Part shown: positions 1-64,000 of the stretch, piece by piece
Position numbering within the stretch: the stretch's first letter is position 1
How the letters are laid out: the number at the start of each line of letters is the position of its first letter
Assembly: GCA_002869885.2 (NCBI GenBank)
Contig: NEWR02000009.1
Span: 108,550-172,549 of the forward strand
DNA: 64,000 nt
Source: Nitrospira sp. CG24C
GTDB taxonomy: Bacteria; Nitrospirota; Nitrospiria; Nitrospirales; Nitrospiraceae
Direction: 5' to 3'
Notes under the pieces: model-generated
What the model saw: the letters and a program-made list of their open reading frames with translations, nothing else
Database searches by the model: none
What the model was told of the DNA's origin: nothing
Program-made: the position numbers and the translations under genes

Positions 1-2
1 CA

Positions 3-800
3 CACGTCCCGACGACGGCGGCCTGCGAGACGTGCCACCGGTCGACGACGACGTTTGTGGGGACCGCATTCAACCACACGGGGATCACGACGGGCTGCGC
101 GACGTGCCATAACGGAACGACGGCGCGGGGCAAGGCGGCCTCGCACGTGCCAACGACGCAAGCGTGCGAGACGTGCCACCGGTCGACCACCACATTCCTG
201 GGGACCGCGTTCAACCACACAGGGATCACGACGGGCTGCGCGACGTGCCATAACGGGACGACGGCGCGAGGCAAGGCGGCCTCGCACGTGCCGACGACGC
301 AGTCGTGCGAGACGTGCCACCGATCGACGACGACATTTACGGGCGCCGTGTTCAACCACACGGGAATTGTGAGCGGGTGCGCGACGTGCCATAACGGCTC
401 GACGGCGCGGGGCAAGGCGGCCTCGCACGTGCCGACGACGCAAGCGTGCGAGACGTGCCACCGATCGACGACGACATTTACGGGGGCGCTGTTCAGCCAT
501 ACGGGGATCACGACGGGATGCGCGACCTGCCATAACGGGACGACGGCGTTGGGCAAACCGGCGAACCACATCCCGGGTACCACGGCTTGCGAGACCTGTC
601 ATAGGTCCACAACGGCCTTTTCAGGATCGAGATACCACAGTTCGGTGGTGGCGACGCCAGGGCAATGCAACACCTGTCATGAGCGTGGCACGAACTGGTT
701 AGGGGTGCAGGGTAAGAGACCGTCAGACCATACCGGTAGAGAAGCAGCGCCAAACTCTTGTGATAACTCAGGCTGTCATAGGGTCAGCGGAAGTTTTTAA
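3..800 (+). CDS. Tandem-repeat multiheme c-type cytochrome (5' partial)
   Basis: The frame is open from the first bases of the window, so the start and any signal peptide lie upstream. The visible part is built from a 47-residue (141-bp) unit starting near 60, 201, 342 and 483. Each unit holds two heme motifs, CATCH and CETCH, plus a conserved FNHTG that may supply distal histidines. Ten CxxCH motifs are visible; the C-terminal end carries an irregular CDNSGCH (CX4CH), which may or may not bind heme. Such proteins are periplasmic or outer-surface electron carriers whose hemes are attached by the Ccm system, and a ccmI gene lies 2.5 kb downstream. The repeats are nearly identical at DNA level, so copy number may vary or be mis-assembled. 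The family is clear; the partner is unknown. Confidence 0.85.
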   Translation, partial: HVPTTAACETCHRSTTTFVGTAFNHTGITTGCATCHNGTTARGKAASHVPTTQACETCHRSTTTFLGTAFNHTGITTGCATCHNGTTARGKAASHVPTTQSCETCHRSTTTFTGAVFNHTGIVSGCATCHNGSTARGKAASHVPTTQACETCHRSTTTFTGALFSHTGITTGCATCHNGTTALGKPANHIPGTTACETCHRSTTAFSGSRYHSSVVATPGQCNTCHERGTNWLGVQGKRPSDHTGREAAPNSCDNSGCHRVSGSF

Positions 801-970
801 CGAAGCCATCAATTTGGTGACGTTGCTCGATAGATCAAGTTAGCAGGGGGGAGTACCAGGCACTTATAGTTGCTCTACAGCGATTGCAAACGCCATCGTA
901 GTTAGCTCTTGCCGATGGACTCCGAATTAGCCTCGAGTTGAGCAAACTTCCCATCTATTAGAGGTTTTCA

Positions 971-3271
971 TTGACGGGAGTCGATACAAGAAAATTACGC
1001 CTTGCGGCGTGGGCAATCATTCTGTGCGGATTCTTTTCCCTCAGTGCCCTTGTCGCACCGGCTCCGGTTGCTGCGCAAGTGCTTGACCACATCGAGATTG
1101 TCGAGACTCCGACAGCGGCGGAGATTCATATTGTGTTCAATGCGCGGGCGCTATATCTACGGCACACTCCCTCCCTGCAGGGCGATCTCATTCGTGTGTT
1201 TCTCGACTTCCCCGATCTGGATCGCTCCTTCCGATTTGCACGTGAATTGGCTTCGTCGCCTCCCAGCGACTTGGTCCCAAAATTCACCGTGACCTTTCCC
1301 GACCAAGGGACAAACGGCCTCTCGATTCGATTTGCCAAGCCGGTGCAATTTCGCGTGAGCCAGCGGGACATCAGAAGCAGCAGCCGGATTGTGATTTCCG
1401 TCAAGTTAGAGAGGCCGGCGCTCCTCCCACCGCTCCCGCAAGGGGTCGAAGCTCCACCGGCGACACCTCCGGACGCGAGGGAACCAAAGTTGGCATTTGA
1501 GATTCCGCCGTTCAGTCCCGGGATGAATGCCGAAACCTATGCCGAAGATTTGATGAAGCTAGGCCGTAAGGGGCTGAACGTCGGAGAGAACGAGAAGGCA
1601 CTGCAGATATTCAACGCACTCCTCAATCTCCCGCCAAATAAGCAATCACAGGCAGCTCAGGAGTGGGTTGGAGTGGCCAGGCAACAAAGCAGAGAATATG
1701 AGAAAGCCAAAACGGAATATGAACTCTACCTCAAACTCTACCCCGAGGGAGAAGATGCGGTGAGAGTGCGACAGCGGGTAGCATCGTTGCAGGAGCCCAT
1801 CAATCAGCGGGCACAAACCAAAACAGCCAGACCGGCCAAGAAGATAGACGAAATGCGGTTCTACGGGAGCGTGTACTCGTATTACTATGGAGGGTATTCC
1901 CAGACGGAAACGACGGACAAAGTGGCGAATACCACCACGAATAGGGACAGCCAAGACCAGTCCTTGTCGCAGACGGCGTTCGATGTCACGGGGCGATACA
2001 GAAAAGACGAGTATGACAACAAGCTCGTCATGCGTGGTACGCAGTCGTACGATCTATTGGCCACCTCCGATACGAGACGCAACATCAGCCGTCTCAGAGC
2101 CCTCTACTATGAACACTCGAGTCAAGATTCGTATTTCATCCGGGTCGGCCGACAACCCGGGAACACCGGCGGCGTGTTGGATTTCCGGTTCGACGGAGCC
2201 TGGGTGCGGTATGTCGCCGTACCGCAATTTTTTAATGTGAACCTCATCGCAGGTCAGCCTCGGCAATTCAGCTTGACGTCCAACTTCGTGCCCGACGATC
2301 CCCGAAACTTCCGGGCCGACTTGAAACGCTACTTTTACGGGGTAAACGTAGACATCGGTCCGATCGGACAGACCTGGAACAGTAATCTGTACTTCATCAA
2401 CCAGATGGTCAATGGCGTGGTGGACCGACGGGCTGTGGGGACAGAATTACGGTATGCGGCTAACGGGAAGAACGCCTTCAGCCTGATCGACTACGACGTA
2501 TCGTACAATGTCCTCAACGTGGCGATGCTCAATGGAACCTGGGTGACAGAAGGGACCACCTACACCCTACTGGTCGACCATCGTAGAACGCCCTATCTGC
2601 AAACTACGAACGCGCTCTTCGGGACCCCGAATGCCACGCTTCAAACCATCAATTCAACAAATGAAAGTCTCTTGCGCGAGCAGGCTAAGGCCGTGACCGC
2701 GACCAGCGATCTGTTCCTCGTCGGTGTGCTCCATGGTGTCAGCAAGGATTGGCAGCTTGGCGGAGATTTTCGGTACAACAAGATTTCTGGAACGGGTCAA
2801 ACGAACTGTTTGATCATTCTGCCGGGCACGACCACGCTCTTTATCAATCCGAATGCCCAAACCGACGCCGCTTGTTCCCTGCAAGCTCAGCCAGGGAGTG
2901 GCAGCATCCTCACCTATTCGGCTCAAGTAATCGGGACGAAGTTTCCGTTTGAGAATACGACTTTTGTGGCGAATGCCAGCTATATTACGAGTCCAGCCTA
3001 CCGAGCGCAATCGCTCACGATCAATTCATTGGCTCGCTTCGGACCACAATTACAGATCGACGGATTCGTTCTGCTCTATCACCAGAAGGATAGTTTTAAC
3101 GTAGACTTGTATCGCGCGACTCCGACGATCCGCATGAATTACCGTTTCTTCGACGACTGGACCTTCGAGGCTTCAGGCGGGTATGAGAAAACGCTGACGA
3201 ATAGCCCGCAACAAAAGGACTCGACGGCGCGACAATTCTTTTTCTTCGGTCTCCGGCGGGACTTCTCTTAG
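971..3271 (+). CDS. Outer-membrane beta-barrel protein with periplasmic TPR-like region
   Basis: A TTG start at 971 follows GAGG at 961-964. Residues ~10-35 form a signal peptide ending near APVAAQ. Residues ~36-150 resemble an AMIN-like beta domain, and residues ~185-280 are helical and TPR-like (YEKAKTEYELYLKLYPEG). From ~residue 295 to the end the chain has alternating, aromatic-rich strands with a terminal run FFFFGLRRDFS, typical of outer-membrane barrels. Length 766 residues. It sits 170 bp after the multiheme cytochrome and 54 bp before ccmI on the same strand, so it could be the porin side of a cytochrome conduit; that is inference from position. An alternative is a generic surface or export barrel. 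The gap 801-970 shows no gene. Confidence 0.7.
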   Translation: MTGVDTRKLRLAAWAIILCGFFSLSALVAPAPVAAQVLDHIEIVETPTAAEIHIVFNARALYLRHTPSLQGDLIRVFLDFPDLDRSFRFARELASSPPSDLVPKFTVTFPDQGTNGLSIRFAKPVQFRVSQRDIRSSSRIVISVKLERPALLPPLPQGVEAPPATPPDAREPKLAFEIPPFSPGMNAETYAEDLMKLGRKGLNVGENEKALQIFNALLNLPPNKQSQAAQEWVGVARQQSREYEKAKTEYELYLKLYPEGEDAVRVRQRVASLQEPINQRAQTKTARPAKKIDEMRFYGSVYSYYYGGYSQTETTDKVANTTTNRDSQDQSLSQTAFDVTGRYRKDEYDNKLVMRGTQSYDLLATSDTRRNISRLRALYYEHSSQDSYFIRVGRQPGNTGGVLDFRFDGAWVRYVAVPQFFNVNLIAGQPRQFSLTSNFVPDDPRNFRADLKRYFYGVNVDIGPIGQTWNSNLYFINQMVNGVVDRRAVGTELRYAANGKNAFSLIDYDVSYNVLNVAMLNGTWVTEGTTYTLLVDHRRTPYLQTTNALFGTPNATLQTINSTNESLLREQAKAVTATSDLFLVGVLHGVSKDWQLGGDFRYNKISGTGQTNCLIILPGTTTLFINPNAQTDAACSLQAQPGSGSILTYSAQVIGTKFPFENTTFVANASYITSPAYRAQSLTINSLARFGPQLQIDGFVLLYHQKDSFNVDLYRATPTIRMNYRFFDDWTFEASGGYEKTLTNSPQQKDSTARQFFFFGLRRDFS

Positions 3272-3325
3272 CATGCATATCTATGACGCTAGCGGCGCGC
3301 GACAAGCGAGCAAGGCGAGACGATC

Positions 3326-4603
3326 ATGACCCTCATATTTTGGTTTCTCGCTTGGGTCATGACGTTGCTTGTGCTGGGTCTGCTCCTGTGGCCGTTGCTC
3401 AAGCGCCAAGCGTCATCGAAAGAGGAAGAAGGAGAGAAGCCGCTTTCGGTCTATCGCCAGCAATTTGCCGAATTGGAACAAGACCATAAGAACGCCATGT
3501 TGACCGATGAGCAGTATCAGCAATCGAAACGAGAACTTGAACGACGGCTCCTCGATGAGACTGGGCCTGCCGAGGCCGCTTCTCCGTCGCGATTGTGGCC
3601 GGTGAACAGCCGAGCGGTCGGCGTGGCAGTAGCGGTCATCATTCCGATCGTCAGCGGATTACTATATTTGGAGTGGGGCAATCAGCAGGCGATTATACTT
3701 CCCACTGTATCCTCGCCAGCAGCACAAGGCAGGCCGGACTACACCCAAACAGCGTCCGAAGGGCTCGACGCGCTTTCCGAGCGGCTGAAAAAACGACTCG
3801 AGCAGAGTCCTGACGACGGAGTGGGGTGGGCTCTTCTCGCTCGTTCGTATGTAGAAATAGGACGGCATGCCGACGCGGCGCCGATCTATGAGAAGGCGAT
3901 GAAGTTGATCCCCGACGATCCTCAGATGCTCGTCGACTATGCCGATGTCCTCGGTATGCTGAATGGCCGAAAGCTGGCAGGCAAACCGGAGCAATTAATT
4001 CAGCAGGCGCTCAAGATCGATCCAAACCATGTCAAAGCGCTGATGCTGGCCGGGACCGTGGCGTTCGACCGCAAAGAGTTCGGACGGGCGGCGCAGTATT
4101 GGGAACGGGCCAGCGCCAACCTTCCGGCAAATGTGGAGACGGAGGTCCGACAGGATCTGCTATCGGGTATTGCCGAGGCCAAAGGGTTAGCCGGCGGGAA
4201 ACCGGTAATGGCCAAGGCGGTTGCTTTGGCGGTCCCTTCGACAAAGCCTGGTGGTCAGGCTGCCGCAATCAGCGGAACCGTGAGCCTGGCGTCCGGTCTC
4301 GCCGGGAAAGTCGCCTCAACGGACACGTTGTTCGTGTTCGCGCGCGAAATGAACGGCCCACCCATGCCGGTGTCGATCGTGCGGGCTACGAAACAGGATC
4401 TGCCATTTACGTTCCGACTCGATGACTCAACGAGCCCCATGCCGTCCAGAAAACTGTCCGATGTAGGCTCGGTGGTGATTGTGGCTCGCCTGTCGAAGTC
4501 CAGCCAGGCTATGCCACAAAGTGGAGACCTAGAGGGCATGAGTCAGCCGGTGAAACCTGGTGAAAGTAAAATCACCGTCGTCATCGATCGTGAAAGACCA
4601 TAG
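3326..4603 (+). CDS. ccmI: Cytochrome c biogenesis protein CcmI (CycH)
   Basis: CcmI is the membrane chaperone that presents apocytochrome c to the heme ligation complex CcmF/CcmH. The N-terminus has a membrane segment (residues ~3-24), then the typical charged segment containing YRQQFAELEQD and DEQYQQSKRELERRLLDE, a second membrane segment (~93-112), a TPR region (~145-265, with WALLARSYVEIGRHADAAP) and a C-terminal CycH-type beta domain (~305-425). The 425-residue length fits full-length CcmI. ATG at 3326 is preceded by AAGGCGAGACG. Its place directly after cytochrome and barrel genes fits a role in maturing the neighbouring multiheme proteins. No other ccm genes are visible here. Confidence 0.88.
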   Translation: MTLIFWFLAWVMTLLVLGLLLWPLLKRQASSKEEEGEKPLSVYRQQFAELEQDHKNAMLTDEQYQQSKRELERRLLDETGPAEAASPSRLWPVNSRAVGVAVAVIIPIVSGLLYLEWGNQQAIILPTVSSPAAQGRPDYTQTASEGLDALSERLKKRLEQSPDDGVGWALLARSYVEIGRHADAAPIYEKAMKLIPDDPQMLVDYADVLGMLNGRKLAGKPEQLIQQALKIDPNHVKALMLAGTVAFDRKEFGRAAQYWERASANLPANVETEVRQDLLSGIAEAKGLAGGKPVMAKAVALAVPSTKPGGQAAAISGTVSLASGLAGKVASTDTLFVFAREMNGPPMPVSIVRATKQDLPFTFRLDDSTSPMPSRKLSDVGSVVIVARLSKSSQAMPQSGDLEGMSQPVKPGESKITVVIDRERP

Positions 4604-4618
4604 GACGGAGCCGGTCGC

Positions 4619-5932
4619 ATGTCGCAATCATATCTCACCATGTTGCTCTACCTCCTGCCGGTGGTTTTCGCCCTGACGCTGTATTACCGCCGTCATCGGA
4701 AGCGGGATACCCACTATCGTGCCCGTTTGGCTGAGACGGTTGAGGCGAGTATCCCTGAGCCGCTCACCCTACACCCCGTCATCGATACCAACAAGTGCAT
4801 CGGCTCAACCGCTTGCATCAAGGCCTGTCCGGAACATGCGCTTGGGATCGTCAGGGGGAAGGCGACGCTCGTCCAACCAGATCACTGTATCGGTCACGGC
4901 GCCTGCCAGGCCGCTTGTCCTGTAGAAGCGATTCAGTTGGTGTTCGGGACGGAGAAGCGCGGCATCGATATCCCGCAAGTCAAACCGACTTTTGAAACTA
5001 ACGTCGCCGGCATCTACATTGCCGGCGAGTTGGGAGGGATGGGGTTGATTCGCAAGGGCGTCGATCAGGGGAAGCGAGCGATCGAGACGATTCGGAAAAA
5101 CAAGAGCAAAGGGGGCGAGTTGGATGTGGTAATTGTCGGCGCAGGGCCGGCCGGTATCTCCGCATCGCTGGCGGCGAAAGAGTCAGGATTGCGATTCGTG
5201 ACGGTCGAGCAGGAAGACTCACTCGGTGGCGCAATCTTCCACTACCCACGCCGAAAACTGGCCATGACGGCGCCGATGATATTGCCCATTGTCGGCAAGT
5301 TCAACAAGTACGAGATCAGTAAGGAAGAGTTGCTGGATTTTTGGGGCAAGATTACCCGTGAGAACAGTATCAAGATCAATTTCTCGGAGCGTATGGATGC
5401 GATCACGAAAACGGGAAACGGTTTCCTGGTGAAGACTTCGAAGAATAGCTACAAAACGAAGAACGTGCTCCTTGCCATTGGTCGGCGCGGCACGCCTCGC
5501 AAGCTTGGTGTGCTGGGAGAAGAGCAACCCAAGGTTGTCTATAGCCTGATCGACGCGGAACAATACCGCGACCAACATGTGCTGGTGGTGGGTGGCGGAG
5601 ACAGTGCGGCGGAAGCGGCCCTGTCGATTGCCGCAGAACGAGGCACCACGGTGACCATTTCCTGCCGCGGCGATGAAATTTTTACCCGCCCCAAAGACAA
5701 GAACCGGCAGCAGCTGAAACAGTGCGTCGAGCGCAAAACGCTCACGGTGTATGTGAATGCCACCGTAAAGGAGATCGGGCCCGATACGGTGACGCTGATG
5801 TACGAGGGTAAGGACATCACAATAAAGAACGACGCTGTGATCGTCTGCGCCGGCGGCACGCTCCCGACGGCCATGCTGAAAGAAATCGGCGTCATGGTCA
5901 CGACCTACTACGGTACGGCTGTGGCGAAATAA
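4619..5932 (+). CDS. Membrane-anchored 2x[4Fe-4S] ferredoxin / FAD-NAD(P) oxidoreductase
   Basis: An N-terminal membrane segment (residues ~5-22) precedes two ferredoxin motifs, CIGSTACIKACP and CIGHGACQAACP (~60-100). A thioredoxin-reductase-like flavoprotein follows, with a FAD-binding VVIVGAGPAGISASLAA near 170 and an NAD(P)-binding VLVVGGGDSAAEAAL near 325. No CxxC redox pair of true thioredoxin reductase is seen in the flavin part. The protein probably passes electrons between NAD(P)H, FAD and the iron-sulfur clusters at the cytoplasmic membrane. It starts 15 bp after ccmI with GGAG upstream and is likely in the same transcript. Related fusions occur in many anaerobes and nitrifiers; substrate and partner are not known from the sequence. 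Confidence 0.8.
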   Translation: MSQSYLTMLLYLLPVVFALTLYYRRHRKRDTHYRARLAETVEASIPEPLTLHPVIDTNKCIGSTACIKACPEHALGIVRGKATLVQPDHCIGHGACQAACPVEAIQLVFGTEKRGIDIPQVKPTFETNVAGIYIAGELGGMGLIRKGVDQGKRAIETIRKNKSKGGELDVVIVGAGPAGISASLAAKESGLRFVTVEQEDSLGGAIFHYPRRKLAMTAPMILPIVGKFNKYEISKEELLDFWGKITRENSIKINFSERMDAITKTGNGFLVKTSKNSYKTKNVLLAIGRRGTPRKLGVLGEEQPKVVYSLIDAEQYRDQHVLVVGGGDSAAEAALSIAAERGTTVTISCRGDEIFTRPKDKNRQQLKQCVERKTLTVYVNATVKEIGPDTVTLMYEGKDITIKNDAVIVCAGGTLPTAMLKEIGVMVTTYYGTAVAK

Positions 5933-5950
5933 ATTTTTCAGGAGGTACAT

Positions 5951-6577
5951 ATGTGGAGCTGGATCATAGTCGCCGGCATGATGATCTTGTCGATGAACGC
6001 TTGTGGGAATTCACGGCCTCTCCCTACAGCGGAAGACAAGTCGACTCACGTTGTCTTGCAGGCAGCCGGGTCGAATTCCTCTATTCAACGGCTGCGCATG
6101 CAGGCCGAGCGGGGAAATGTTGAAGCGCAGTTTGCGTTAGCCCAGGCCTACGATCGAGGTCGAGATGTTCCGAAAGACAAGACCGAGGCGGTCCGATGGT
6201 ATCGACTTGCGGCCACGCAAGGGGATGCGTTTGCTCAAAATGCTCTTGGCGATAATTACTGGGAGGGTACGGGCGTGCCGAAGGATGATACGCAAGCCGC
6301 GCGGTGGTGGCGGCTTGCGGCAGCCCAGGGGTTTGCCCCTGCCCAACATAGTTTAGGAAAGATACTCTCGGGAGGCGGTCAAGGCGTACGAACCGACAAA
6401 ACCCAAGCGTATATGTGGCTGGCGCTGTCTGCCGCCCAGGGTGACGAAGAGGCCAGCCGACAGGGTAACCTCCTCTCCAAGCAATTGAAGCCCGCCGAAG
6501 TGACGAACGCAAAGAAACTGGTCCAACAGTGGAAGCCCACGAGAGCCAGAGTTACGATCAACAGAATTGCGCAGTAA
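5951..6577 (+). CDS. Sel1-repeat secreted protein, probable lipoprotein
   Basis: A strong AGGAGGT at 5940-5946 precedes ATG 5951, 18 bp after the flavoprotein. The N-terminus MWSWIIVAGMMILSMNAC is a signal sequence ending in a possible but non-canonical lipobox (Cys18). Residues ~45-160 contain three to four Sel1 (TPR-like) repeats, with motifs such as AQFALAQAYDRGRDVPKD and AQNALGDNYWEGTGVPKD. Sel1 proteins act as scaffolds for protein complexes; no catalytic motif is visible. It closes the co-directional run that begins with the cytochrome. Confidence 0.82.
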   Translation: MWSWIIVAGMMILSMNACGNSRPLPTAEDKSTHVVLQAAGSNSSIQRLRMQAERGNVEAQFALAQAYDRGRDVPKDKTEAVRWYRLAATQGDAFAQNALGDNYWEGTGVPKDDTQAARWWRLAAAQGFAPAQHSLGKILSGGGQGVRTDKTQAYMWLALSAAQGDEEASRQGNLLSKQLKPAEVTNAKKLVQQWKPTRARVTINRIAQ

Positions 6578-7067
6578 CGTCTAGCGCAGGATAGCTGACC
6601 AAGACTAGCGGGACGAGCGAGACGCGAGGGTTCGAGGTTTTCGGAATGCCGAATCTCGAACGTCATACGTTGGCTCCTGCCTGACATGATGTTCCTGCCC
6701 ATCTCGCTCGTCATGCACCGCTTGTGCCACAGCATACGCTTCCTTCTCCTTTCTCCACCGAAAGATTCTCCCGACCCACCTCATCGAAAACCATCGCAAT
6801 ATTCTCCTGAGAGAGGGCGACCCCCTCTTAGGTAGTGAGTAGTCTTTCCCCTGCCAAATTGGGTGAACTTTCATGCGAGAAGTCGTAGTCGCTCGACTGC
6901 TGCATGAAGTCGCAGGCGCTTATACCTGTGGATGCATGCTCAGTGAATAGTGGTTATCGCGCAGTCAATTAATCGAACTGTCAATGAGTGAATGAACAAT
7001 AACCGTGGCGAGATGGAATGTCTTTGGTGTGCTTGGCAAGCATTCGTCATTAATACAGGAGGGAGTT
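6578..7067. other. Intergenic region with interspersed repeat (family D)
   Basis: At 6603-6650 a sequence containing GCGGGACGAGCGAGACG and CGAGGGTTCGAG matches, in reverse orientation, the repeat at 35820-35876. The rest holds a weak minus-strand ORF (6605-6874, listed separately) and the leader of the multicopper oxidase. No convincing promoter was picked out. Confidence 0.5.
6605..6874 (-). CDS. Doubtful small basic protein
   Basis: An 89-residue ORF from ATG 6874 begins MKVHPIWQGKDYSLPKRG and is rich in Arg, Lys and Trp. Its last ~15 codons run through the interspersed repeat of family D, and no clear ribosome binding site precedes the start. No domain is recognised. It may be chance or a remnant whose 3' end was replaced by the repeat. 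Kept only because the next genes on both sides leave it free space. Confidence 0.2.
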   Translation of the reverse strand: MKVHPIWQGKDYSLPKRGSPSLRRILRWFSMRWVGRIFRWRKEKEAYAVAQAVHDERDGQEHHVRQEPTYDVRDSAFRKPRTLASRSSR

Positions 7068-9545
7068 ATGAAAAGTATGATCAGTAGGGTGAGGCAAGTT
7101 GCATCAAGACTTAGCTGGTCCAAGCCGGGCGAGTCCAAGGAGCTAGGGCAGGGCGTTGTCGACCGGAGGGGACGGCGATTTCGTGTGACGACGGGGCTCG
7201 CAGGATTGGGAGTGGGCACTGTGGTTGCCGTCAACGTGTTCTACGCGTTTGCGGCTCCGCTGCCAGGCGGTACATTGGATCCTCTGTCCATTCCCAAATA
7301 CGTCACGGACTTGGTCATTCCGCCGGTGATGAAGCAGTCCCACATGGGGAAGGGGAAAGATAAGGGGGATCTAACGGACGACTATCAGATCGCGATTCGG
7401 CAATTCAAGCAACAGATTCTGCCAGCTGGTTTCCCGTCGACCAAGGTGTGGAGCTACGGTCCCGAGTCAGATCCCACTCCGAGCATTGCGCCAAACCCAG
7501 GCTCGCAGTTCAACTATCCAGCCTATACGATAGAGACTATTGCCGATCGGCGCGTCAACGTCCGTTGGATCAATGGCTTGGTGGACAAGACCGGGAAATA
7601 CCTTCCTCACCTGCTGCCGGTTGATCAGACGCTCCATTGGGCGAATCCTTCCCAAGACTGTATGCATGGCGATGCGCGAACTGATTGTATGGGCAAAGAC
7701 CCAGCAGCCTATCGAGGTCCTGTCCCGATGGTCACCCACGTCCATGGCTCGCATGTAGATCCGGACAGCGACGGGAACCCTGAAGCCTGGTGGCTTCCGG
7801 CGGCGAAGAATATCCCTGCGGGCTATGCGCGGTCTGGCCAACTGTTCGATGACGCAAACGGATCGAATAATGGCAATCGGGGCTATGCGGATTTCTCGTA
7901 CCGGAACGATCAGCCTGCGACCACGCTCTGGTATCACGACCATACGCTGGGGATGACGCGGGCCAACGTCTATGCGGGGCCTGCCGGTTTCTGGCTGGTT
8001 CGTGGTGGGGACTACGACGGTGGACAAGACGTCACGATGAACCATGGGAAGGCCGTGCTGCCTGGGCCGGCTCCGGTGGCGGGGCAGGGCCTTCTTGACC
8101 TCAATACCCCTGGAAACAAGATTCGGAATTCCATTCGCGAGATCCCACTTGTGATCCAAGATCGTTCTTTCAACAGTGACGGGTCGCTGTTCTATCCTGG
8201 GAACCGGGCGTTCTTTGAAGGGATGCTTCCCGAGCAACTGAAGGTTTTGTTCGCTCCAAATTCCGATGTGGCTCCGATCTGGAACCCGGAAGCTTTCTTT
8301 AACGTGATGGTGGTCAATGGGGTCAGCTGGCCGAAACTCGAGGTAGCGAAATCCGACTATCGGTTCCGGCTGCTGAACGGGAGCAATTCACGATTTATCA
8401 ATCTTGCGTTGTTCGTGGTGAAGCCGAACGGCGAGATCGATCCGACGCAGGAGATCCCCTTCTATCAGATCGGTGCGGACCAGGGCTTTCTCCCCCAGGT
8501 GGTGAGGACCAAGATTGGGGAGCAAGTCGCCTTGACACCGGGTGCAGGGGAGCCGGTATCGAGTCCGAGTCCAGACAATCAGCGGGCGTTGCTGATGGCG
8601 CCGGCTGAACGTGCCGACGTTATTGTAGACTTTAGCCAATTGCCGGACGGGACGGTGGTCCGGATGATCAACACTGCGCCGGATTCTCCCTTCGGTGGGT
8701 TTCCGGTTGACCCTGCCGATCCGGACACAACCGGGCAGGTTATGCAGTTTGTGGTGAAGCATGCGCTCACTGGTGTGGAAGGCTCAACTGACGGGAAAAC
8801 GACAGTGCTTGCGAACTTGCAGCTGAATGCGGAACAGGCGTACGGCGCACCGGTCGTGACGCGACTGGTGTCGTTGAATGAAGAATCATCCTCGAACGTG
8901 TGTGTACCGGTCGATTCGGAAGAGAACTTTGTGCTGGATGGGGAAGGAAACCTGGTGCAGACCTCCTGTGGTGAGGGGGCAGGAGCCTTCGGACCTTCCG
9001 CTGCTAAGCTTGGAACCGTCACGGGCTCGGGAGAATCGGCCGGGGGGAACCCCTTGCAGTGGACGGACGAGACAGGCGTGAGTCAGCCGACGAAAGTCAC
9101 GTTGAAGAGCAAAGCCACGCTTACGGTGAACGTCACGGAGGCGCCGAAACTCGGCGATATCGAGGAATGGCAAATCTATAACTTTACGGCGGATGCCCAT
9201 CCGATCCACCTGCACCCGGTCCGATTCGAAGTGGTCAGACGAACCGCCTTCGATGGGTCGCCAAGTCAACACGGTGATCTGCCCTTAGGAGAGGCGGGTT
9301 TTAAGGACACAGGAATTTCCTATCCAGGAGAGATTACGACCATCAGGATCAAGTTCGATCTCCCGGGTCTCTATGCGTGGCATTGCCACATCGTCGAGCA
9401 TGAGGATAACGAGATGATGCGCCCGTTCGTGGTGCTGGCTAATCCTCCAGCGACGCATCATCACGACAACGGTGATCGTGACCGGCATCATCACAAGAAG
9501 ATGAAGCATCACTACCGCTGGGCCGATCGGCAACAGGGCAAATAG
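7068..9545 (+). CDS. Secreted multicopper oxidase (CotA / bilirubin-oxidase-like)
   Basis: ATG 7068 follows AGGAGGGAG at 7058-7066, which favours it over the in-frame GTG at 7005. The 825-residue protein has a Tat/Sec-like N-terminus (RRGRRFRVTTGLAGLGVG, then a hydrophobic stretch). All four copper-ligand motifs are present: HVHGSH (~223), WYHDHTLGMTR (~287), HPIHLHPV (~709) and WHCHIVEHEDNEM (~770), so type 1, 2 and 3 copper sites look intact. These enzymes oxidise phenols, metals (Cu(I), Mn(II)) or similar donors and reduce O2 to water. An unusual His-rich tail (HHHDNGDRDRHHHKK) may bind metal. A terminator follows directly, so it is probably monocistronic; a two-component system lies on the other strand downstream. 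Confidence 0.9.
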   Translation: MKSMISRVRQVASRLSWSKPGESKELGQGVVDRRGRRFRVTTGLAGLGVGTVVAVNVFYAFAAPLPGGTLDPLSIPKYVTDLVIPPVMKQSHMGKGKDKGDLTDDYQIAIRQFKQQILPAGFPSTKVWSYGPESDPTPSIAPNPGSQFNYPAYTIETIADRRVNVRWINGLVDKTGKYLPHLLPVDQTLHWANPSQDCMHGDARTDCMGKDPAAYRGPVPMVTHVHGSHVDPDSDGNPEAWWLPAAKNIPAGYARSGQLFDDANGSNNGNRGYADFSYRNDQPATTLWYHDHTLGMTRANVYAGPAGFWLVRGGDYDGGQDVTMNHGKAVLPGPAPVAGQGLLDLNTPGNKIRNSIREIPLVIQDRSFNSDGSLFYPGNRAFFEGMLPEQLKVLFAPNSDVAPIWNPEAFFNVMVVNGVSWPKLEVAKSDYRFRLLNGSNSRFINLALFVVKPNGEIDPTQEIPFYQIGADQGFLPQVVRTKIGEQVALTPGAGEPVSSPSPDNQRALLMAPAERADVIVDFSQLPDGTVVRMINTAPDSPFGGFPVDPADPDTTGQVMQFVVKHALTGVEGSTDGKTTVLANLQLNAEQAYGAPVVTRLVSLNEESSSNVCVPVDSEENFVLDGEGNLVQTSCGEGAGAFGPSAAKLGTVTGSGESAGGNPLQWTDETGVSQPTKVTLKSKATLTVNVTEAPKLGDIEEWQIYNFTADAHPIHLHPVRFEVVRRTAFDGSPSQHGDLPLGEAGFKDTGISYPGEITTIRIKFDLPGLYAWHCHIVEHEDNEMMRPFVVLANPPATHHHDNGDRDRHHHKKMKHHYRWADRQQGK

Positions 9546-9594
9546 AAGGTTACAGGGGAGAGGGGCTCGCAGGGCTTCGTTTGTGAGCAAGAGA

Positions 9595-9625
9595 CGAGGG
9601 CCGTCGCAAGGCGGCCCTCGTTTTT
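9595..9625 (+). terminator. Rho-independent terminator of the multicopper oxidase gene
   Basis: A perfect 9-bp stem CGAGGGCCG / CGGCCCTCG with an 8-nt loop is followed at once by TTTTT. It lies 50 bp after the oxidase stop codon. Confidence 0.88.
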
Positions 9626-9677
9626 AACGTGCCGACCGTAACGGAGGTCTCCATCGCCGTGGAGCATTGGCTAACGA

Positions 9678-11615
9678 TCAAAACTCATGGGCGGTTCCCT
9701 CGAAGAGTTGAGCTTCTTGGGGTTGAGGAATGGCGACCATGATAGTCGTCCCTTCTTCTGGAACCGACTCGATGGTCAAGTGCCCTCGAAGATTCTTGAC
9801 ATGGGTAGCCATATTCGTGAATCCAAGGCTATTGTTTCCGATCTCGGCTGGCCTGAACCCAATCCCGTCATCCCGGATTTCCAGCCTGGCTGTTCCTTCT
9901 CTTAGCTCAAATCGGATACTCCCGGAGTTCGCTTGAGCATGATGCACGGTATTACTGACGGCTTCCCGCGCAATTGCGAGAAGATGGATTTCTTGCTCCA
10001 CGGACAACCTGCCAGCGGCAACCGGATCCACATCGATCAGAAAGTGGGGGCAGGGACAAGAGTCGTTATGTTGAACCAGCAGCTGCAGCGAGTGCAGTAA
10101 GCTATCGTGGGGTGCCGTCCGAGGTTCAAGCCGTGCGGTGAAGTCACGGGTCTCTTGGATGACTCGGTGCAGGTGAGACAGTGCGAGATCGAGTTGCTTC
10201 GGGGCGCGGTCGGGAGCTTGAATAAGTAGGAGCTTTGATGCCTCCATCCCCATGCTGACTGCAGACAGGGACTGCAACAAGCTGGCGTGCAGATCGTGAT
10301 ACAGTTGCGCACGTTCTTCTCCGAGCCGGTGGAGCCGCTGCGCGCTGCGCTGTTTCATCTCTTCCATGTGTCGCCGTTCGGTCACATCACGGACAATGAT
10401 TGTATAGTGGGCGGCGCCGGCTATGTCCATTCGGCTCACTGAGAGTTCGATTTGGAACGAGGTACCGTCTTTACGTCGCCCGACTGCTTCTTTGCCGGAT
10501 CCGACCACTAAGAGTTGCTGCTCATTGCCGGTACTCGGAAGGTCGGAGTCGCGCTGTGTTCGGTGAAGTAGCGTCTGCATCTCATGCCCGCGCAATTCAG
10601 CCGCGCTCTGACCGAAGAGCATGCATGCCGCGGGATTGACCGATTCGATGATCCACTGGGCATCTGTGACCAGGATTCCATCCGCAGCATGGTCCACAAG
10701 GCTTCGCAAACGCTCCTCCTTCTCCCTCAGCTCTTCCAGCGACCGGATTGCCTGTGCGCGCGCCTCCTCAAGGTCGTTTGTTCGTGCGATGACTTTGGAT
10801 TCAAGCGACTGCGTGAGATCCTGCAGTGTGCGTGTCTGTGCGGTTAGCGCAATGGCTGTTCCGGTTGCCACGGCGAGGAGCCGTTCGAAGTCTCCGCGAT
10901 GGGCGTCTTGAGATACGGAGAGAGCGAGAGAGGATTCTCCAGTCCCGGTCGAAACGCCTGCCCTTTGTAGAGTCGATACGACGCTTTGCAACACCGTGGA
11001 TGTTTTCTGAAGCACATGTCGAATGGCATATAAGCCGATCAGCATAATAGCCAGTGTGACGGCGAGAAGCTGCCAGAGTGTTTGAGCTTGCTCGCGTTCG
11101 ATTTGAGAGAGAGAGACAACCATGCGGACCCACGCCGTGAGTTCATTTCGGTCGAACAATGGCTCGATGATGACCAGCGTGGGCCCTCCCTCGTCCAGGG
11201 AGGTTTCAAGAATGACTTCGCGTTTTGTTTTTCGGGCTTCGAGCCACCACGGATCGTCCAGCACAGTTCCAATCCGGCCTGGGTGCTTTGCGGCAACGAC
11301 CATGCTGTCGTTGTCCACGATGTCGATATCCAGCAGAGAGTCGTCTCGCATATACAGCTGCAACGATTCCTGAAGGCGGTATAGATTGTCGAGAACGGCG
11401 GCGGAGCCAATGGCGGCGAATGTGCGGGCCACGGCTCGAGCCCTCTCCTCTGCCGCCTGCCGGAGCGCATGATTTTGCTGAATGACGAGAAATGCAGTTC
11501 CGGTTCCCATGACGAGGAGCAGAATAAGGCTGAGGCTTACACCAAGCCGGAGGCCGAAGTTGTGAGTCCATGCATAGCGCAGGCGTTTCACAATTGAGAT
11601 GTAGATAGTCGGCAT
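9678..11615 (-). CDS. Membrane sensor histidine kinase with PAS domain (NarX/HisKA_3 type)
   Basis: Two membrane segments (residues ~22-45 and ~182-200) enclose a periplasmic sensor loop. After a coiled linker, a PAS domain spans ~303-413 (DHAADGILVTDAQWIIESVN). The HisKA_3 dimerisation box holds the probable phospho-acceptor His440 in LYHDLHASLLQSL. The ATPase domain has N-box AREAVSNTVHHA (~549) and G1 box DDGIGF (~582). It phosphorylates a NarL-type regulator, almost certainly the one encoded upstream at 11834-12622. It lies 9 bp after the 70-residue gene, so the three genes form one operon. The ligand is unknown; the periplasmic loop has no recognised sensor fold. Confidence 0.9.
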   Translation of the reverse strand: MPTIYISIVKRLRYAWTHNFGLRLGVSLSLILLLVMGTGTAFLVIQQNHALRQAAEERARAVARTFAAIGSAAVLDNLYRLQESLQLYMRDDSLLDIDIVDNDSMVVAAKHPGRIGTVLDDPWWLEARKTKREVILETSLDEGGPTLVIIEPLFDRNELTAWVRMVVSLSQIEREQAQTLWQLLAVTLAIMLIGLYAIRHVLQKTSTVLQSVVSTLQRAGVSTGTGESSLALSVSQDAHRGDFERLLAVATGTAIALTAQTRTLQDLTQSLESKVIARTNDLEEARAQAIRSLEELREKEERLRSLVDHAADGILVTDAQWIIESVNPAACMLFGQSAAELRGHEMQTLLHRTQRDSDLPSTGNEQQLLVVGSGKEAVGRRKDGTSFQIELSVSRMDIAGAAHYTIIVRDVTERRHMEEMKQRSAQRLHRLGEERAQLYHDLHASLLQSLSAVSMGMEASKLLLIQAPDRAPKQLDLALSHLHRVIQETRDFTARLEPRTAPHDSLLHSLQLLVQHNDSCPCPHFLIDVDPVAAGRLSVEQEIHLLAIAREAVSNTVHHAQANSGSIRFELREGTARLEIRDDGIGFRPAEIGNNSLGFTNMATHVKNLRGHLTIESVPEEGTTIMVAIPQPQEAQLFEGTAHEF

Positions 11616-11624
11616 CGGCTCAAC

Positions 11625-11837
11625 TCACTTGTTCAGACGGAGACCGTAGTCGGTTCCGTCTTGATGAAATTCGAATGTGACGGCAGCTTCTCTGTTCAAG
11701 GGAACGGTTGCATGTGCTTGCTGTTGACCCAGGCGCTCATGCCGAACGGAGCTGTTATGCTCGCCAGCCGGCACGTTCAGGATTCTGATATACCCAGACC
11801 CATCGGTCACCCCAAAATACGGGCAGGGCCGATTCAT
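11625..11837 (-). CDS. 70-residue CarboxypepD_reg-like fragment between regulator and kinase
   Basis: The start ATG overlaps the stop of the response regulator as ATGA (11834-11837), and the kinase begins 9 bp downstream, so translation is probably coupled. The sequence GSGYIRILNVPAGEH and SVRHERLGQQQA resembles the end of a carboxypeptidase-regulatory-like or plastocyanin-associated beta-sandwich domain, but it lacks the first strands and any signal peptide. It could be a cytoplasmic accessory of the two-component pair or the remnant of a longer secreted protein. Coupling argues that it is translated; function unknown. Confidence 0.55.
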   Translation of the reverse strand: MNRPCPYFGVTDGSGYIRILNVPAGEHNSSVRHERLGQQQAHATVPLNREAAVTFEFHQDGTDYGLRLNK

Positions 11838-12622
11838 AAGTTTCCCTCCGACAGGAAGTCGAGCTTGAGTACACCGGCACTTGTGACGAGTTCGTGCTTA
11901 ATGGCATAGGCTGTCAAAGCAGCCGTGGTTCTCAGGTTGAGCTTCAGCATGAGGCTCGCACGGTGCTTTTCCACGGTTCTGACGCTGATGCACAGACACT
12001 CGGCGATCCCCTTGCTGGTCGCCCCTTCGGCAACCAGTTTCAATACTTCCCGTTCACGAACGGACAGTCTCTTCCAAGGAGTCTCCTCGCAGGAGGAGGG
12101 GGATTGTTTTCCCAGGTATCCACTCAGAACTTTATCCGCGATCATGGGGCTTAGGTAGGTTTGCCCTTGTGCCACGCTGTGAATGGCTGTTCGTAGTTCT
12201 GTGTACGACGATTCCTTGGGAAGGTATCCGGTGGCTCCTGCCTGAAGAGCAGCCCGGATGATCGACTCGGACACGTGAACTGTAAGAACCAGGCATTTGA
12301 TAACGGGATGGAAAAGCCTGATCTGGTGGATCAACTCGGTTCCATGAATCCCTGGCATGGACAGGTCTAGAAGCACAAGGTCAGGTTGGAGCGTGGCAAT
12401 TAAGCGTAGCGCATCGGTGCCGTTGCCTGCCTCGCCGATGACATGAAGTTGTGGATCAAGGGCTAACAGAGAGGCTAATGCTTCCCGAACGAGGGTATGG
12501 TCTTCCACCAGGAGAATCCGAATGCGTGAGTCCGGGTCGGGGTGCAGCTCTTCTCCTGAGGGGGCCTTATTCAATGCGCCATTAGGGCTTGCAGGTTTCT
12601 TGTGGTTCGATCGGTGGTTCAT
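11834..12622 (-). CDS. NarL/LuxR-family response regulator
   Basis: An N-terminal receiver domain begins IRILLVEDHTLVREAL, with probable phospho-acceptor Asp86 in LVLLDLSMPG. A C-terminal LuxR-type helix-turn-helix (~residues 185-250) contains LSVREREVLKLVAEGATSKGIAE. ATG 12622 is chosen; an in-frame TTG at 12649 is possible, and neither has a good ribosome binding site. About 33 extra residues precede the receiver. It is followed by the 70-residue gene with an ATGA overlap and then the kinase, so the pair is cognate. Targets are unknown; the divergent NHL-repeat gene and the nearby oxidase are candidates by position only. Confidence 0.9.
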   Translation of the reverse strand: MNHRSNHKKPASPNGALNKAPSGEELHPDPDSRIRILLVEDHTLVREALASLLALDPQLHVIGEAGNGTDALRLIATLQPDLVLLDLSMPGIHGTELIHQIRLFHPVIKCLVLTVHVSESIIRAALQAGATGYLPKESSYTELRTAIHSVAQGQTYLSPMIADKVLSGYLGKQSPSSCEETPWKRLSVREREVLKLVAEGATSKGIAECLCISVRTVEKHRASLMLKLNLRTTAALTAYAIKHELVTSAGVLKLDFLSEGNL

Positions 12623-13137
12623 AAGGCATGCAGCGCACTGTACTCTCAACCTGGGCGGTATGCCCTGATTGCCGGATGAAGGTAATTCATTCCAAGATAA
12701 CTTATCCCACGGCTGAGCTGTGTCACGAAATACATTCGTAAATCCAACAGGTTGAACTCCTCACTAGTCGGATCAGTTTCCCGAAAGGGCAGTCGACCGT
12801 AACAAAAGTGTAAATGCCTAAGGTTACTCTCGTGGGCGGGTAACTATACCTATCAGCGACTGCAGCGGATCCCCCACAATGACTGTTATCTTGAGGGTAT
12901 GTACGCCTGTTTTCTTTCAGTGAGGGAGTATTCAGCAACCTCATCAGACTCCCACCAGCGCTAGCCTTCTTATCGGCCAGCATGAGCTTCCATCCCCTCC
13001 CAAAGTAAGGGCTCAAGCCCCCAGAATGTTGGTATAGACATCCCTCAATAACGCTTCATAATGATGCCAACCATGACGGGCAAATATATTTCAAGATACA
13101 TCCCGTCGAATAATTTGATCAGTGAGGGGGAGTGGCT
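12623..13137. other. Divergent intergenic region, probable promoters
   Basis: About 500 bp separates the regulator gene (minus) from the NHL-repeat gene (plus). It is more AT-rich than its surroundings and must hold both promoters, but no site can be assigned with confidence. A 97-residue minus ORF here (12723-13016) has no protein-like features and is not annotated. Confidence 0.4.
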
Positions 13138-14430
13138 ATGAAGATTGAACGGTCATGTGATTCGTTTATGGGGTTGCAGAATGTGGCAGTTATAACGATA
13201 TTGTCAGTAAGCCTTGCGATGGTGGTTGCCATCGGTTTTCCTCTCAGGGCAGTTGCGCAGGACTTTGCTATGGTTCCCACTCCAACGGAATTCGTACATC
13301 CTAATGCAGCAGCGCCCGTCGCAACGTCGGTATCGTTGGATGTTGCCGGCTTGAACAGAGTCCCTGCAAGTGCAGGTTATTCGGCCAGTGCTTCCCACGC
13401 CAGTATCTTCACTGTGGCTGGCACGGGCAACCTCGGTTTCAATGGTGATGGAGTTCTCGCCACCACAGCCCATTTCTGGTTCGCTGCTGCGGTGGCCGTG
13501 GATGTCGAGGGGAATGTGTTTGTTGCGGACTCCTTCAATAATCGGATCAGACGCGTGGATGCCAGGACGGGAGTGATCACCACGGTCGCAGGAATAGGGC
13601 ACCAGGGGTTTTCCGGCGATGGAGGTCTGGCGACTGAGGCTAGTCTTGATAGCCCTGGGGGCGTCGCAGTTGACGCTACAGGGAACATCCTCATAGCCGA
13701 CACCTTCAATCACCGCATTAGAATTGTGGACCACCGAACTGGAATCATCAGCACCTTTGTCGGCTCGGGCAATAAGGGGTCGGCTGGCGATGACGGGTTG
13801 GAGATTCGCGCTCAACTGTCAGAGCCGACGGGAATCTACGTCGACCCGACCGGGAACCTTCTTATAGCCGACACGGCGAACCATCGGGTTCTGCTGGTCG
13901 AAAAGGCTACCAGCGTGATTTCTACGCTGGCCGGCACAGGCATACCAGGTTTCTCGGGTGATGGCGGCATCGGATCGGCGGCGCAATTGAATGGTCCGAC
14001 GGCGGTGGCGGCCGATGGCCATGGCCAGGTGTTAATCGCCGACACCTTCAATAATCGAGTCAGGCGGTTGGATACCCGCACGGGGACGATCACGACGATC
14101 GCAGGGACCGGTGCGCAGGGCTTTGGAGGCGACGGGGACTTCGCGAGCAAGGCAGAACTGACAGAGCCTTCTGGAGTGGCTGTCGATGCGAAGGGCAATA
14201 TCCTCATTGCCGATACGTTTAATAATCGCATTCGTCGAATCGACCGTCTGTCGGGTATTATTATTACAGTGGCGGGTGCCGGGACGCGCGGGTCGTCAGG
14301 GGATGGGGCCATGGCGTTATCTGCAGAACTCAATAACCCAGTGGGACTAACTCAAGACGCATTCGGCAACATCGTGGTGGCAGATGCGGGGAACCATCGC
14401 GTACTCCGTGTGATTGCCGAAGCACAATAG
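13138..14430 (+). CDS. Secreted NHL-repeat beta-propeller protein
   Basis: ATG 13138 follows GAGGGGG at 13124-13130. A signal peptide occupies residues ~15-42 (VITILSVSLAMVVAIGFPL). About six NHL repeats follow with a ~56-residue period, each with the pattern TVAGTGxxGFxGDGG, VAVDxxGNxxIADxFNNRIRR and TGxITT, forming a propeller. NHL propellers mediate binding or act as scaffolds; this one has no attached catalytic domain. It is divergent from the response regulator and convergent with the 30-heme cytochrome operon. Confidence 0.85.
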   Translation: MKIERSCDSFMGLQNVAVITILSVSLAMVVAIGFPLRAVAQDFAMVPTPTEFVHPNAAAPVATSVSLDVAGLNRVPASAGYSASASHASIFTVAGTGNLGFNGDGVLATTAHFWFAAAVAVDVEGNVFVADSFNNRIRRVDARTGVITTVAGIGHQGFSGDGGLATEASLDSPGGVAVDATGNILIADTFNHRIRIVDHRTGIISTFVGSGNKGSAGDDGLEIRAQLSEPTGIYVDPTGNLLIADTANHRVLLVEKATSVISTLAGTGIPGFSGDGGIGSAAQLNGPTAVAADGHGQVLIADTFNNRVRRLDTRTGTITTIAGTGAQGFGGDGDFASKAELTEPSGVAVDAKGNILIADTFNNRIRRIDRLSGIIITVAGAGTRGSSGDGAMALSAELNNPVGLTQDAFGNIVVADAGNHRVLRVIAEAQ

Positions 14431-14483
14431 CTTCGACCGCAGCGGTATCGGGCGCGCAAAGGCTTGATCATAGCAGCGTTAGG

Positions 14484-16808
14484 TTACCGATTCCGAAAGG
14501 CGCCGCTGCCGGCTTTGATCGTCTTCCACGAAGAAGTATTGTGGCATCGATCGCATTGGGGGCCTAGCCCGCCGTCGTGCTTATCATCCCTCCTATGGCA
14601 GCCGATACAGACAGTCGGGGCTACAACTTTACCCTCCATCGGCTTCTTATGGCAGTCGTAGCAGTCAAGCTTCTTGTGCGCACCGTCCAGTAGGAACTTC
14701 GTTCGTAGATTGTGATCGAAGTCCCAGAGCTTCCAGTCGCGTGCGGTGTGGCAGCTCTCGCACTGCTTGCCAAGCCGCCTCTTATGCACATCTTCTTTCT
14801 CGTGGCAACCGATACAGTCTAACGATATATTCTTGAACAGCAGTGTCGTATGACATTTCTTGCAGTCGATGATGCCATGCTGCCCGCGGAGGAGGAACCG
14901 ACTCTTGTTATGGTCGAACGTGACGGTTTTCCATGACGATTCGCGATGGCAGCTCTCGCACTGCTTCCCCTCCTGCCCGTTATGCTTGTCATCTTTCTTG
15001 TGGCAGGCATAACAGTCGGTGGGCGTTTTCTCTTTGAAGAGGTGGCCCTTATGGCAGGTTTCGCAGGCAAGCCCAATGTGTTTCCCTCGCAGGGGGTATT
15101 TGGTGTGTCGGTCATGATCGAACAACAGCTCTTTCCAATTCTTTTCGACATGGCAATCCCCACAATTTTCACCGTATGTACCGTTATGCTTGTCATCTTT
15201 CTTATGGCAGGCATAACAGTCGGTGGGCGTTTTCTCTTTGAAGAGGTGGCCCTTATGGCAGGTTTCGCATTTTGTGGTCTTGTGCTTCCCGTTCAATGAA
15301 TACTTGGTGTCGCGGTTGTGGTCGAAGGTGATCTCTTTCCAAGTGCGATCCGTATGGCACACCTGGCATTTCTCTCCATAATCCCCTTTGTGCTTGTCGT
15401 CTTTTTTGTGGCACGAGTAACAGTCGAGCGGCGTCGGTTTGTAACGTTGGTCAGCATGACAGTCCTTGCACGCGACTTTTTCGTGTTTCCCGAGTAATGG
15501 GAATGTCGTCTTGTTGTGATCGAAGAGGTGGACATCCTTCCACTCTTTTTCTGTATGGCATTGTTCGCAGGCACGGCCGAGCGCCCCTTTGTGCGCATCG
15601 TCCTTTTTATGACAGGCATAGCAGGTGGTCGGGGTTTTCTCCTTCGCTGCCGGAACTGTGTGGCAGCTTTCACACTTCGCCGTTTTGTGCTTGCCCAGTA
15701 ACAGATATTTGGTGTCCTTGTCGTGATCGAACGGGGAGGTCTTCCAGTCCTTACCGCTGTGACAGGTCTCGCATTTTTCGCCAAAGACGCTCTTATGGTA
15801 ATCGTCCTTCTTATGACATGAATAACAATCGACCGGAGTCGGTTTATAGCGTTGATCGGGATGGCAGGCCTTGCATTTTGTTTCGATATGCTTGCCTTGG
15901 AGCGGAAACTTGGTCTTGTCATGGTTAAACGAAGGCGTATCTTTCCAGTCCTTTTCTGTATGACAGGTTTCGCAGGTTCGATCTAATGTTCCTTTGTGTT
16001 TGTCGTCCTTTTTATGACAGGCATAGCAGGTGGTCGGGGTCTTCTCCTTCGCTACCGGAACTGTGTGGCAGCTTTCACACTTCGCTGCCTTGTGCTTGCC
16101 CAGTAGCGGATACTTGGTGTCCTTGCTGTGGTTGAACGAAGAGGTTTTCCAGGCCTTATCGCTGTGACAGGTCTCGCACTTGGAGTCGAATATGCCTTTG
16201 TGATAGTCGTCCTTCTTGTGGCAGGTCAGGCAATCTGAAGGGGTGTCTCGATACTTGACCTTGGGCTTGTGGCAGGCCTTGCATTCTGCCCTTCTTGGAT
16301 CGGCATGTATGCCGTTGAGCGCAAAGTTCGTTTGCCGATGGTCGAAGGTCGATTCGTTGATCGGAGCGATATTCTCCCCTCGTCCTTTGTGGTCTGTATG
16401 GCAGGCATTACATTCCCGCTGCTCCTTCAAACGGCCATGAAATCTCTGCTTGCGATCGATGTCTTCCCTGATATCTTTGTGGCAATCCTGGCAAAGCCGA
16501 GTCTGTGCCGCTTTGTCGAACCGTTTGTGGCACTTTGCGCAGTCTTCTTCCCATTTCGCATGTCCCTGGATGACTTGACCCGGCATCAACGCCGATTCAA
16601 GACTGTCGGCCCATGCGTACCCAATGTTCCAGGTGCAGATGAAGGCAATACCGATGATGAACCGGCGGAAGATGACTTTAGACGTATTCCTGAAATGTAA
16701 TTGGCGAGAGAGGGAGGGTTGCGAACATGTAGATTCTGCAGACAAGGAACACCAGGTGGGAGATAACACGCTGGCCAAGGCTACTCGCGACGCGAAACCG
16801 AGGACCAT
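14484..16808 (-). CDS. Giant multiheme c-type cytochrome with 30 CxxCH motifs
   Basis: A signal sequence (IIGIAFICTWNIGYAWA) is followed by thirty CxxCH heme motifs, from CAKCH to CDRCH. The body is built from repeats that alternate units such as CYACHKKDDKHKG, CETCH with W-K and FDH or FNH segments, which look like doubled_CxxCH-type modules. Near-identical DNA copies lie 203 bp apart (around 15003 and 15206) and 402 bp apart (around 15625 and 16027). A linear 30-heme chain would conduct electrons across the periplasm or at the cell surface. The start is uncertain: ATG 16808 overlaps the upstream lipoprotein gene by 28 bp, and no ATG lies nearer the signal peptide. It is the last gene of a three-gene coupled operon. 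Confidence 0.9.
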   Translation of the reverse strand: MVLGFASRVALASVLSPTWCSLSAESTCSQPSLSRQLHFRNTSKVIFRRFIIGIAFICTWNIGYAWADSLESALMPGQVIQGHAKWEEDCAKCHKRFDKAAQTRLCQDCHKDIREDIDRKQRFHGRLKEQRECNACHTDHKGRGENIAPINESTFDHRQTNFALNGIHADPRRAECKACHKPKVKYRDTPSDCLTCHKKDDYHKGIFDSKCETCHSDKAWKTSSFNHSKDTKYPLLGKHKAAKCESCHTVPVAKEKTPTTCYACHKKDDKHKGTLDRTCETCHTEKDWKDTPSFNHDKTKFPLQGKHIETKCKACHPDQRYKPTPVDCYSCHKKDDYHKSVFGEKCETCHSGKDWKTSPFDHDKDTKYLLLGKHKTAKCESCHTVPAAKEKTPTTCYACHKKDDAHKGALGRACEQCHTEKEWKDVHLFDHNKTTFPLLGKHEKVACKDCHADQRYKPTPLDCYSCHKKDDKHKGDYGEKCQVCHTDRTWKEITFDHNRDTKYSLNGKHKTTKCETCHKGHLFKEKTPTDCYACHKKDDKHNGTYGENCGDCHVEKNWKELLFDHDRHTKYPLRGKHIGLACETCHKGHLFKEKTPTDCYACHKKDDKHNGQEGKQCESCHRESSWKTVTFDHNKSRFLLRGQHGIIDCKKCHTTLLFKNISLDCIGCHEKEDVHKRRLGKQCESCHTARDWKLWDFDHNLRTKFLLDGAHKKLDCYDCHKKPMEGKVVAPTVCIGCHRRDDKHDGGLGPQCDRCHNTSSWKTIKAGSGAFRNR

Positions 16809-18247
16809 GCAACCGTATCCTTTAGAGTGGCGCCACGGAGGACAACCGTCTTGCCGCTTGAGAGCCCGCTGAAGAAGGCACTTCGTCCGATGGCTCCATA
16901 CCGTCCCCTGACTCCGCTTTCCGGAATTAAGGACGTGTCGATGGAAGTCCCAAACAGGACAAAGATTGGATCTGTGGCCGACGTGACCAAGCCCTGGATC
17001 TGAACGTTCGACTTGGGGTCGGTTCGTTCCACCTCTCTTGCCAAGACGGAATTTCCGCCACTTTGTCGCCCATGTATCTGAAGATGGTCGCTGCTGCGGA
17101 GATCGGCCAGGCGCCGTGGATTCCCCTGACCATGAAGCGCGGTCTTGCCGTCGAATTGGATGACAAGACCTGCCAAGCCTGTCAGTGTCAAGGTACTGTC
17201 GCCCGAATTGATCGTGGCCACATTCGCTTCCAGTTCCGCCTCTCCTTCAAACTCCACTTTTGTCGCGTTCACGATGCCGCCGATCAGCGAGCCATGTATC
17301 TCTAGCTGGGCGCCAAGCAGGATGTCGTTGAGAGTTCCACCTTCGAAGGTCGTGCTGTCGTGTATCTGCACATGTACATTGCCCAGGTAGAAATCGCCCG
17401 GCGCGACTACCTGGGTCACAAATCCACGAATTTCAGCCCCTTCGCTGTCGTCGGTGCCTAGCCCGTCCGGCTTTATCTTGGTCGCAGTCATCTGGATGTC
17501 GTACGACCCTGACCCTCCCGATGACACATGGCTCCCTCGGACGTCCACCACCAGGCCGTTCCAAGAATTGCTCGTGTGATTCTGCATCTCACGCAGGTCG
17601 GCATTGCGATAATCGACGGTGAGGGAGCCAATCTCGAAGGTCGATAGAGCAGCCTTGTGGTTCTTAATGACGCCTTTGACCTCATAGTCAGGGGTTGCTT
17701 CAGCCTTCAGGTCGATGAGAGTGCCGACAATGACTCCGTCTCCTGTGACGAACCCGCTCACCTCTACGAGGTCTCGGCCAGGCACGAGACTGAGAATATT
17801 CTGTTCGGGGATTGTGGCATCGACGATGGTTTTCGCTGTGATCGTCACCGTCTGACCCAAGACCACGAGGTTCGATCCATCCGGGGCCACCGCTTGGACC
17901 ATTCCCTCGACCGTATCTTCATAGAAGAGCCTGTTGGCTGTTCGTTGTGGGAGATCGTTCGTTCCGTAGTTATGGGTCAACGTGGCGTTGACGAGCACAA
18001 CCATTCCTTTCTTGAGATCACTTTGGCTGCCGGATTTTCCGTCGACCGTCATGGTCGTGGTGGTGGTGTCGTACTCGTATTCGGATACGAAGACGCTGCC
18101 GAATCCGGTAATTGGGCCAGAGGCCACCGAGGCGGTATTGCCTGTTCCACCGATTCCTCCGCCGGCTTGTGGGCTAGGGCCGCACGATGCCAGTAACAGG
18201 AAGAGAGCGAGGGGGGCAAGAATATTCTGACAGGCCTTGGGTCTCAT
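16781..18247 (-). CDS. DUF5666-type lipoprotein
   Basis: ATG 18247 overlaps the stop of the preceding gene as ATGA. The signal peptide LAPLALFLLLASC ends in a clear lipobox, followed by a Gly-rich linker (GGGIGGTGNTA). The 488-residue body repeats beta-rich segments such as VEGMVQAVAPDGSNLVVLG and VEVSGFVTGDGVIVGTLID, the pattern of DUF5666 domains, small beta barrels predicted to sit on the outer membrane. Its 3' end overlaps the start of the 30-heme cytochrome, so it may anchor or partner that protein; this is inference from coupling. No catalytic motif is visible. Confidence 0.8.
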   Translation of the reverse strand: MRPKACQNILAPLALFLLLASCGPSPQAGGGIGGTGNTASVASGPITGFGSVFVSEYEYDTTTTTMTVDGKSGSQSDLKKGMVVLVNATLTHNYGTNDLPQRTANRLFYEDTVEGMVQAVAPDGSNLVVLGQTVTITAKTIVDATIPEQNILSLVPGRDLVEVSGFVTGDGVIVGTLIDLKAEATPDYEVKGVIKNHKAALSTFEIGSLTVDYRNADLREMQNHTSNSWNGLVVDVRGSHVSSGGSGSYDIQMTATKIKPDGLGTDDSEGAEIRGFVTQVVAPGDFYLGNVHVQIHDSTTFEGGTLNDILLGAQLEIHGSLIGGIVNATKVEFEGEAELEANVATINSGDSTLTLTGLAGLVIQFDGKTALHGQGNPRRLADLRSSDHLQIHGRQSGGNSVLAREVERTDPKSNVQIQGLVTSATDPIFVLFGTSIDTSLIPESGVRGRYGAIGRSAFFSGLSSGKTVVLRGATLKDTVAWSSVSRRE

Positions 18248-19086
18248 GACGAGGGATTCTCGCGACCGGAATCCAGTTGTTCCTCGAAATGGTAAACTCC
18301 GAGCCCCACACGCACGCGACCGGTCCCCTTCGAAGCCGGATTGACATCGCGATCGCGATGCGCAAGCCAACGGTCGATCGCCTCCAAGAGCTCCTGCCCT
18401 TGGGCGGCGGCGAGGGTCTGAAATTCTCTCGCAGCCTCAACAGGCACGTTGTCGTACATGACCTTGCGTTGGAAGCGAGGCTTGGCAGGATTTTGGTGCA
18501 GGTTATAGTCGATGGTCATGATCAAATCCGCTGTGTCGCTCCCGAGAATCTGCAATTTCTCGACCGGACCTTTCTGAGGGATGTACCCGCGAGAGAGCAG
18601 ACAAATTCGTCCATCTTTCAACTGCTTTACTGCGCCGGCCCGCAGCAATTCGTCCACCATCGCGCGTACCGGGATGTCTCCACTGTAGCGTTTGACCAAC
18701 GTACTGAACGATGCGCGTTTCCCTTCCATTGGAAGTGGATGAGGATGGCCCTTCCCGTCTCCAAAATCAGGATCCCGCACCCATCCTGTAATGACCCGCG
18801 AAGCCCGGTGATACTCTTCCGCCGAGACTGGTTCGGTACCGGGTCGTTGTGCCAGCAATCGCTGTACTTCTTTGCGCGTCAATCCGGTGAGGATGGCAAT
18901 CCTGGATGTCGTCTGTTTTTTGCCTGCGATCCTGAACTCAGTGTTCGCGACCTCCACATAGACCAGCTTGGCAAGTTCGGCGAACGTTCTATGAGAGACA
19001 TTGTTCCGCAGGAGAATTGTCACCAGTGGACGCAAAAGCTGCAGTGTGGCAGCAGACAGCGCTTGTAGGGGCTTGGGCCGGGCCAT
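18244..19086 (-). CDS. DUF6502 family protein
   Basis: ATG 19086 (MARPKPLQALSAATLQLL) is preferred over a TTG at 19122. The 280-residue protein has a helical N-terminus with a helix-turn-helix-like segment, RIAILTGLTRKEVQRLL, and the conserved YHRASRVITGWVRDPDF of the DUF6502 family. The family is uncharacterised; the segment suggests DNA binding. It is translationally coupled (ATGA) to a DUF5666 lipoprotein, a pairing that suggests it regulates or assists that operon. There is no signal peptide, so it is cytoplasmic. Confidence 0.8.
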   Translation of the reverse strand: MARPKPLQALSAATLQLLRPLVTILLRNNVSHRTFAELAKLVYVEVANTEFRIAGKKQTTSRIAILTGLTRKEVQRLLAQRPGTEPVSAEEYHRASRVITGWVRDPDFGDGKGHPHPLPMEGKRASFSTLVKRYSGDIPVRAMVDELLRAGAVKQLKDGRICLLSRGYIPQKGPVEKLQILGSDTADLIMTIDYNLHQNPAKPRFQRKVMYDNVPVEAAREFQTLAAAQGQELLEAIDRWLAHRDRDVNPASKGTGRVRVGLGVYHFEEQLDSGRENPSS

Positions 19087-19244
19087 GTTGGGAATATAGT
19101 CCCACGGTTTTATCAAAAGCAATGGGTTGAGAAGCGGGAATATCCTTGCGTTGGATCGTCGTCGGGTATGTCATTACGGCTGAGGTGGTGGAGAAAGTTT
19201 TTAACCGGCGTGCGGTCTTTTGAAGTGGGACCGCCGTCAGAGTC

Positions 19245-19643
19245 TTATTCGACGGCGATGAGATTTCTGACTCGGTCGTACGCGGTATCCGACAGAATGT
19301 GTCTCTGTATCAAATCTGTCTTGTTGTGATAGGGTCGGCCTTCAATGACCCGTTGGGCCAGCGTTACGCTCATGCCGGGTAACGAAACGAGTTGCTCAAT
19401 TGAGGCCTTGTTTAGGTCGACCGGCTTTATGGGACCGGCAGGTGTCTGTAGTGGGCGCTCCAATCGTTCCAATGGAATGTCCAGCGGGCGCTGGAGCTGA
19501 GGATCAATCTGCGGCCTGGTCCTGTCGGCAGCGAAGGCAACTGTGCATAGGCATGTAACCCCCAGTATCAGGAGGCAGGCGATGGGAAACCATACGTGTG
19601 TGACCTGGCATACAAAACAGCACAGGCGTGGTGATTGAGGCAT
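19245..19643 (-). CDS. Secreted helix-hairpin-helix (ComEA-like) protein
   Basis: A hydrophobic signal (WFPIACLLILGVTCLCTVAFA) leads to a ComEA-type helix-hairpin-helix domain: VDLNKASIEQLVSLPGMS and AQRVIEGRPYHNKTDL. The family binds DNA non-specifically, in competence or elsewhere. At 132 residues it matches short ComEA-like proteins. AGAGG precedes ATG 19643. It is a single gene, with no competence genes nearby. Confidence 0.8.
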   Translation of the reverse strand: MPQSPRLCCFVCQVTHVWFPIACLLILGVTCLCTVAFAADRTRPQIDPQLQRPLDIPLERLERPLQTPAGPIKPVDLNKASIEQLVSLPGMSVTLAQRVIEGRPYHNKTDLIQRHILSDTAYDRVRNLIAVE

Positions 19644-19863
19644 GGAACCTCTGTGCGAGAAGGTAGTTCCTATACCTTTAGACGCGATAAGGGGTCCGGC
19701 GTTTCCGCTGCTGTGGAGAATATGGAATCGGAGGCTTGAATAAGAGGTACAGACGGGACGAGCATAACCTCGTGATTTAGAAAGTGGGGCACGACGAGGA
19801 TGCGGCGCGCTGGGGGTAGGGGGCTTGAAAATGGTCGGAATAGGCGATGTTATTCTGCCGTGG

Positions 19864-20502
19864 CTACTTGGATAGAGTCCTCGGCGGACTCAGCTTGTTG
19901 GCCCGATGCGTTTCCAAATCGATCTGCTTGAGGGCGCTGAGCTGATCCGTCAACTCCGCGATCCGCTTTTCGCGATCACGAATCTGCCGCTGAAGAATAG
20001 GGACGGCAACATCCGGGCTTTTGGCCGGTTCCACGGTTCGCCCTGTGGCCGTCGTACGGGCCGTACGCGGTTGGCCAAGCCAGGTGCGTACCAACCCCTT
20101 CATCACCCCTAGTAACGCGCCTTGGGGTTCATCGGCGGAAGTGGAGAGGGCAGGCCGGTGGGCTAGGAACCGAATCCAGCGCGCACTGGAATCCGCGAAG
20201 GGGCCGTTCGGCGCGGCGGCCAGCGCCTGCTGAAAGGAGGCTGCCGCCGCCTCACCATTCTGGAATAGCGCGAGCATCGCTTGGGTGAAATGCACCTGAT
20301 CGCAGGACTGGTCCTGTGTGCAGGTGCGGAGGAGCGGTTCTTGTTCTCGCTGGATCGCGTGCAAGAGCGCAGTGTCAGACGCCTCGGCGTGAAAGACCGG
20401 CGACGAAGCCGGTGCCGGAGCTGTCGGCGGGGCTCCGGGCAACATCGTACAGCCCCAGAGCATTCCCATCAGCACGAGCCCAGATCCATACCGAAGCTGC
20501 AT
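19864..20502 (-). CDS. Lipoprotein with C-terminal coiled coil, function unknown
   Basis: Signal and lipobox LVLMGMLWGC place Cys18 as the acylated residue. A Pro/Ala-rich linker follows, then a helical TPR-like region (FTQAMLALFQNGEAAAASF, residues ~75-115) and a C-terminal coiled coil (REKRIAELTDQLSALKQID). This layout resembles envelope lipoproteins encoded next to sensor kinases (QseG-like), but no kinase adjoins it. The 220-bp gap to 19643 shows no gene. Confidence 0.65.
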   Translation of the reverse strand: MQLRYGSGLVLMGMLWGCTMLPGAPPTAPAPASSPVFHAEASDTALLHAIQREQEPLLRTCTQDQSCDQVHFTQAMLALFQNGEAAAASFQQALAAAPNGPFADSSARWIRFLAHRPALSTSADEPQGALLGVMKGLVRTWLGQPRTARTTATGRTVEPAKSPDVAVPILQRQIRDREKRIAELTDQLSALKQIDLETHRANKLSPPRTLSK

Positions 20503-20902
20503 TAATCACCCCTTGTTGCGTCGAGCGCCCAGTGTCGGCACTGAGACAAGTGTAGCAGATAGCATGAATTTTGCTGGTTCAGAGCAGAGACAAAGATCGG
20601 GACATGAGCCCTGAAGTTTGTGCTGATGGTCTATCAGGTTTGTTTAGTTCATCTGGTTCGTTTTTCCCAACCAACCAAACGAGGCAAACCAAACAGACCT
20701 GAGCAACCAGCCCGTTCTCACGGGCTTTCGACACGAACCGTCATGAATAATGTGGGTTAACAGTTTTTCTTGTAACCGAGACGGAGAGGAGGGTACTATA
20801 GTATCGATTGGCTCAGCTGCGTCACGACCTTTAGAGGGAGCCGCTTAGAGCATTTCAACGAACTCATTGACAATCCGGTCATCCTCGTATTTATAAGGTG
20901 TT
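20503..20902. other. Intergenic region with repeat families A and B
   Basis: At 20629-20712 lies a copy of repeat family A, an imperfect inverted repeat rich in TTTGGTT / AACCAAAC words. It is followed at 20728-20757 by a copy of family B containing CGTCATGAATAATGTGGG. The remaining bases form the leader of the efflux operon. Confidence 0.6.
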
Positions 20903-21232
20903 GTGATAACGATCCGTTTATGCTTTTCCGTCCTCATCTTCGGGCTGTTGCTAAGCACCATATTCCCGGCCGTGCAGATCGGGTGGTCTTTCAATATCCT
21001 GTGTGGTTCGACCGGCGATACCGGGCGTGGGCAACCCTGCGATTTCAGCGACGCAGGGACGGTGGCCGACTCCGAAGACGATTCGCCGCAAGAGACGCAG
21101 GATGGCTACGTCGTTTCTCGGGTGCCTGTCTCAGATGGGGGAGCAAGCCGCTTGCACGCCTCGATGAACGAGAGTCCTCCCGCCACACTTCTGGTCTCCC
21201 GGCTCATACACCCTCCGACCGGATCGAGTTAG
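20903..21232 (+). CDS. Small exported protein upstream of the RND efflux operon
   Basis: A GTG start at 20903 has AAGG just upstream. The 109-residue product begins MITIRLCFSVLIFGLLLST, a signal peptide or anchor, followed by a short periplasmic tail with two Cys and many Asp/Ser. It is 73 bp before the outer-membrane factor gene and co-directional. Small periplasmic proteins occupy this position in several metal-efflux operons (CzcI or CusF positions), but no metal motif or homology is evident. Confidence 0.45.
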   Translation: MITIRLCFSVLIFGLLLSTIFPAVQIGWSFNILCGSTGDTGRGQPCDFSDAGTVADSEDDSPQETQDGYVVSRVPVSDGGASRLHASMNESPPATLLVSRLIHPPTGSS

Positions 21233-21305
21233 CGCAGCGACGAAGGTCTGTTTCAACTTCGATCTCGATCAGACAACATCATGGTGATTCCGAAGGAGGC
21301 AGCAG

Positions 21306-22571
21306 ATGCTGGCTCGGTTATGTAATTGTGCCCTATTGATGGCCGTGATGGTCGTAGGGATGAGTGGGGCGCTGATGCCGTCCTTCGCCCAGGCGAAGGA
21401 GCAGATGCCCACGTTCGACCTCGATCACATCGTTAACTTGGCGCTGGAGCGGAACCCAACAATCGCCGGCGCCCAGAGCGTGATCGAGCAGAATGAGGGC
21501 AGGCAGATCCAAGCCGGCGCCTATCCCAATCCCACGATCACGGTCCAGACGGCTGACGCGGCGCTTCGAGACCCGAGTGTGGGGAGGCGTATGGGAGAGC
21601 GCGCTGCGTCATTGAGTCAGCCGCTAGAATGGCCCGGCAAGCGGGCGGCCCGTCAGGATGCGGCAGATGCAGGTCTGGCAAGCGCGACGGTTGGACTTGA
21701 AGAAGCCAAGCTCAATCTCATTGCGGAGGTGAAGCAGGCATTCTACGAACTGCTGTTGGCGGAACGGACGGTAGACCTTCTTCAGCAGAACCTGGAGATC
21801 GTTCAGGAAGTGGCGCGTATCGTCAAAGCCCGTGTCAGATCCGGTGAAGGCCCCCAGTTCGAATTAGTGAAGGCGGAAGTCGAGGTGCTCAAAGCCAAGC
21901 AAGAGATGACAAAAGCCAAGAATGTCGTGCGAGTGAAACTTGTCGGATTAGACACCTTGACGTCGGGAGCCTTAGGACCTCGGTACAAGGTCCAAGGAGA
22001 TTTCCGGATACTTCGGGATCATCTGGACGCCGAGCAGATGGCGGCGCGGGATCCCTCGCAACATCCTACCCTCAGACGACAGGGAAAACTGGTGGAACAG
22101 GCTGAGTTTACCGTTTCCAAGGAGCGGCACAGTCGTGTGCCGGATGTGACCCTGTTCGGCGGGTATGCCAGAGAGGTAGGCCGCGAGGCGGTGGTGGCGG
22201 GCCTGAGCGTGCCGACGCCCTTGTGGTATCGGCAGCAAGGGCACATTGCGACGGCGCTCGGGGCTCAACGAAAAGAAGAGGCGGAGCTGATTCGTGCTAG
22301 AAATGACATCGGCCGTGCCATTAACCAACATGCCCGCGAAGCGGAAACGGCGCAAGACCAGATCCTCGTCTACGAAGAAGGGCTCTTAAAGCAAGCACAA
22401 GAAGCGCTTCGCATCGCCCAATTGAGCTTCCGCCAGGGCGCCTCCAGCCTCCTGGATGTCCTCGATGCCCAACGGGTCCAACGCCAGATCACCGTAGATT
22501 ACAACCTGGCGCGATTTGAACTCTCCCTGGCGCTCACGCGGTTTGAGCGCGCCTTGGGCGCTCCGCTCTGA
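21306..22571 (+). CDS. TolC-family outer-membrane factor (CzcC-like)
   Basis: Signal peptide (residues 1-29, ending PSFAQA) plus two outer-membrane-efflux domains typical of CzcC, including FDLDHIVNLALERNP, the conserved YPNPT and SLSQPLEWPGKRAAR, and a C-terminal RQGASSLLDVLDAQR. GGAGG precedes ATG 21306. The protein forms the outer-membrane exit duct for the pump encoded by the next two genes (gaps 14 and 2 bp). Confidence 0.9.
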   Translation: MLARLCNCALLMAVMVVGMSGALMPSFAQAKEQMPTFDLDHIVNLALERNPTIAGAQSVIEQNEGRQIQAGAYPNPTITVQTADAALRDPSVGRRMGERAASLSQPLEWPGKRAARQDAADAGLASATVGLEEAKLNLIAEVKQAFYELLLAERTVDLLQQNLEIVQEVARIVKARVRSGEGPQFELVKAEVEVLKAKQEMTKAKNVVRVKLVGLDTLTSGALGPRYKVQGDFRILRDHLDAEQMAARDPSQHPTLRRQGKLVEQAEFTVSKERHSRVPDVTLFGGYAREVGREAVVAGLSVPTPLWYRQQGHIATALGAQRKEEAELIRARNDIGRAINQHAREAETAQDQILVYEEGLLKQAQEALRIAQLSFRQGASSLLDVLDAQRVQRQITVDYNLARFELSLALTRFERALGAPL

Positions 22572-22585
22572 TGCGAAGAGGATAG

Positions 22586-23839
22586 ATGAAAGTCATGGTG
22601 AATTCTTCCGGACGATGCACCAATCGATGCGAATGCCATGGACGCCTGCGAGGCCGTCTAAGCGCAACCTGCAGGGTCTTCTTCGGCCTGCTGCTGGTGG
22701 CCTTCTTCACGGGCTGTGACCGTGCGCCGACCCCGGCCCCGGCTGAGGAGAACAAGACGAAACATTCGGCCGGCGAAGCGCGTCTTGTTCGGCTCCCATC
22801 GGATGAAATCACCCGATCCGGCGTGACGGTGGAGCCGGTGGGCCGAACGTCATTTCGTACCTACCGTACTTTCCCAGGCGTCGTACGGCCGAACGAAAAC
22901 GCGTTGGCGAATATCACGACTCTTGTGCGTGGGCGGGTGGCCGAGGTGCATGCCGACTTGGGACAGATGGTCAAAGCCAATCAGCTGTTGGTGGTGCTCC
23001 ATAGCGGTGATCTCGGACTAGCCCAGTCTGCCTATCTCAAGGCCCGAGCCAGGCGGCATGTCGCAGAGCAAGCCCATGAGCGGGCGCAGTTTCTGTACCA
23101 AGAGAAAGTCATCGGTTTGGCGGAGTCCCAGCGCCGCGAAGGAGAAATGATCGGTATCCGCGCCGAGACTCAGGAGGCGCGTGAAGGGCTCCGGTTGTTG
23201 GGCATGGGCGACAAAGAAATCGGAATCCTTGAGCGGACCCAAACGATCCGCTCGCAGGTTTCCATTGTGGCGCCCTTTGCCGGACGGGTGATCGCGCGCG
23301 ATCTCACCAAAGGCGAGTTGGTTGAAACCAGCCATAAACTGTTTACGGTGGCCGATCTCTCGACGGTCTGGGTGGTGGCAAATGTATCGGAAAAAGATGT
23401 CTCCTACGTGCAGCGTGCGACCGCCGTTGCGAATCAGCCGGTCGAGGTCTTTGTGACGGCCTATCCCGACGAGGTGTTCCAAGGGACCGTCTCCTATGTC
23501 GGCGATGTCCTCGATACCGCGACGCGGACTATGCAGGTACGCCTCGTCTTGGAAAACTCCAAGGGTCATCTGAAGCCGGAGATGTTCGCGACGATCCGCG
23601 TCTCGTCCGAACCGGCCTCGGATGTCCTGGTCGTTCCCGAAGCAGCCGTTCAGCATGACCGGGACCGCAGTTTCGTGTTTGTGCAGAAGGAACCAGGCGT
23701 CTTTGAAGCGCGGACGATCAAAATGGGCGAGAAGAATGGAACCTTTGCCGAGGTTCTCGAAGGGTTGCAGGAAGGAGAAGCGGTCGTCAAGGAGGGCGGC
23801 TTTACCTTGAAATCCGAGCTATTGAAGCCTAAAGACTAA
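22586..23839 (+). CDS. RND efflux periplasmic adaptor (CzcB/CusB-like)
   Basis: A lipobox LLLVAFFTGC near residue 42 anchors it to the inner membrane. The lipoyl/hairpin core contains VRGRVAEVHADLGQMVKANQ and the central helix hairpin ARARRHVAEQAHERAQ; a beta-barrel and membrane-proximal domain follow (VVPEAAVQHDRDRSFVFVQ). It links the inner-membrane pump to the CzcC-like duct. It lacks the Met-rich or His-rich N-terminal metal-binding tail known from CusB and some CzcB proteins, so the substrate cannot be read here. Confidence 0.9.
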   Translation: MKVMVNSSGRCTNRCECHGRLRGRLSATCRVFFGLLLVAFFTGCDRAPTPAPAEENKTKHSAGEARLVRLPSDEITRSGVTVEPVGRTSFRTYRTFPGVVRPNENALANITTLVRGRVAEVHADLGQMVKANQLLVVLHSGDLGLAQSAYLKARARRHVAEQAHERAQFLYQEKVIGLAESQRREGEMIGIRAETQEAREGLRLLGMGDKEIGILERTQTIRSQVSIVAPFAGRVIARDLTKGELVETSHKLFTVADLSTVWVVANVSEKDVSYVQRATAVANQPVEVFVTAYPDEVFQGTVSYVGDVLDTATRTMQVRLVLENSKGHLKPEMFATIRVSSEPASDVLVVPEAAVQHDRDRSFVFVQKEPGVFEARTIKMGEKNGTFAEVLEGLQEGEAVVKEGGFTLKSELLKPKD

Positions 23840-23841
23840 GC

Positions 23842-26800
23842 ATGGTTGACAAACTTCTTGAGTTTTCTCTTCGCCGTCCCTTACTCATCCTCACGTTTGC
23901 CGGTCTCCTGACCCTTTTGGGGGCCTATGCCTTCCGTACGATTTCGATCGACGCGTTTCCCGATGTAACGAGCGTGCTCGTGCAAATCGTGACGAAAGCG
24001 CCTGGCTTGTCCCCCGAAGAGATGGAACGGCTGGTGACCTTTCCCATTGAGCAACAAGTCACCGGGGTTCCGCATCTGACGGAACTACGCTCGCTCACCA
24101 AAGTCGGGCTGTCGTTGATTACGGTGGTGTTCGACGATCATATGGACATCAACCTTGCCCGCCAACTTGTGCTCGAACGGCTGATCGAAGTGCGGGAGAA
24201 CTTACCGCCCGGGTCTGAACCGATGATGACCCCGAACAGCACCGGACTGGGAGAGGTGTATCAGTACTATCTGGAAGGCCCTTCGCATGCCGGCCTGGAC
24301 GCTGCTGAAATGGAACACGAATTGATCGAGCAGCGAACTGCGGTGGACTGGATCATCCGGCCGTTGCTCAAGGGTGTCCCCGGAGTGATCGACGTCAACT
24401 CGCAAGGCGGGTATGTCAAACAGTACCAGGTGCTTGTCGAACCTGAACTGTTGCGCAAATACGATCTCGCGCTGCACGAGGTGTTCGCCGCCGTGGCGAA
24501 CAACAACGCGAATGCTTCCGGCAATGTGCTGGAGACCTATGCTGAAAAGTACATTGTCCGCGGCGTGGGGATGATCCGGAAACTGAGCGACATCGAGGAC
24601 ATCGTCGTCAAGGAAGCGGGCGGCACTCCGGTGCATATCCATGACGTCGCCCAGGTACAAATCGGTCATGCCATTCGCCATGGCGCTGTCGTCTTGAACG
24701 GTGAGCGAGAGGTGGCGGCAGGGATCGTGCTCATGCTGCGCGGCGGTAACGCCCGCGACGTCGTGGAAGGCATCAAAGGCAAAATTGCCGAGATACAGGA
24801 CAAGGGGCTGCTGCCGGCAGGATGGCGGATCGTTCCCTTTTACGATCGTATTGAATTGATCTCCGCCGCCTTGAAGACCGTCTATAAGGCGTTGGGGGAG
24901 GGAATTCTCCTGGTGGTGGTCGTGCTGTTCCTGTTCCTGGGCGATACCAGGAGCGCCTTGATCGTGGCGGCGACGCTCATCCTGACGCCGCTCGTGACGT
25001 TCTTCGTAATGGATCGGTTCGATCTCACGGCCAATCTAATGTCCTTGGGTGGTCTGGCCATCGCCATCGGCATGATGGTCGATGCCTCGGTGGTGCTGGT
25101 GGAAAACATCCACCGGCATATGTCGGACCCCCGTCACCAAGGCCTGCCTCGACAGGCCCTCATCCTCAATGCCGCTCGGGAGGTCGCCCGCCCCGTGGTT
25201 TTCGGTATTATGATCATCATCATTGTCTTTATGCCCATCCTCTCGTTCCAAGGCATGGAAGGAAAAATGTTCAAGCCGATGGCCTATACCATCATGATTG
25301 CCCTGATGGTGTCGCTCATTCTATCGGTCACGCTGTCGCCGGTGTTGTGTTTACTGACTTTGAAGGCGGGGCATGCCGACTCCGAGCCCTTTGTGCTCCG
25401 ATGGGCCAAGCGGCTCTATCTTCCTCTGCTGCGCTGGGCGTTAGGACATCGGAACACGGTGCTGATAGCTACTGGACTCATGCTGGCAGGAAGTATTGCG
25501 CTCTTTCCATTTTTGGGGTCGGAGTTTGTCCCCATTCTGAATGAAGGCACGATGTCCCCCCTCACGATCCGCTTGCCGAGCGTTTCGTTGGAGCAGTCGA
25601 TCAAGATCGAACGGGAGGTGCAGAAAGCGGTGCTGGAGTTTCCTGAAGTGCAGATGATGGTGTCTAAAATCGGACGCACGGAATTGGCGAATGACCCGCA
25701 AGAACCGAACGAAAGCGATTCCGTTGCGATGTTGCATCCGATCGAGACCTGGACGACAGCCCCCACCATGGCGGGGCTGAAAGAGCGAGTCCGCGAGCGG
25801 CTGGCACAGGTGCCAGGCGCCAACTTTTTGATCAGCCAGCCGATCCAGCAACGGGTGGACGAATTGATTTCCGGGGTGCGCGCAGAAGTGACGGTCAAAC
25901 TGTTCGGGCACGACCTGGAGGAGCTGCGTCGCACAGGGGACGAGATTGCCGCTGTCCTCGGCACAATCCGAGGCGTCAAAGATTTAAAAGTAGAGCAACT
26001 CTTCGGCCAGCCCTACATCACGATCGATATCGATCGGGGTAAGATCGCCCGGCATGGCATCAACGTCTCGGATGTCCGCGAGGTCATCGCAACCGCGATC
26101 GGAGGAGAAGCCGCGACCAGGGTCTATGAAGAGAATCGCCGGTTCAATTTGGTCGTGCGGTTTCCAGAACAGTATCGGAACAGCATCGAGACCATCGGGA
26201 ACATTCGACTGACGGACGGCAGTGGGGCCTTCATTCCCCTCAGCGATCTCGGTGTCATCCGGATGCACGAGGGACCGGGGCGTATCAACCGTGACCATCT
26301 CCAGCGGTATCTGCCGGTCAGCTTCAATACGCACGGGCGGGACATCGGAGGTATTGTGGCTGAGGCGCAACAGCGGATGGCCAAAGAGGTTCGGCTCCCG
26401 GACGGGTTCCATGTCGTCTGGGGCGGATCGTTCGAAAATATGGAGCGGGCGCTGGGCCTTATCAAGATCATTGTCCCGATTACCATTGTCGTGATCTTCC
26501 TGCTCTTGCTGTCATCGTTCTCCTCGATGAAGCAGGCGGCGCTGATCATTCTCAATCTCCCGTTTGCCCTCATCGGCGGGGTTGTCGCTTTATGGGTAAC
26601 GGGGGAGTACCTGAGCGTGCCGGCCTCGGTCGGATTCATCAATCTCTTCGGCGTGGCCGTGTTGAACGGCATCGTGTTGGTGTCCTATATGAATGCGCTG
26701 CGTCGGCAGGAGGGAATGGGCATTGAGCAGGCGGTGATGTCCGGCTGCGTGATGCGTCTCCGTCCCGTCTTGATGACGGCGCTGGTCGCGTTGCTGGGAT

Positions 26801-26988
26801 TGGTGCCGCTTGCCTTTGCCAATGGAATTGGATCGGAAGTTCAGCGGCCTCTGGCAGTCGTGGTGATCGGCGGACTAGTCAGTTCGACACTCTTGACGCT
26901 GATTGTGTTGCCGGTGCTCTATAAGTGGATCGAAGAGCGATCCGCCGTCCCAGGTCCTTCAGCGATCGTCACGGGCGAACAGTCCTGA
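23842..26988 (+). CDS. Heavy-metal-efflux RND pump (CzcA/CusA family)
   Basis: At 1048 residues with twelve predicted membrane helices and two large periplasmic loops, this is a complete RND pump driven by proton flow. The start RRPLLILTFAGLLTLLGAYA and IDAFPDVTSVLVQIVT are standard for the HME group. The helix-4 signature is AIGMMVDASVVLVEN, closer to the AIGxxxD form of CusA-like and related pumps than to the DFGxxxDGA form of the classical Zn/Co/Cd CzcA. It is the third gene of a czcCBA-ordered operon, 2 bp after the adaptor. The metal (Cu/Ag versus divalent) cannot be fixed from sequence alone. Confidence 0.9.
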   Translation: MVDKLLEFSLRRPLLILTFAGLLTLLGAYAFRTISIDAFPDVTSVLVQIVTKAPGLSPEEMERLVTFPIEQQVTGVPHLTELRSLTKVGLSLITVVFDDHMDINLARQLVLERLIEVRENLPPGSEPMMTPNSTGLGEVYQYYLEGPSHAGLDAAEMEHELIEQRTAVDWIIRPLLKGVPGVIDVNSQGGYVKQYQVLVEPELLRKYDLALHEVFAAVANNNANASGNVLETYAEKYIVRGVGMIRKLSDIEDIVVKEAGGTPVHIHDVAQVQIGHAIRHGAVVLNGEREVAAGIVLMLRGGNARDVVEGIKGKIAEIQDKGLLPAGWRIVPFYDRIELISAALKTVYKALGEGILLVVVVLFLFLGDTRSALIVAATLILTPLVTFFVMDRFDLTANLMSLGGLAIAIGMMVDASVVLVENIHRHMSDPRHQGLPRQALILNAAREVARPVVFGIMIIIIVFMPILSFQGMEGKMFKPMAYTIMIALMVSLILSVTLSPVLCLLTLKAGHADSEPFVLRWAKRLYLPLLRWALGHRNTVLIATGLMLAGSIALFPFLGSEFVPILNEGTMSPLTIRLPSVSLEQSIKIEREVQKAVLEFPEVQMMVSKIGRTELANDPQEPNESDSVAMLHPIETWTTAPTMAGLKERVRERLAQVPGANFLISQPIQQRVDELISGVRAEVTVKLFGHDLEELRRTGDEIAAVLGTIRGVKDLKVEQLFGQPYITIDIDRGKIARHGINVSDVREVIATAIGGEAATRVYEENRRFNLVVRFPEQYRNSIETIGNIRLTDGSGAFIPLSDLGVIRMHEGPGRINRDHLQRYLPVSFNTHGRDIGGIVAEAQQRMAKEVRLPDGFHVVWGGSFENMERALGLIKIIVPITIVVIFLLLLSSFSSMKQAALIILNLPFALIGGVVALWVTGEYLSVPASVGFINLFGVAVLNGIVLVSYMNALRRQEGMGIEQAVMSGCVMRLRPVLMTALVALLGLVPLAFANGIGSEVQRPLAVVVIGGLVSSTLLTLIVLPVLYKWIEERSAVPGPSAIVTGEQS

Positions 26989-27056
26989 CGTTTCACCCTT
27001 CACGTCTCACGCGCAACGATCTCCTATCTTAGCGGACCTTCTCAACATCCTGCCCG

Positions 27057-27404
27057 TCATCGGGGAGTGCTGTCTGAAGTGGTGTTGCCGAAGTAGGCGA
27101 TGATGAGTCGCGCGTCGGCGATAGGTTCTGTCGTGAAGGGGGCTGTGTGCTGATGGGTTACGGGGGTGCTCAACCGCTCAGCCGCTTGGCGGATAGGAAG
27201 AGGGAAGGACGCGTCCTGTTGAATGTGCCGGAGCTGTGCCATCGCATCCCCGCGCCATCGTGGGATAGGGAGCCGCGCGATCCACGCCTCGGTGGCGCAG
27301 GCCACGGCGCGTCGAGCACAGACTCGCGCCTTCCCGTGGTTGCCGCATTGCTGTGCGGCTTGGGCTGCCGCCAGTTCCTGTTCAATCAGTGTTGCTGGAG
27401 TCAC
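27057..27404 (-). CDS. Small helical hypothetical protein
   Basis: A GTG start at 27404 gives 115 residues. The first ~55 are helical and resemble TPR or HEPN-like bundles (LIEQELAAAQAAQQCG, KARVCARRAVACA); the end carries ADARLIIAYFG. No family is assigned with confidence. It follows the 155-residue membrane protein by 21 bp on the same strand and converges with the efflux operon. A short repeat with CACGTCTCACG lies at 26993-27009. Confidence 0.6.
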   Translation of the reverse strand: MTPATLIEQELAAAQAAQQCGNHGKARVCARRAVACATEAWIARLPIPRWRGDAMAQLRHIQQDASFPLPIRQAAERLSTPVTHQHTAPFTTEPIADARLIIAYFGNTTSDSTPR

Positions 27405-27425
27405 GGAGAGGTTCTTCAGCCCGCA

Positions 27426-27893
27426 TTACGCGCGGGTTCTGTGTCTCTGATTTCCACATGCCACCCAAGCGCCGAATATTGCGCCTAAGATAATGCTCAG
27501 CGCGTCCAGGATATGTCGGTACCAGCCATCCGGGCCGAGTTTTAGATCGGCATTCCCGGCTTGAAACCATACGAAACCCAAGAAGCCCAGGGCGGCAACG
27601 GATACAAGAGCGGCCGCAATAGTCGCCACCCGTTGATGGTAGCGTGGCACAAGGTAGACGATCATACCCACAAGGGCGGCAGCGGCAACGAGCCGAGTGA
27701 CGAGAATAATGTAGGTGCCGCTAATGGGCATCCCATTCATATCCGGCGCGTCCCAAAACTCCTCGACCACTTCAAATCCGTGGAAAAAGCCAAAGGTGGT
27801 TCCAATAGAATAGTTCGCTCCGAACCAAGCCGCGAGCCCCGCCGGAACTGCGATGGCCCATCGAATTATCGTCACTGCCAGTTTATTGTTCAT
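27426..27893 (-). CDS. Four-helix membrane protein, function unknown
   Basis: ATG 27893. The 155 residues hold four predicted membrane helices (~8-30, ~62-82, ~90-110, ~128-148), with an acidic loop after the first (FEVVEEFWDAPDMNG). No catalytic motif or family is recognised. Probably co-transcribed with the small protein downstream. Confidence 0.65.
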   Translation of the reverse strand: MNNKLAVTIIRWAIAVPAGLAAWFGANYSIGTTFGFFHGFEVVEEFWDAPDMNGMPISGTYIILVTRLVAAAALVGMIVYLVPRYHQRVATIAAALVSVAALGFLGFVWFQAGNADLKLGPDGWYRHILDALSIILGAIFGAWVACGNQRHRTRA

Positions 27894-28024
27894 AGGTTCA
27901 CGCGGCCATTAGAATGATCCATTAGCTCTTGTCACGGAGGCGACTCTGACGTGAGTTCGCCAAGCCCCTATCATATAGCTTGTGCAAACTCGGAACGCAA
28001 TCAGAACTATGGGCCTCGACTATT

Positions 28025-28059
28025 GGGGACTGGCGCCCTTCTTTTTGGCGCCTGTCCCC
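28025..28059. repeat. REP-like palindrome
   Basis: GGGGACTGGCGCC and GGCGCCTGTCCCC are inverted, separated by a 9-nt pyrimidine-rich spacer. Only the T-T pair interrupts a 13-position stem. Palindromes containing TGTCCCC are commonly linked to REP-associated transposases, but none is encoded in the window. Confidence 0.7.
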
Positions 28060-28099
28060 GTCTGACAGACAATCCCCTGAGCTCTGCAGGCTGGTATCG

Positions 28100-28150
28100 C
28101 GACGTGGCTCAGCGATTTCGCGACGAATCGTCATGAATAATATGGGCCAG
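28100..28150 (+). repeat. Repeat family B, copy 2
   Basis: The sequence through GGCTCAGCGATTTCGCGACG and CGTCATGAATAATATGGGCC matches the right end of the element at 29595-29790 with only a few changes. No clear left partner is seen, so this is a solo end. Confidence 0.7.
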
Positions 28151-28177
28151 GAACAGCGATTCAATCAAATTAGCCCA

Positions 28178-28212
28178 GGTGCTTTCTCTCAGGGAAACGG
28201 GTATTCTTTGGC
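28178..28212 (+). repeat. Repeat family C, copy 1
   Basis: This 35-bp sequence (GGTGCTTTCT... GGGAAACGGGTATTCTT...GGC) matches positions 29981-30015 at 32 of 35 bases. One copy lies 230 bp before the Fic gene, the other 24 bp before the Mod-Res gene. Confidence 0.75.
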
Positions 28213-28442
28213 ATAACCGTTGAATGGATATCGAGCCTGCTGAAGATGGCAACGGGAGCAAGCAGAGGAGTCTTCGATCTCTGGATGAATGTATGCTTCT
28301 GAGGCCCGATCTCATGTTCTTCTTCTGCTCCAAGGTCCGCTGAAATCCCAATGTCGCTTCACCCTGACTTTCCGACCTCGCCGTACGCGCCAAACGGTTT
28401 CGCCACACTGGCGGCAAGTTTCACGGAGTACAAGAACCAGCC

Positions 28443-29504
28443 ATGATGACCTTCCGCAATCATCGTCTGCGCGATTTCGCCGTGCCGATGGGCACCAATT
28501 GGCTGCTCAACGACCTTGCCGAAGCCAAGGGCAAGCAGGAACTGTACACCCGGCAATCGCCGCAAGTGCTGAAGGCCCTGCGCGAAATGGCCATGGTCCA
28601 AAGCGTCGAATCGTCCAATCGCATCGAAGGCGTCACCGTCGCGCCAGACCGGCTGCGCCCGCTCGTCCTTGGCAACGCTCGCCCCAAAGACCGGTCCGAG
28701 CAAGACATCATGGGGTATCGCCGAGCCTTGCATCTCATCCACACCGAAGTGGAGACATTGCCCATCACTCCCGACCTGCTGCGCCGCCTGCATCGGCTCT
28801 GTCAGGAAGGCAGCGGCGATGCCGGTCAGTTCAAGAAAGTGGACAACGAAGTCATCGAACTGCTGCCAGACGCCGCGCCCATCATACGTTTCAAGTGTGT
28901 TCCCGCCAAAGCCACGCCCGCCGCCGTAGACGAACTCTGCCTCGTCTATCGCCACGCCATCGACCAGGACCATATCCCGCCGCTCGTGGCCATCGGGGCG
29001 CTCGTGCTCGATTTCCTTTGCATCCACCCGTTCCGTGACGGCAATGGCCGCGTCTCCCGCCTGCTCACGCTGCTGGCACTCTACCAGCACGGCTATGAAG
29101 TAGGCCGGTACATCAGCCTGGAGAGGCTCATCGAAGAAGGAAAAGACGACTACTACCACGTCCTCCAGCAAAGCTCTCAGCGCTGGCACGAGGGCAAACA
29201 TGACCTCCTGCCCTGGCTCAATCATTTTTTGGCCATTGCCCGCCGCGCCTATGGTGAATTCGAGAGGCGCGCCGGAGAGGTCAAAGCCCCGCGCGGGGCA
29301 AAGGCTGGGATCGTACTCGCGGCAATCCGCCGGCAATCAAGCGAGTTCCGTCTCATTGACATCGAGCAGGCCTGTCCCGGCGTAGGCCGGGAATGGATTC
29401 GCTCCCTACTCACCGAGTTGAAAGCGGAAGGCGAAGCGGATTGCCGGGGCAAAGGTCCGGCAGCCCGCTGGCGTTATCTGGGGAGTAAGGGTAGTAACTC
29501 GTGA
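28443..29504 (+). CDS. Fic-domain protein (class II, self-inhibited) with C-terminal winged helix
   Basis: Fic enzymes transfer AMP or a related moiety from nucleotides to protein hydroxyls. The active motif HPFRDGNGR (~residues 198-206) is complete, including the catalytic His. An N-terminal inhibitory motif SNRIEG (~59-64) fits the (S/T)xxxE(G/N) rule, so activity is likely auto-inhibited in cis. The C-terminal ~80 residues (SSEFRLIDIEQACPG) look like a winged helix-turn-helix. The 353-residue length is typical of Fic/DUF4172-like regulators. The last codons lie in a short tandem repeat. Found next to a restriction-modification-type gene, it may belong to a defence or mobile cargo region. 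Confidence 0.9.
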   Translation: MMTFRNHRLRDFAVPMGTNWLLNDLAEAKGKQELYTRQSPQVLKALREMAMVQSVESSNRIEGVTVAPDRLRPLVLGNARPKDRSEQDIMGYRRALHLIHTEVETLPITPDLLRRLHRLCQEGSGDAGQFKKVDNEVIELLPDAAPIIRFKCVPAKATPAAVDELCLVYRHAIDQDHIPPLVAIGALVLDFLCIHPFRDGNGRVSRLLTLLALYQHGYEVGRYISLERLIEEGKDDYYHVLQQSSQRWHEGKHDLLPWLNHFLAIARRAYGEFERRAGEVKAPRGAKAGIVLAAIRRQSSEFRLIDIEQACPGVGREWIRSLLTELKAEGEADCRGKGPAARWRYLGSKGSNS

Positions 29505-29532
29505 GTAAGGGTAGTAATAAGGGTAGTAACAT
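29487..29532 (+). repeat. Short tandem repeat across the Fic stop codon
   Basis: TAAGGGTAGTAA occurs three times (about 29488, 29509 and 29521), the last two abutting. The Fic stop TGA lies between copies 1 and 2, so copy-number change would alter the C-terminal tail. Confidence 0.7.
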
Positions 29533-29594
29533 GAGAGGACTCTTTCCCCGAAACGTTTCACGTCTCACGAATCGTGGACGGACTTTTTGAGCAT

Positions 29595-29790
29595 CTAGCC
29601 CGCATTATTCATGAGCGCTTCTGCTGCAATCGCCGATCCGCTGTTGCAACGAGCCTGCGGCCTGCGGGCTCGCCCCTCGAACCCTCAACGTACTGCACGA
29701 GTACGCCTCGGGTCCTCACGGCTCCGCGCGCAGGTCTCACGACGCGGCTCAGCGATTTCGCGACGAACCGTCATGAATAATGCGGGCTAG
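29595..29790. mobile_element. MITE-like element with 20-bp perfect terminal inverted repeats (family B)
   Basis: Left end CTAGCCCGCATTATTCATGA (29595-29614) is the exact reverse complement of the right end at 29771-29790. Similarity between the arms continues inward for about 25 bp more. The 196-bp body has no transposase or other ORF of note. Solo or diverged right ends occur at 20728, 28100 and about 41720. The left side abuts an end of family E. A target-site duplication is not obvious. Confidence 0.75.
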
Positions 29791-29867
29791 AGACGATTCA
29801 GGTCCCAACACCATACGAAATATGCCACCGTGCGTTCTGTATAAACCGAGTTTTCCCGCAGGCTGTT

Positions 29868-29935
29868 AGATCTATCTGGCTCCCTTGTTCGATAAGCCTG
29901 AGACCAGATAGACCAACCCAACCAGTTGCGCTCTC
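29868..29935. repeat. Repeat family A, copy 2 (diverged)
   Basis: Contains CTATCTGGCTC and GACCAGATAGACCAACCCA, the same inverted AACCAGA/TCTGGTT theme as the copies at 34697 and 37138, but more diverged. Confidence 0.5.
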
Positions 29936-29980
29936 ACTCTGTACGCTTCACCATTCACGTCTCACATCCCCCAAAGTCGG

Positions 29981-30015
29981 GGTGCTTTCTCGCGGGGAAA
30001 CGGGTATTCTTCGGC
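29981..30015 (+). repeat. Repeat family C, copy 2
   Basis: Matches 28178-28212 at 32 of 35 bases. It ends 24 bp before the chosen start of the Mod-Res gene and so lies in its leader. Confidence 0.75.
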
Positions 30016-30039
30016 GGCAAACTGGACTTCCTTGTTGAT

Positions 30040-33000
30040 ATGCCGACACTAAATTGGATTGGGAAAGAGGCAGTGGTGAATCATCACCACCAGGTGCCGT
30101 TTCACTTGCTGAAAGACGTGCCTGATTTGGCATGTGGCGAGCCCGGCGACGGGAATCTCATCGTGCAGGGCGACAACCTCGTCGCGCTCAAGGCGCTGCT
30201 CCCGTATTACGCGGGGCAGGTCAAGTGCATCTACATCGATCCACCGTATAACACGGGCAACGAGGGCTGGGTTTACAACGACAATGTGAACAGCCCGGTC
30301 ATCCGTGAGTGGCTAGGCAAAGTTGTGGGCAAGGAAGGCGAGACGCTCGATCGGCATGATCGCTGGTTGTGCATGATGTATCCGAGGCTGGTGTCGCTTC
30401 GGCGGTTTCTCCGCGCGGATGGGGTAATCTTGGTGAGCATTGATGACAATGCCTTGACCAACCTACTTCACGTCCTAGAGGAAATCTTCGGGGCCGTAAA
30501 CCATCTTGGAACTTTGGTCTGGGAAAAAGGTAAGAAAGGAGACTCCAAGTTTTTTTCAGAGAATCATGAGTATATCGTGGTTTTCGCACTAAACAAGTCC
30601 CTGCTCATCGAAAGAAAGATCAAATGGCAAAAACGTAAGGAAGGTGTGGATCGGGTGTTGGAACGTTACCAGTCCTTTCGCGCAGACCTCGACGAAAACC
30701 ACACCGAAATCCGAGTGGCGATGATGAAGTGGTATCGCTTACTTAAGAAAGATGATCCTGCCAAGGCGCACAAGCACTATAATTGGTCGGATGCGAAAGG
30801 GTTATACTTTGCGGCAGACTTTGCCGGGCCGGATGATGGACGGGAGAATCGTCCGCGTTATGACATACCTCATCCTGTCACAGGTAAATGCTGCAAAAAG
30901 CCATCAACTGGTTGGAGGTGGGATGAGGAAACTACCAAGGTTGCACTAGCAGAGTATCCACCGCGCATTCATTTTGGACCAGACGAAACAACTATTCCAT
31001 GCAGGAAGACATATCTTTTCGAGGTATCCCAAGAACCTTTTCCGACCGTTTTCTACAAGGACGGACGAGCAGCAACTTTGCTTGTTGAGGAAATCCTCGG
31101 CAAAGGTGCTTTTGCTTTCCCAAAAGATGTGAGTGTCCTGAGTGATCTCATCGGGATGATCTCCAAGCCAGGAGATGTGGTTCTAGACTCTTTCGCAGGA
31201 TCTGGTTCAACCGCCCATGCTCTTTTAGAACTCAACTGCAGTACTCCTCAAAGCGAACCGCGTCGTTTCATACTGGTTCAACAGCCGTACGAAACTGAAG
31301 AACAGCGGCTCAACAACGAAAACATCTGCAGAGATAAGACTGTGACCGAGGGGCAGCAGACGAGCGAGTATGTCCGGCCTATTCTCTTGATCCAGGCTGA
31401 ACGTGTCGATGCCTGTGAGCCGCTACGCGACCGGCTGGTGCGGGAGTTCGGTCTCTCGAAGGACGAGGTAAAAATCTCCGTCGGCAAGCTCGATGAGTTG
31501 AAAAATGTGAAGGACATCGCGTCGCCGAAGTGCCTGGTGCGCGTGATTATCACGGTGGAAAAGCTGCGGGAGGGGTGGGATTGCCCATTTGCCTATGTGT
31601 TATGCAGCCTCAAGGAGACACGTTCGGTTACGGCCATCGAGCAGATTGTCGGACGCATTCTCCGGCTGCCGCTCGCCCAAGCGAAGCGGCATCTCGATCT
31701 CAACTGCGCCTATGCCTTTTCGGTATCGGATTCGATCACGGACGTACTAGCGGAATTGCGTGAGGCGCTGGAGCATAACGGCTTCACGGCAGCGGAGGCC
31801 GAGCGGATCATCATTCCAGTGCCGCAAGGAACCTTTCCGCTCGGTGTGCAGCCACAGACCGTGAAACTTACACCGGCCGAAATTGACGCGACGGTGGCCC
31901 CCATCCAGGTATTGGCCCTTGCCGGCAAGGTGCGAATTGATACCGCAACAGGCGAGATCACCATTGTAGTCCCGCTCGATGATGCCGACACCGAGAAGCT
32001 GAAGAGTTGCGTAAAGACTCCCGAAGCCAAGATTCAGGTGGAGGAAGCCGTCACGCTTGTGCGAGAGGCGGAGAAGGCATTCGGCGGAAGTGGGGCTACA
32101 CGCGTCCCCTCGCCGTACGAACGTCAACTGGATTTTCTTGTACCACTGATCTGTGTCTTTGAAAATGGAACGTTGTACGAGTTCGAGAGCACGTTTCTGA
32201 TCGAACATCCCTGGAAACTCAGCGAAAAGGATGCCTCGCTGCCATCAGGGTACAACCCTCTCGTCCGTCCGGTCGGTTATGCTGGTGTGGTGGATGTCGG
32301 CGCGAAGGGAGATGTGCAGACGATCGTCATCAAGGATCCTTCAGAAGTAGATTTTATCGGGACGTTGCATCAGCAGACGCTCCAGCTCGGGGGTACGTAC
32401 GATTGGTCGATCGATAGTCTTATTGCCTGGTTGGATCGAGAGATTGATCATCCGGACATTCCAGCCGGTGAGTCGGCGGAGTTTCTGAGAAAAGTTATCC
32501 GAGGCCTCATGGCGAAGCTGGGCATGACGGATGTCAGCACCGTGGCGCTCGATCGTTTTCGGCTCCGTGACGAGATTGCAGCTCGTATCCAGGATCATCG
32601 AGAGAGCGAGCGCAAGGCATCGTTTCAGTTGTTGCTTCTGCCGGCCTCGCCGCTGACTGTTGACGAAGGGCGCTCGATCAACTTCAAGACGATGGGCTAT
32701 GAACCGAGCCGTGTCTATGAAGGGGGCTTTCAGTTTCAAAAGCACTATTTTGGGCCAAAACCGGGAGAACTATCCGAAAAGACGGCCGATGGTCAGGCCA
32801 CGGAAGAGTTTCGTTGCGCGCAGTTCCTCGATGGTTTGCTGCAAGTGCAGTTCTGGGTTCGGAACCTTCCTCGCAAGCCCACGTCATTCCGGCTGCAAAC
32901 CTCAACAGACTGGTTTTATCCAGACTTCCTTTGCCAACTTGCTGATGGGCGAGTGCTTGCGGTCGAATACAAAGGGAAACATCTGTACGACGCTGTGGAC

Positions 33001-33120
33001 GCTGAAGAAAAGCGGGCAGTTGGTCAAGTCTGGGCCTCCCGAAGCGGCGGACGGTGCCTATTTGTGATGCCAACCGACGGGGACTTTTCTGTTATTAATA
33101 AAGCAGTAGCTTCTGCATAG
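30040..33120 (+). CDS. Chimera of type III Mod methyltransferase and C-terminal half of type III Res
   Basis: ATG 30040 (MPTLNWIGKEAVVNHH) matches the usual start of Mod; the frame is open to 29926, and no good ribosome binding site is seen. Residues 1-~435 are a beta-class N6-adenine methyltransferase: catalytic DPPYNT at 67-72, target-recognition region, and AdoMet motif DSFAGSGST at ~383-391. From ~residue 440 the chain becomes the rear of a Res subunit: YVRPILLIQ, helicase motif V-like REGWDCP, motif VI-like QIVGRILRLP, and near ~962-985 a PD-(D/E)xK nuclease YPDF...VEYKGK. Missing are the Mod C-terminus and the Res N-terminal lobe with Walker A and DEAD-type box. A one-gene enzyme with a methylase and a nuclease but no complete ATPase is unusual. 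It may be a deletion product, an assembly artefact or a working fusion. Confidence 0.88.
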   Translation: MPTLNWIGKEAVVNHHHQVPFHLLKDVPDLACGEPGDGNLIVQGDNLVALKALLPYYAGQVKCIYIDPPYNTGNEGWVYNDNVNSPVIREWLGKVVGKEGETLDRHDRWLCMMYPRLVSLRRFLRADGVILVSIDDNALTNLLHVLEEIFGAVNHLGTLVWEKGKKGDSKFFSENHEYIVVFALNKSLLIERKIKWQKRKEGVDRVLERYQSFRADLDENHTEIRVAMMKWYRLLKKDDPAKAHKHYNWSDAKGLYFAADFAGPDDGRENRPRYDIPHPVTGKCCKKPSTGWRWDEETTKVALAEYPPRIHFGPDETTIPCRKTYLFEVSQEPFPTVFYKDGRAATLLVEEILGKGAFAFPKDVSVLSDLIGMISKPGDVVLDSFAGSGSTAHALLELNCSTPQSEPRRFILVQQPYETEEQRLNNENICRDKTVTEGQQTSEYVRPILLIQAERVDACEPLRDRLVREFGLSKDEVKISVGKLDELKNVKDIASPKCLVRVIITVEKLREGWDCPFAYVLCSLKETRSVTAIEQIVGRILRLPLAQAKRHLDLNCAYAFSVSDSITDVLAELREALEHNGFTAAEAERIIIPVPQGTFPLGVQPQTVKLTPAEIDATVAPIQVLALAGKVRIDTATGEITIVVPLDDADTEKLKSCVKTPEAKIQVEEAVTLVREAEKAFGGSGATRVPSPYERQLDFLVPLICVFENGTLYEFESTFLIEHPWKLSEKDASLPSGYNPLVRPVGYAGVVDVGAKGDVQTIVIKDPSEVDFIGTLHQQTLQLGGTYDWSIDSLIAWLDREIDHPDIPAGESAEFLRKVIRGLMAKLGMTDVSTVALDRFRLRDEIAARIQDHRESERKASFQLLLLPASPLTVDEGRSINFKTMGYEPSRVYEGGFQFQKHYFGPKPGELSEKTADGQATEEFRCAQFLDGLLQVQFWVRNLPRKPTSFRLQTSTDWFYPDFLCQLADGRVLAVEYKGKHLYDAVDAEEKRAVGQVWASRSGGRCLFVMPTDGDFSVINKAVASA

Positions 33121-33220
33121 GGTCCACCAAGTTGGTCGGGAGCCTTTTCTCGCCGGAGTGTCCCCTGCTCCTTCCCTATCCAAGAACCAACCGGATTTCA
33201 TCCCAGATTGAAAGGGACAC

Positions 33221-34684
33221 ATGAAAAGCCATCGTACAGATCTTAAGAATATCGCTCGCCGCGCCATGGTCGAACGAGGCCTCTTGCCGGATTTTTCTGC
33301 CGCGGCGATGGCCGAGCTGGCCCGTGTGCAGACGGCTGCTACTGACGCGCACTCGGACATGCGTGACCTAACCGGTCTGCTCTGGGCGTCGATCGACAAC
33401 GACGATTCCCGAGACCTCGACCAACTCACCGTGGCCGAACCACATGCTGATCGGTCTGTCACAATCCTGGTCGCGATTGCCGACGTGGATGAGCTGGTCA
33501 TAAAGGAATCAGCCCTGGATGCTCATGCCAAGCACAATACGACGTCGGTCTATACGGCAGGCGGCATGTTTCCTATGTTGCCGGAAAAGCTGTCGACCGA
33601 TCTGACATCACTCGGCGAAGGGCAAGTCCGCTTCGCAATCGTGGTGGAGATGGTGATTGCGGAGGATGGGGCGGTCCTCAGTTCGACTCTCTTTCGGGCG
33701 CTTGTCCATAACTACGCGAAGCTGGCCTACAACAGCGTCGCCGCCTGGCTCGCAGGGGAGGCGCCTGCACCTGAGCGGCTCGAAGCTGTCTCCGGTCTTG
33801 ATGCACAACTTCGCCTCCAAGACCAGGTCGCGCAACGGCTCAAGGCACGACGCCACCAGCAGGGAGCTCTGAGTCTTGAAACGATTGAGCCACGAGCCGT
33901 GTTTGATGGTGAGGCGCTGACCGATCTCAGGGTCGAGCAGAAGAATCGCGCCAAGGAACTGATCGAGGATTTTATGATCGCAGCGAATCAGGCCACGGCG
34001 TCCTATCTGAATGGAAAGGGCATGCCCTCCTTCCGCCGCATCCTGCGCTCTCCTGAACGCTGGCAGCGGATTGTTGAGGTGGCCGCTCGCTGGGGCGAGC
34101 ACTTACCCTCGGAGCCGGACGCAGGTGCGCTCGAATCGTTCCTTGTCACGCGGCGGCAGGCCGACCCCCTCAGATTTCCCGATCTCTCCCTGGCCATCGT
34201 GAAGCTCATCGGCAGAGGCGAATATGTACTGGACCAGTCGAAGGATGGCTCTCCTGAACATTTCGGGCTTGCCGTGAAGGGGTACACCCATTCCACGGCT
34301 CCCAACCGACGCTTTCCCGATCTCATCACCCAGCGGTTGATCAAAGCGGCGCTGGCCGGCGCACCAACTCCCTACCGTCCGGAAGAATTGAAGTATCTGG
34401 CCGGTCACTGCACCGAGAAAGAAGACGACGCGGAGAAAGTCGAGCGGCGGCTCCGTAAATCCGCTGCTGCGTTATTGCTCGAATCGCGGATTAGGCAGCG
34501 TTTCGACGCCATCGTAACGGGCGCGTCTGACAGAGGCACCTGGGTCCGGCTCCTTGAGCCACCGGTCGAAGGGAGATTGGTGACGGGCGAGCGTGGCCTC
34601 GACGTCGGAGACAAGGTGCAAGTAGAGCTTATAAGCACGGACGTCGAACGAGGGTACATCGACTTCGTCAGAGTCGGATTGTGA
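33221..34684 (+). CDS. RNB-domain exoribonuclease (RNase II/R family)
   Basis: The 487-residue protein carries the RNB catalytic segment SIDNDDSRDLDQ (~residues 57-68). Three of the acidic metal ligands of RNase II align (ID, RD, LD); the fourth position is Gln instead of Asp, a variant that may be normal for this subfamily. Further RNB blocks include YTHSTAPNRRFPDLITQR (~350). A short C-terminal S1-like beta region ends the chain, and no cold-shock domains precede the core. It would degrade RNA 3' to 5'. GAAAGGGAC precedes ATG 33221, 100 bp after the Mod-Res gene on the same strand. Confidence 0.88.
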   Translation: MKSHRTDLKNIARRAMVERGLLPDFSAAAMAELARVQTAATDAHSDMRDLTGLLWASIDNDDSRDLDQLTVAEPHADRSVTILVAIADVDELVIKESALDAHAKHNTTSVYTAGGMFPMLPEKLSTDLTSLGEGQVRFAIVVEMVIAEDGAVLSSTLFRALVHNYAKLAYNSVAAWLAGEAPAPERLEAVSGLDAQLRLQDQVAQRLKARRHQQGALSLETIEPRAVFDGEALTDLRVEQKNRAKELIEDFMIAANQATASYLNGKGMPSFRRILRSPERWQRIVEVAARWGEHLPSEPDAGALESFLVTRRQADPLRFPDLSLAIVKLIGRGEYVLDQSKDGSPEHFGLAVKGYTHSTAPNRRFPDLITQRLIKAALAGAPTPYRPEELKYLAGHCTEKEDDAEKVERRLRKSAAALLLESRIRQRFDAIVTGASDRGTWVRLLEPPVEGRLVTGERGLDVGDKVQVELISTDVERGYIDFVRVGL

Positions 34685-34696
34685 GGGAGGCGCCGG

Positions 34697-34800
34697 CCTC
34701 TGGTCTCTCTGGTTCATCTGGTCTGTTTGGTTTGTCTCGTCTCGTCTATTTGGTTGAACCAGACTAACCGGATAGACCAGACAAACCAGCCAGTATTCCC
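34697..34800. repeat. Repeat family A, copy 3
   Basis: A long imperfect inverted repeat: left arm with CTGGTCTGTTTGGTTTGTC, right arm with GATAGACCAGACAAACCAG, centred on TATTTGGTTGAACCA. The centre is shared almost exactly with 37138-37230. It fills the gap between the convergent RNB and ylqF genes. Confidence 0.75.
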
Positions 34801-34810
34801 GCTGTTGCCA

Positions 34811-35671
34811 TCAGCTTCGTTCTTCCGTCTGCGTCTCTGGCGACTCCAAGCTGGTGCGGCCGAGCGTGCCGTTGCGGTAGTCAGACAAGAGAATCCTCGC
34901 TGCTTTGTCTCGATCTATTCCGCCGCCGCTTCTGGGCAATAGGCAGCCACGCTTTTTGCCGATGGCGTCGATCACGCCTGTACTCGTTAGTCCTTCCACA
35001 GCAAAACTGTAGCGAGCCGTGAGCCTGGCTGGATAGCGCGCAAGCAGGATGGTGGCGAGAAACTCGGCGACCGCTTCGTCATCCACGACCTTGTGGCCTA
35101 TCGCGTTGACCGTGGCGAGCAGGAGGCCCACGTGAGGATCTTTGATGGTCCCCCACAATAGTCCTGGTGAGTCGGTGATGGCCATGTGGTCGTTCAGTTT
35201 GTGACGCTGCTGGACTTTGGTCACGGCTGGTTCGTCGCCCACACGAGCGATGCGACGCTTGAGGAGCATGTTCATCAGGGTTGATTTGCCGACGTTGGGG
35301 ATTCCCATGATCAGCATGCGCAGCGGCTTCGCGCTGCTGTTGCGATGCGGAGCGAGCGGCTGACAGAGCTGGGGGATCTTGGCGGCATCGCCCGCATGAT
35401 GACAAGAAAGGGCGACAGCGCTGACGCCCGGTTGTCGGTTATACAGGTCGAGCCAAGCTTGTGTGACGGTGGGATCGGCGAGATCGGCCTTGTTGAGGAC
35501 TTTCAGGCTAGGGCGCTGGCGAGCCAGGCGCAGTTCCTCGATCAGCGGATTGCAGCTGGCCTTCGGTATGCGCGCATCCAGCACCTCGACGACGACATCG
35601 ATCACTTCCATTGTCTTGGCGGCTTCTTTGCGCGCCGTATTCATGTGACCAGGGAACCACTGGATGGACAT
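34811..35671 (-). CDS. ylqF: Ribosome biogenesis GTPase YlqF/RbgA
   Basis: Start ATG 35671 gives MSIQWFPGHMNTARKEA, the typical YlqF N-terminus, although the frame stays open further upstream. The G motifs are in the circularly permuted order: NKAD (G4, in LKVLNKADLADP), then GIPNVGKSTLMN (G1) and DSPGLL (G3). The 286-residue length fits the family. The protein assists late 50S subunit assembly. It is a single gene, convergent with the RNB gene. Confidence 0.92.
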   Translation of the reverse strand: MSIQWFPGHMNTARKEAAKTMEVIDVVVEVLDARIPKASCNPLIEELRLARQRPSLKVLNKADLADPTVTQAWLDLYNRQPGVSAVALSCHHAGDAAKIPQLCQPLAPHRNSSAKPLRMLIMGIPNVGKSTLMNMLLKRRIARVGDEPAVTKVQQRHKLNDHMAITDSPGLLWGTIKDPHVGLLLATVNAIGHKVVDDEAVAEFLATILLARYPARLTARYSFAVEGLTSTGVIDAIGKKRGCLLPRSGGGIDRDKAARILLSDYRNGTLGRTSLESPETQTEERS

Positions 35672-35957
35672 GAGGGGAAAGACTTTCCAATAATAATGAC
35701 TGTACTTTATCAGGATGCTGAAAAGGCCGCCAGGACCACAGGGCGTGGCGCGTGAAGCGCGTGACTCGCGAGAAAGGCGCGATCCGAGGTTCGAAGTTCT
35801 GGGTTCGACGTTCAGAAAACTTCGAACTTCAGATCTCGAACCCTCGCGTCTCGTCCGTCCCGCCAGTCTCGCGTGCCAAAATAGTATTTCCGCATCCTCC
35901 TGGGCCTCGGGAGGATTTTTCTCGCACCATTGCTGATCTTGTATTGGGCCGATCGGC
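35672..35957. repeat. Composite repeat region (families E end and D)
   Basis: Starting near 35710, ATGCTGAAAAGGCCGCC resembles the terminal repeat of family E (45722-45849). At 35780-35876 lie family D sequences, including TCGAACCCTCGCGTCTCG, which match 6603-6650 in reverse. A GC-rich hairpin (ATCCTCC...GGAGGAT) follows near 35895-35920. No gene is supported. Confidence 0.55.
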
Positions 35958-36905
35958 TCAGCCGACTTGGGCCGGTTCGGCGGTGAGTTCTCGCGGTTCC
36001 AGTAGGGCTCCGACTTCTTCGGACTCCGTCTCAATTTCAAACCGCTCTCTCCTGATCTCGTTGCCGGTTCTACTTCGATAGACCAGCTCATCCGTGTCGA
36101 GATCATATTCGGGAATCTCGGCGCTCTCCCATCGCTGCACGAAGTAGTGGGCATAGAGGGTATAGAGGCCGTGGTCCTTGCGGTTGTGCCGCAGGACATA
36201 CTCCGGCATGGTCTGGACATCCAGGTCGGCATGGTAATGCTGGAGCCAGAGGTAGTCTCCGAGGATCACCAATTTCATCAACGGGGAATCCGAGTAGAAC
36301 TTGAGTTTAATGACCTTCCCCATAGCCTTCAGCCGCTTGAGGAGCTGGATACTTTGTCGAACTTCTTCCCGGAATGTATTCAACGTGAACTCGGGATGGC
36401 CGATCGCCTGTATGCGCGCGCTCGCTTCCTGGCTGTAGGGATTCACCAGCATGATTCTGGCCCCCAGGCATTTGTCGAGGACCGACGACAGACCCCCTAC
36501 TTGATCCACAAAGGTGCTGTGGCCGCTTGACCCGATGACCGAGATGGTTCGGCCTGTGCCCTGCTCTTCTTTGAGTTGCTTGATGTGCCGTTGCGCTCCC
36601 CGCGTGCGGCGCGGGAAGAACGAGACAAGGCCGGCGCCTGCCGCCACGGCAGCAAGAGCCCGATCCCGTATGCTGCGATGGAAGTAGTTAAGGCAGGCGA
36701 TCAGGAGGATCGCCACCGTCATTTCCACGGCAATGAGCGAGAGCAGGTCATGTTCGACACGAGACCAGAACGACAAAAACTGTTTGGCGCCTGCCGGGAG
36801 CGAGAGCGCAATGCCAGCACTCAGGGCGACGACGATAATGTGATAGAGACTTCCTGCGGTATTGCGGAGGAAGTCTCGGACTGTTGACCATATTTCTTGA
36901 AACAA
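35958..36905 (-). CDS. Two-helix membrane protein with cytoplasmic domain, unrecognised
   Basis: ATG 36905 (MFQEIWSTVRDFLRNTAG). Two membrane helices (~residues 18-40 and ~58-78) are followed by a ~220-residue soluble domain containing SVIGSSGHSTFVDQV, SPLMKLVILGDYLWLQHYHA and IPEYDLDTDELVYRS. The domain has some look of a PLD-like or nucleotide-responsive fold, but HKD motifs are absent. No family is assigned. It lies downstream of a strong terminator on its strand, so it probably has its own promoter between 36906 and 37024. Confidence 0.7.
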   Translation of the reverse strand: MFQEIWSTVRDFLRNTAGSLYHIIVVALSAGIALSLPAGAKQFLSFWSRVEHDLLSLIAVEMTVAILLIACLNYFHRSIRDRALAAVAAGAGLVSFFPRRTRGAQRHIKQLKEEQGTGRTISVIGSSGHSTFVDQVGGLSSVLDKCLGARIMLVNPYSQEASARIQAIGHPEFTLNTFREEVRQSIQLLKRLKAMGKVIKLKFYSDSPLMKLVILGDYLWLQHYHADLDVQTMPEYVLRHNRKDHGLYTLYAHYFVQRWESAEIPEYDLDTDELVYRSRTGNEIRRERFEIETESEEVGALLEPRELTAEPAQVG

Positions 36906-37023
36906 GGATGCACCTCTTTAAGTAAGAAAAGACGACCCCACGGCGATGTCGGGCTAGCAATGCGAGCGATGGATGGGTACGCCTTAGGCGGAGTGCTCGG
37001 CAGATGCAGAACGGCTGCGTGCG

Positions 37024-37099
37024 GACAAAAAAAGATCGCGTGAGACTTCGTGTTTCCAGGAGGACTGCAGCCTCCGAGCACGGAAGGTCTTACGCGATC
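37024..37099 (-). terminator. Strong minus-strand terminator hairpin
   Basis: Arms 37034-37052 and 37079-37099 pair over about 19 positions with small bulges, and an inner GGAGG/CCTCC hairpin closes the loop. Read on the minus strand the stem is followed by TTTTTTT (the A-run at 37027-37033). It would end transcripts coming from the glutathionyl-hydroquinone reductase gene. Confidence 0.75.
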
Positions 37100-37137
37100 A
37101 CGTTGCACCCTACCACGAACGTATCAGCCACGCAACT

Positions 37138-37230
37138 GGTTGCTCCAGTTTGTTTGGTTTGTCTCGTTTATTTGGTTGAACCAAACTAACCGGATAAACC
37201 AGATGAACCAAACAAACCAAAAGAACCGGT
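37138..37230. repeat. Repeat family A, copy 4
   Basis: Contains GTTTGTTTGGTTTGTCTCG, TATTTGGTTGAACCAAACTA and GATGAACCAAACAAACC: an imperfect inverted repeat that closely matches copy 3 at 34697-34800. It lies in the 332-bp gap 36906-37237, which otherwise holds only the terminator. Confidence 0.75.
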
Positions 37231-37237
37231 CTGCTCG

Positions 37238-38182
37238 TTACCGCAGAAGTTCTCGGCCGTGAGGAGTGGTCAGATCTTGGTCGGGGCCAAGGGGGACGAT
37301 ACGGGTTGGATTGATGTCGTCGTGGGTGATGTAGTAATGCCGCTTGATGTGGTCGAAGTTCACGGTATCGGCGATACCGTCGGTCTGATAGAGGTCTTTG
37401 AGGTAGCCGAAGAGGTTGGGGTAGTCGATGATCCGTCTAAGGTTGCATTTGAAATGGCCATGGTAGACGGCGTCGAAGCGTATGAGGGTGACGAACAAGC
37501 GCCAATCGGTTTCGACGAATTGTGAACCAAAGAGATAGCGTTGGCGTGCCAGCCTGGCCTCGAGTTGGTCGAGGGCCTCGAAAAGGCGCAACACAGCTCG
37601 TTCATAGGCCTGCTGCGAAGTGGCAAATCCCGCGCGATAGACCCCGTCGTTCACGTTTTCGTAGATGAAGGTATTGAGGTCGTCGATCTCCTTCCTGATT
37701 CCTTCCTGATACAGATCGATCCTGCTCTCGGTGAAGCGATTGAACTCGCCGTTGAACATGCGCATGAGGTCGTCGTCAGAATTGGTGACGATGCGCTTTG
37801 TCACCCGGTCCCACAACGCGGGGACGGTGAACCGCCCCCGATAGTTCGGATCGGTGGCCTTGTAGGCCTGGCTGAGGAACTGGAATCCATTGATGGGATC
37901 GATTGAATGCCCCGGTCCTTCGCGGAAGGCCCAGCCTCGCTCGTCGCGGATCGGGTCTACGACCGTCATACCGATCACGCCTTCCAGCTTCTTGAGTTTC
38001 CGCACAATAATTGTCCGATGCGCCCAGGGGCAGGCCCATGAGACATAGAGATGGTAGCGACCGCTCGCTGCCTGGTAGCCTGAGTTACCGTTCGCGGTCA
38101 CCCAGCCTTGAAAGGCATCCGGCTGTCTAATGAAGGAGCCTTCGAGGTTTTGCTCATCTGGAAATTGTGCCTGAATGGTCAT
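37238..38182 (-). CDS. Glutathionyl-hydroquinone reductase (YqjG/Omega-GST family)
   Basis: AGGAG upstream supports ATG 38182 (MTIQAQFPDEQNLEGSF) over more distant starts. The catalytic motif SWACPWAHR near residue 50 holds the nucleophilic Cys of glutathionyl-hydroquinone reductases, and the 314-residue length and C-terminal GST helices (LFGYLKDLYQTDGIADTVN) match. It reduces glutathione conjugates of hydroquinones in the cytoplasm. It ends 8 bp after family A copy 4 and is followed by a strong terminator. Confidence 0.9.
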   Translation of the reverse strand: MTIQAQFPDEQNLEGSFIRQPDAFQGWVTANGNSGYQAASGRYHLYVSWACPWAHRTIIVRKLKKLEGVIGMTVVDPIRDERGWAFREGPGHSIDPINGFQFLSQAYKATDPNYRGRFTVPALWDRVTKRIVTNSDDDLMRMFNGEFNRFTESRIDLYQEGIRKEIDDLNTFIYENVNDGVYRAGFATSQQAYERAVLRLFEALDQLEARLARQRYLFGSQFVETDWRLFVTLIRFDAVYHGHFKCNLRRIIDYPNLFGYLKDLYQTDGIADTVNFDHIKRHYYITHDDINPTRIVPLGPDQDLTTPHGRELLR

Positions 38183-38548
38183 CGTCTGGCTCCTCGTTTC
38201 TCTACCGTAGCATATTGCGGAGTGAGGGGGGGAGGGGGGGAGGGGATGGAGGCTGATGATCTTCTGTGCTCGCGCAACGCGCGGCCTCAGAAGGCCCTCG
38301 TTGGACGCGCGCAATGGAAGATCAATCAGCCCCCATCCCTGGAGAGACAGCGAGCGAGCTTGGAGGGATCAATTAGATGGGTGATGGTTGCTCGATGCGC
38401 GTAGGTGCGGATTGACTGAGACCATTCTGAAAAGTAAAATGCCAACATATTCTCTTCCGGAGAACGGTTGGTAGTCTGACGAGAGGCTATCCAGAAGGGG
38501 AGGTAGGCGGCAGTGTCCATTCAGTTGGTTCAAACTAAGGAGGTTGCG
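38183..38548. other. Intergenic region with a large inverted repeat
   Basis: The region holds the reductase promoter side, a poly-purine tract (38224-38248) and the inverted repeat 38242-38340. No gene is supported. Confidence 0.5.
38242..38340. repeat. ~100-bp imperfect inverted repeat
   Basis: Left arm 38242-38277 (GGGGATGGAGGCTGAT, GATCTTCTGTGC) is complementary to right arm 38305-38340 (GGAAGATC, AATCAGCCCCCATCC) with a few gaps. The loop itself contains GGCCTCAGAAGGCC. It is MITE-like or REP-like in form and carries no ORF. Confidence 0.65.
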
Positions 38549-38914
38549 ATGAATGTGGTGGGACGTATCGGGTTCATGGGATTAGGGATTACGTTGGCGG
38601 GCTGTCTTAGTGGGGCGCCAGTCTTTGCAGGGGATAAACCAGCGGCTGCACCAGTAGCGGACGGGTCAAAGGTGACGATTACGTCTCCCAAGGACGGGGA
38701 GAAGGTCAGTGACACCTTTGAGGTGAAGTACGAGTTGACCCAGGGCTCCGTAGGTACGCATGTCCATGCATATGTGGACGATCAGTATCAGAAGGGTTTT
38801 AAGGGGGAGCTTAAGGGCCTGAGCAAGGGGACGCACAAGATCACTGTGACTGGTGCTACAAAGGACCACGATCCTGTCACGGCTAGCCATAGCATCACCG
38901 TCGACGTGCAATAG
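38549..38914 (+). CDS. Small exported Ig-like protein
   Basis: AAGGAGG at 38537-38543 fixes ATG 38549. A signal peptide (~residues 1-29, with a possible lipobox ITLAGC) is followed by a single beta-sandwich of ~90 residues: VTITSPKDGEKVSDTFEVKY, THVHAYVDDQYQKG and SITVDVQ. The HVH pair could bind metal. It resembles DUF4399/Ig-like secreted proteins. A hairpin follows. Confidence 0.8.
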   Translation: MNVVGRIGFMGLGITLAGCLSGAPVFAGDKPAAAPVADGSKVTITSPKDGEKVSDTFEVKYELTQGSVGTHVHAYVDDQYQKGFKGELKGLSKGTHKITVTGATKDHDPVTASHSITVDVQ

Positions 38915-38939
38915 GGCTATCACCAGCCATCTTCAAGGC

Positions 38940-38971
38940 CACCAGGGCCTCTTGTGAAAGAGGCCCTGGTG
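38940..38971 (+). terminator. Hairpin terminator after the Ig-like gene
   Basis: A perfect 14-bp stem CACCAGGGCCTCTT / AAGAGGCCCTGGTG with a GTGA loop starts 26 bp after the stop codon. The T-tract is weak, so termination strength is uncertain. Confidence 0.65.
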
Positions 38972-39069
38972 CGCCGGTTTCACAAACCGTTTCCAGCCCT
39001 TCTCCTGGACTGACTCACGTCATTTCCTGGCAGCCTATTTTATTTTCCGATCTTCCATTCCGCAGAGCA

Positions 39070-40320
39070 TTACGGCATCGGGTTGGGGGGCGCCGGCGGA
39101 TTACGCTGTGGGCCGGATCGAATTTCACTCGATGGTGGGGTTCCGATCTTCAACATTCGCGTAAGCAACGGAATCGCTGTTCCCTGCATCACGACCGACG
39201 TGAGCGCGATAAAGAACACCATATGGAAGATCATGTCTGCCTTCTCGATCCCGGCCACTAAGGGAAACGTAGCCAAGATGATCGGCACAGCCCCACGGAG
39301 CCCTGCCCAGGCTACAAGCGTCTGCTCTCGAAGGGACATCGGCGAAAAAGCCAACGCCACGTGGACACTCGCAGGGCGGGCGATGAAGATCAGGAAAAGG
39401 GAAATCAGGATGCCTGCCCCAGCGATTGGCACGAGCCTTGCTGGAAATACTTGTAGCCCCAGCGCCAAAAACATGGTGACTTGCATCAGCCAGGCCAGCC
39501 CATCGTGAAAATGCAAGACACTCTGCTGGTGAGTAAACGGCTTTCGCTGCATGACGAGCCCTGCCAGGTATACGGCAAGAAAGCCACTTCCGTCCAAGTA
39601 GTCGGTCAGGCCGTACGTCAGCAGCGCCAGCGCCACCGACAGTACCGGATAAATGCCCTCCAACTCCAAGTCGAGCGCATTGAACGACCGTCGCATGATC
39701 TCGCCCATCGCAATGCCAATCGCCGTTCCCACGCCCATTTGCATCACGAAGAATACGACAAGCTCCCCAAAAGAGGTTGAGGGTTCCGTCAACAGTCGAA
39801 TCAGCGCGATCGTCAGCACGACGGCCATCGGATCGTTGCTGCCTGATTCAAATTCGAGCAATTGGACCAATCGTCTGGGGATCTTGGTCCTCCGCGCTCG
39901 TAGCACCATGAAGACGGCAGCAGCATCGGTGGACGATACAATTGCGCCGAGCAAGAGGCCCTCCAGGAATGAGAACCCTTGGACCCAGGCAACAAATATT
40001 CCGATGAGCAGCGCAGTGATCAGAACTCCGATAGTCGAGAGCGATAGCCCCTGCCATACGATGGGGCGCACCGCCGTCCACTCCGTGTCCAATCCGCCAG
40101 AAAATAGAATCAAGACGAGCGCAGTGATACCCAGTGACCGCACCAGAGACGGATTGTCGAAAGTGAGGCCGCCAAGACCGTCGGACCCCGCCAACATACC
40201 GATGGCGAGAAACAAGACCAGCGAGGGGATGCCAAACCGATTCGAGAGCTTGATCGTCAAAATGCTCAGAATGATGAGGCTTGAAAAAACGATGAAGATC
40301 ACGCCAATGGACGTCGGCAT
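39070..40320 (-). CDS. CPA1-type Na+(K+)/H+ antiporter (NhaP-like)
   Basis: The 416-residue protein has about twelve membrane helices with family motifs: LFSGGLDTEW, the transport motif SSTDAAAVF, FESGSNDPMAVV with the Asn-Asp pair, and the terminal helix WAGLRGAVPIILA. It exchanges cations for protons across the inner membrane. It lacks the cytoplasmic TrkA-C/RCK tail found in longer NhaP2/CvrA proteins; the chain ends in a Pro-rich tail. ATG 40320 is the natural start. Confidence 0.9.
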   Translation of the reverse strand: MPTSIGVIFIVFSSLIILSILTIKLSNRFGIPSLVLFLAIGMLAGSDGLGGLTFDNPSLVRSLGITALVLILFSGGLDTEWTAVRPIVWQGLSLSTIGVLITALLIGIFVAWVQGFSFLEGLLLGAIVSSTDAAAVFMVLRARRTKIPRRLVQLLEFESGSNDPMAVVLTIALIRLLTEPSTSFGELVVFFVMQMGVGTAIGIAMGEIMRRSFNALDLELEGIYPVLSVALALLTYGLTDYLDGSGFLAVYLAGLVMQRKPFTHQQSVLHFHDGLAWLMQVTMFLALGLQVFPARLVPIAGAGILISLFLIFIARPASVHVALAFSPMSLREQTLVAWAGLRGAVPIILATFPLVAGIEKADMIFHMVFFIALTSVVMQGTAIPLLTRMLKIGTPPSSEIRSGPQRNPPAPPNPMP

Positions 40321-40456
40321 CGTGCTTGTCTTTCGAGGTTGTTCGACGAGACCCGATGCGGTCTATAGCACAGACGACCGGATCACGCTAGCCACAAGAT
40401 GAGGAAAAGAGCGGTTACCTAGGCAAATAGAGAGGCTGGGAGAGGATAGGCGGTAG

Positions 40457-40846
40457 GACTTTCGCTACGCCATCGAGATTCGCAACCCCGGGCTGCTTGG
40501 TCCTGAGTACCAGAAAGTGCTTGAAAGCCATGGCGTCACTCGCGGGCCAGTACACAAGAATGCAAGAGTTCACCGCGGTATTCACGGTGCTGCGACTTCT
40601 CGCGCCGTTCAAGATGTCCTATGCAGCCGCGAAGAAGCGGCCAACCCGTATGCCAAGATCGTGGAAGAGTTACCACAGAGCGCCGAGAGACGGGGCAGTT
40701 GGTACGACAGGCCCTCAGCGAAGGCTGTCACGCGTACGTGTAGGTCAATAATCGCTCAGAGGGGAATGCGCCGTTGCCGGCATTCTCAGAGGTACTTCGC
40801 GCCTAACAGATGTTTTCGCTCAGTGAACCCCTCTATCAGACCCTGA
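40457..40846 (+). pseudogene. Possible DUF72-family gene fragment
   Basis: An open frame with no usable start begins after TAG at 40454. It reads FRYAIEIRNPGLLGPEYQKV LESHG, split here for length, which resembles the conserved core of DUF72 proteins. Downstream similarity is lost and the frame ends at 40846. The N-terminal half of such a protein (~150 residues) is absent. I read it as a decayed remnant in the 554-bp gap 40321-40874, which holds no intact gene. Confidence 0.4.
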
Positions 40847-40874
40847 AGTCGGAGGGATGATGGATCGGTCGGGG

Positions 40875-41057
40875 TCAGATGACTTGAAAGGGGTCACGGG
40901 TGTTGGCGGCAACCAATTCACCGCAGGCAGTACAGTGATAATTATCGGTCAAATAATCGTCGTTGTTATGTTCCAATTCCAGGTGCAGATGCCTACAAGG
41001 TGGATTGTCCCCCTCTGCCCACTTCTCGCGTAACGAAGCAGCTTGTGCCTTGGTCAT
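40875..41057 (-). CDS. Small zinc-ribbon-like protein
   Basis: ATG 41057 (MTKAQAASLREKWAEGD) lies after a G-rich stretch on the minus strand that may serve as ribosome binding site; ATG 41072 is an alternative. The 60 residues contain CRHLHLELE and YHCTACGELV, giving Cys/His pairs able to hold one zinc ion. No function is known. Confidence 0.65.
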   Translation of the reverse strand: MTKAQAASLREKWAEGDNPPCRHLHLELEHNNDDYLTDNYHCTACGELVAANTRDPFQVI

Positions 41058-41097
41058 GATGCCCACCCCCATTGTTCGATACCGTAGCCGAGCCCTT

Positions 41098-41504
41098 CAT
41101 CATCTAACAAATTGGTCAACGAGATCAACTGGAGATTGTACTGATCCATTGTCGTCCAAGGCATAATTTAACCAGCGCGGGCTTACCTGCAACTCCTTGA
41201 AATCATAGGTGACGTGTTTTGCGTGCAAATCGAGGTCTCCTGTCCGTACAGGTGCTGGTTAAAACTCAGGAGGCGCTGCTGCATAAGCTTGAATTCATTG
41301 TTTCCAGAGCCATTTAGGGCGTCCATCAATCCCATACGGATCAGGCATTTCGGTCAGACGCTGTACAAGATCCAATTCTCAGAAAGTTATTGGTGGACAA
41401 AAGACAAGGTTGGTTGCGAGTCTTTTCTGATCACTTGGCCCACAGTCTTTCCGGTTGCAACTTTCTCTTGGTTATCCGTCGCGACCTTGCGCTTTTCCAA
41501 TAGA
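41098..41504 (-). pseudogene. Decayed coding region (frameshifted fragments)
   Basis: Three minus-strand pieces read like protein but not as one frame: 41504-41393 (EKVATGKTVGQVIRKDSQ), ~41330-41180 (MDALNGSGNNEFKLMQQRLL) and ~41250-41098 (KHVTYDFKELQVSPRWLNYA, ending DLVDQFVR stop). A frameshift around 41235-41250 would join the last two. No family was recognised. The gap 41058-41756 otherwise has only a diverged family B repeat near 41720-41750. Confidence 0.3.
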
Positions 41505-41756
41505 GTTCCAGTATTTCAACACTTAAGCCGATACGTATGGAGATGAAATAAGGGAGCACTATTTTGGAGTTTCAGGAGGCAGGGAATCCGGTGCGGAGAT
41601 AGATTTTTCGGGCGTATCTCGTGAGGTTCGGCTAGAGTCAAGCCAAGCTTACGAGTAAGAGACGAGATGACAGCAGCACCGCGCTTCGCGGCGTGGTGGC
41701 GTATCGGCGGTTGGAGTAGACGTCGTCGTGAGTAATGTGGGCTAGAGGTCACTTTC

Positions 41757-43097
41757 ATGCCTCATAAACAGGTCGTCATTATCGGGGGTGGGTTCGGAGG
41801 CCTGACGGCGGCGCAATCGGTGCACGATGCCGACGTGGTGCTTATCGACCGCACCAATCATCATCTGTTTCAACCCTTACTCTACCAGGTGGCCACTTCC
41901 GCGCTGTCTCCTGGCGATATCGCCTGGCCGTTACGCACGATCTTTCGGCGGCATCCGCATGTTCGCGTCGTCATGGATGAAGTCTTATCCATCGATCGTG
42001 CGGCGCGTCTCATACGATTGCGGGACAGCAGGCCGATTGGGTTCGACGTCCTTATCGTGGCGCCTGGATCGCGGCACTCGTATTTTGGGCACGACGCGTG
42101 GGAAGAGTCTGCGCCAGGACTCAAGACCCTCGCCGATGCCGTCTACCTTCGCGAGAAGATGCTGCTGGCGTTTGAGGAGGCTGAACGCCGACGCATGGCC
42201 ATCGGCACAGGAGAGCGACTTACCTTTGTGATCGTGGGGGGAGGGCCTACCGGCGTGGAGTTGGCTGGCTCGTTGGCGGAGATCGGGCGGAAAGCCATGG
42301 GGCCGGATTTTCCGAACTTGCGCCTCAATGATCTTGCCATTCTGCTCGTGGAAGGCGGATCTCGCGTTCTACCAGGGTTCAGCCCCGATCTGTCGGCGAA
42401 AGCGGCGGCTGCGCTCAAGCGCAAAGGCGTCACGATCAAGCTCAACAGCCTGGTGAGTGAGATCCGTGCCGATGGCCTGATGATCGGGAGCGAATTCGTT
42501 CGGTCCACGCATATCATCTGGGCGGCAGGCAATAGGGCGTCGCCGCTTCTGACTTCACTCGGACTTCCCCAGGATGGGTCCGGCCGGATCAAGGTTCAAC
42601 CGGATCTGACGATTCCAGAAGATCCTTGGATTTTTATTATCGGCGATGCCGCGCATTGTGCCGATCCGGACGGGAACCCTCTGCCGGGAATCGCTCCCGT
42701 CGCCGTGCAGCAAGGCCGCTATGTCGCGAGGCTCATTCGTGAAGAAACTGCGCCTGATCAGCGCCGGCCGTTTGTCTATGCGGATCAAGGCATGCTGGCG
42801 ACCATCGGACGTGCACAGGCTGTAGCGCAGATCGGCCTCTTGCGCCTGTCCGGCCTGTCCGCCTGGTTGCTCTGGTGTGTGGTGCATGTCTTTTTACTCA
42901 TCGAGTTCCGCAGTCGTGTGCGGGTGATGTCGGAATGGGTCTGGTACTACCTCACATTCAAGCCGGGCGCAAGAATCATCTATATGAAAACACGTCAGGC
43001 TGGCGAAGAATCAGAACGTCGCCGTCGCGCTTCGCGGGGTCTGACTCGAAAGACTGATGTGGTTCCGACAGAGAAGATTGAGAAACAGGCCATGTAA
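41757..43097 (+). CDS. ndh: Type II NADH dehydrogenase (NDH-2)
   Basis: A FAD-binding site at the very N-terminus (VVIIGGGFGGLTAA) and an NADH site near 160 (FVIVGGGPTGVELAG) flank the NDH-2 core; LFQPLLYQVATSALSPGDIA and IFIIGDAAHCADPDG are family hallmarks. The C-terminal ~80 residues carry hydrophobic segments (LSAWLLWCVVHVFLLIEF) for membrane attachment. The enzyme oxidises NADH and reduces quinone without pumping protons. AGAGG, inside a repeat-B-like sequence, lies upstream of ATG 41757. Confidence 0.92.
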   Translation: MPHKQVVIIGGGFGGLTAAQSVHDADVVLIDRTNHHLFQPLLYQVATSALSPGDIAWPLRTIFRRHPHVRVVMDEVLSIDRAARLIRLRDSRPIGFDVLIVAPGSRHSYFGHDAWEESAPGLKTLADAVYLREKMLLAFEEAERRRMAIGTGERLTFVIVGGGPTGVELAGSLAEIGRKAMGPDFPNLRLNDLAILLVEGGSRVLPGFSPDLSAKAAAALKRKGVTIKLNSLVSEIRADGLMIGSEFVRSTHIIWAAGNRASPLLTSLGLPQDGSGRIKVQPDLTIPEDPWIFIIGDAAHCADPDGNPLPGIAPVAVQQGRYVARLIREETAPDQRRPFVYADQGMLATIGRAQAVAQIGLLRLSGLSAWLLWCVVHVFLLIEFRSRVRVMSEWVWYYLTFKPGARIIYMKTRQAGEESERRRRASRGLTRKTDVVPTEKIEKQAM

Positions 43098-43478
43098 CTC
43101 ACATCTTGCAGTGATGCCATACGTCCTACCCCGTTTCGTAAAGTGCCACCCCACGCGAACACGCTCTCCAGCTGAAGCAGACTGTTATCAGGTTTACCGG
43201 GGCTTGTCTGATTTTGGGGTTGAACGAAACTAACCAGATTGCCTGAATCGATCAGACAGACAAAAGCAACCAGATGAACCAGACAGATCAGGTTTGCCTC
43301 AGATTCGCAAGCCTGAGACGTTCTGCTTTGCCGAAATTCTTTTTCCGTAGCCAGCTAGCCAGCCATTGACCTGTCAAAAGAATCCACTTACTCTATAGCC
43401 GTTTCTGCGAGTATGAAGGTCATTGTCTGATAGTAAGCGACTGAATTCACGCCTATCACGTCTGATTGAAGGAGGCCA
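43098..43478. other. Intergenic region with repeat family A, copy 5
   Basis: At 43187-43305 lies a diverged family A copy with TATCAGGTTTACC, GGGGTTGAACGAAACTAACC and GATGAACCAGACAGATCAGG. The rest is leader of the next gene. No ORF is supported. Confidence 0.6.
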
Positions 43479-44750
43479 ATGATGACAATTTACGGTTCGG
43501 TGTGCAGAGGTCTGTCTCGTCTTACTCTTGCCATCGTGGGGAGTGCCCTGGTTTGGGCTGGAGTGGGAATCGGGGGCATCGCTCCGGCCTCAGCCTATGA
43601 AGTGTGGCTGACGGATCAATCCGATACGGCGAAAGAAAGCGGCGGCTTTCTCCATATCTATGACGGTGCAGCGCTCGCGGCAAATCCTGCCACAGCGAAA
43701 CCGGCCGTCACGATCGATCTTTCCGGTGAGATCAACGCATTTTGCGAAGCGGCAACCAAGAAGCCGGTCCGGCGTCCGCATATGTTGTTCTTTAACAAAG
43801 ACCAGAGTCATGCGATCCTCTCTTTCTTGAGCGGCCATGTGCTGTTCATGGATGCCAAGACGCGTAAGCCGGAGGCCTGCTTATCGATGGGGAAGAATGC
43901 CCATGCGGCCTGGCCGACGCCTAACCAGAAGATGGCGATTGCGGCGAATATTATCGACAAGAAATTTGTCCGTATTTGGACTGACTATGCGGCTCATACA
44001 TTCAGCTTCGACCCCGAGAAAGATGTGGTGAATCTTGCCTTGCTGGAGGGTGGGGAACGCCCGGATACCTCGCCGATATGCCCCATCACGGAGTCATCCA
44101 GTCGCTATGCGTTTGTGACGCTGCGGGGAGGCGGGCTATTCGTATTCGATGTTACCACCACGCCGATGAGCCTTGTGGCCACACTCAACAATAATGAGAT
44201 CCATCCTGCCGGCTGTGGCGGCATTCAGGTCGGTGAGACGATGTATGTCAACTCCGGTGGCGGCTGGCCGATCGCACCTCTCTCCTACGATATCTATGCC
44301 CTCGACCTATCCACCCTTCCAAAATCTGTTTCAGCCAAGCTGGTGTCTTCACGGGATGATCAATTTGCTGACTCCCATGGGATGGCCGCGGTTGGACGTT
44401 ATGTCTGGAGTGCTGACCGAGCAGGAAACAATATCGAAATCATCGATACGGTCTCAAACTTGAGTGTGGGCTCGATCGATATAGTGACAGATGGGAACAA
44501 GGATCCAGCTCCTGATCTCTTGGACAACGCACCAGACAATCAGTATGTGTTCGTCAGCCTGCGCGGTCCTACCCCGCTTACAGGGAATGACAAGATGGCG
44601 CACAATGCCAAAGGAACGATTCCTGGCGTCGGCGTCCTTCATGTGGATGGCGGAGGGAAGGTCGGTCACTATAAGGGGCAGGCGGTCGTTACGAATATGA
44701 AAGACGGAATAGATACAGCGGATCCCCACGGGATTGCCGTCCGGAAGTAA
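43479..44750 (+). CDS. Exported YncE-like beta-propeller protein
   Basis: GAAGGAGG at 43468-43475 lies 3 nt before ATG 43479 and 6 nt before ATG 43482, so the second ATG is the likelier start. A signal peptide ends near IAPASA (~residue 39). The 380-residue body repeats blade-like segments (GGFLHIYDG, GHVLFMDAKTRKPEACL, GGGLFVFDVTTTPMSLVATL, GNNIEIIDTVSNLSVGSI). Propellers of this kind bind ligands or hemes in the periplasm; no CxxCH is present. A hairpin terminator follows. Confidence 0.8.
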   Translation: MMTIYGSVCRGLSRLTLAIVGSALVWAGVGIGGIAPASAYEVWLTDQSDTAKESGGFLHIYDGAALAANPATAKPAVTIDLSGEINAFCEAATKKPVRRPHMLFFNKDQSHAILSFLSGHVLFMDAKTRKPEACLSMGKNAHAAWPTPNQKMAIAANIIDKKFVRIWTDYAAHTFSFDPEKDVVNLALLEGGERPDTSPICPITESSSRYAFVTLRGGGLFVFDVTTTPMSLVATLNNNEIHPAGCGGIQVGETMYVNSGGGWPIAPLSYDIYALDLSTLPKSVSAKLVSSRDDQFADSHGMAAVGRYVWSADRAGNNIEIIDTVSNLSVGSIDIVTDGNKDPAPDLLDNAPDNQYVFVSLRGPTPLTGNDKMAHNAKGTIPGVGVLHVDGGGKVGHYKGQAVVTNMKDGIDTADPHGIAVRK

Positions 44751-44770
44751 CGTCGCTCTTGGGAAACAGC

Positions 44771-44802
44771 GCGAGGCCGCGGCGTTGTCGCCGCGGCCTC
44801 GC
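44771..44802 (+). terminator. Perfect 14-bp hairpin after the propeller gene
   Basis: GCGAGGCCGCGGCG pairs exactly with CGCCGCGGCCTCGC around a TTGT loop, 20 bp after the stop. It lacks a run of T. Confidence 0.7.
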
Positions 44803-44869
44803 CTCATTGTACTCCATCGTCAATACCCCTCGAAGGCATCAACAGTCTGTTCACCTTGGAGAGTATGGC

Positions 44870-45709
44870 ATGCCCTTGGCCACCTATAATAATGTGCCGG
44901 TTCCTCCGTTCATGTATGGCACAGCGTGGAAAAAAGAGGCCACGACGGAGTTGGTGCAGTTAGCCGTGGCGGCGGGTTTCACAGCCATCGATACGGCCAA
45001 CCAACTAATCCACTACCAGGAAGCGTTGGTGGGGGAGGCTCTGTTGGCCCTCGCGCAGCAAGGGGTCACGCGAGATCGTCTGTTTCTCCAGACCAAGTTT
45101 ACGCCGACGAATGGCCAGGACCATCGTACCCCCTACGATGCCTCGGCCAATCTCAGCACCCAAGTGACTCAGTCCTTCGACAGCTCGTTGGCACACTTGC
45201 ACACCGACTATCTCGACTCCTATGTCTTACATGGGCCCTATCAGCGGCAGGGATTGGGCACTGCGGACTGGGAGGTGTGGGCCGCCATCGAAGGGCTCTA
45301 TCGGTCAGGGAAAACGAAGATGGTCGGCATTAGCAATGTCACGGCCGAGCAACTCACCCAACTCTGTGCCCGGGCGGCGGTGAAACCCATGGTTGTGCAA
45401 AACCGCTGTTATGCCGCACTTGGATGGGACAAAGAGGTGCGGGAGATCTGCCGAGCCCACGGCATCATCTATCAAGGCTTTTCGCTGTTGACTGCGAATC
45501 AAGGAATCTTTGCCGAGCCAGCCCTTCGGGCCATCGCCCAACGGTTAGGGACCGGACTTGCACAAGTCGTCTTTCGGTTTGCCATGCAGATCGGGATGCT
45601 CCCGTTGACCGGCACCACGAACCCGCAACATATGAAAGAGGATCTCCAGGCTGAACAGCTTACCCTCACTCTCGAAGACATGCAGTTGATCGAAACGATC
45701 GGCATGTAA
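44870..45709 (+). CDS. Aldo/keto reductase
   Basis: GGAGAG precedes ATG 44870 (MPLATYNNVPVPPFMYGTA), preferred over the upstream in-frame TTG-type starts. The TIM-barrel has IDTANQLIHYQEALVGEAL, the variant active-site segment of a subgroup with a longer spacing between Asp and Tyr, then LHGPYQ with the catalytic His and an NADP-binding C-terminus (TGTTNPQHMKEDL). The 279-residue length is normal. Substrate unknown. Confidence 0.88.
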   Translation: MPLATYNNVPVPPFMYGTAWKKEATTELVQLAVAAGFTAIDTANQLIHYQEALVGEALLALAQQGVTRDRLFLQTKFTPTNGQDHRTPYDASANLSTQVTQSFDSSLAHLHTDYLDSYVLHGPYQRQGLGTADWEVWAAIEGLYRSGKTKMVGISNVTAEQLTQLCARAAVKPMVVQNRCYAALGWDKEVREICRAHGIIYQGFSLLTANQGIFAEPALRAIAQRLGTGLAQVVFRFAMQIGMLPLTGTTNPQHMKEDLQAEQLTLTLEDMQLIETIGM

Positions 45710-45721
45710 TCACGAAGCCCC

Positions 45722-45849
45722 GCAGAATGCTCAAAAAGTCCGTCCAGCAAGGCCGCAGCCGATGAAAGCACCGGAGGCGTAGCCTCTGGGTTACGTTGAG
45801 GATGCTTTCGAGGGGAGAACGCCGCTGGCGGGCTTTTTCAGCATTCTGC
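45722..45849. mobile_element. MITE-like element, 23-bp terminal inverted repeats (family E)
   Basis: Left end GCAGAATGCTCAAAAAGTCC and right end (reverse complement) GCAGAATGCTGAAAAAGCCC match at 20 of 23 positions over the full ends. The 128-bp element has no ORF. Its last base is also the last base of the stop codon of the ABC exporter gene on the minus strand. Related ends occur at 29576-29594 and about 35710-35740. Confidence 0.72.
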
Positions 45850-47579
45850 TATGAGGGGAGTTCGATGAGCCGAAGGGTATAGAGATACTGGTAGAGTCCT
45901 TTATGGTCCATCAGTTCAGCATGAGTGCCGGTTTCCACGAGGCGCCCTTTGTTGAGGACGAGGATGCGATCGGCTCGTTGAATGGTCGTCAAGCGGTGGG
46001 CGATCACAAAAGTAGTTCGGCCTTTCATGAGTTGTTCTAGCGCCTCCTGGACGAGTCGTTCCGACTCACTGTCGAGGGCAGAGGTGGCTTCATCCAACAA
46101 CAAGATTCGTGGATTTTTTACAATGGCTCTGGCGATGGCGATGCGCTGTCGCTGTCCGCCTGATACATTGATTCCCTTTTCCCCCACGATGGTCTGATAC
46201 TGGTCCGGGAAGCTCATAATGAAGTCGTGGGCATGGGCCGCACGGCTCGCTGCCACCACCTCTTCCTGACTGGCCTTCTCGTATCCGTAGCGGATATTGT
46301 CGAGAATCGTCCCGCCAAATAAGATCGTCTCTTGCGGAACCAGCGCAATCTGCCGATACCAGCTGTCCATGGTGACTTGACGGAGATCGTGCCCGTCGAT
46401 GGTGATGCGTCCCTCAGTCGGATCGTAGAAGCGGTGGAGCAAGTTCATTACGGTCGTTTTCCCGGCCCCCGTGGGACCGACGATGGCGACCAGTTCACCT
46501 GGCTTCGCTTCGAATGATATATCCGCCAAGACCGGTTGGCGTGGATCGTAGGCAAAACCGATATGCTCAGCCCGGATATGTCCTGAGACGGAAGATAGCG
46601 TTGTGGCTGTGGGAGAGTCGCTCACCTCAGAGCCTGTGTCAAGAATCTCGAATACCCGTTGGGTGGCGCCCTGCGCCTCCCTGATCTGTGCGAACACGCG
46701 GGCAGCGGAACTGAAGGGGCCGATCAGGATCCCGGCAAAGAGGACGAATGCAAAGAGATCGCCCGGTGACACGCTCCCATCGATGACTTGCCGTCCCCCA
46801 TACCACAATACCGCCGCCGCAGCAGAGAAGGTTAGGAGGCTGATGACCGGAATAAACACCGCCATGACCCCGGCCTTTCGCATCGTCAACGCTAAGGTCT
46901 GTTCGACTTGCGCGGCAAACCTGGTCTCTTCGCGCTGTGTTTGGACGAAGGACTTCACGATCCGGATGCCGGAGATCACTTCCTCGATCAGGGTACTCAT
47001 TGCAGCGGTGTGATCTTGAATCGAGGTCGAGAGGGATTTCAGCCTTCGTCCAAAGACCTTGGCCACAAGAACGAGCAGCGGGAGCAGAATCAGGATCAAG
47101 AGGCAGAGCCGCCAATTCATCATCAGCAAGAATGTGATCCCTCCGACGAAGGTCACGAGTTGTTTGGCACTGTCGATCGGCGTTTCGGTGACGACCGACT
47201 GGACGACCGTCACGTCATTCATGAGCCGTGAGAGGAGTTCGCCGGTTCGCCGGCGGGAGAAAAAGCTTACCGATAGGGTATGCAGATGCGCAAAGAGATG
47301 GCGGCGAAAGTCGGCGATGATGCGTTGCGAAATCCATGCAGTTAAATAACTATGGCCCATCGAACAGAGCCCCTGCAGCACGACGAGCCCGAGAAAGACG
47401 GTAATCAAGTCCGTCATTCTGGACTGGTCGTGTTGCACGGTAATGACGTCCCACAGGGTGCCTGCCAGCCGTAGCAGGGCGAGATTGATGGCGGCGACAC
47501 CCATGACCAGCAGGCCTGCCAGCACCATACGGGACAGGTAGGGTTTCAGGAATGGGAGAAATCGTGAGAAGGTGGACAT
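45849..47579 (-). CDS. ABC exporter, MsbA-like
   Basis: A half-transporter of 576 residues: six membrane helices (residues ~15-310) fused to an ATPase with Walker A GPTGAGKT, signature VSGGQRQ, Walker B ILLLDEATSALD and switch His in VIAHRLTTI. The domain order and length match MsbA-type lipid A/lipid flippases, which work as homodimers in the inner membrane. Drug export is the alternative. ATG 47579. Confidence 0.9.
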   Translation of the reverse strand: MSTFSRFLPFLKPYLSRMVLAGLLVMGVAAINLALLRLAGTLWDVITVQHDQSRMTDLITVFLGLVVLQGLCSMGHSYLTAWISQRIIADFRRHLFAHLHTLSVSFFSRRRTGELLSRLMNDVTVVQSVVTETPIDSAKQLVTFVGGITFLLMMNWRLCLLILILLPLLVLVAKVFGRRLKSLSTSIQDHTAAMSTLIEEVISGIRIVKSFVQTQREETRFAAQVEQTLALTMRKAGVMAVFIPVISLLTFSAAAAVLWYGGRQVIDGSVSPGDLFAFVLFAGILIGPFSSAARVFAQIREAQGATQRVFEILDTGSEVSDSPTATTLSSVSGHIRAEHIGFAYDPRQPVLADISFEAKPGELVAIVGPTGAGKTTVMNLLHRFYDPTEGRITIDGHDLRQVTMDSWYRQIALVPQETILFGGTILDNIRYGYEKASQEEVVAASRAAHAHDFIMSFPDQYQTIVGEKGINVSGGQRQRIAIARAIVKNPRILLLDEATSALDSESERLVQEALEQLMKGRTTFVIAHRLTTIQRADRILVLNKGRLVETGTHAELMDHKGLYQYLYTLRLIELPS

Positions 47580-47662
47580 GGTGAGGGGGGCGGTCTTAGC
47601 GGAGGTGGCTACGGAAAACCTGGAGCGAACGGTGGAGGGGCGGAAGCCGCCGCCGGAGACAG

Positions 47663-47881
47663 CTACAGCTCTGTGATGGACTCGATCATGTTCTTGTTGA
47701 TGCCCACGAAGTCCGAGCGATCCTTCTCATTGATCATCACGTCTGTGAGGCTGATGAAGAGACGTTGCTCTTCATTGATCGCATCGGACACACGATTCCG
47801 CATGGGGGGAATGAGAAAGTCGCCAACGTAGTTGCAGCTCACAGTCCGGACGCGGATGCGAACTTTCTTGCCCTCTGGCAC
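47663..47881 (-). CDS. Small conserved cytoplasmic protein
   Basis: GTG 47881 follows a long G-run with GGGGGGGAG, a good ribosome binding site. The 72 residues start MPEGKKVRIRVRTVSCNYVGD and contain RVSDAINEEQRLFISLTDV, a compact alpha/beta domain somewhat like DUF6812/PilZ-type proteins. No function is known. It lies 25 bp after the COX24-like gene, on the same strand. Confidence 0.65.
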   Translation of the reverse strand: MPEGKKVRIRVRTVSCNYVGDFLIPPMRNRVSDAINEEQRLFISLTDVMINEKDRSDFVGINKNMIESITEL

Positions 47882-47906
47882 GGCTCCCCCCCCTTCTCAG
47901 GTGAGT

Positions 47907-48002
47907 CTAGCTTTTACGGCGTTCAAACTTTTGACGCCGGCGCAGCTTCTTGTACTTGTGCTTGCGCATTTTTTTACGGCGTTTTTTCAGCACACTGGAC
48001 AT
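47907..48002 (-). CDS. AURKAIP1/COX24-domain (bS22-like) 31-residue protein
   Basis: AGGAGAGAG lies 6 bp before ATG 48002. The 31-residue, extremely basic product starts MSSVLKKRRKKMRKHKYKKL and ends RRQKFERRKS. This is the COX24_C/AURKAIP1 signature, shared with the mitochondrial small-subunit protein mS38 and the mycobacterial ribosomal protein bS22. It most likely binds the small ribosomal subunit; that is inference from family. Confidence 0.82.
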   Translation of the reverse strand: MSSVLKKRRKKMRKHKYKKLRRRQKFERRKS

Positions 48003-48187
48003 ACGTTCTCTCTCCTGCAAAGGGCGAAGTTTAGAAGTTTCTGCCTCAAATTGCAAGGTCATCAACGGATTAAATTCATCATGGTTGGGGCGGGGCCGAT
48101 CGTCCGGGAGGAGAATCGATGATGCAGTGAGGGTGGGCTCACGGGCCGCTTGACCTACCTGATACCCGTTCCTATACTGCAACCAGC

Positions 48188-48694
48188 ATGTCATCGCACA
48201 AATTTCCACTGTTTCCCATCTTGGTCCTGCTCGGCTCGATATCCTTGCTCGGCGTCGGCTGCGGCGGCAAGGCGAATCCACACCCCGAAGATCACGAACG
48301 GTACCTCCGTATCGATCGGGCAGTGGAATCACTTCGTCAAGCCTACGTGAAGAAAGATTCCTCGGATCTGGCATCGCTCATGACGCCAGGCGACCAACTT
48401 GAGCGGATGCGGGAAGAGGCTCAGGGTGATTTTGCAATATTTAGCGCCATCACGTTGGACTTCGCGGTCGAGCGCATTATGATCCAAGGGGATGACATCG
48501 ATGTGTTCGTGCATTGGCAGGGGCTGTGGAAAAAAAACGCGGACGATCCGGGGCTCCGCCAACGAGGCCATACACGACTGCAGTGGGTCGGAACAAAGTC
48601 GATTCTGTTGCGCGGAATTCAGGGCGATACTCCCTTTGGTATGAACGCCCGGCAGGCCCCGATCGATCCCGCATATTCCCCCAAAAAGAAGTAA
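48188..48694 (+). CDS. Lipoprotein with NTF2-like region
   Basis: The signal peptide with lipobox LLGVGC places acylated Cys25. The remaining ~140 residues (YLRIDRAVESLRQAYVKKD, DVFVHWQGLW) resemble NTF2-like or DUF4440-type cone folds, but the match is loose. It ends three bases before nadB and is probably co-transcribed with it. Function unknown. Confidence 0.7.
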   Translation: MSSHKFPLFPILVLLGSISLLGVGCGGKANPHPEDHERYLRIDRAVESLRQAYVKKDSSDLASLMTPGDQLERMREEAQGDFAIFSAITLDFAVERIMIQGDDIDVFVHWQGLWKKNADDPGLRQRGHTRLQWVGTKSILLRGIQGDTPFGMNARQAPIDPAYSPKKK

Positions 48695-48697
48695 TCC

Positions 48698-50341
48698 ATG
48701 CCACTTCGTCGATCTCGTGCTCAGGTTCAGGCTGATTTTTTGGTCATCGGGAGCGGTGTGGCCGGTCTCCGCGCGGCGTTGGAGCTGAGCCGTTCCGGTC
48801 GTGTCATGGTGCTGACGAAAGGGCACCCGCTTCAGAGCAGTTCAATTCATGCGCAGGGCGGGGTGGCGGTGGCGATGAGTGAAGAAGACGACGTGGCCAT
48901 CCATTTAACCGACACGCTCAAGGCAGGGCATGGGCTTTGCCGGAAAGAAGCGGTGCGGGTGCTTGTTGAAGAAGGACCTGAGCGGATTCAAGAATTGATT
49001 GGATGGGGAGCTAAGTTTGACAAAGTCGGCGGTAAGTTTGCCTTCGCTCGGGAGGCGGCTCACAGTCGAAGCCGTATTCTGCGCGCGCGTGGGGATGCCA
49101 CGGGGAACGAGATGGTGCGAGTGTTGATCGCCGAGGTGAATCGGCAGGAGCATATTCAGCGGTTGGATCATCACTTTACCGTAGATCTTGTCGTCGACGC
49201 CGGACGTTGCTGTGGGGCTGTTGTGCTGGATGAAGGGTCTGGCCGCCAATTCGTGTTGCCGGCTCGCGCGATCGTGCTGACTACCGGCGGCGCTGGGCAT
49301 ATCTATGCGCGGACGACCAATCCTCCGAACGCCACCGGCGATGGGATGGCCATGGCACTGCGTGCGGGAGCGGTGCTTCAAGATATGGAGTTCGTGCAAT
49401 TCCATCCCACCGCACTCTATTTGCCGTCGAGTCCGCCATTCTTGCTGTCGGAAGCGATGCGAGGCGAGGGTGCGCAACTTCGTAACAATAAAGGGGCGCT
49501 GTTCATGCAGCGATACCACCCCATGGGCGCGTTAGCGCCGAGGGACATCGTGTCCCGTGCAATCTTGGCGGAGATGGCGGCGACGAAAGCCCGTCATGTC
49601 TATCTTGACGTCACCCACTTGGGAGCGGAGTTTGTGAAACGGCGATTCCCGACGATTTATGCCACGTGCCTTCGCTATGACATCGACATTACGGAAGAAT
49701 GGATCCCTGTGTCTCCGAGCGCACATTATATGATGGGTGGGGTCTGGACTGATCTGAACGGTGCGACAACAGTCCCAGGGCTTTTTGCCGCCGGGGAGGT
49801 GGCCTGTAGCGGTGTGCATGGAGCGAATCGTCTGGCGAGCAATTCCTTGCTCGAAGGGTTGGTGTTTGGCGTACGCGCGGCATTAGCAGCCGTGGCGTTT
49901 GCAGATAGGCACGAGCGTCCTATACTATCGTCTCAGGAGTCTACGCTTCGATCAGGCCAATTCGGTACATTGGAGGATGCGGAAAAGTTGCGAAGCTCAC
50001 TCAGGCGGACGATGTGGGGACAGGTCGGCGTCATTCGCTCAGGGGAGTCGCTTATCCGGGCTTGTGCGCAACTGTCCCGGTGGGCTCAGCTCGTGACCCA
50101 GCCATTTGCAAGCCGAGCCGCGCTGGAGGTAAAAAACATGGTGCAGGTGGCGCAATGCGTCGCGGAGGCTGCGTTGTGGCGAGAGAATAGCGTCGGGGCG
50201 CATTACCGGTCAGATTTTCCAGAGGTCAAGCGGGCCGGTTGGCAACAGCACAGTCGCCTATCGAGCGGGGAAGTCGTTAGCGGGAAGAGATCTCAGAAAT
50301 CTCGGGGGTTGCTGTTGTCTCTGCGGGGGCGTATCGGCTGA
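48698..50341 (+). CDS. nadB: L-aspartate oxidase (NAD biosynthesis)
   Basis: The FAD-binding FLVIGSGVAGLRAALELS, the active-site segment SSSIHAQGGVAVAM, HPTALYLPS, and GVHGANRLASNSLLEGLVFG are all NadB hallmarks, and the 547-residue length fits. It oxidises L-aspartate to iminoaspartate, the first step of de novo NAD synthesis, in the cytoplasm. nadA and nadC are not nearby. Its 3' end overlaps the convergent transglycosylase gene by 65 bp. Confidence 0.95.
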   Translation: MPLRRSRAQVQADFLVIGSGVAGLRAALELSRSGRVMVLTKGHPLQSSSIHAQGGVAVAMSEEDDVAIHLTDTLKAGHGLCRKEAVRVLVEEGPERIQELIGWGAKFDKVGGKFAFAREAAHSRSRILRARGDATGNEMVRVLIAEVNRQEHIQRLDHHFTVDLVVDAGRCCGAVVLDEGSGRQFVLPARAIVLTTGGAGHIYARTTNPPNATGDGMAMALRAGAVLQDMEFVQFHPTALYLPSSPPFLLSEAMRGEGAQLRNNKGALFMQRYHPMGALAPRDIVSRAILAEMAATKARHVYLDVTHLGAEFVKRRFPTIYATCLRYDIDITEEWIPVSPSAHYMMGGVWTDLNGATTVPGLFAAGEVACSGVHGANRLASNSLLEGLVFGVRAALAAVAFADRHERPILSSQESTLRSGQFGTLEDAEKLRSSLRRTMWGQVGVIRSGESLIRACAQLSRWAQLVTQPFASRAALEVKNMVQVAQCVAEAALWRENSVGAHYRSDFPEVKRAGWQQHSRLSSGEVVSGKRSQKSRGLLLSLRGRIG

Positions 50342-50987
50342 CCGGACGTTCCATGATGACGCCATCGCGGACCAGGAATGTGCGGTAGTATCGGAGGACC
50401 TTCCGAACGTATTGCCGGGTTTCATCGAACGGGGGAAGTGCCTGATACCGTTCGACTGCATTTTCTCCGGCATTGTAGGCCGCCAAGGCGAGCGGCAAAT
50501 TTCCATGGAACCGGTTGAGCAGTTGGCGTAAGTACTTGGCCCCTCCACCAACATTATCGTCCGGATCATACATATCACGCACGTCCATACGCACGGCTGT
50601 CTGCGGCATCAACTGCATCAGGCCAATCGCGCCGGCGCGAGAAACCGCCCGTGGATCGAAGTCCGATTCAGCTTTGATGACGGCTCGGATCAACGCGGGA
50701 TGAAGCTGTTGTTGCGAAGAGTGCCGGCGAATGACTGGCTCAAGTTCTTGCTCGGACAAAGTGGCGTGGAATTGGCTGGACTCGATCTCAATTTTTCGAT
50801 AGCGCGAGTCTGACGGGACGTTGGTGAGGGAGATCGAACCGTCGCGCCCGATGAACTGGTAAATTTCCGCCTTGGTCGTTGGTACGGAGAAGGTTAGTGA
50901 ACCAACCCCTGCGATCACCATCGCGGTGAGCCCAATGGCAGCGTGCCGCCGCAGAGATGTCATTATGAGAGAAAAGATGTTGTGCAT
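50277..50987 (-). CDS. Lytic transglycosylase with DUF4124-like N-terminus
   Basis: ATG 50987 (MHNIFSLIMTSLRRHAAIG) is chosen; ATG 50963 is an alternative and neither has a clear ribosome binding site. After the signal peptide comes a short DUF4124-like segment (EIYQFIGRDGSISLTNVP), then the SLT domain with ALIRAVIKAESDFDPRAVS, where the Glu is catalytic, GAIGLMQLMP and LALAAYNAGENAV. It cleaves peptidoglycan glycan strands in the periplasm. The last 65 bp overlap the end of nadB in antisense. Confidence 0.88.
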   Translation of the reverse strand: MHNIFSLIMTSLRRHAAIGLTAMVIAGVGSLTFSVPTTKAEIYQFIGRDGSISLTNVPSDSRYRKIEIESSQFHATLSEQELEPVIRRHSSQQQLHPALIRAVIKAESDFDPRAVSRAGAIGLMQLMPQTAVRMDVRDMYDPDDNVGGGAKYLRQLLNRFHGNLPLALAAYNAGENAVERYQALPPFDETRQYVRKVLRYYRTFLVRDGVIMERPVSRYAPAETTATPEISEISSR

Positions 50988-51100
50988 GGTTGCAACGATA
51001 CCAGTCTGCCACTGGGTGTCAAGAAAAAGCATGTCTTGTGCCCGGTGCCAGCAGTAAAATAGCATGAAAAAACAATGGGGTCTGTGTGGGTGTGGGACGG

Positions 51101-51976
51101 CTAGGGTTCTAAATAACGCGTTCGATTGGCCATAAATAGTCCGTGGAGCTGATGGGTGAGAGGTCCAGTGGTTCCATTCCCAACCGGATGTTCGTCCACC
51201 ATGGTGACCGGCATCACTTCCATACTTGTGTTGGTGAGAAAACACTCGTCTGCCTTCAGGAGCGCCTCGATGCCGAAATGTCCTTCGTCAATCGGGATCT
51301 GTGCTTCTTGAGCGAGGCTCAACACGATGTCTCGCGTGATTCCGTCCAGTAGGCCGCATGCAAGTGCCGGGGTGCAGAGCCGGCCTGCTCGGACAAAAAA
51401 GAGATTGCTGACGGTGCATTCCGTCAGATGTGACTCCCAATTGAGCAGGATACTGTCGAAAGCGCCGACAGCGATCGCTTCTCGTTTGGCCAGGATATTG
51501 TTCAAAAAGTTTGTGGCTTTGATCTGGGGTGAGAGAGCGCTGGGTAGGTTCCTTCTCGTTTTGGCAACGATTAGCTGCACGCCAGTTCGGTACTGTTGGG
51601 GATGGGGAGGCTGAAGCGGTTTGGTCATAATCACCACGGTGGGGGTTGGGCATAGGGCTGGATCAAGACCGATGTCGCCGGCCCCTCGGGAGATGGTGAT
51701 GCGAAGGTATGCGTCGGTGCGTTCGTGCCCGACGTCATTCCGTGTCATCGCTTCGTGGAGGAGCGCCGGCCATCTGTACTCAAGAATGGGGATAGCCAGG
51801 CCGATCGCGTCCGCAGACCGTCGAAGCCGGGCAAGATGTTGGTCTCGCATGAAGATTCGGCTCCCGTAAGAGCGAATCGTTTCATAGACGCCATCGCCAT
51901 AGAGGAAGCCATGATCGAAGACGGAGACGACGGCGTCCTCTTCTTTTACGAACCGATCATTGAGGTAAATCCACAT
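51101..51976 (-). CDS. Class IV aminotransferase (PabC or IlvE type)
   Basis: The fold type IV signature is present: FDHGFLYGDGVYETIRSYG at the N-terminus, the PLP lysine region IKATNFLNNILAKREA, and TSMEVMPVTMVD near the end. Length 291 residues. It starts 3 bp after the stop of the pabB-like gene, so an aminodeoxychorismate lyase (PabC) for folate is the best reading; a branched-chain or D-amino-acid aminotransferase cannot be excluded from sequence. Confidence 0.85.
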   Translation of the reverse strand: MWIYLNDRFVKEEDAVVSVFDHGFLYGDGVYETIRSYGSRIFMRDQHLARLRRSADAIGLAIPILEYRWPALLHEAMTRNDVGHERTDAYLRITISRGAGDIGLDPALCPTPTVVIMTKPLQPPHPQQYRTGVQLIVAKTRRNLPSALSPQIKATNFLNNILAKREAIAVGAFDSILLNWESHLTECTVSNLFFVRAGRLCTPALACGLLDGITRDIVLSLAQEAQIPIDEGHFGIEALLKADECFLTNTSMEVMPVTMVDEHPVGNGTTGPLTHQLHGLFMANRTRYLEP

Positions 51977-51979
51977 CTG

Positions 51980-53464
51980 TTAGTTCTGTCGTAGTGCGCT
52001 GAAAAATGCCTGGGCCTTCTGAATCGTTTCTTCGTATTCTTTGGCCGGATCAGAGTCGGCGACAATTCCGGCACCGACCTGCAAGTACCCCTTTCCTGCA
52101 CACCATACCAAAGTTCGAATCACGATATTGATATCAAGGTCGCCATTCCATCCGATGTACCCAAACGATCCGGTGTAGGGGCCACGGCATACCGGTTCCA
52201 GCTCTTCGATAATCTCCATACAGCGAATCTTCGGCACGCCCGTGATGGTGCCTCCAGGAAATAACGCTCGAATCAGATCGAAGGGTGTGACGTCAGGTTT
52301 TAAGGCGCCGCTAATATTGGATACGATGTGGCTGACGTGGGAGTATTGCTCAATCGCCATGAATTCATCGACTTGCACGCTGCCGTATTGGCAGACGCGG
52401 CCCAGGTCGTTTCGTTCGAGATCGACGAGCATGAGGTGTTCTGCTCGCTCCTTTTCATTCGCAAGCAATTCGCCGATGAGGCGTTGATCGTCGCGTGCGT
52501 CGAGTCCGCGTGGCCTGGTTCCGGCAATCGGTCGCGTATCCGCCTGCCGGTTGTGCAAACGGACCAGCCGTTCGGGCGAGGAACTGATTAACGTCACATC
52601 GTCGAAGTGCATAAGCCCTGAGAAGGGCGAGGGGTTGACCACTTGTAGACGTCGATAGAGCTCCTGCTCGTAGGGCTGTCGATCTGTGCCATCGTGGTAG
52701 GCGCTGGGGGGTTGCAGTGTGAATCGATGCGACAGGTTGGCCTGGTAGATATCTCCAGCTGCAATGTATCCTTGGCAGCGTCGGACTCGATCGAGGTAGG
52801 CCTCCCTGGTTTGGTCGGGGTGAAAGGCCATCTGATCGAGGGGGGGGAGATTCTTGAGGGGGGCGGGCCTTCCGCCCAATCTGGCTTCGCACTCGGCCAG
52901 CCGGTCTAAGCCTTCGTGATAGAGCCTCTCGCGGGGCTCTCCTAGAAATCGTTCCATGGGCGGGCAAAAAATAATCTGTAGACGATCGGTTTGATGATCG
53001 ATTGCGGTAATAATGTCGTATAGGCCGAATTGCAGATAAGGCAGCTGCAGATCGTCTTTGGCCATGGATGGGAGCGTCTCAAATTCGCGCACGAGGTCGT
53101 AGCTGAGGTAGCCGACGGCTCCGCCAAAAAAACGGGGCAGGCCTGGAGGAGGCTCTATTTGGGGGGCAGCGAATAGGCGACAGAGGGCTCCAAAGGGATC
53201 TTGCGAGAAGTATTCGCGTCCTTCGTGGGTGCGAAGGGCGGCCTGTCCTTGTCGCCCAGTTAACACTGCAAAGGGGTTGCTCCCTAGGAATGAAAAGTGA
53301 TTCCCGCCATCGGTGCCTTTCCCGCTGTCGAGTAGGAACGATGGCTGAGAAGGTGAAGCAATCAAGCGGTACAACTCAAACGGTGTCCTTCCTTGGCCGT
53401 CCAGCGAGAAGACCAGGGGCTGTGGAGGCCCACTAAGGAATGATGGTTGGGAGAAACGAGTCAT
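51980..53464 (-). CDS. pabB: Aminodeoxychorismate synthase component I
   Basis: The chorismate-binding domain (residues ~215-490) has GDIYQANLSHRF, SSPERLVRL, PIAGTRPRG, VDLERNDLGRVC, FPGGTITGVPKIRCMEII and YTGSFGYIGWNGDLDINI. The N-terminal lobe has GGAVGYLSYDLVREFE. The 494-residue length suits PabB or TrpE; the neighbouring PabC-like gene points to p-aminobenzoate synthesis. The matching glutamine amidotransferase is not in the window. Confidence 0.87.
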   Translation of the reverse strand: MTRFSQPSFLSGPPQPLVFSLDGQGRTPFELYRLIASPSQPSFLLDSGKGTDGGNHFSFLGSNPFAVLTGRQGQAALRTHEGREYFSQDPFGALCRLFAAPQIEPPPGLPRFFGGAVGYLSYDLVREFETLPSMAKDDLQLPYLQFGLYDIITAIDHQTDRLQIIFCPPMERFLGEPRERLYHEGLDRLAECEARLGGRPAPLKNLPPLDQMAFHPDQTREAYLDRVRRCQGYIAAGDIYQANLSHRFTLQPPSAYHDGTDRQPYEQELYRRLQVVNPSPFSGLMHFDDVTLISSSPERLVRLHNRQADTRPIAGTRPRGLDARDDQRLIGELLANEKERAEHLMLVDLERNDLGRVCQYGSVQVDEFMAIEQYSHVSHIVSNISGALKPDVTPFDLIRALFPGGTITGVPKIRCMEIIEELEPVCRGPYTGSFGYIGWNGDLDINIVIRTLVWCAGKGYLQVGAGIVADSDPAKEYEETIQKAQAFFSALRQN

Positions 53465-53641
53465 GGGTAACCGTGTATCGCTCTACACATAGGCCGCACT
53501 CACTATATCCCACTGTTTCGGCTGTGTCACAGCACCTGGATGACTTGACAATTTCATAGTGATTCTGTTTGAATTGCGCGCCCGCAATCGGCAGAGTCTT
53601 TGCGTCATGGGCCGCATCGCACTCTCCACCGTGGGTACGAC

Positions 53642-53863
53642 ATGCCCCCTTCACAAGATCCATTGTACGCCGGGCTCGGCCAAGCAGTCAGGATCGGAAC
53701 AGATCTGGTCGCTGCACTGATTGTCGGAGGAGGATTGGGATGGGTCTGTGACACCTACCTCTTTGATTCTACCCCCTGGGGGATGGTCGGAGGTCTTGTG
53801 TTGGGTGTCGTGGCAGGGATCAGGAATGCGTACCGGTCGGCGCAGCGGTGGCCGAAGACATAA
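53642..53863 (+). CDS. AtpZ/AtpI-type small membrane protein of ATP synthase
   Basis: ATG 53642 (MPPSQDPLYAGLGQAV) gives 73 residues with two membrane helices and the AtpZ/AtpI motif GGGLGWVCDTYLF and GMVGGLVLGVVAGI. Proteins of this family help assemble the c-ring or carry Mg2+. It lies 31 bp before atpB. Confidence 0.8.
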   Translation: MPPSQDPLYAGLGQAVRIGTDLVAALIVGGGLGWVCDTYLFDSTPWGMVGGLVLGVVAGIRNAYRSAQRWPKT

Positions 53864-53894
53864 CGGCGCTCAATAACGAAAGTACGAAAGAGCC

Positions 53895-54644
53895 ATGGAA
53901 GAAAGTCCCCTTCATCCGTTCGAACTTCATGACTGGATCCCGATTTCGCTTGGCGGATTAGATATTTCCATCAATAAGGCCGTTGTCATGATGTGGGTGG
54001 TCGTGTCCCTGGTGACGGTGCTCATGGTGATGGCAGGATCGGCGCGCAAGCTGGTACCCGGCAAGTTGCAGAGCCTGGCGGAGATGATGGTGGATTTCAT
54101 TCGCAGCATGATCATGGATACGATGGGTAAAGAGGGGATGCGATTTTTCCCTCTCATCGCCACCCTGTTTCTCTTTATTCTCTTCTGTAATCTTATCGGG
54201 ATGATCCCCGGCAGCTACACCGTGACGAGTCAGATTATCGTGACGGCCGTGTTCTCCTTCCTGGTGTATGGGCTCAGCTTGGTCATGGGATTCTTGTTGC
54301 ATGGGGTGAAGTACCTTGGTGTTCTCGTTCCGCCTGGTACGCCCGGGTGGCTGGTGCCATTGATGATACCGATTGAGATAATGAGTCAGGTGGCGCGGCC
54401 CATATCGCTGGCCGTTCGGTTATTTGCGAATATGACGGCGGGCCACGTGCTTCTTGGAGTCCTGTTCGGCATGGCGATCAGTGGTGGACTGTTGATTGGG
54501 TGGTTGCCCTTTGCGTTCACGATTGCGATAAATGGATTGGAAGTCGGTATCGCGTTCATTCAAGCCTATATTTTTACGATGTTGACCTGTGTCTATTTAG
54601 GGGACGCATTTCATTTGCATGGTGATGATGGCCATGCGCACTGA
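53895..54644 (+). CDS. atpB: F0 ATP synthase subunit a
   Basis: The 249-residue protein has the membrane helices of subunit a, with the essential Arg in ISLAVRLFANMTAGHVLLGV and the C-terminal segment IAFIQAYIFTMLTCVYLGDA. It forms the proton half-channels facing the c-ring. Next in line are atpE and atpF. Confidence 0.95.
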   Translation: MEESPLHPFELHDWIPISLGGLDISINKAVVMMWVVVSLVTVLMVMAGSARKLVPGKLQSLAEMMVDFIRSMIMDTMGKEGMRFFPLIATLFLFILFCNLIGMIPGSYTVTSQIIVTAVFSFLVYGLSLVMGFLLHGVKYLGVLVPPGTPGWLVPLMIPIEIMSQVARPISLAVRLFANMTAGHVLLGVLFGMAISGGLLIGWLPFAFTIAINGLEVGIAFIQAYIFTMLTCVYLGDAFHLHGDDGHAH

Positions 54645-54646
54645 CA

Positions 54647-54766
54647 GGCTGCCGAAAATGCTCTCCAGTAGCGTTCTCAGTCGCCGTCACTCTTTCGACG
54701 GACACAAGCAGTACGCCGAAAGGTGTTCGTTCCTTGCGGCCTTACCGGAGGACATGTCGAGCAGCC
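54647..54766. repeat. Inverted repeat between atpB and atpE
   Basis: The arms GGCTGCCGAAAATGCTCTCC (54647-54666) and the reverse complement of 54747-54766 match at about 14 of 20 positions. The ~120-bp segment has no ORF and looks like a decayed MITE-type element (family F) inserted in the ATP synthase operon. Confidence 0.5.
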
Positions 54767-54811
54767 AGTTCAGAGTTGCAGTGAGTTTTTATTAAAGGAG
54801 GATAGACGACA

Positions 54812-55042
54812 ATGGATTCAGCAGCAGCAGGGTTGATAGGCATGGGATGTGCTGCGGCAGGGTTTGCCGGAGCCGGTGTAGGGATCGGCTACATCTTCGG
54901 GAAGATGATTGAAGTGGTGGCGCGCCAGCCGGAAGCGGAAGGCCGCGTCACGAAGTATATGTGGATCGGGTTCGCGCTGGTGGAAGCCATCGCGCTGTAC
55001 GGCCTGGTCATTGCCTTCATCATCATGGGCTTTCGGAAATAA
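54812..55042 (+). CDS. atpE: F0 ATP synthase subunit c
   Basis: AAAGGAGG at 54795-54802 precedes ATG 54812. Two membrane helices with a polar loop (ARQPEAEGRVTKY) form the hairpin, and FALVEAIALYGLVIAF holds the ion-carrying Glu. The 76-residue length is normal. Confidence 0.95.
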   Translation: MDSAAAGLIGMGCAAAGFAGAGVGIGYIFGKMIEVVARQPEAEGRVTKYMWIGFALVEAIALYGLVIAFIIMGFRK

Positions 55043-55113
55043 ACGGGCTACAGGGGTAATGGGATAATGGGGTACCCCCATACACCCGTACCCTTCTACC
55101 CCGGGGAGTTGAT

Positions 55114-55620
55114 ATGCCGCAGTTTGAATCTCACTTTTTTTCTTCCCTGATTTTCTGGGAAGTCCTGTCATTCGCGATCCTCTTCTTCGTGCTCTACAAG
55201 TTTGCCTTTCCCGGCATCTTGGGCATGCTGGAAGAACGGGAAAAGAAAATTAAGGACAGTCTCGATCAAGCTGAGCATCACCGGTCTGAGGCCGAACGGA
55301 AGCTCAAGGAGTACGAGGCCAAGCTAAACATGGCTGCGAAAGAGGCGGATGGAATTCTGGCTGCCGCAAAGGAACGGGCGCAACGGCTCTTGGAGGAAAA
55401 TGAGCAGCGGATGACGACCGAAGCCGAGCGGATCAAAGGCGATGCGACGCGTGAAATCGATCATGAGCGTCGCAAGGCGATTCAGGATATTCGTGCTCAA
55501 ACCACCGAGTTGGCTCTGATGGTTGCCGAGAAAGTTGTGCAGCGAAGTCTGAATGAAGCGGACCACCGGAAATTCGCAGACGAGGCGCTTGAAGCTTTGT
55601 CAAAATCCTATCAACGGTAA
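55114..55620 (+). CDS. atpF: F0 ATP synthase subunit b
   Basis: One N-terminal membrane helix (FFSSLIFWEVLSFAILFFV) is followed by a long charged coiled coil (LEEREKKIKDSLDQAEHH) that forms the peripheral stalk. Length 168. The genes for delta, alpha, gamma, beta and epsilon do not follow; the next gene is larE on the other strand, so the F1 cluster must be elsewhere. Confidence 0.93.
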   Translation: MPQFESHFFSSLIFWEVLSFAILFFVLYKFAFPGILGMLEEREKKIKDSLDQAEHHRSEAERKLKEYEAKLNMAAKEADGILAAAKERAQRLLEENEQRMTTEAERIKGDATREIDHERRKAIQDIRAQTTELALMVAEKVVQRSLNEADHRKFADEALEALSKSYQR

Positions 55621-55631
55621 CTCTCGGACCG

Positions 55632-55659
55632 GGCGGGGTCAGCCCAGGCTGACCCCGCC
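55632..55659. terminator. Perfect hairpin between convergent atpF and larE
   Basis: GGCGGGGTCAGCC pairs exactly with GGCTGACCCCGCC around a 2-nt loop, 11 bp after the atpF stop. The stop codon and last codons of larE lie inside it. There is no T-tract; it can act from both sides. Confidence 0.6.
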
Positions 55660-56448
55660 TGATCTGTATCCTTCTAAATCCACACAGACGAAGCGAAACC
55701 CGGCCTTACGGAGACGGGCGCTGATGTGCGCGCGCAGGTCCGGCTGATTCAGCCGAAAAAAGTCCTCTGCTCCGACCTCGATTCGCGCCAGCTCTCCGTG
55801 CTCCCGCACACGTACATGACGAAATCCCTCAGCCTGTAGAATCTCTTCAGCCTGCTCCACGCGACGGAGACTCTCGATCGTGATCGGAGTGCCGCGTGGA
55901 ATTCGTGAAGAGAGGCAGGCGGCTGCCGGCTTATCCCAATTCGAGAGTCCTAACGCCTGGGCGAGTGCCCGTACGTCGGACTTGGAGAGAGAGGCTTCGA
56001 CCAGCGGGCTTCGAACTTTCCACTCGCGAGCGGCTTTGATTCCTGGCCGATCGTCACCGAGATCGTCGAGATTCGTCCCATCTACAACCCATCGTCTTGC
56101 TCGCGGCTCGCGTAGTCCGTCCAGCAATTGATAGAGGTCGGTTTTGCAATGGAAGCAGCGAGCTGCATCGTTCTGCACGAAGGCTGGAATATCGAGTTGA
56201 TCGGTATAGACCAGTTCATGCCGCGCGCCGATCTCCAAGGCCACCTGCTTCGCACCGTCGAGTTCGATCGTGGGAAACGTCGGGGAGACGGCAGTGACGG
56301 CCAACGCCTGTGCACCGAGTTGCTCCTGGGCAACTTTTAAGACGACGGTGCTGTCGATGCCGCCGGAGTAGGCGACCAGGACAGACTGCATATCCAAAAT
56401 CGCCTGGCGGAGTGTCGCGAGTTTACCGTTGAGGGATTCGGTCATCAT
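55639..56448 (-). CDS. larE: ATP-dependent sacrificial sulfur transferase LarE
   Basis: The PP-loop VLVAYSGGIDSTVVL near residue 25 binds ATP; RCFHCKTDLY and the conserved Cys in KPAAACLSSRIPRG, the sulfur donor of LarE-type enzymes, are present. LarE sulfurises the pyridinium precursor of the nickel-pincer cofactor of lactate racemase-type enzymes. ATG 56448 has AGGGA upstream; GTG 56463 is possible. No larB, larC or larA is in the window. It is the last gene of a four-gene minus operon. Confidence 0.88.
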   Translation of the reverse strand: MMTESLNGKLATLRQAILDMQSVLVAYSGGIDSTVVLKVAQEQLGAQALAVTAVSPTFPTIELDGAKQVALEIGARHELVYTDQLDIPAFVQNDAARCFHCKTDLYQLLDGLREPRARRWVVDGTNLDDLGDDRPGIKAAREWKVRSPLVEASLSKSDVRALAQALGLSNWDKPAAACLSSRIPRGTPITIESLRRVEQAEEILQAEGFRHVRVREHGELARIEVGAEDFFRLNQPDLRAHISARLRKAGFRFVCVDLEGYRSGGVSLG

Positions 56449-56469
56449 GTTGAGTCCCTGCACTGTTGC

Positions 56470-57837
56470 CTACCGCTTGACCTTGGCTTTGGCGATGTTG
56501 CCCACTACCACTAAGGCGTACCGTTTGGGGTCTAGGTACTGTTTGGCGACACGCTGCACGTCTTCCTTCGTGACCCGCTCTATCCATTTTGGGTATTGCG
56601 TAAAGTATTCGAACCCCAGACCGTAAAACTCCACTTGGGCGAGCACCTGCGCGAGTTTCGCAGTGGAATCAAACCGTAAGGGAAAGCTGCCGACCAAGAA
56701 TGATTTGGCCTCGGACAATTCCTGGTCAGATACGGGTGAGTCGCGAATCGACTTGATTTCCGCTAGGACGCCGGTGATGGCTTGATTCGTCGTCTCCGTC
56801 TTGGTTTGGAGGTTGACCCAGAAAGAACCGGGCATCAACCGAGCGTCGAAGTGGCTCATGATCCCATAGGCCAATCCCTGCTTGTCCCGAATCGAATCCA
56901 TCAAGCGGGAGGAAAATCCACCGGCTCCCAGGATGTAATTCATCACCGTGACCGAATAGAAATCCTGGTGCGCACGCGGAAGACCCCCATGGCCAAGCAC
57001 AATAGTGGATTGGGTGAGATCCTTTTCGATGAGCTGGACCGTTCTCCGCTCGACAGGCGCGGGCTTTTTCGTGCTCCGTGCTGTCGACGTCCCTTGTTTC
57101 CAGGTTTCAAAATGGGTCTGCACCAGTGTGGTGGCCTGTTCAAGCGTCACGTCGCCGACGATGGTCAGGATGATTTGGGAGGGGGAATATTCCCGTCCAT
57201 AGAAGGCTTGCACATCGGCCAGAGTAATCTTGGCAAGCGTTTCTTCCGTTCCATTGACAGGCCAGCGGTAGGGGTGTCCGTGGAAGACGAGCTGATTGAA
57301 GGCCTTCATGGCGATATGGCCAGGGTCATCGTTGTCGCTTGCCATCTCACCCAGAAGTTGGGTGCGAATCCGTTCAAATTCCTGCTTATGAAACGCGGGG
57401 CGTTGCAGCATGTCCGCGAGCAGGGTAAATCCGAGGTCGATGTCTTTTTTGAGTACGCGGGCGGAGGCGGTGGTGAAATCCTCTGAGGCTTTGGCTTCCA
57501 GGGTTCCGCCGACGAAATCGATTTGCTCCGCCTGCTGTTTTGACGTACGTGTAGTTGTTCCTTCGTCCAGGAGGCTAGCGACGAGGTTCGCGAGGCCTGC
57601 CTTGTCGGAAGGATCCTGTGCAGAACCAGCCTTGATCAGCGCGTGGATTTCTACGATAGGAAGGAAATGTTGCTCAAGGACGAGCACCGTGATGCCGTTT
57701 GTCGTCACAAATTTTGTCGGCGCAATCTCTGCTGCCGCACTGGGGCCGCTTGCCAAGAAGTAGGCGCAGAGTCCCATCACGAAGATCTGGAGAGCCAGTC
57801 GTTGAGGCGCGATAGGCAATCGTCTCGCCGTTGGCAT
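56470..57837 (-). CDS. M16-family peptidase, non-catalytic partner
   Basis: ATG 57837 lies 2 bp after the stop of the upstream M16 gene. After a signal peptide (LQIFVMGLCAYFLASG) the fold is M16 (PTKFVTTNGITVLVLEQHFL, ILGAGGFSSRLMDSIRDKQGLAY), but at the zinc site KAGLANLVASLLDEGT replaces HxxEH, so it cannot bind zinc in the usual way. The family works as heterodimers of one active and one inactive chain, which fits the adjacent gene. Located in the periplasm. Confidence 0.9.
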   Translation of the reverse strand: MPTARRLPIAPQRLALQIFVMGLCAYFLASGPSAAAEIAPTKFVTTNGITVLVLEQHFLPIVEIHALIKAGSAQDPSDKAGLANLVASLLDEGTTTRTSKQQAEQIDFVGGTLEAKASEDFTTASARVLKKDIDLGFTLLADMLQRPAFHKQEFERIRTQLLGEMASDNDDPGHIAMKAFNQLVFHGHPYRWPVNGTEETLAKITLADVQAFYGREYSPSQIILTIVGDVTLEQATTLVQTHFETWKQGTSTARSTKKPAPVERRTVQLIEKDLTQSTIVLGHGGLPRAHQDFYSVTVMNYILGAGGFSSRLMDSIRDKQGLAYGIMSHFDARLMPGSFWVNLQTKTETTNQAITGVLAEIKSIRDSPVSDQELSEAKSFLVGSFPLRFDSTAKLAQVLAQVEFYGLGFEYFTQYPKWIERVTKEDVQRVAKQYLDPKRYALVVVGNIAKAKVKR

Positions 57838-57839
57838 GA

Positions 57840-59225
57840 TTAGGGATTCCCCTGTTGCGCCGCGGTGGAGGGTGTTTCTGGTTGTTTGGGTGGCACGGGA
57901 ATCAATGTGCCGACGGTCCGATTGTCTTCCGTCAAATAGTGGCGGGCGACATGTTGGATATCTTTGGCCGTCACTGCACGAATCCGTTCGACAAACTGGT
58001 CGATTTTCCGCCACCCGGCGCCGACGGATTCAGCCTGCCCGAGTAACATGGCATGCCGGAAGTTGGAGTCCTGCTCGAAGATATGGGTGGCTTCAACCTG
58101 GTTCTTCGCCCGTTGGAGTTCTTGCTCTGTCGGCGGATCGGCCTGGAGGCGTTTGATCTCTCGGTGAAGGGCTTCTTCAACTGCCTCCGGTCTTTGGCCC
58201 GGGCTCACGAGGGCATAGAAGTAGAAAAGTCCAGGATCGGTCTGCAGTAAGTTGTATTCTGCTCCAACCGCGAGCGACGATTTTTGCTCATACACGAGGC
58301 TCTGGTACAGGCGTGAACTTTTCCCATGCGACAGAATTGAATCCAGAATGTCGAGAGCGTACGAGTCTTCGCTCGTAAAGTTCGGCACGCGATAGCCCAT
58401 CATGACGAAAGGGACTTGTGCATCTCGCTTGAGGAGGAAGCGGCGTTCACCTTTTTGTTCCGATTCCATGGTGGCAATCAGCTTGGGTTCCGGCCCTCGC
58501 GGGATCGGCTCGAAAAGCTGCTTGATCGTGGTGAGTAGGCTGTCGGCTTTGATATCGCCCACCACGACTAGGGTTGCATTATTGGGTGAGTAATAGGTGT
58601 CGTAATGTCGTTGTAAGTCATCCAGGGTCATTGCATCCAAGTCGCCAAACCAGCCGATCACCGGCCAATGGTACGGATGACTGAGATAGGCTTGGGCGAA
58701 CAGCGCCTCGACGAGCGCACCTTGGGGGTCGTCCTCTGCGCGAAGGCGTCGTTCTTCCTTCACGACTTCTCGTTCCGTCGCCAACTCTTTCGTGTCGAGC
58801 AGAAGCCCTTGCATGCGATCGGCTTCAAGCTCCAAGGCCAGCTCGACGCGGTCGGCTGCGAGATTCTCGAAGTAGGCGGTGAAGTCCTGACTCGTAAAGG
58901 CGTTGTCCATTCCGCCATTCTTCCGAATGAGACGGGAAAAGGTGCCCTTGGGATATTTCGCAGTACCCTTGAACATCATATGCTCAAGCATGTGGGAGAG
59001 GCCCGCACGGCCCATGACTTCGTTGCGTGAACCGACTTTGTACCAGACCTGGACAGTGGCAACCGGAGCTTTGGGGACTTCAACTAACAGAACTTTCATC
59101 CCATTGGAGAGGATAAACTCACGAGGTTCGGTTGCGACAGCGGGCGATGTGAAGGCAAAGATGAGACTGGTTGCGGCAATCAACCAGGAAATTTGCATGC
59201 TGTGTCGAGAATTGAGCCAGGTCAT
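57840..59225 (-). CDS. M16-family zinc peptidase (catalytic)
   Basis: The zinc site HMLEH and the downstream glutamate region ELATEREVVKEERR are intact. A signal peptide (ISWLIAATSLIFAFTSPAVA) sends it to the periplasm. ATG 59225 is chosen; the TTG at 59267 would overlap rlmN. It is followed by the inactive partner. The pair degrades peptides or processes envelope proteins. 461 residues. Confidence 0.9.
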   Translation of the reverse strand: MTWLNSRHSMQISWLIAATSLIFAFTSPAVATEPREFILSNGMKVLLVEVPKAPVATVQVWYKVGSRNEVMGRAGLSHMLEHMMFKGTAKYPKGTFSRLIRKNGGMDNAFTSQDFTAYFENLAADRVELALELEADRMQGLLLDTKELATEREVVKEERRLRAEDDPQGALVEALFAQAYLSHPYHWPVIGWFGDLDAMTLDDLQRHYDTYYSPNNATLVVVGDIKADSLLTTIKQLFEPIPRGPEPKLIATMESEQKGERRFLLKRDAQVPFVMMGYRVPNFTSEDSYALDILDSILSHGKSSRLYQSLVYEQKSSLAVGAEYNLLQTDPGLFYFYALVSPGQRPEAVEEALHREIKRLQADPPTEQELQRAKNQVEATHIFEQDSNFRHAMLLGQAESVGAGWRKIDQFVERIRAVTAKDIQHVARHYLTEDNRTVGTLIPVPPKQPETPSTAAQQGNP

Positions 59226-59250
59226 GTTTGGGCGGTGCGCACGTTGCATG

Positions 59251-60357
59251 CTAGCAACGGGGTTCAATTTGTGTCAAGGCATGTTCTGCGTATTGGGGTG
59301 CAAGATTGCCTAATTGGCCGCAAGCGCCAAGGACGTCGCGCCCCCGACTCTTACGGACGAATACGTCAAGGCCCGCCTGTCGCACAATGGTTTGAAAGGC
59401 TGAAATGTCGCCTTCCGATGGACGGCGAAAGGGATTCCCAGGGAATTCATTGAACGGAATCAAATTGATTTTGCACGCGATCCCACGGACGAGCTTGATG
59501 AGCCGGCGAGCATCATCGGCGTGATCGTTCACCCCGGCCAGCAGTACGTACTCGAAGGTGAGTCGTCGGGTCGGCGGCAAGGGGTAACGGCGGCAGGCAG
59601 CGAGCAAGGTTCTGAGCGAGGCGATACCATTGACCGCCGGCATCAGGCTGGCACGCTGGTCGTCCGTCGTGGCATTCAGCGAAATAGCCAGATTGACACC
59701 GAGTGGCGCGATATCATTCAATCGCGCCGCCAGACCTGCAGTTGAGACCGTGATGCGTCGCGGTGACCATCCAAGTCCCCATCGTTTGTTGGTGAGCCGG
59801 CGAATGGCTTCTGACAAGGCCTCCATGTTGGCCAAGGGTTCCCCCATCCCCATAAAGACGAGGTTGGTGATTCGTTCACTGGGATCGAGGCGATCTTGGG
59901 CGGTCAGCACCTGCTCCATGATTTCATGTGGCTTCAAGTTGCGTTTCAATCCCATCGTACCGGTCAGGCAGAATCCGCAATCCAGGGTACAGCCGACCTG
60001 CGTCGATACACAGAGGGTTAAGCGGTTTTCGTCTGGAATCAGCACCGTTTCGACAGTGAGCCCATCGCTGAGCGTGAGTACGAGTTTTCTCGTGCGATCG
60101 ATTGAACGGAAGACCGTACAGCCTGTGGCACGCGGAATTGTGGCTTGCGAGGCCAGTGCCGTTCGCTCCGCTTGGCCGAGGTCCGTCATCTGGTTGATGT
60201 CTTTGGCTCGACGTTGATAGAGCCACCGCATAATCTGACCGGTTCTGTAGCGGGGCCATCCGAATTGCTGCACGAGCCGGCCCATCCCTTCTTCATCAAG
60301 GGCCAGAAGATTCGTGGGAGCTGTGTGCGAGGGGAGGGAGTCTCGTTCGTAACCCAT
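59251..60357 (-). CDS. rlmN: 23S rRNA (A2503-C2)/tRNA (A37-C2) methyltransferase RlmN
   Basis: The radical-SAM motif CTLDCGFCLTG (CxxxCxxC), the SAM region VFMGMGEPLANME, and the C-terminal reactive Cys in LGACGQL are all present. The 368-residue length fits. It methylates A2503 of 23S rRNA and A37 of certain tRNAs. It starts the minus operon rlmN-M16-M16-larE. Confidence 0.95.
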   Translation of the reverse strand: MGYERDSLPSHTAPTNLLALDEEGMGRLVQQFGWPRYRTGQIMRWLYQRRAKDINQMTDLGQAERTALASQATIPRATGCTVFRSIDRTRKLVLTLSDGLTVETVLIPDENRLTLCVSTQVGCTLDCGFCLTGTMGLKRNLKPHEIMEQVLTAQDRLDPSERITNLVFMGMGEPLANMEALSEAIRRLTNKRWGLGWSPRRITVSTAGLAARLNDIAPLGVNLAISLNATTDDQRASLMPAVNGIASLRTLLAACRRYPLPPTRRLTFEYVLLAGVNDHADDARRLIKLVRGIACKINLIPFNEFPGNPFRRPSEGDISAFQTIVRQAGLDVFVRKSRGRDVLGACGQLGNLAPQYAEHALTQIEPRC

Positions 60358-60469
60358 AAGGGCAGCCTACCACAGCCTTAAAAAATGGAACAAGGTATAG
60401 GATGAGGGTTTGCTGGCAACAGGGGCGGCACACTGTTATATATGTTACAGATCGAGAGGGAGACGACGG

Positions 60470-62746
60470 GTGCGAGACTATCCACGTCAGCGAGTCATTC
60501 GAAACCTATTCCTTGCCACCGCTATTGGTTTCTGTGGGTTTACGCTGCTTCCCACCCAGGCATTTTCCAGCCCAGCCTCTCCGTTGATACTGGGTGATGG
60601 TGATATTTGCGAGAGGATGGAAGATTGCTTTCAAGCTGCCGCACTGCCCAAGGAACGGTTTAGTAAGGCCCTCAATAAAGAGCAAGTTTTGTTGCTCAAG
60701 CTGGAGCGGTTGCAACGGCTGATGGCGCGATTTCCCGCCACAGTCTGGGCCAAACGTGCCGGTGCATTGTCAGGAGTGTTGCTCATTGAACGGAATCCCA
60801 CCGCGGCAATTCAATTTCTTCGCACGGCACAGCAAGACTTTCCGGTCTTGGATGACTATATACGATTCTGGATGGGGGAGGCGCTGCTGAATCTCAGAGA
60901 GGCTAAAAAGGCGGCGGAGATGTTTGCAAGTATTCCACAAGTGGTGCCTGATTCCTATCTGCTGACGAAGGCTGCGTATCGAGCAGGGGAAGCGTGGTAT
61001 CAAGCGTCGAGTTGTCCGGAAGCGACAGCATGGTTCGCAAAAGCGATGGAACTGAATGATAAGGAGCTGGGGGGAGCCCAGGCGCTTCTTCGGCGGGGCG
61101 ACTGCCAACTGCGAAGCAACAATATCTCGGAGGGTCGTGAGACTCTGATGCAGCTCTGGGTTCGGTTTTCCTACAGTGCTGAAGCGAAAGAAGCCGAAGC
61201 ACTATTGAACTCGAATCTTGGTGGCGCACCCTGGGTGGTTCAGTCGAGCGATCGGCTGGCTCGGGCTCAGGCATATCTTGGGCAATCCTTCCATGCTGAG
61301 GCAATCGAAGAACTCCGAAAGTTTCTCGTGGCTGATCCCCAGTCGCCTCGCCGCGCTGATGCGAAGCTGAAGCTCGGCATTGCGCAGGTACGGCTGAAAC
61401 AATATGACCAAGCGCGCGAGACGTTTCGTGCCCTGGTGAAAGAGGGGGGACTGGAGTCCCAGGAAGGGTCGGTCTGGCTTGCCCGCACCTATCTTCGGCA
61501 AGGGCAAGGTGACAAGCTATTGGATCTCGCCCGCACGACTCAGACATCTTCGCTCTCTACGGAGCAGAAGGGCCAGATCACCTTGTTCGCTGGGATGTGG
61601 TTGGAAGATCAGAGCCGGTTTGACGAGGCAATAATACGGTACCGACAAGTGGCAAAGGTCGGTGAGCCGGCGTCTCAGCGAGCCGAGGCACGGTGGCGCG
61701 CGGGCTGGGTCCATTACCGCTTGGCACAGTATCGCGAGGCTGGTGATGAGCTGCGTCAACTTGCCGGTCAGCACGACAGCGACTTTGAGCCACAGGCGCT
61801 CTATTGGATGGGCCGCGCGGCTGAATTGAGCCAGCAGCCTCATGCTCACGATGTATATCTTCAACTCTGTCAACGATACGTCCATACCTATTATTGCCAG
61901 CTGGCTCGCGAACGGAGCGATATTCCGCTGGCGGAGCCCTCTGCATCAGAACCGATGTTGGCGACTGCCCCGGTGAATGGAGGATTGCCTGGGAAGGGTG
62001 GGACTACACGCTTGGTGCCTGCCAGGGCCGAAATCGAACAGCAGTCGGCATACCATCGGGCCATTGAGCTTAAGACGCTGGGGTTGGACTTGGACGCTAC
62101 GCGTGAGTTAGCAGGGTTGACCGATCGCTATAGTCGAGACCCCGACGCGCTCATGGCGCTTGCAACGATGTTGAGCGAGATGGGCGCCTACCACCATGCG
62201 CTTCGACTTGCGAGGGCTAGGTTCCGAGATAAATTGGAGCGAACCGGCGGTATGGTCGATCCGTCGTTGTGGAAGGCGGCCTATCCGACAGGTCTCCTTC
62301 CCACGATCAAGGGCCAGGGGGCGAGCGGTGTTGATCCCTATCTCGTGGCAGCGATTATTCGAGAGGAGAGTCAGTACGATTGGCAGGCTGTATCACGGGT
62401 CGGTGCGATCGGCCTAATGCAGGTAATGCCGGGAACTGCCAATAATGTCGCGCAGCGACTTGGACTTCCCGCGGTCGGACGGGATGACCTGTTCGATCAA
62501 GAGACCAATATTCGGATCGGCGTCCACTACGTCGGACAGTTACTCGAACAATTTTCCGGGAACGTCGCGCTGACCATTGCCTCATACAATGCTGGGCCAT
62601 TAGTTGTAGCAAGCTGGATGGCACAGCACCCTGGACGAAGTCAGGATGAGTTTGTCGAACTGATCCCGTATCAGGAGACGCGGCAGTATGTGAAGCGCGT
62701 ATTGCGAAGTTACCGAGAATACATACGGCTAGACAAAGCCTCCTGA
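60470..62746 (+). CDS. Slt70-like soluble lytic transglycosylase
   Basis: GTG 60470 with GAGGGAGA upstream gives a signal peptide (IRNLFLATAIGFCGFTLL) close to the N-terminus, better than TTG 60410. Residues ~60-560 are helical TPR-like repeats forming the doughnut of Slt proteins (AEAIEELRKFLVADPQSPRR). The C-terminal SLT domain has DPYLVAAIIREESQYDWQAV with the catalytic Glu, GAIGLMQVMPGT and IASYNAGPLVV. It cleaves peptidoglycan in the periplasm. 758 residues. Confidence 0.9.
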   Translation: MRDYPRQRVIRNLFLATAIGFCGFTLLPTQAFSSPASPLILGDGDICERMEDCFQAAALPKERFSKALNKEQVLLLKLERLQRLMARFPATVWAKRAGALSGVLLIERNPTAAIQFLRTAQQDFPVLDDYIRFWMGEALLNLREAKKAAEMFASIPQVVPDSYLLTKAAYRAGEAWYQASSCPEATAWFAKAMELNDKELGGAQALLRRGDCQLRSNNISEGRETLMQLWVRFSYSAEAKEAEALLNSNLGGAPWVVQSSDRLARAQAYLGQSFHAEAIEELRKFLVADPQSPRRADAKLKLGIAQVRLKQYDQARETFRALVKEGGLESQEGSVWLARTYLRQGQGDKLLDLARTTQTSSLSTEQKGQITLFAGMWLEDQSRFDEAIIRYRQVAKVGEPASQRAEARWRAGWVHYRLAQYREAGDELRQLAGQHDSDFEPQALYWMGRAAELSQQPHAHDVYLQLCQRYVHTYYCQLARERSDIPLAEPSASEPMLATAPVNGGLPGKGGTTRLVPARAEIEQQSAYHRAIELKTLGLDLDATRELAGLTDRYSRDPDALMALATMLSEMGAYHHALRLARARFRDKLERTGGMVDPSLWKAAYPTGLLPTIKGQGASGVDPYLVAAIIREESQYDWQAVSRVGAIGLMQVMPGTANNVAQRLGLPAVGRDDLFDQETNIRIGVHYVGQLLEQFSGNVALTIASYNAGPLVVASWMAQHPGRSQDEFVELIPYQETRQYVKRVLRSYREYIRLDKAS

Positions 62747-62828
62747 TGCCCATTTCTTGACAAGATCTAGACAAGTTTCTATATTGAGCCACAACCTGTA
62801 GGGGATTCTTAAGGAAGAGAGTGGGGGA

Positions 62829-63083
62829 ATGGCACTCGATCGAATGGATGCGCTTGAAAGCCGTATTAGAGATTTGGTTAAGCTTGTTCAAGAGTTGAAG
62901 AAAAAGAATGCAATGGTTGAAGAGGAATTAAGGGCCGTTCGACAGCGACTTGTGGAGAAAGATGATTCAAATCGACGGTGGGAACAAGAGCGTGTCGATA
63001 TCAAGTCTCGTATAGAAAAGGTTCTCGGCGACATCGAGTTGTTGGAGTGTCTTGAAGAACGTAAGGAGGTGGCTCTTGACTAA
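62829..63083 (+). CDS. Coiled-coil cell division protein (ZapB-like)
   Basis: The 84 residues form a nearly continuous coiled coil (MDALESRIRDLVKLVQELKK, DIKSRIEKVLGDIELLE). GGGGGAATG start. It overlaps the start of zapA by 8 bp, the standard partner order. ZapB-like proteins stabilise the Z ring through ZapA. Confidence 0.75.
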   Translation: MALDRMDALESRIRDLVKLVQELKKKNAMVEEELRAVRQRLVEKDDSNRRWEQERVDIKSRIEKVLGDIELLECLEERKEVALD

Positions 63084-63372
63084 GACTATTGACGTAGAAA
63101 TCTATGGCCAAAGATATGCGATTCGCGGCGAAGCGGACGAAGCTGATGTCCGGCGGCTCGCGAGCTTTGTAGATGGCCAGATGCGCCATCTCGCGGAAGG
63201 GATGAATACGACAACCCCCTCCAAGCTCGCCGTGCTGACTGCTCTCAATTTGGCCCATCAGTTGTTCGAGCTGGAACGGAAGCGTGCTCAAGGTGAGGCG
63301 GATGTCGAGCGGCGGATGAAGTCGCTTATGGAATCGATCGAGGAGCAGGTTCCGGTCTCGCTCTTTCGCTAG
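63076..63372 (+). CDS. zapA: Cell division protein ZapA
   Basis: AAGGAGGTGG at 63063-63072 points to TTG 63076 (TKTIDVEIYGQRYAIRG) as start, inside the end of the zapB-like gene. The frame contains the ZapA core AIRGEADEADVRRLASFVDG and ALNLAHQLFELERKR. It promotes FtsZ bundling. The 98-residue length is normal. Confidence 0.88.
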   Translation: MTKTIDVEIYGQRYAIRGEADEADVRRLASFVDGQMRHLAEGMNTTTPSKLAVLTALNLAHQLFELERKRAQGEADVERRMKSLMESIEEQVPVSLFR

Positions 63373-63953
63373 ATTCAACTTGCAAAGGGCGGCCCTCTTT
63401 GTTATCGTGGCCATGTGTGTCGGGACGTAGTGGATTCTACCATTGGGATACGAATAGGTCACGATCGAACCGGTTCAAGAATCCGGGGATATGACTCAGT
63501 CACTGCGGAATGGATGTGAGTTTTTGATGCTGGCGAAATTACGGCAGTTAGAATGTGCACAAGGGTTCGTCCACCTCAGGTATAACCTCTTGGAGATGTT
63601 GGGCAAGGTCATGGAGTTCATGCTGCCGTCAGGGAGTACGATTTTCGGAAACGGCCAAACGCTGGTTCCGGTTCGCACGCTGAATCCTCTCATGCAGATG
63701 GGAGCCCGACGTAGATGGACATCGTGGAATCTGTCCTGCACGGGACGTACTCGTTATCTCAATCCAGCAAGGCATCCATCTCCGTGGAGTCCATTCTCGG
63801 ACTAAGTCTGTAGCTCTCGGTTCTGGCCGTTTTCTTCATCCCATATCTTCCACGCCGTTCCCTTCTCATTATCAGACCGTCGAATAACCTTGTATCAAGC
63901 GAGGCTGAGAAGCATGATTCTTCTCGCCTCGAGACTGTAAGGGGGGAGTCCCA
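63373..63953. other. Long zapA-rny spacer, possible structured RNA
   Basis: About 580 bp without a convincing gene. It has several possible stems: ATCGTGGCC/GGTCACGAT around 63402-63470 and ACGGCAG (63541) with CTGCCGT (63622). In many bacteria the 6S RNA gene lies after zapA, so this is a place to look, but I could not fold a full 6S structure. ORFs 63491-63805 (+) and 63496-63741 (-) have no domain and no ribosome binding site. Confidence 0.35.
63900..63931. promoter_or_regulatory. Hairpin in the rny leader
   Basis: CGAGGCTGAGAAG pairs with CTTCTCGCCTCG around a 7-nt loop with one bulge, 23 bp before the rny start. No T-run follows. It may be a leader structure or an RNase target. Confidence 0.45.
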
Positions 63954-64000
63954 ATGTCAACCTCAATTATTGCTTATCTGTTGACAGGACTTGTAGGAGG
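63954..64000 (+). CDS. rny: Start of ribonuclease Y (3' partial)
   Basis: GGGGGGAG at 63941-63948 precedes ATG 63954. The first 15 codons, MSTSIIAYLLTGLVGG, match the N-terminal membrane anchor expected of RNase Y. The call rests on this and on the usual zapA-rny order; the rest is outside the window. Confidence 0.5.
   Translation, partial: MSTSIIAYLLTGLVG

Follow-up and report, generated by a model that had tools for sequence, protein, structure and literature searches.

An in-frame fusion of type III mod and res genes in Nitrospira sp. CG24C, probably a disarmed restriction system

The 64,000-nucleotide stretch of Nitrospira sp. CG24C DNA analysed here (the window) contains a single open frame at positions 30040-33120 of the forward strand, which runs from an ATG to a stop codon without an internal stop and encodes a 1026-residue protein whose residues 1-433 are type III Mod sequence and whose residues from 434 onward are type III Res sequence. 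The in-frame Mod-Res chimera claimed in a preliminary description of this DNA was borne out both by the open frame and by the PADLOC models matched by its two halves. We consider it quite probable that the gene arose through a recent internal deletion of ~1.95 kb in a mod-ORF6N-res operon, which would have left restriction dead, solitary methylation at most, and a RecA2-nuclease passenger. The fusion is probably a disarmed restriction system, and its cause is most likely an ordinary internal deletion and ordinary decay, with an in-frame result that is unusually clean.

Composition of the fusion and position of the join

The features of the locus are listed below, where L028 and L003 are relatives that carry the intact operon and its ORF6N-res end, respectively.

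30040..31339, + strand: Mod-derived part (residues 1-433), MTase core and TRD without the C-terminal tail; from PDLC03644, the EcoP15I Mod match and identity to other Mods
30238..30255, + strand: MTase motif IV, DPPYNT (residues 67-72); from the translation, with DPPYN invariant in 29 of 29 aligned Mods
30640..31026, + strand: TRD (approximately residues 201-329), EcoP15I-like and unlike the nearest Nitrospira Mods; from the collinear EcoP15I match and the gapped alignment to L028 in this region, with limits from PMC4490356
31186..31212, + strand: MTase motif I, DSFAGSGST (residues 383-391); from the translation, with invariant glycines
31337..31340, + strand: putative deletion junction, shorter by ~1952 bp than the L028-type operon; from Res DNA identity beginning at 31340, Mod similarity to residue 432-434 and the spacing in L028
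31340..33120, + strand: Res-derived part (residues 434-1026, the first corresponding to intact-Res residue ~303), RecA2 lobe, spacer and nuclease; from 91% identity to the L003 Res and PDLC03650 positions 303-876
31561..31587, + strand: helicase motif V region, KLREGWDCP (residues 508-516); from the Res alignment and the match to EcoP15I Res 496-569
31639..31665, + strand: helicase motif VI, EQIVGRILR (residues 534-542); Q, G and R invariant in 28 of 28 aligned Res
32923..32973, + strand: PD-(D/E)xK nuclease motif, D962 ... E976-Y-K978; likewise invariant across the 28 Res and in a high-confidence region of the model

In PADLOC, residues 1-440 fit positions 1-401 of the 542 in the type III Mod model PDLC03644 (E 3.8e-143), and residues 429-1011 fit positions 303-876 of the 898 in the corresponding Res model, PDLC03650 (E 2.9e-67). 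Pfam placed an N6_N4 methylase domain at residues 61-399. Over the aligned core, the Mod half is 65-71% identical to the nearest Mods. Comparison with solved structures showed that residues 3-420 are collinear with EcoP15I Mod 57-474 (E 3.1e-57), TRD included, and that residues 501-573 resemble EcoP15I Res 496-569. As in type III systems, the Mod half is a beta-class Mod with DPPY and FxGxG motifs, found at the residues where the preliminary description had put DPPYNT (about 67) and DSFAGSGST (about 383), and the Res half carries a C-terminal PD-(D/E)xK nuclease motif. Three further attributes of these systems are missing, namely the Mod CTD that contacts Res, the Walker A and DEAH ATPase (Res residues 1-302 are absent) and the division into separate mod and res genes. 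Helicase motifs V and VI and the nuclease were recognized at the outset as the content of the Res half, yet a complete RecA2 lobe and spacer are also kept.

Separate structure models of the two halves, a check that the preliminary description had suggested, gave matching assignments. The best structural match of the Mod-half model was EcoP15I Mod (E 3.0e-30), and the Res-half model resembled SF2 helicase RecA2 domains with weak E-values (best 3.6e-3) at a probability near 1; confidence in the latter model was low around the motifs and high in the nuclease region. Residues 419-433 model poorly, and residues 420-432, just before the join, are predicted to be helical at low confidence. In EcoP15I Mod, the MTase domain comprises residues 62-262 and 390-516, the TRD residues 263-384 and the CTD residues 539-644 (PMC4490356). 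Extrapolation from the collinear region would end the Mod half near EcoP15I residue 488, so that the TRD and the bulk of the MTase domain are kept and the last MTase helix and the CTD are lost.

The position of the join was approached from both sides. Intact res genes of four members of the genus show DNA identity to the fusion from 31340 onward, and 21 genomes of the family match the fusion DNA from 31340-31353 on, none of them crossing leftward. From the other side, Mod proteins align to the fusion up to residues 432-434 (for example, NICKDIT in L121 versus NICRDKT in the fusion). These alignments place the join at 31337-31340, inside the 31330-31360 range given at first, without visible filler; a few bases of microhomology are possible, and the Mod-side end of the deletion is approximate rather than exact to the base because the exact parent mod is absent from databases, where the nearest Mods are about 67-71% identical. 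The unusual QQPYETEEQRLNNENICRDKT end was considered as filler DNA and rejected, since other Mods align through the last residues, which makes it Mod sequence. About twelve residues of the Res half precede the first RecA2 strand, RPILLIQA. Both breakpoints lie near domain borders (the end of the MTase core and the start of RecA2), an arrangement equally compatible with selection for the fusion and with chance.

The parent operon and what was lost

Seven relatives (L028, L006, L007, L009, L010, L033 and L049) share the gene order mod, a gene of ~197 aa and res (~894 aa), and the mod of intact relatives in the same family encodes ~540-560 aa. The middle gene of L003, whose contig carries only the ORF6N-res end of the operon, encodes an ORF6N-domain protein; PADLOC lists the ORF6N-domain gene between mod and res (L003 331-924; L028 4505-5104) as a PDC-S05 candidate. 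The Res of four such loci (L028, L003, L006 and L049) is 81-91% identical to that of the fusion and Mod residues 1-114 are nearly identical, whereas these operons are intact (L003 as far as its ORF6N-res end goes) and have other TRDs.

Relative to L028, bases 4055-6006 (~1952 bp) are missing from the fusion locus, which corresponds to Mod residues 413-560, the entire ORF6N gene and Res residues 1-302; the DNA immediately upstream of the fusion start is still similar to L028. The lost part of Res is the RecA1 lobe with its Walker A motif (PTGGGKT) and DEAH box. The homology limits of both halves agree with the earlier claim that the protein lacks the Mod tail and the ATP-binding lobe of Res, and the loss extends to a third gene, ORF6N, which had not been foreseen.

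Genome-wide checks, made by sequence searches of the assembly (22 contigs, completeness 94%), did not recover these parts elsewhere. An intact-Res query (residues 1-380) matched its own assembly only through residues 301-380, at the fusion locus, and an intact-Mod tail query only through its first 36 residues, at the same place. No second match to the N-terminal lobe of a type III Res from this family was found in the 94% complete assembly at E <= 1. As expected of an orphan MTase, no functional cognate restriction subunit was detected in that assembly.

In EcoP15I, Res motifs Q to III lie on RecA1 and motifs IV to VI on RecA2, the CTD of one Mod contacts Res, and type III cutting requires ATP hydrolysis by the RecA1-containing lobe (PMC4490356). 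A single internal deletion would have taken away the end of mod, all of the ORF6N gene and res codons 1-302, the frame being kept by chance. Without RecA1, Walker A and the DEAH box, the fusion should be unable to bind or split ATP, and without ATP use it could not start the sliding through which type III enzymes come to cut DNA. Without the Mod CTD, it should not recruit another Res either, and none of this family was found in the genome. ATP-dependent restriction is presumably dead because the RecA1 lobe and the Res-docking Mod CTD are both lost, and any activity that remains would be methylation, carried out by dimerized Mod halves with the RecA2-nuclease half attached as a passenger. Given the lost Res lobe and Mod tail, the methylase with a dead passenger proposed in the preliminary description is the best reading.

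The odds that the Mod half still methylates are nearly even, the uncertainty arising because the cut falls within the final helix of the MTase core. A variant of the deletion reading, to which we give somewhat less than an even chance, is that methylation and cutting are both dead and that the gene is a young pseudogene without a stop codon by chance. Removal of the last MTase helix and all later Mod sequence (PF01555 is matched up to position 203 of 221 in the fusion, compared with 219 of 221 in the L028 Mod) is in its favor, as are the poorly modelled residues 419-433 and the substitution E138A at an otherwise invariant position. Nevertheless, MTase motifs IV and I, the TRD and an EcoP15I-like core are intact, and the EcoP15I Mod dimer is formed through the NTD and MTase domains rather than through the CTD (PMC4490356).

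Distribution of the junction, constraint and age

The junction was absent from 31 other members of the genus, 174 other members of the family and 395 other members of the phylum, as well as from the 79 loci kept from a scan of 84,980 genomes. It was not found among plasmids or phages, where the relatives have separate mod and res genes or Mod only. A few Mod matches extend 4-14 residues beyond the join at <=42% identity and were taken as Mods with their own tails. The fusion was seen in one assembly and is unique to this genome among those searched. A viral origin was also considered and rejected: the Mod TRD part had no viral relative, and Res relatives on viral contigs are ~30-56% identical, except for one at 75%.

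Occurrence in a single assembly of 94% completeness and 22 contigs could indicate an assembly or consensus artefact, the true genome having an intact operon from which ~2 kb was lost in assembly. We regard this as quite unlikely. A 221-bp junction sequence matches the genome once and no 15-mer around the junction recurs within the 64-kb window, leaving no repeat to collapse on; in addition, the missing parts are on no other contig and the join is clean and in frame. Repeat collapse in particular is unlikely because of the single-copy junction and the lack of repeated 15-mers.

A separate remnant of the same operon was found at L016 6001-9088 (Nitrospirae MAG SKS1.bin124, Nitrospirota). Its match length of 3079 bp made it a candidate for the same fusion, which was rejected when inspection showed a different, doubly deleted operon. 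Two other, independent internal deletions have removed Mod residues 45-526 and Res residues 145-278 (joining Mod 44 to 527 and Res 144 to 279) with near-seamless joins, overlaps of 2-4 bp and an intact ORF6N gene; the two Res pieces are in different frames and there is no Mod-Res fusion. This shows that near-seamless internal deletions also occur in this operon in other lineages.

The Res half of the fusion has a dN/dS of 0.109 relative to L003, compared with 0.10-0.13 in the closest intact pairs. Branch changes numbered 18 nonsynonymous and 57 synonymous in the fusion versus 11 and 43 in L003 (Fisher p 0.67), and the neutral share of the fusion's branch is at most ~10%. The first 114 Mod codons are constrained too (w 0.02-0.08), and private changes at columns invariant in relatives are rare in both the Mod half (1 of 43) and the Res half (1 of 54), similar to intact members. 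By these comparisons the fusion appears to be under ordinary constraint, with no sign of decay. The preliminary description had named, as signs against the fusion, the lack of a second genome with the junction together with decay; the former was observed and the latter was not. The Res half of L016 is as undecayed as that of the fusion, and because it is out of frame, an intact-looking Res half may only mean that the break is young. The deletion event would thus be recent, and constraint would mark recency rather than proven function.

These results bear on whether the protein works as a single chain without the ATPase lobe, either as an ATP-independent methylase-nuclease or with its nuclease held in check. 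Each retained part (MTase core, TRD, RecA2, spacer and nuclease) is a complete or almost complete domain, the catalytic motifs are intact in both halves and constraint is preserved. However, a recent loss accounts for the constraint equally well, as the equally intact, out-of-frame Res of L016 illustrates, the fusion occurs in no second genome, and type III enzymes cut only when ATP is hydrolyzed by the very lobe that was lost (PMC4490356); a methylase carrying an uncontrolled nuclease would also tend to harm its host. We consider a functional single chain very improbable, and give as little credence to a newborn enzyme kept by selection, whether for ATP-independent cutting or nicking or for methylation steered by the passenger. 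The single-chain enzyme with altered control, raised in the preliminary description, gained no positive support from the unique junction, the different breakage of the L016 operon or the absence of the lost parts from the assembly.

Comparison with known systems and neighboring sequences

In Type ISP and Type IIG enzymes, an MTase of another class and a nuclease share one chain, with the nuclease first. The fusion is likewise a single chain with both activities represented, but it reads MTase-TRD-RecA2-nuclease, in line with the earlier remark that its order is unlike Type ISP; the nuclease is last because of the operon order. Compared with the EcoP15I type (Mod2Res1), the collinear Mod half and a Res half with motifs V and VI and the PD-(D/E)xK end are shared, whereas the fusion is one chain and lacks the Mod CTD, the RecA1 lobe, Walker A and DEAH. 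The L016 remnant resembles it in that internal deletions broke the same operon, and differs in that those deletions are two others, out of frame and unfused.

Loss of Res with retention of Mod is known from inactivating res mutations in the phasevarions of Haemophilus and Neisseria, and N. gonorrhoeae has a 250-aa in-frame res deletion beside modA11/modA12 (PMC2667262). As in the fusion, part of Res is lost in frame next to a Mod, but the phasevarion Mod is whole, separate and phase-variable, while that of the fusion is truncated and fused. A limited search of the open-access literature turned up no description of a naturally occurring fusion between Mod and Res. What differs from known Res losses is that a single deletion struck both genes, took out a third and left one uninterrupted frame. 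The locus illustrates cleanly how restriction can disappear from a type III system in a single event, since the Res-docking Mod domain and the Res ATPase lobe go together and the methylase core that is left may stay active. If methylation is kept, this would show how a restriction system can turn into a solitary methylase without the risk of self-cutting; should the nuclease half be active, the protein would provide a natural experiment on whether type III cutting can be freed from ATP.

Several other observations concern the Mod proteins and the DNA around the fusion. Nitrospira Mods (L028, L013 and L009) have almost the same residues 1-114 but wholly different TRDs; the TRD of the fusion (within 30040-31026) is EcoP15I-like and shared with proteobacterial Mods (~67%). 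This pattern points to TRD exchange. In L070 (419-1586), Mod residues 82-163 are inverted within the gene, between residues 1-79 and 172-414, which reflects either misassembly or a true inversion. The fusion is directly preceded by a Fic/DOC-family gene (28443-29504; PADLOC SoFic, E 4.2e-35), and between the two lies a 196-bp MITE-like element (29595-29790) with perfect 20-bp terminal inverted repeats (CTAGCCCGCATTATTCATGA). A genome search with this element returned 54 matching pieces, about ten of them near full-length at 81-100%, and looser TIR-like copies are present at 20741, 28131 and 41726.
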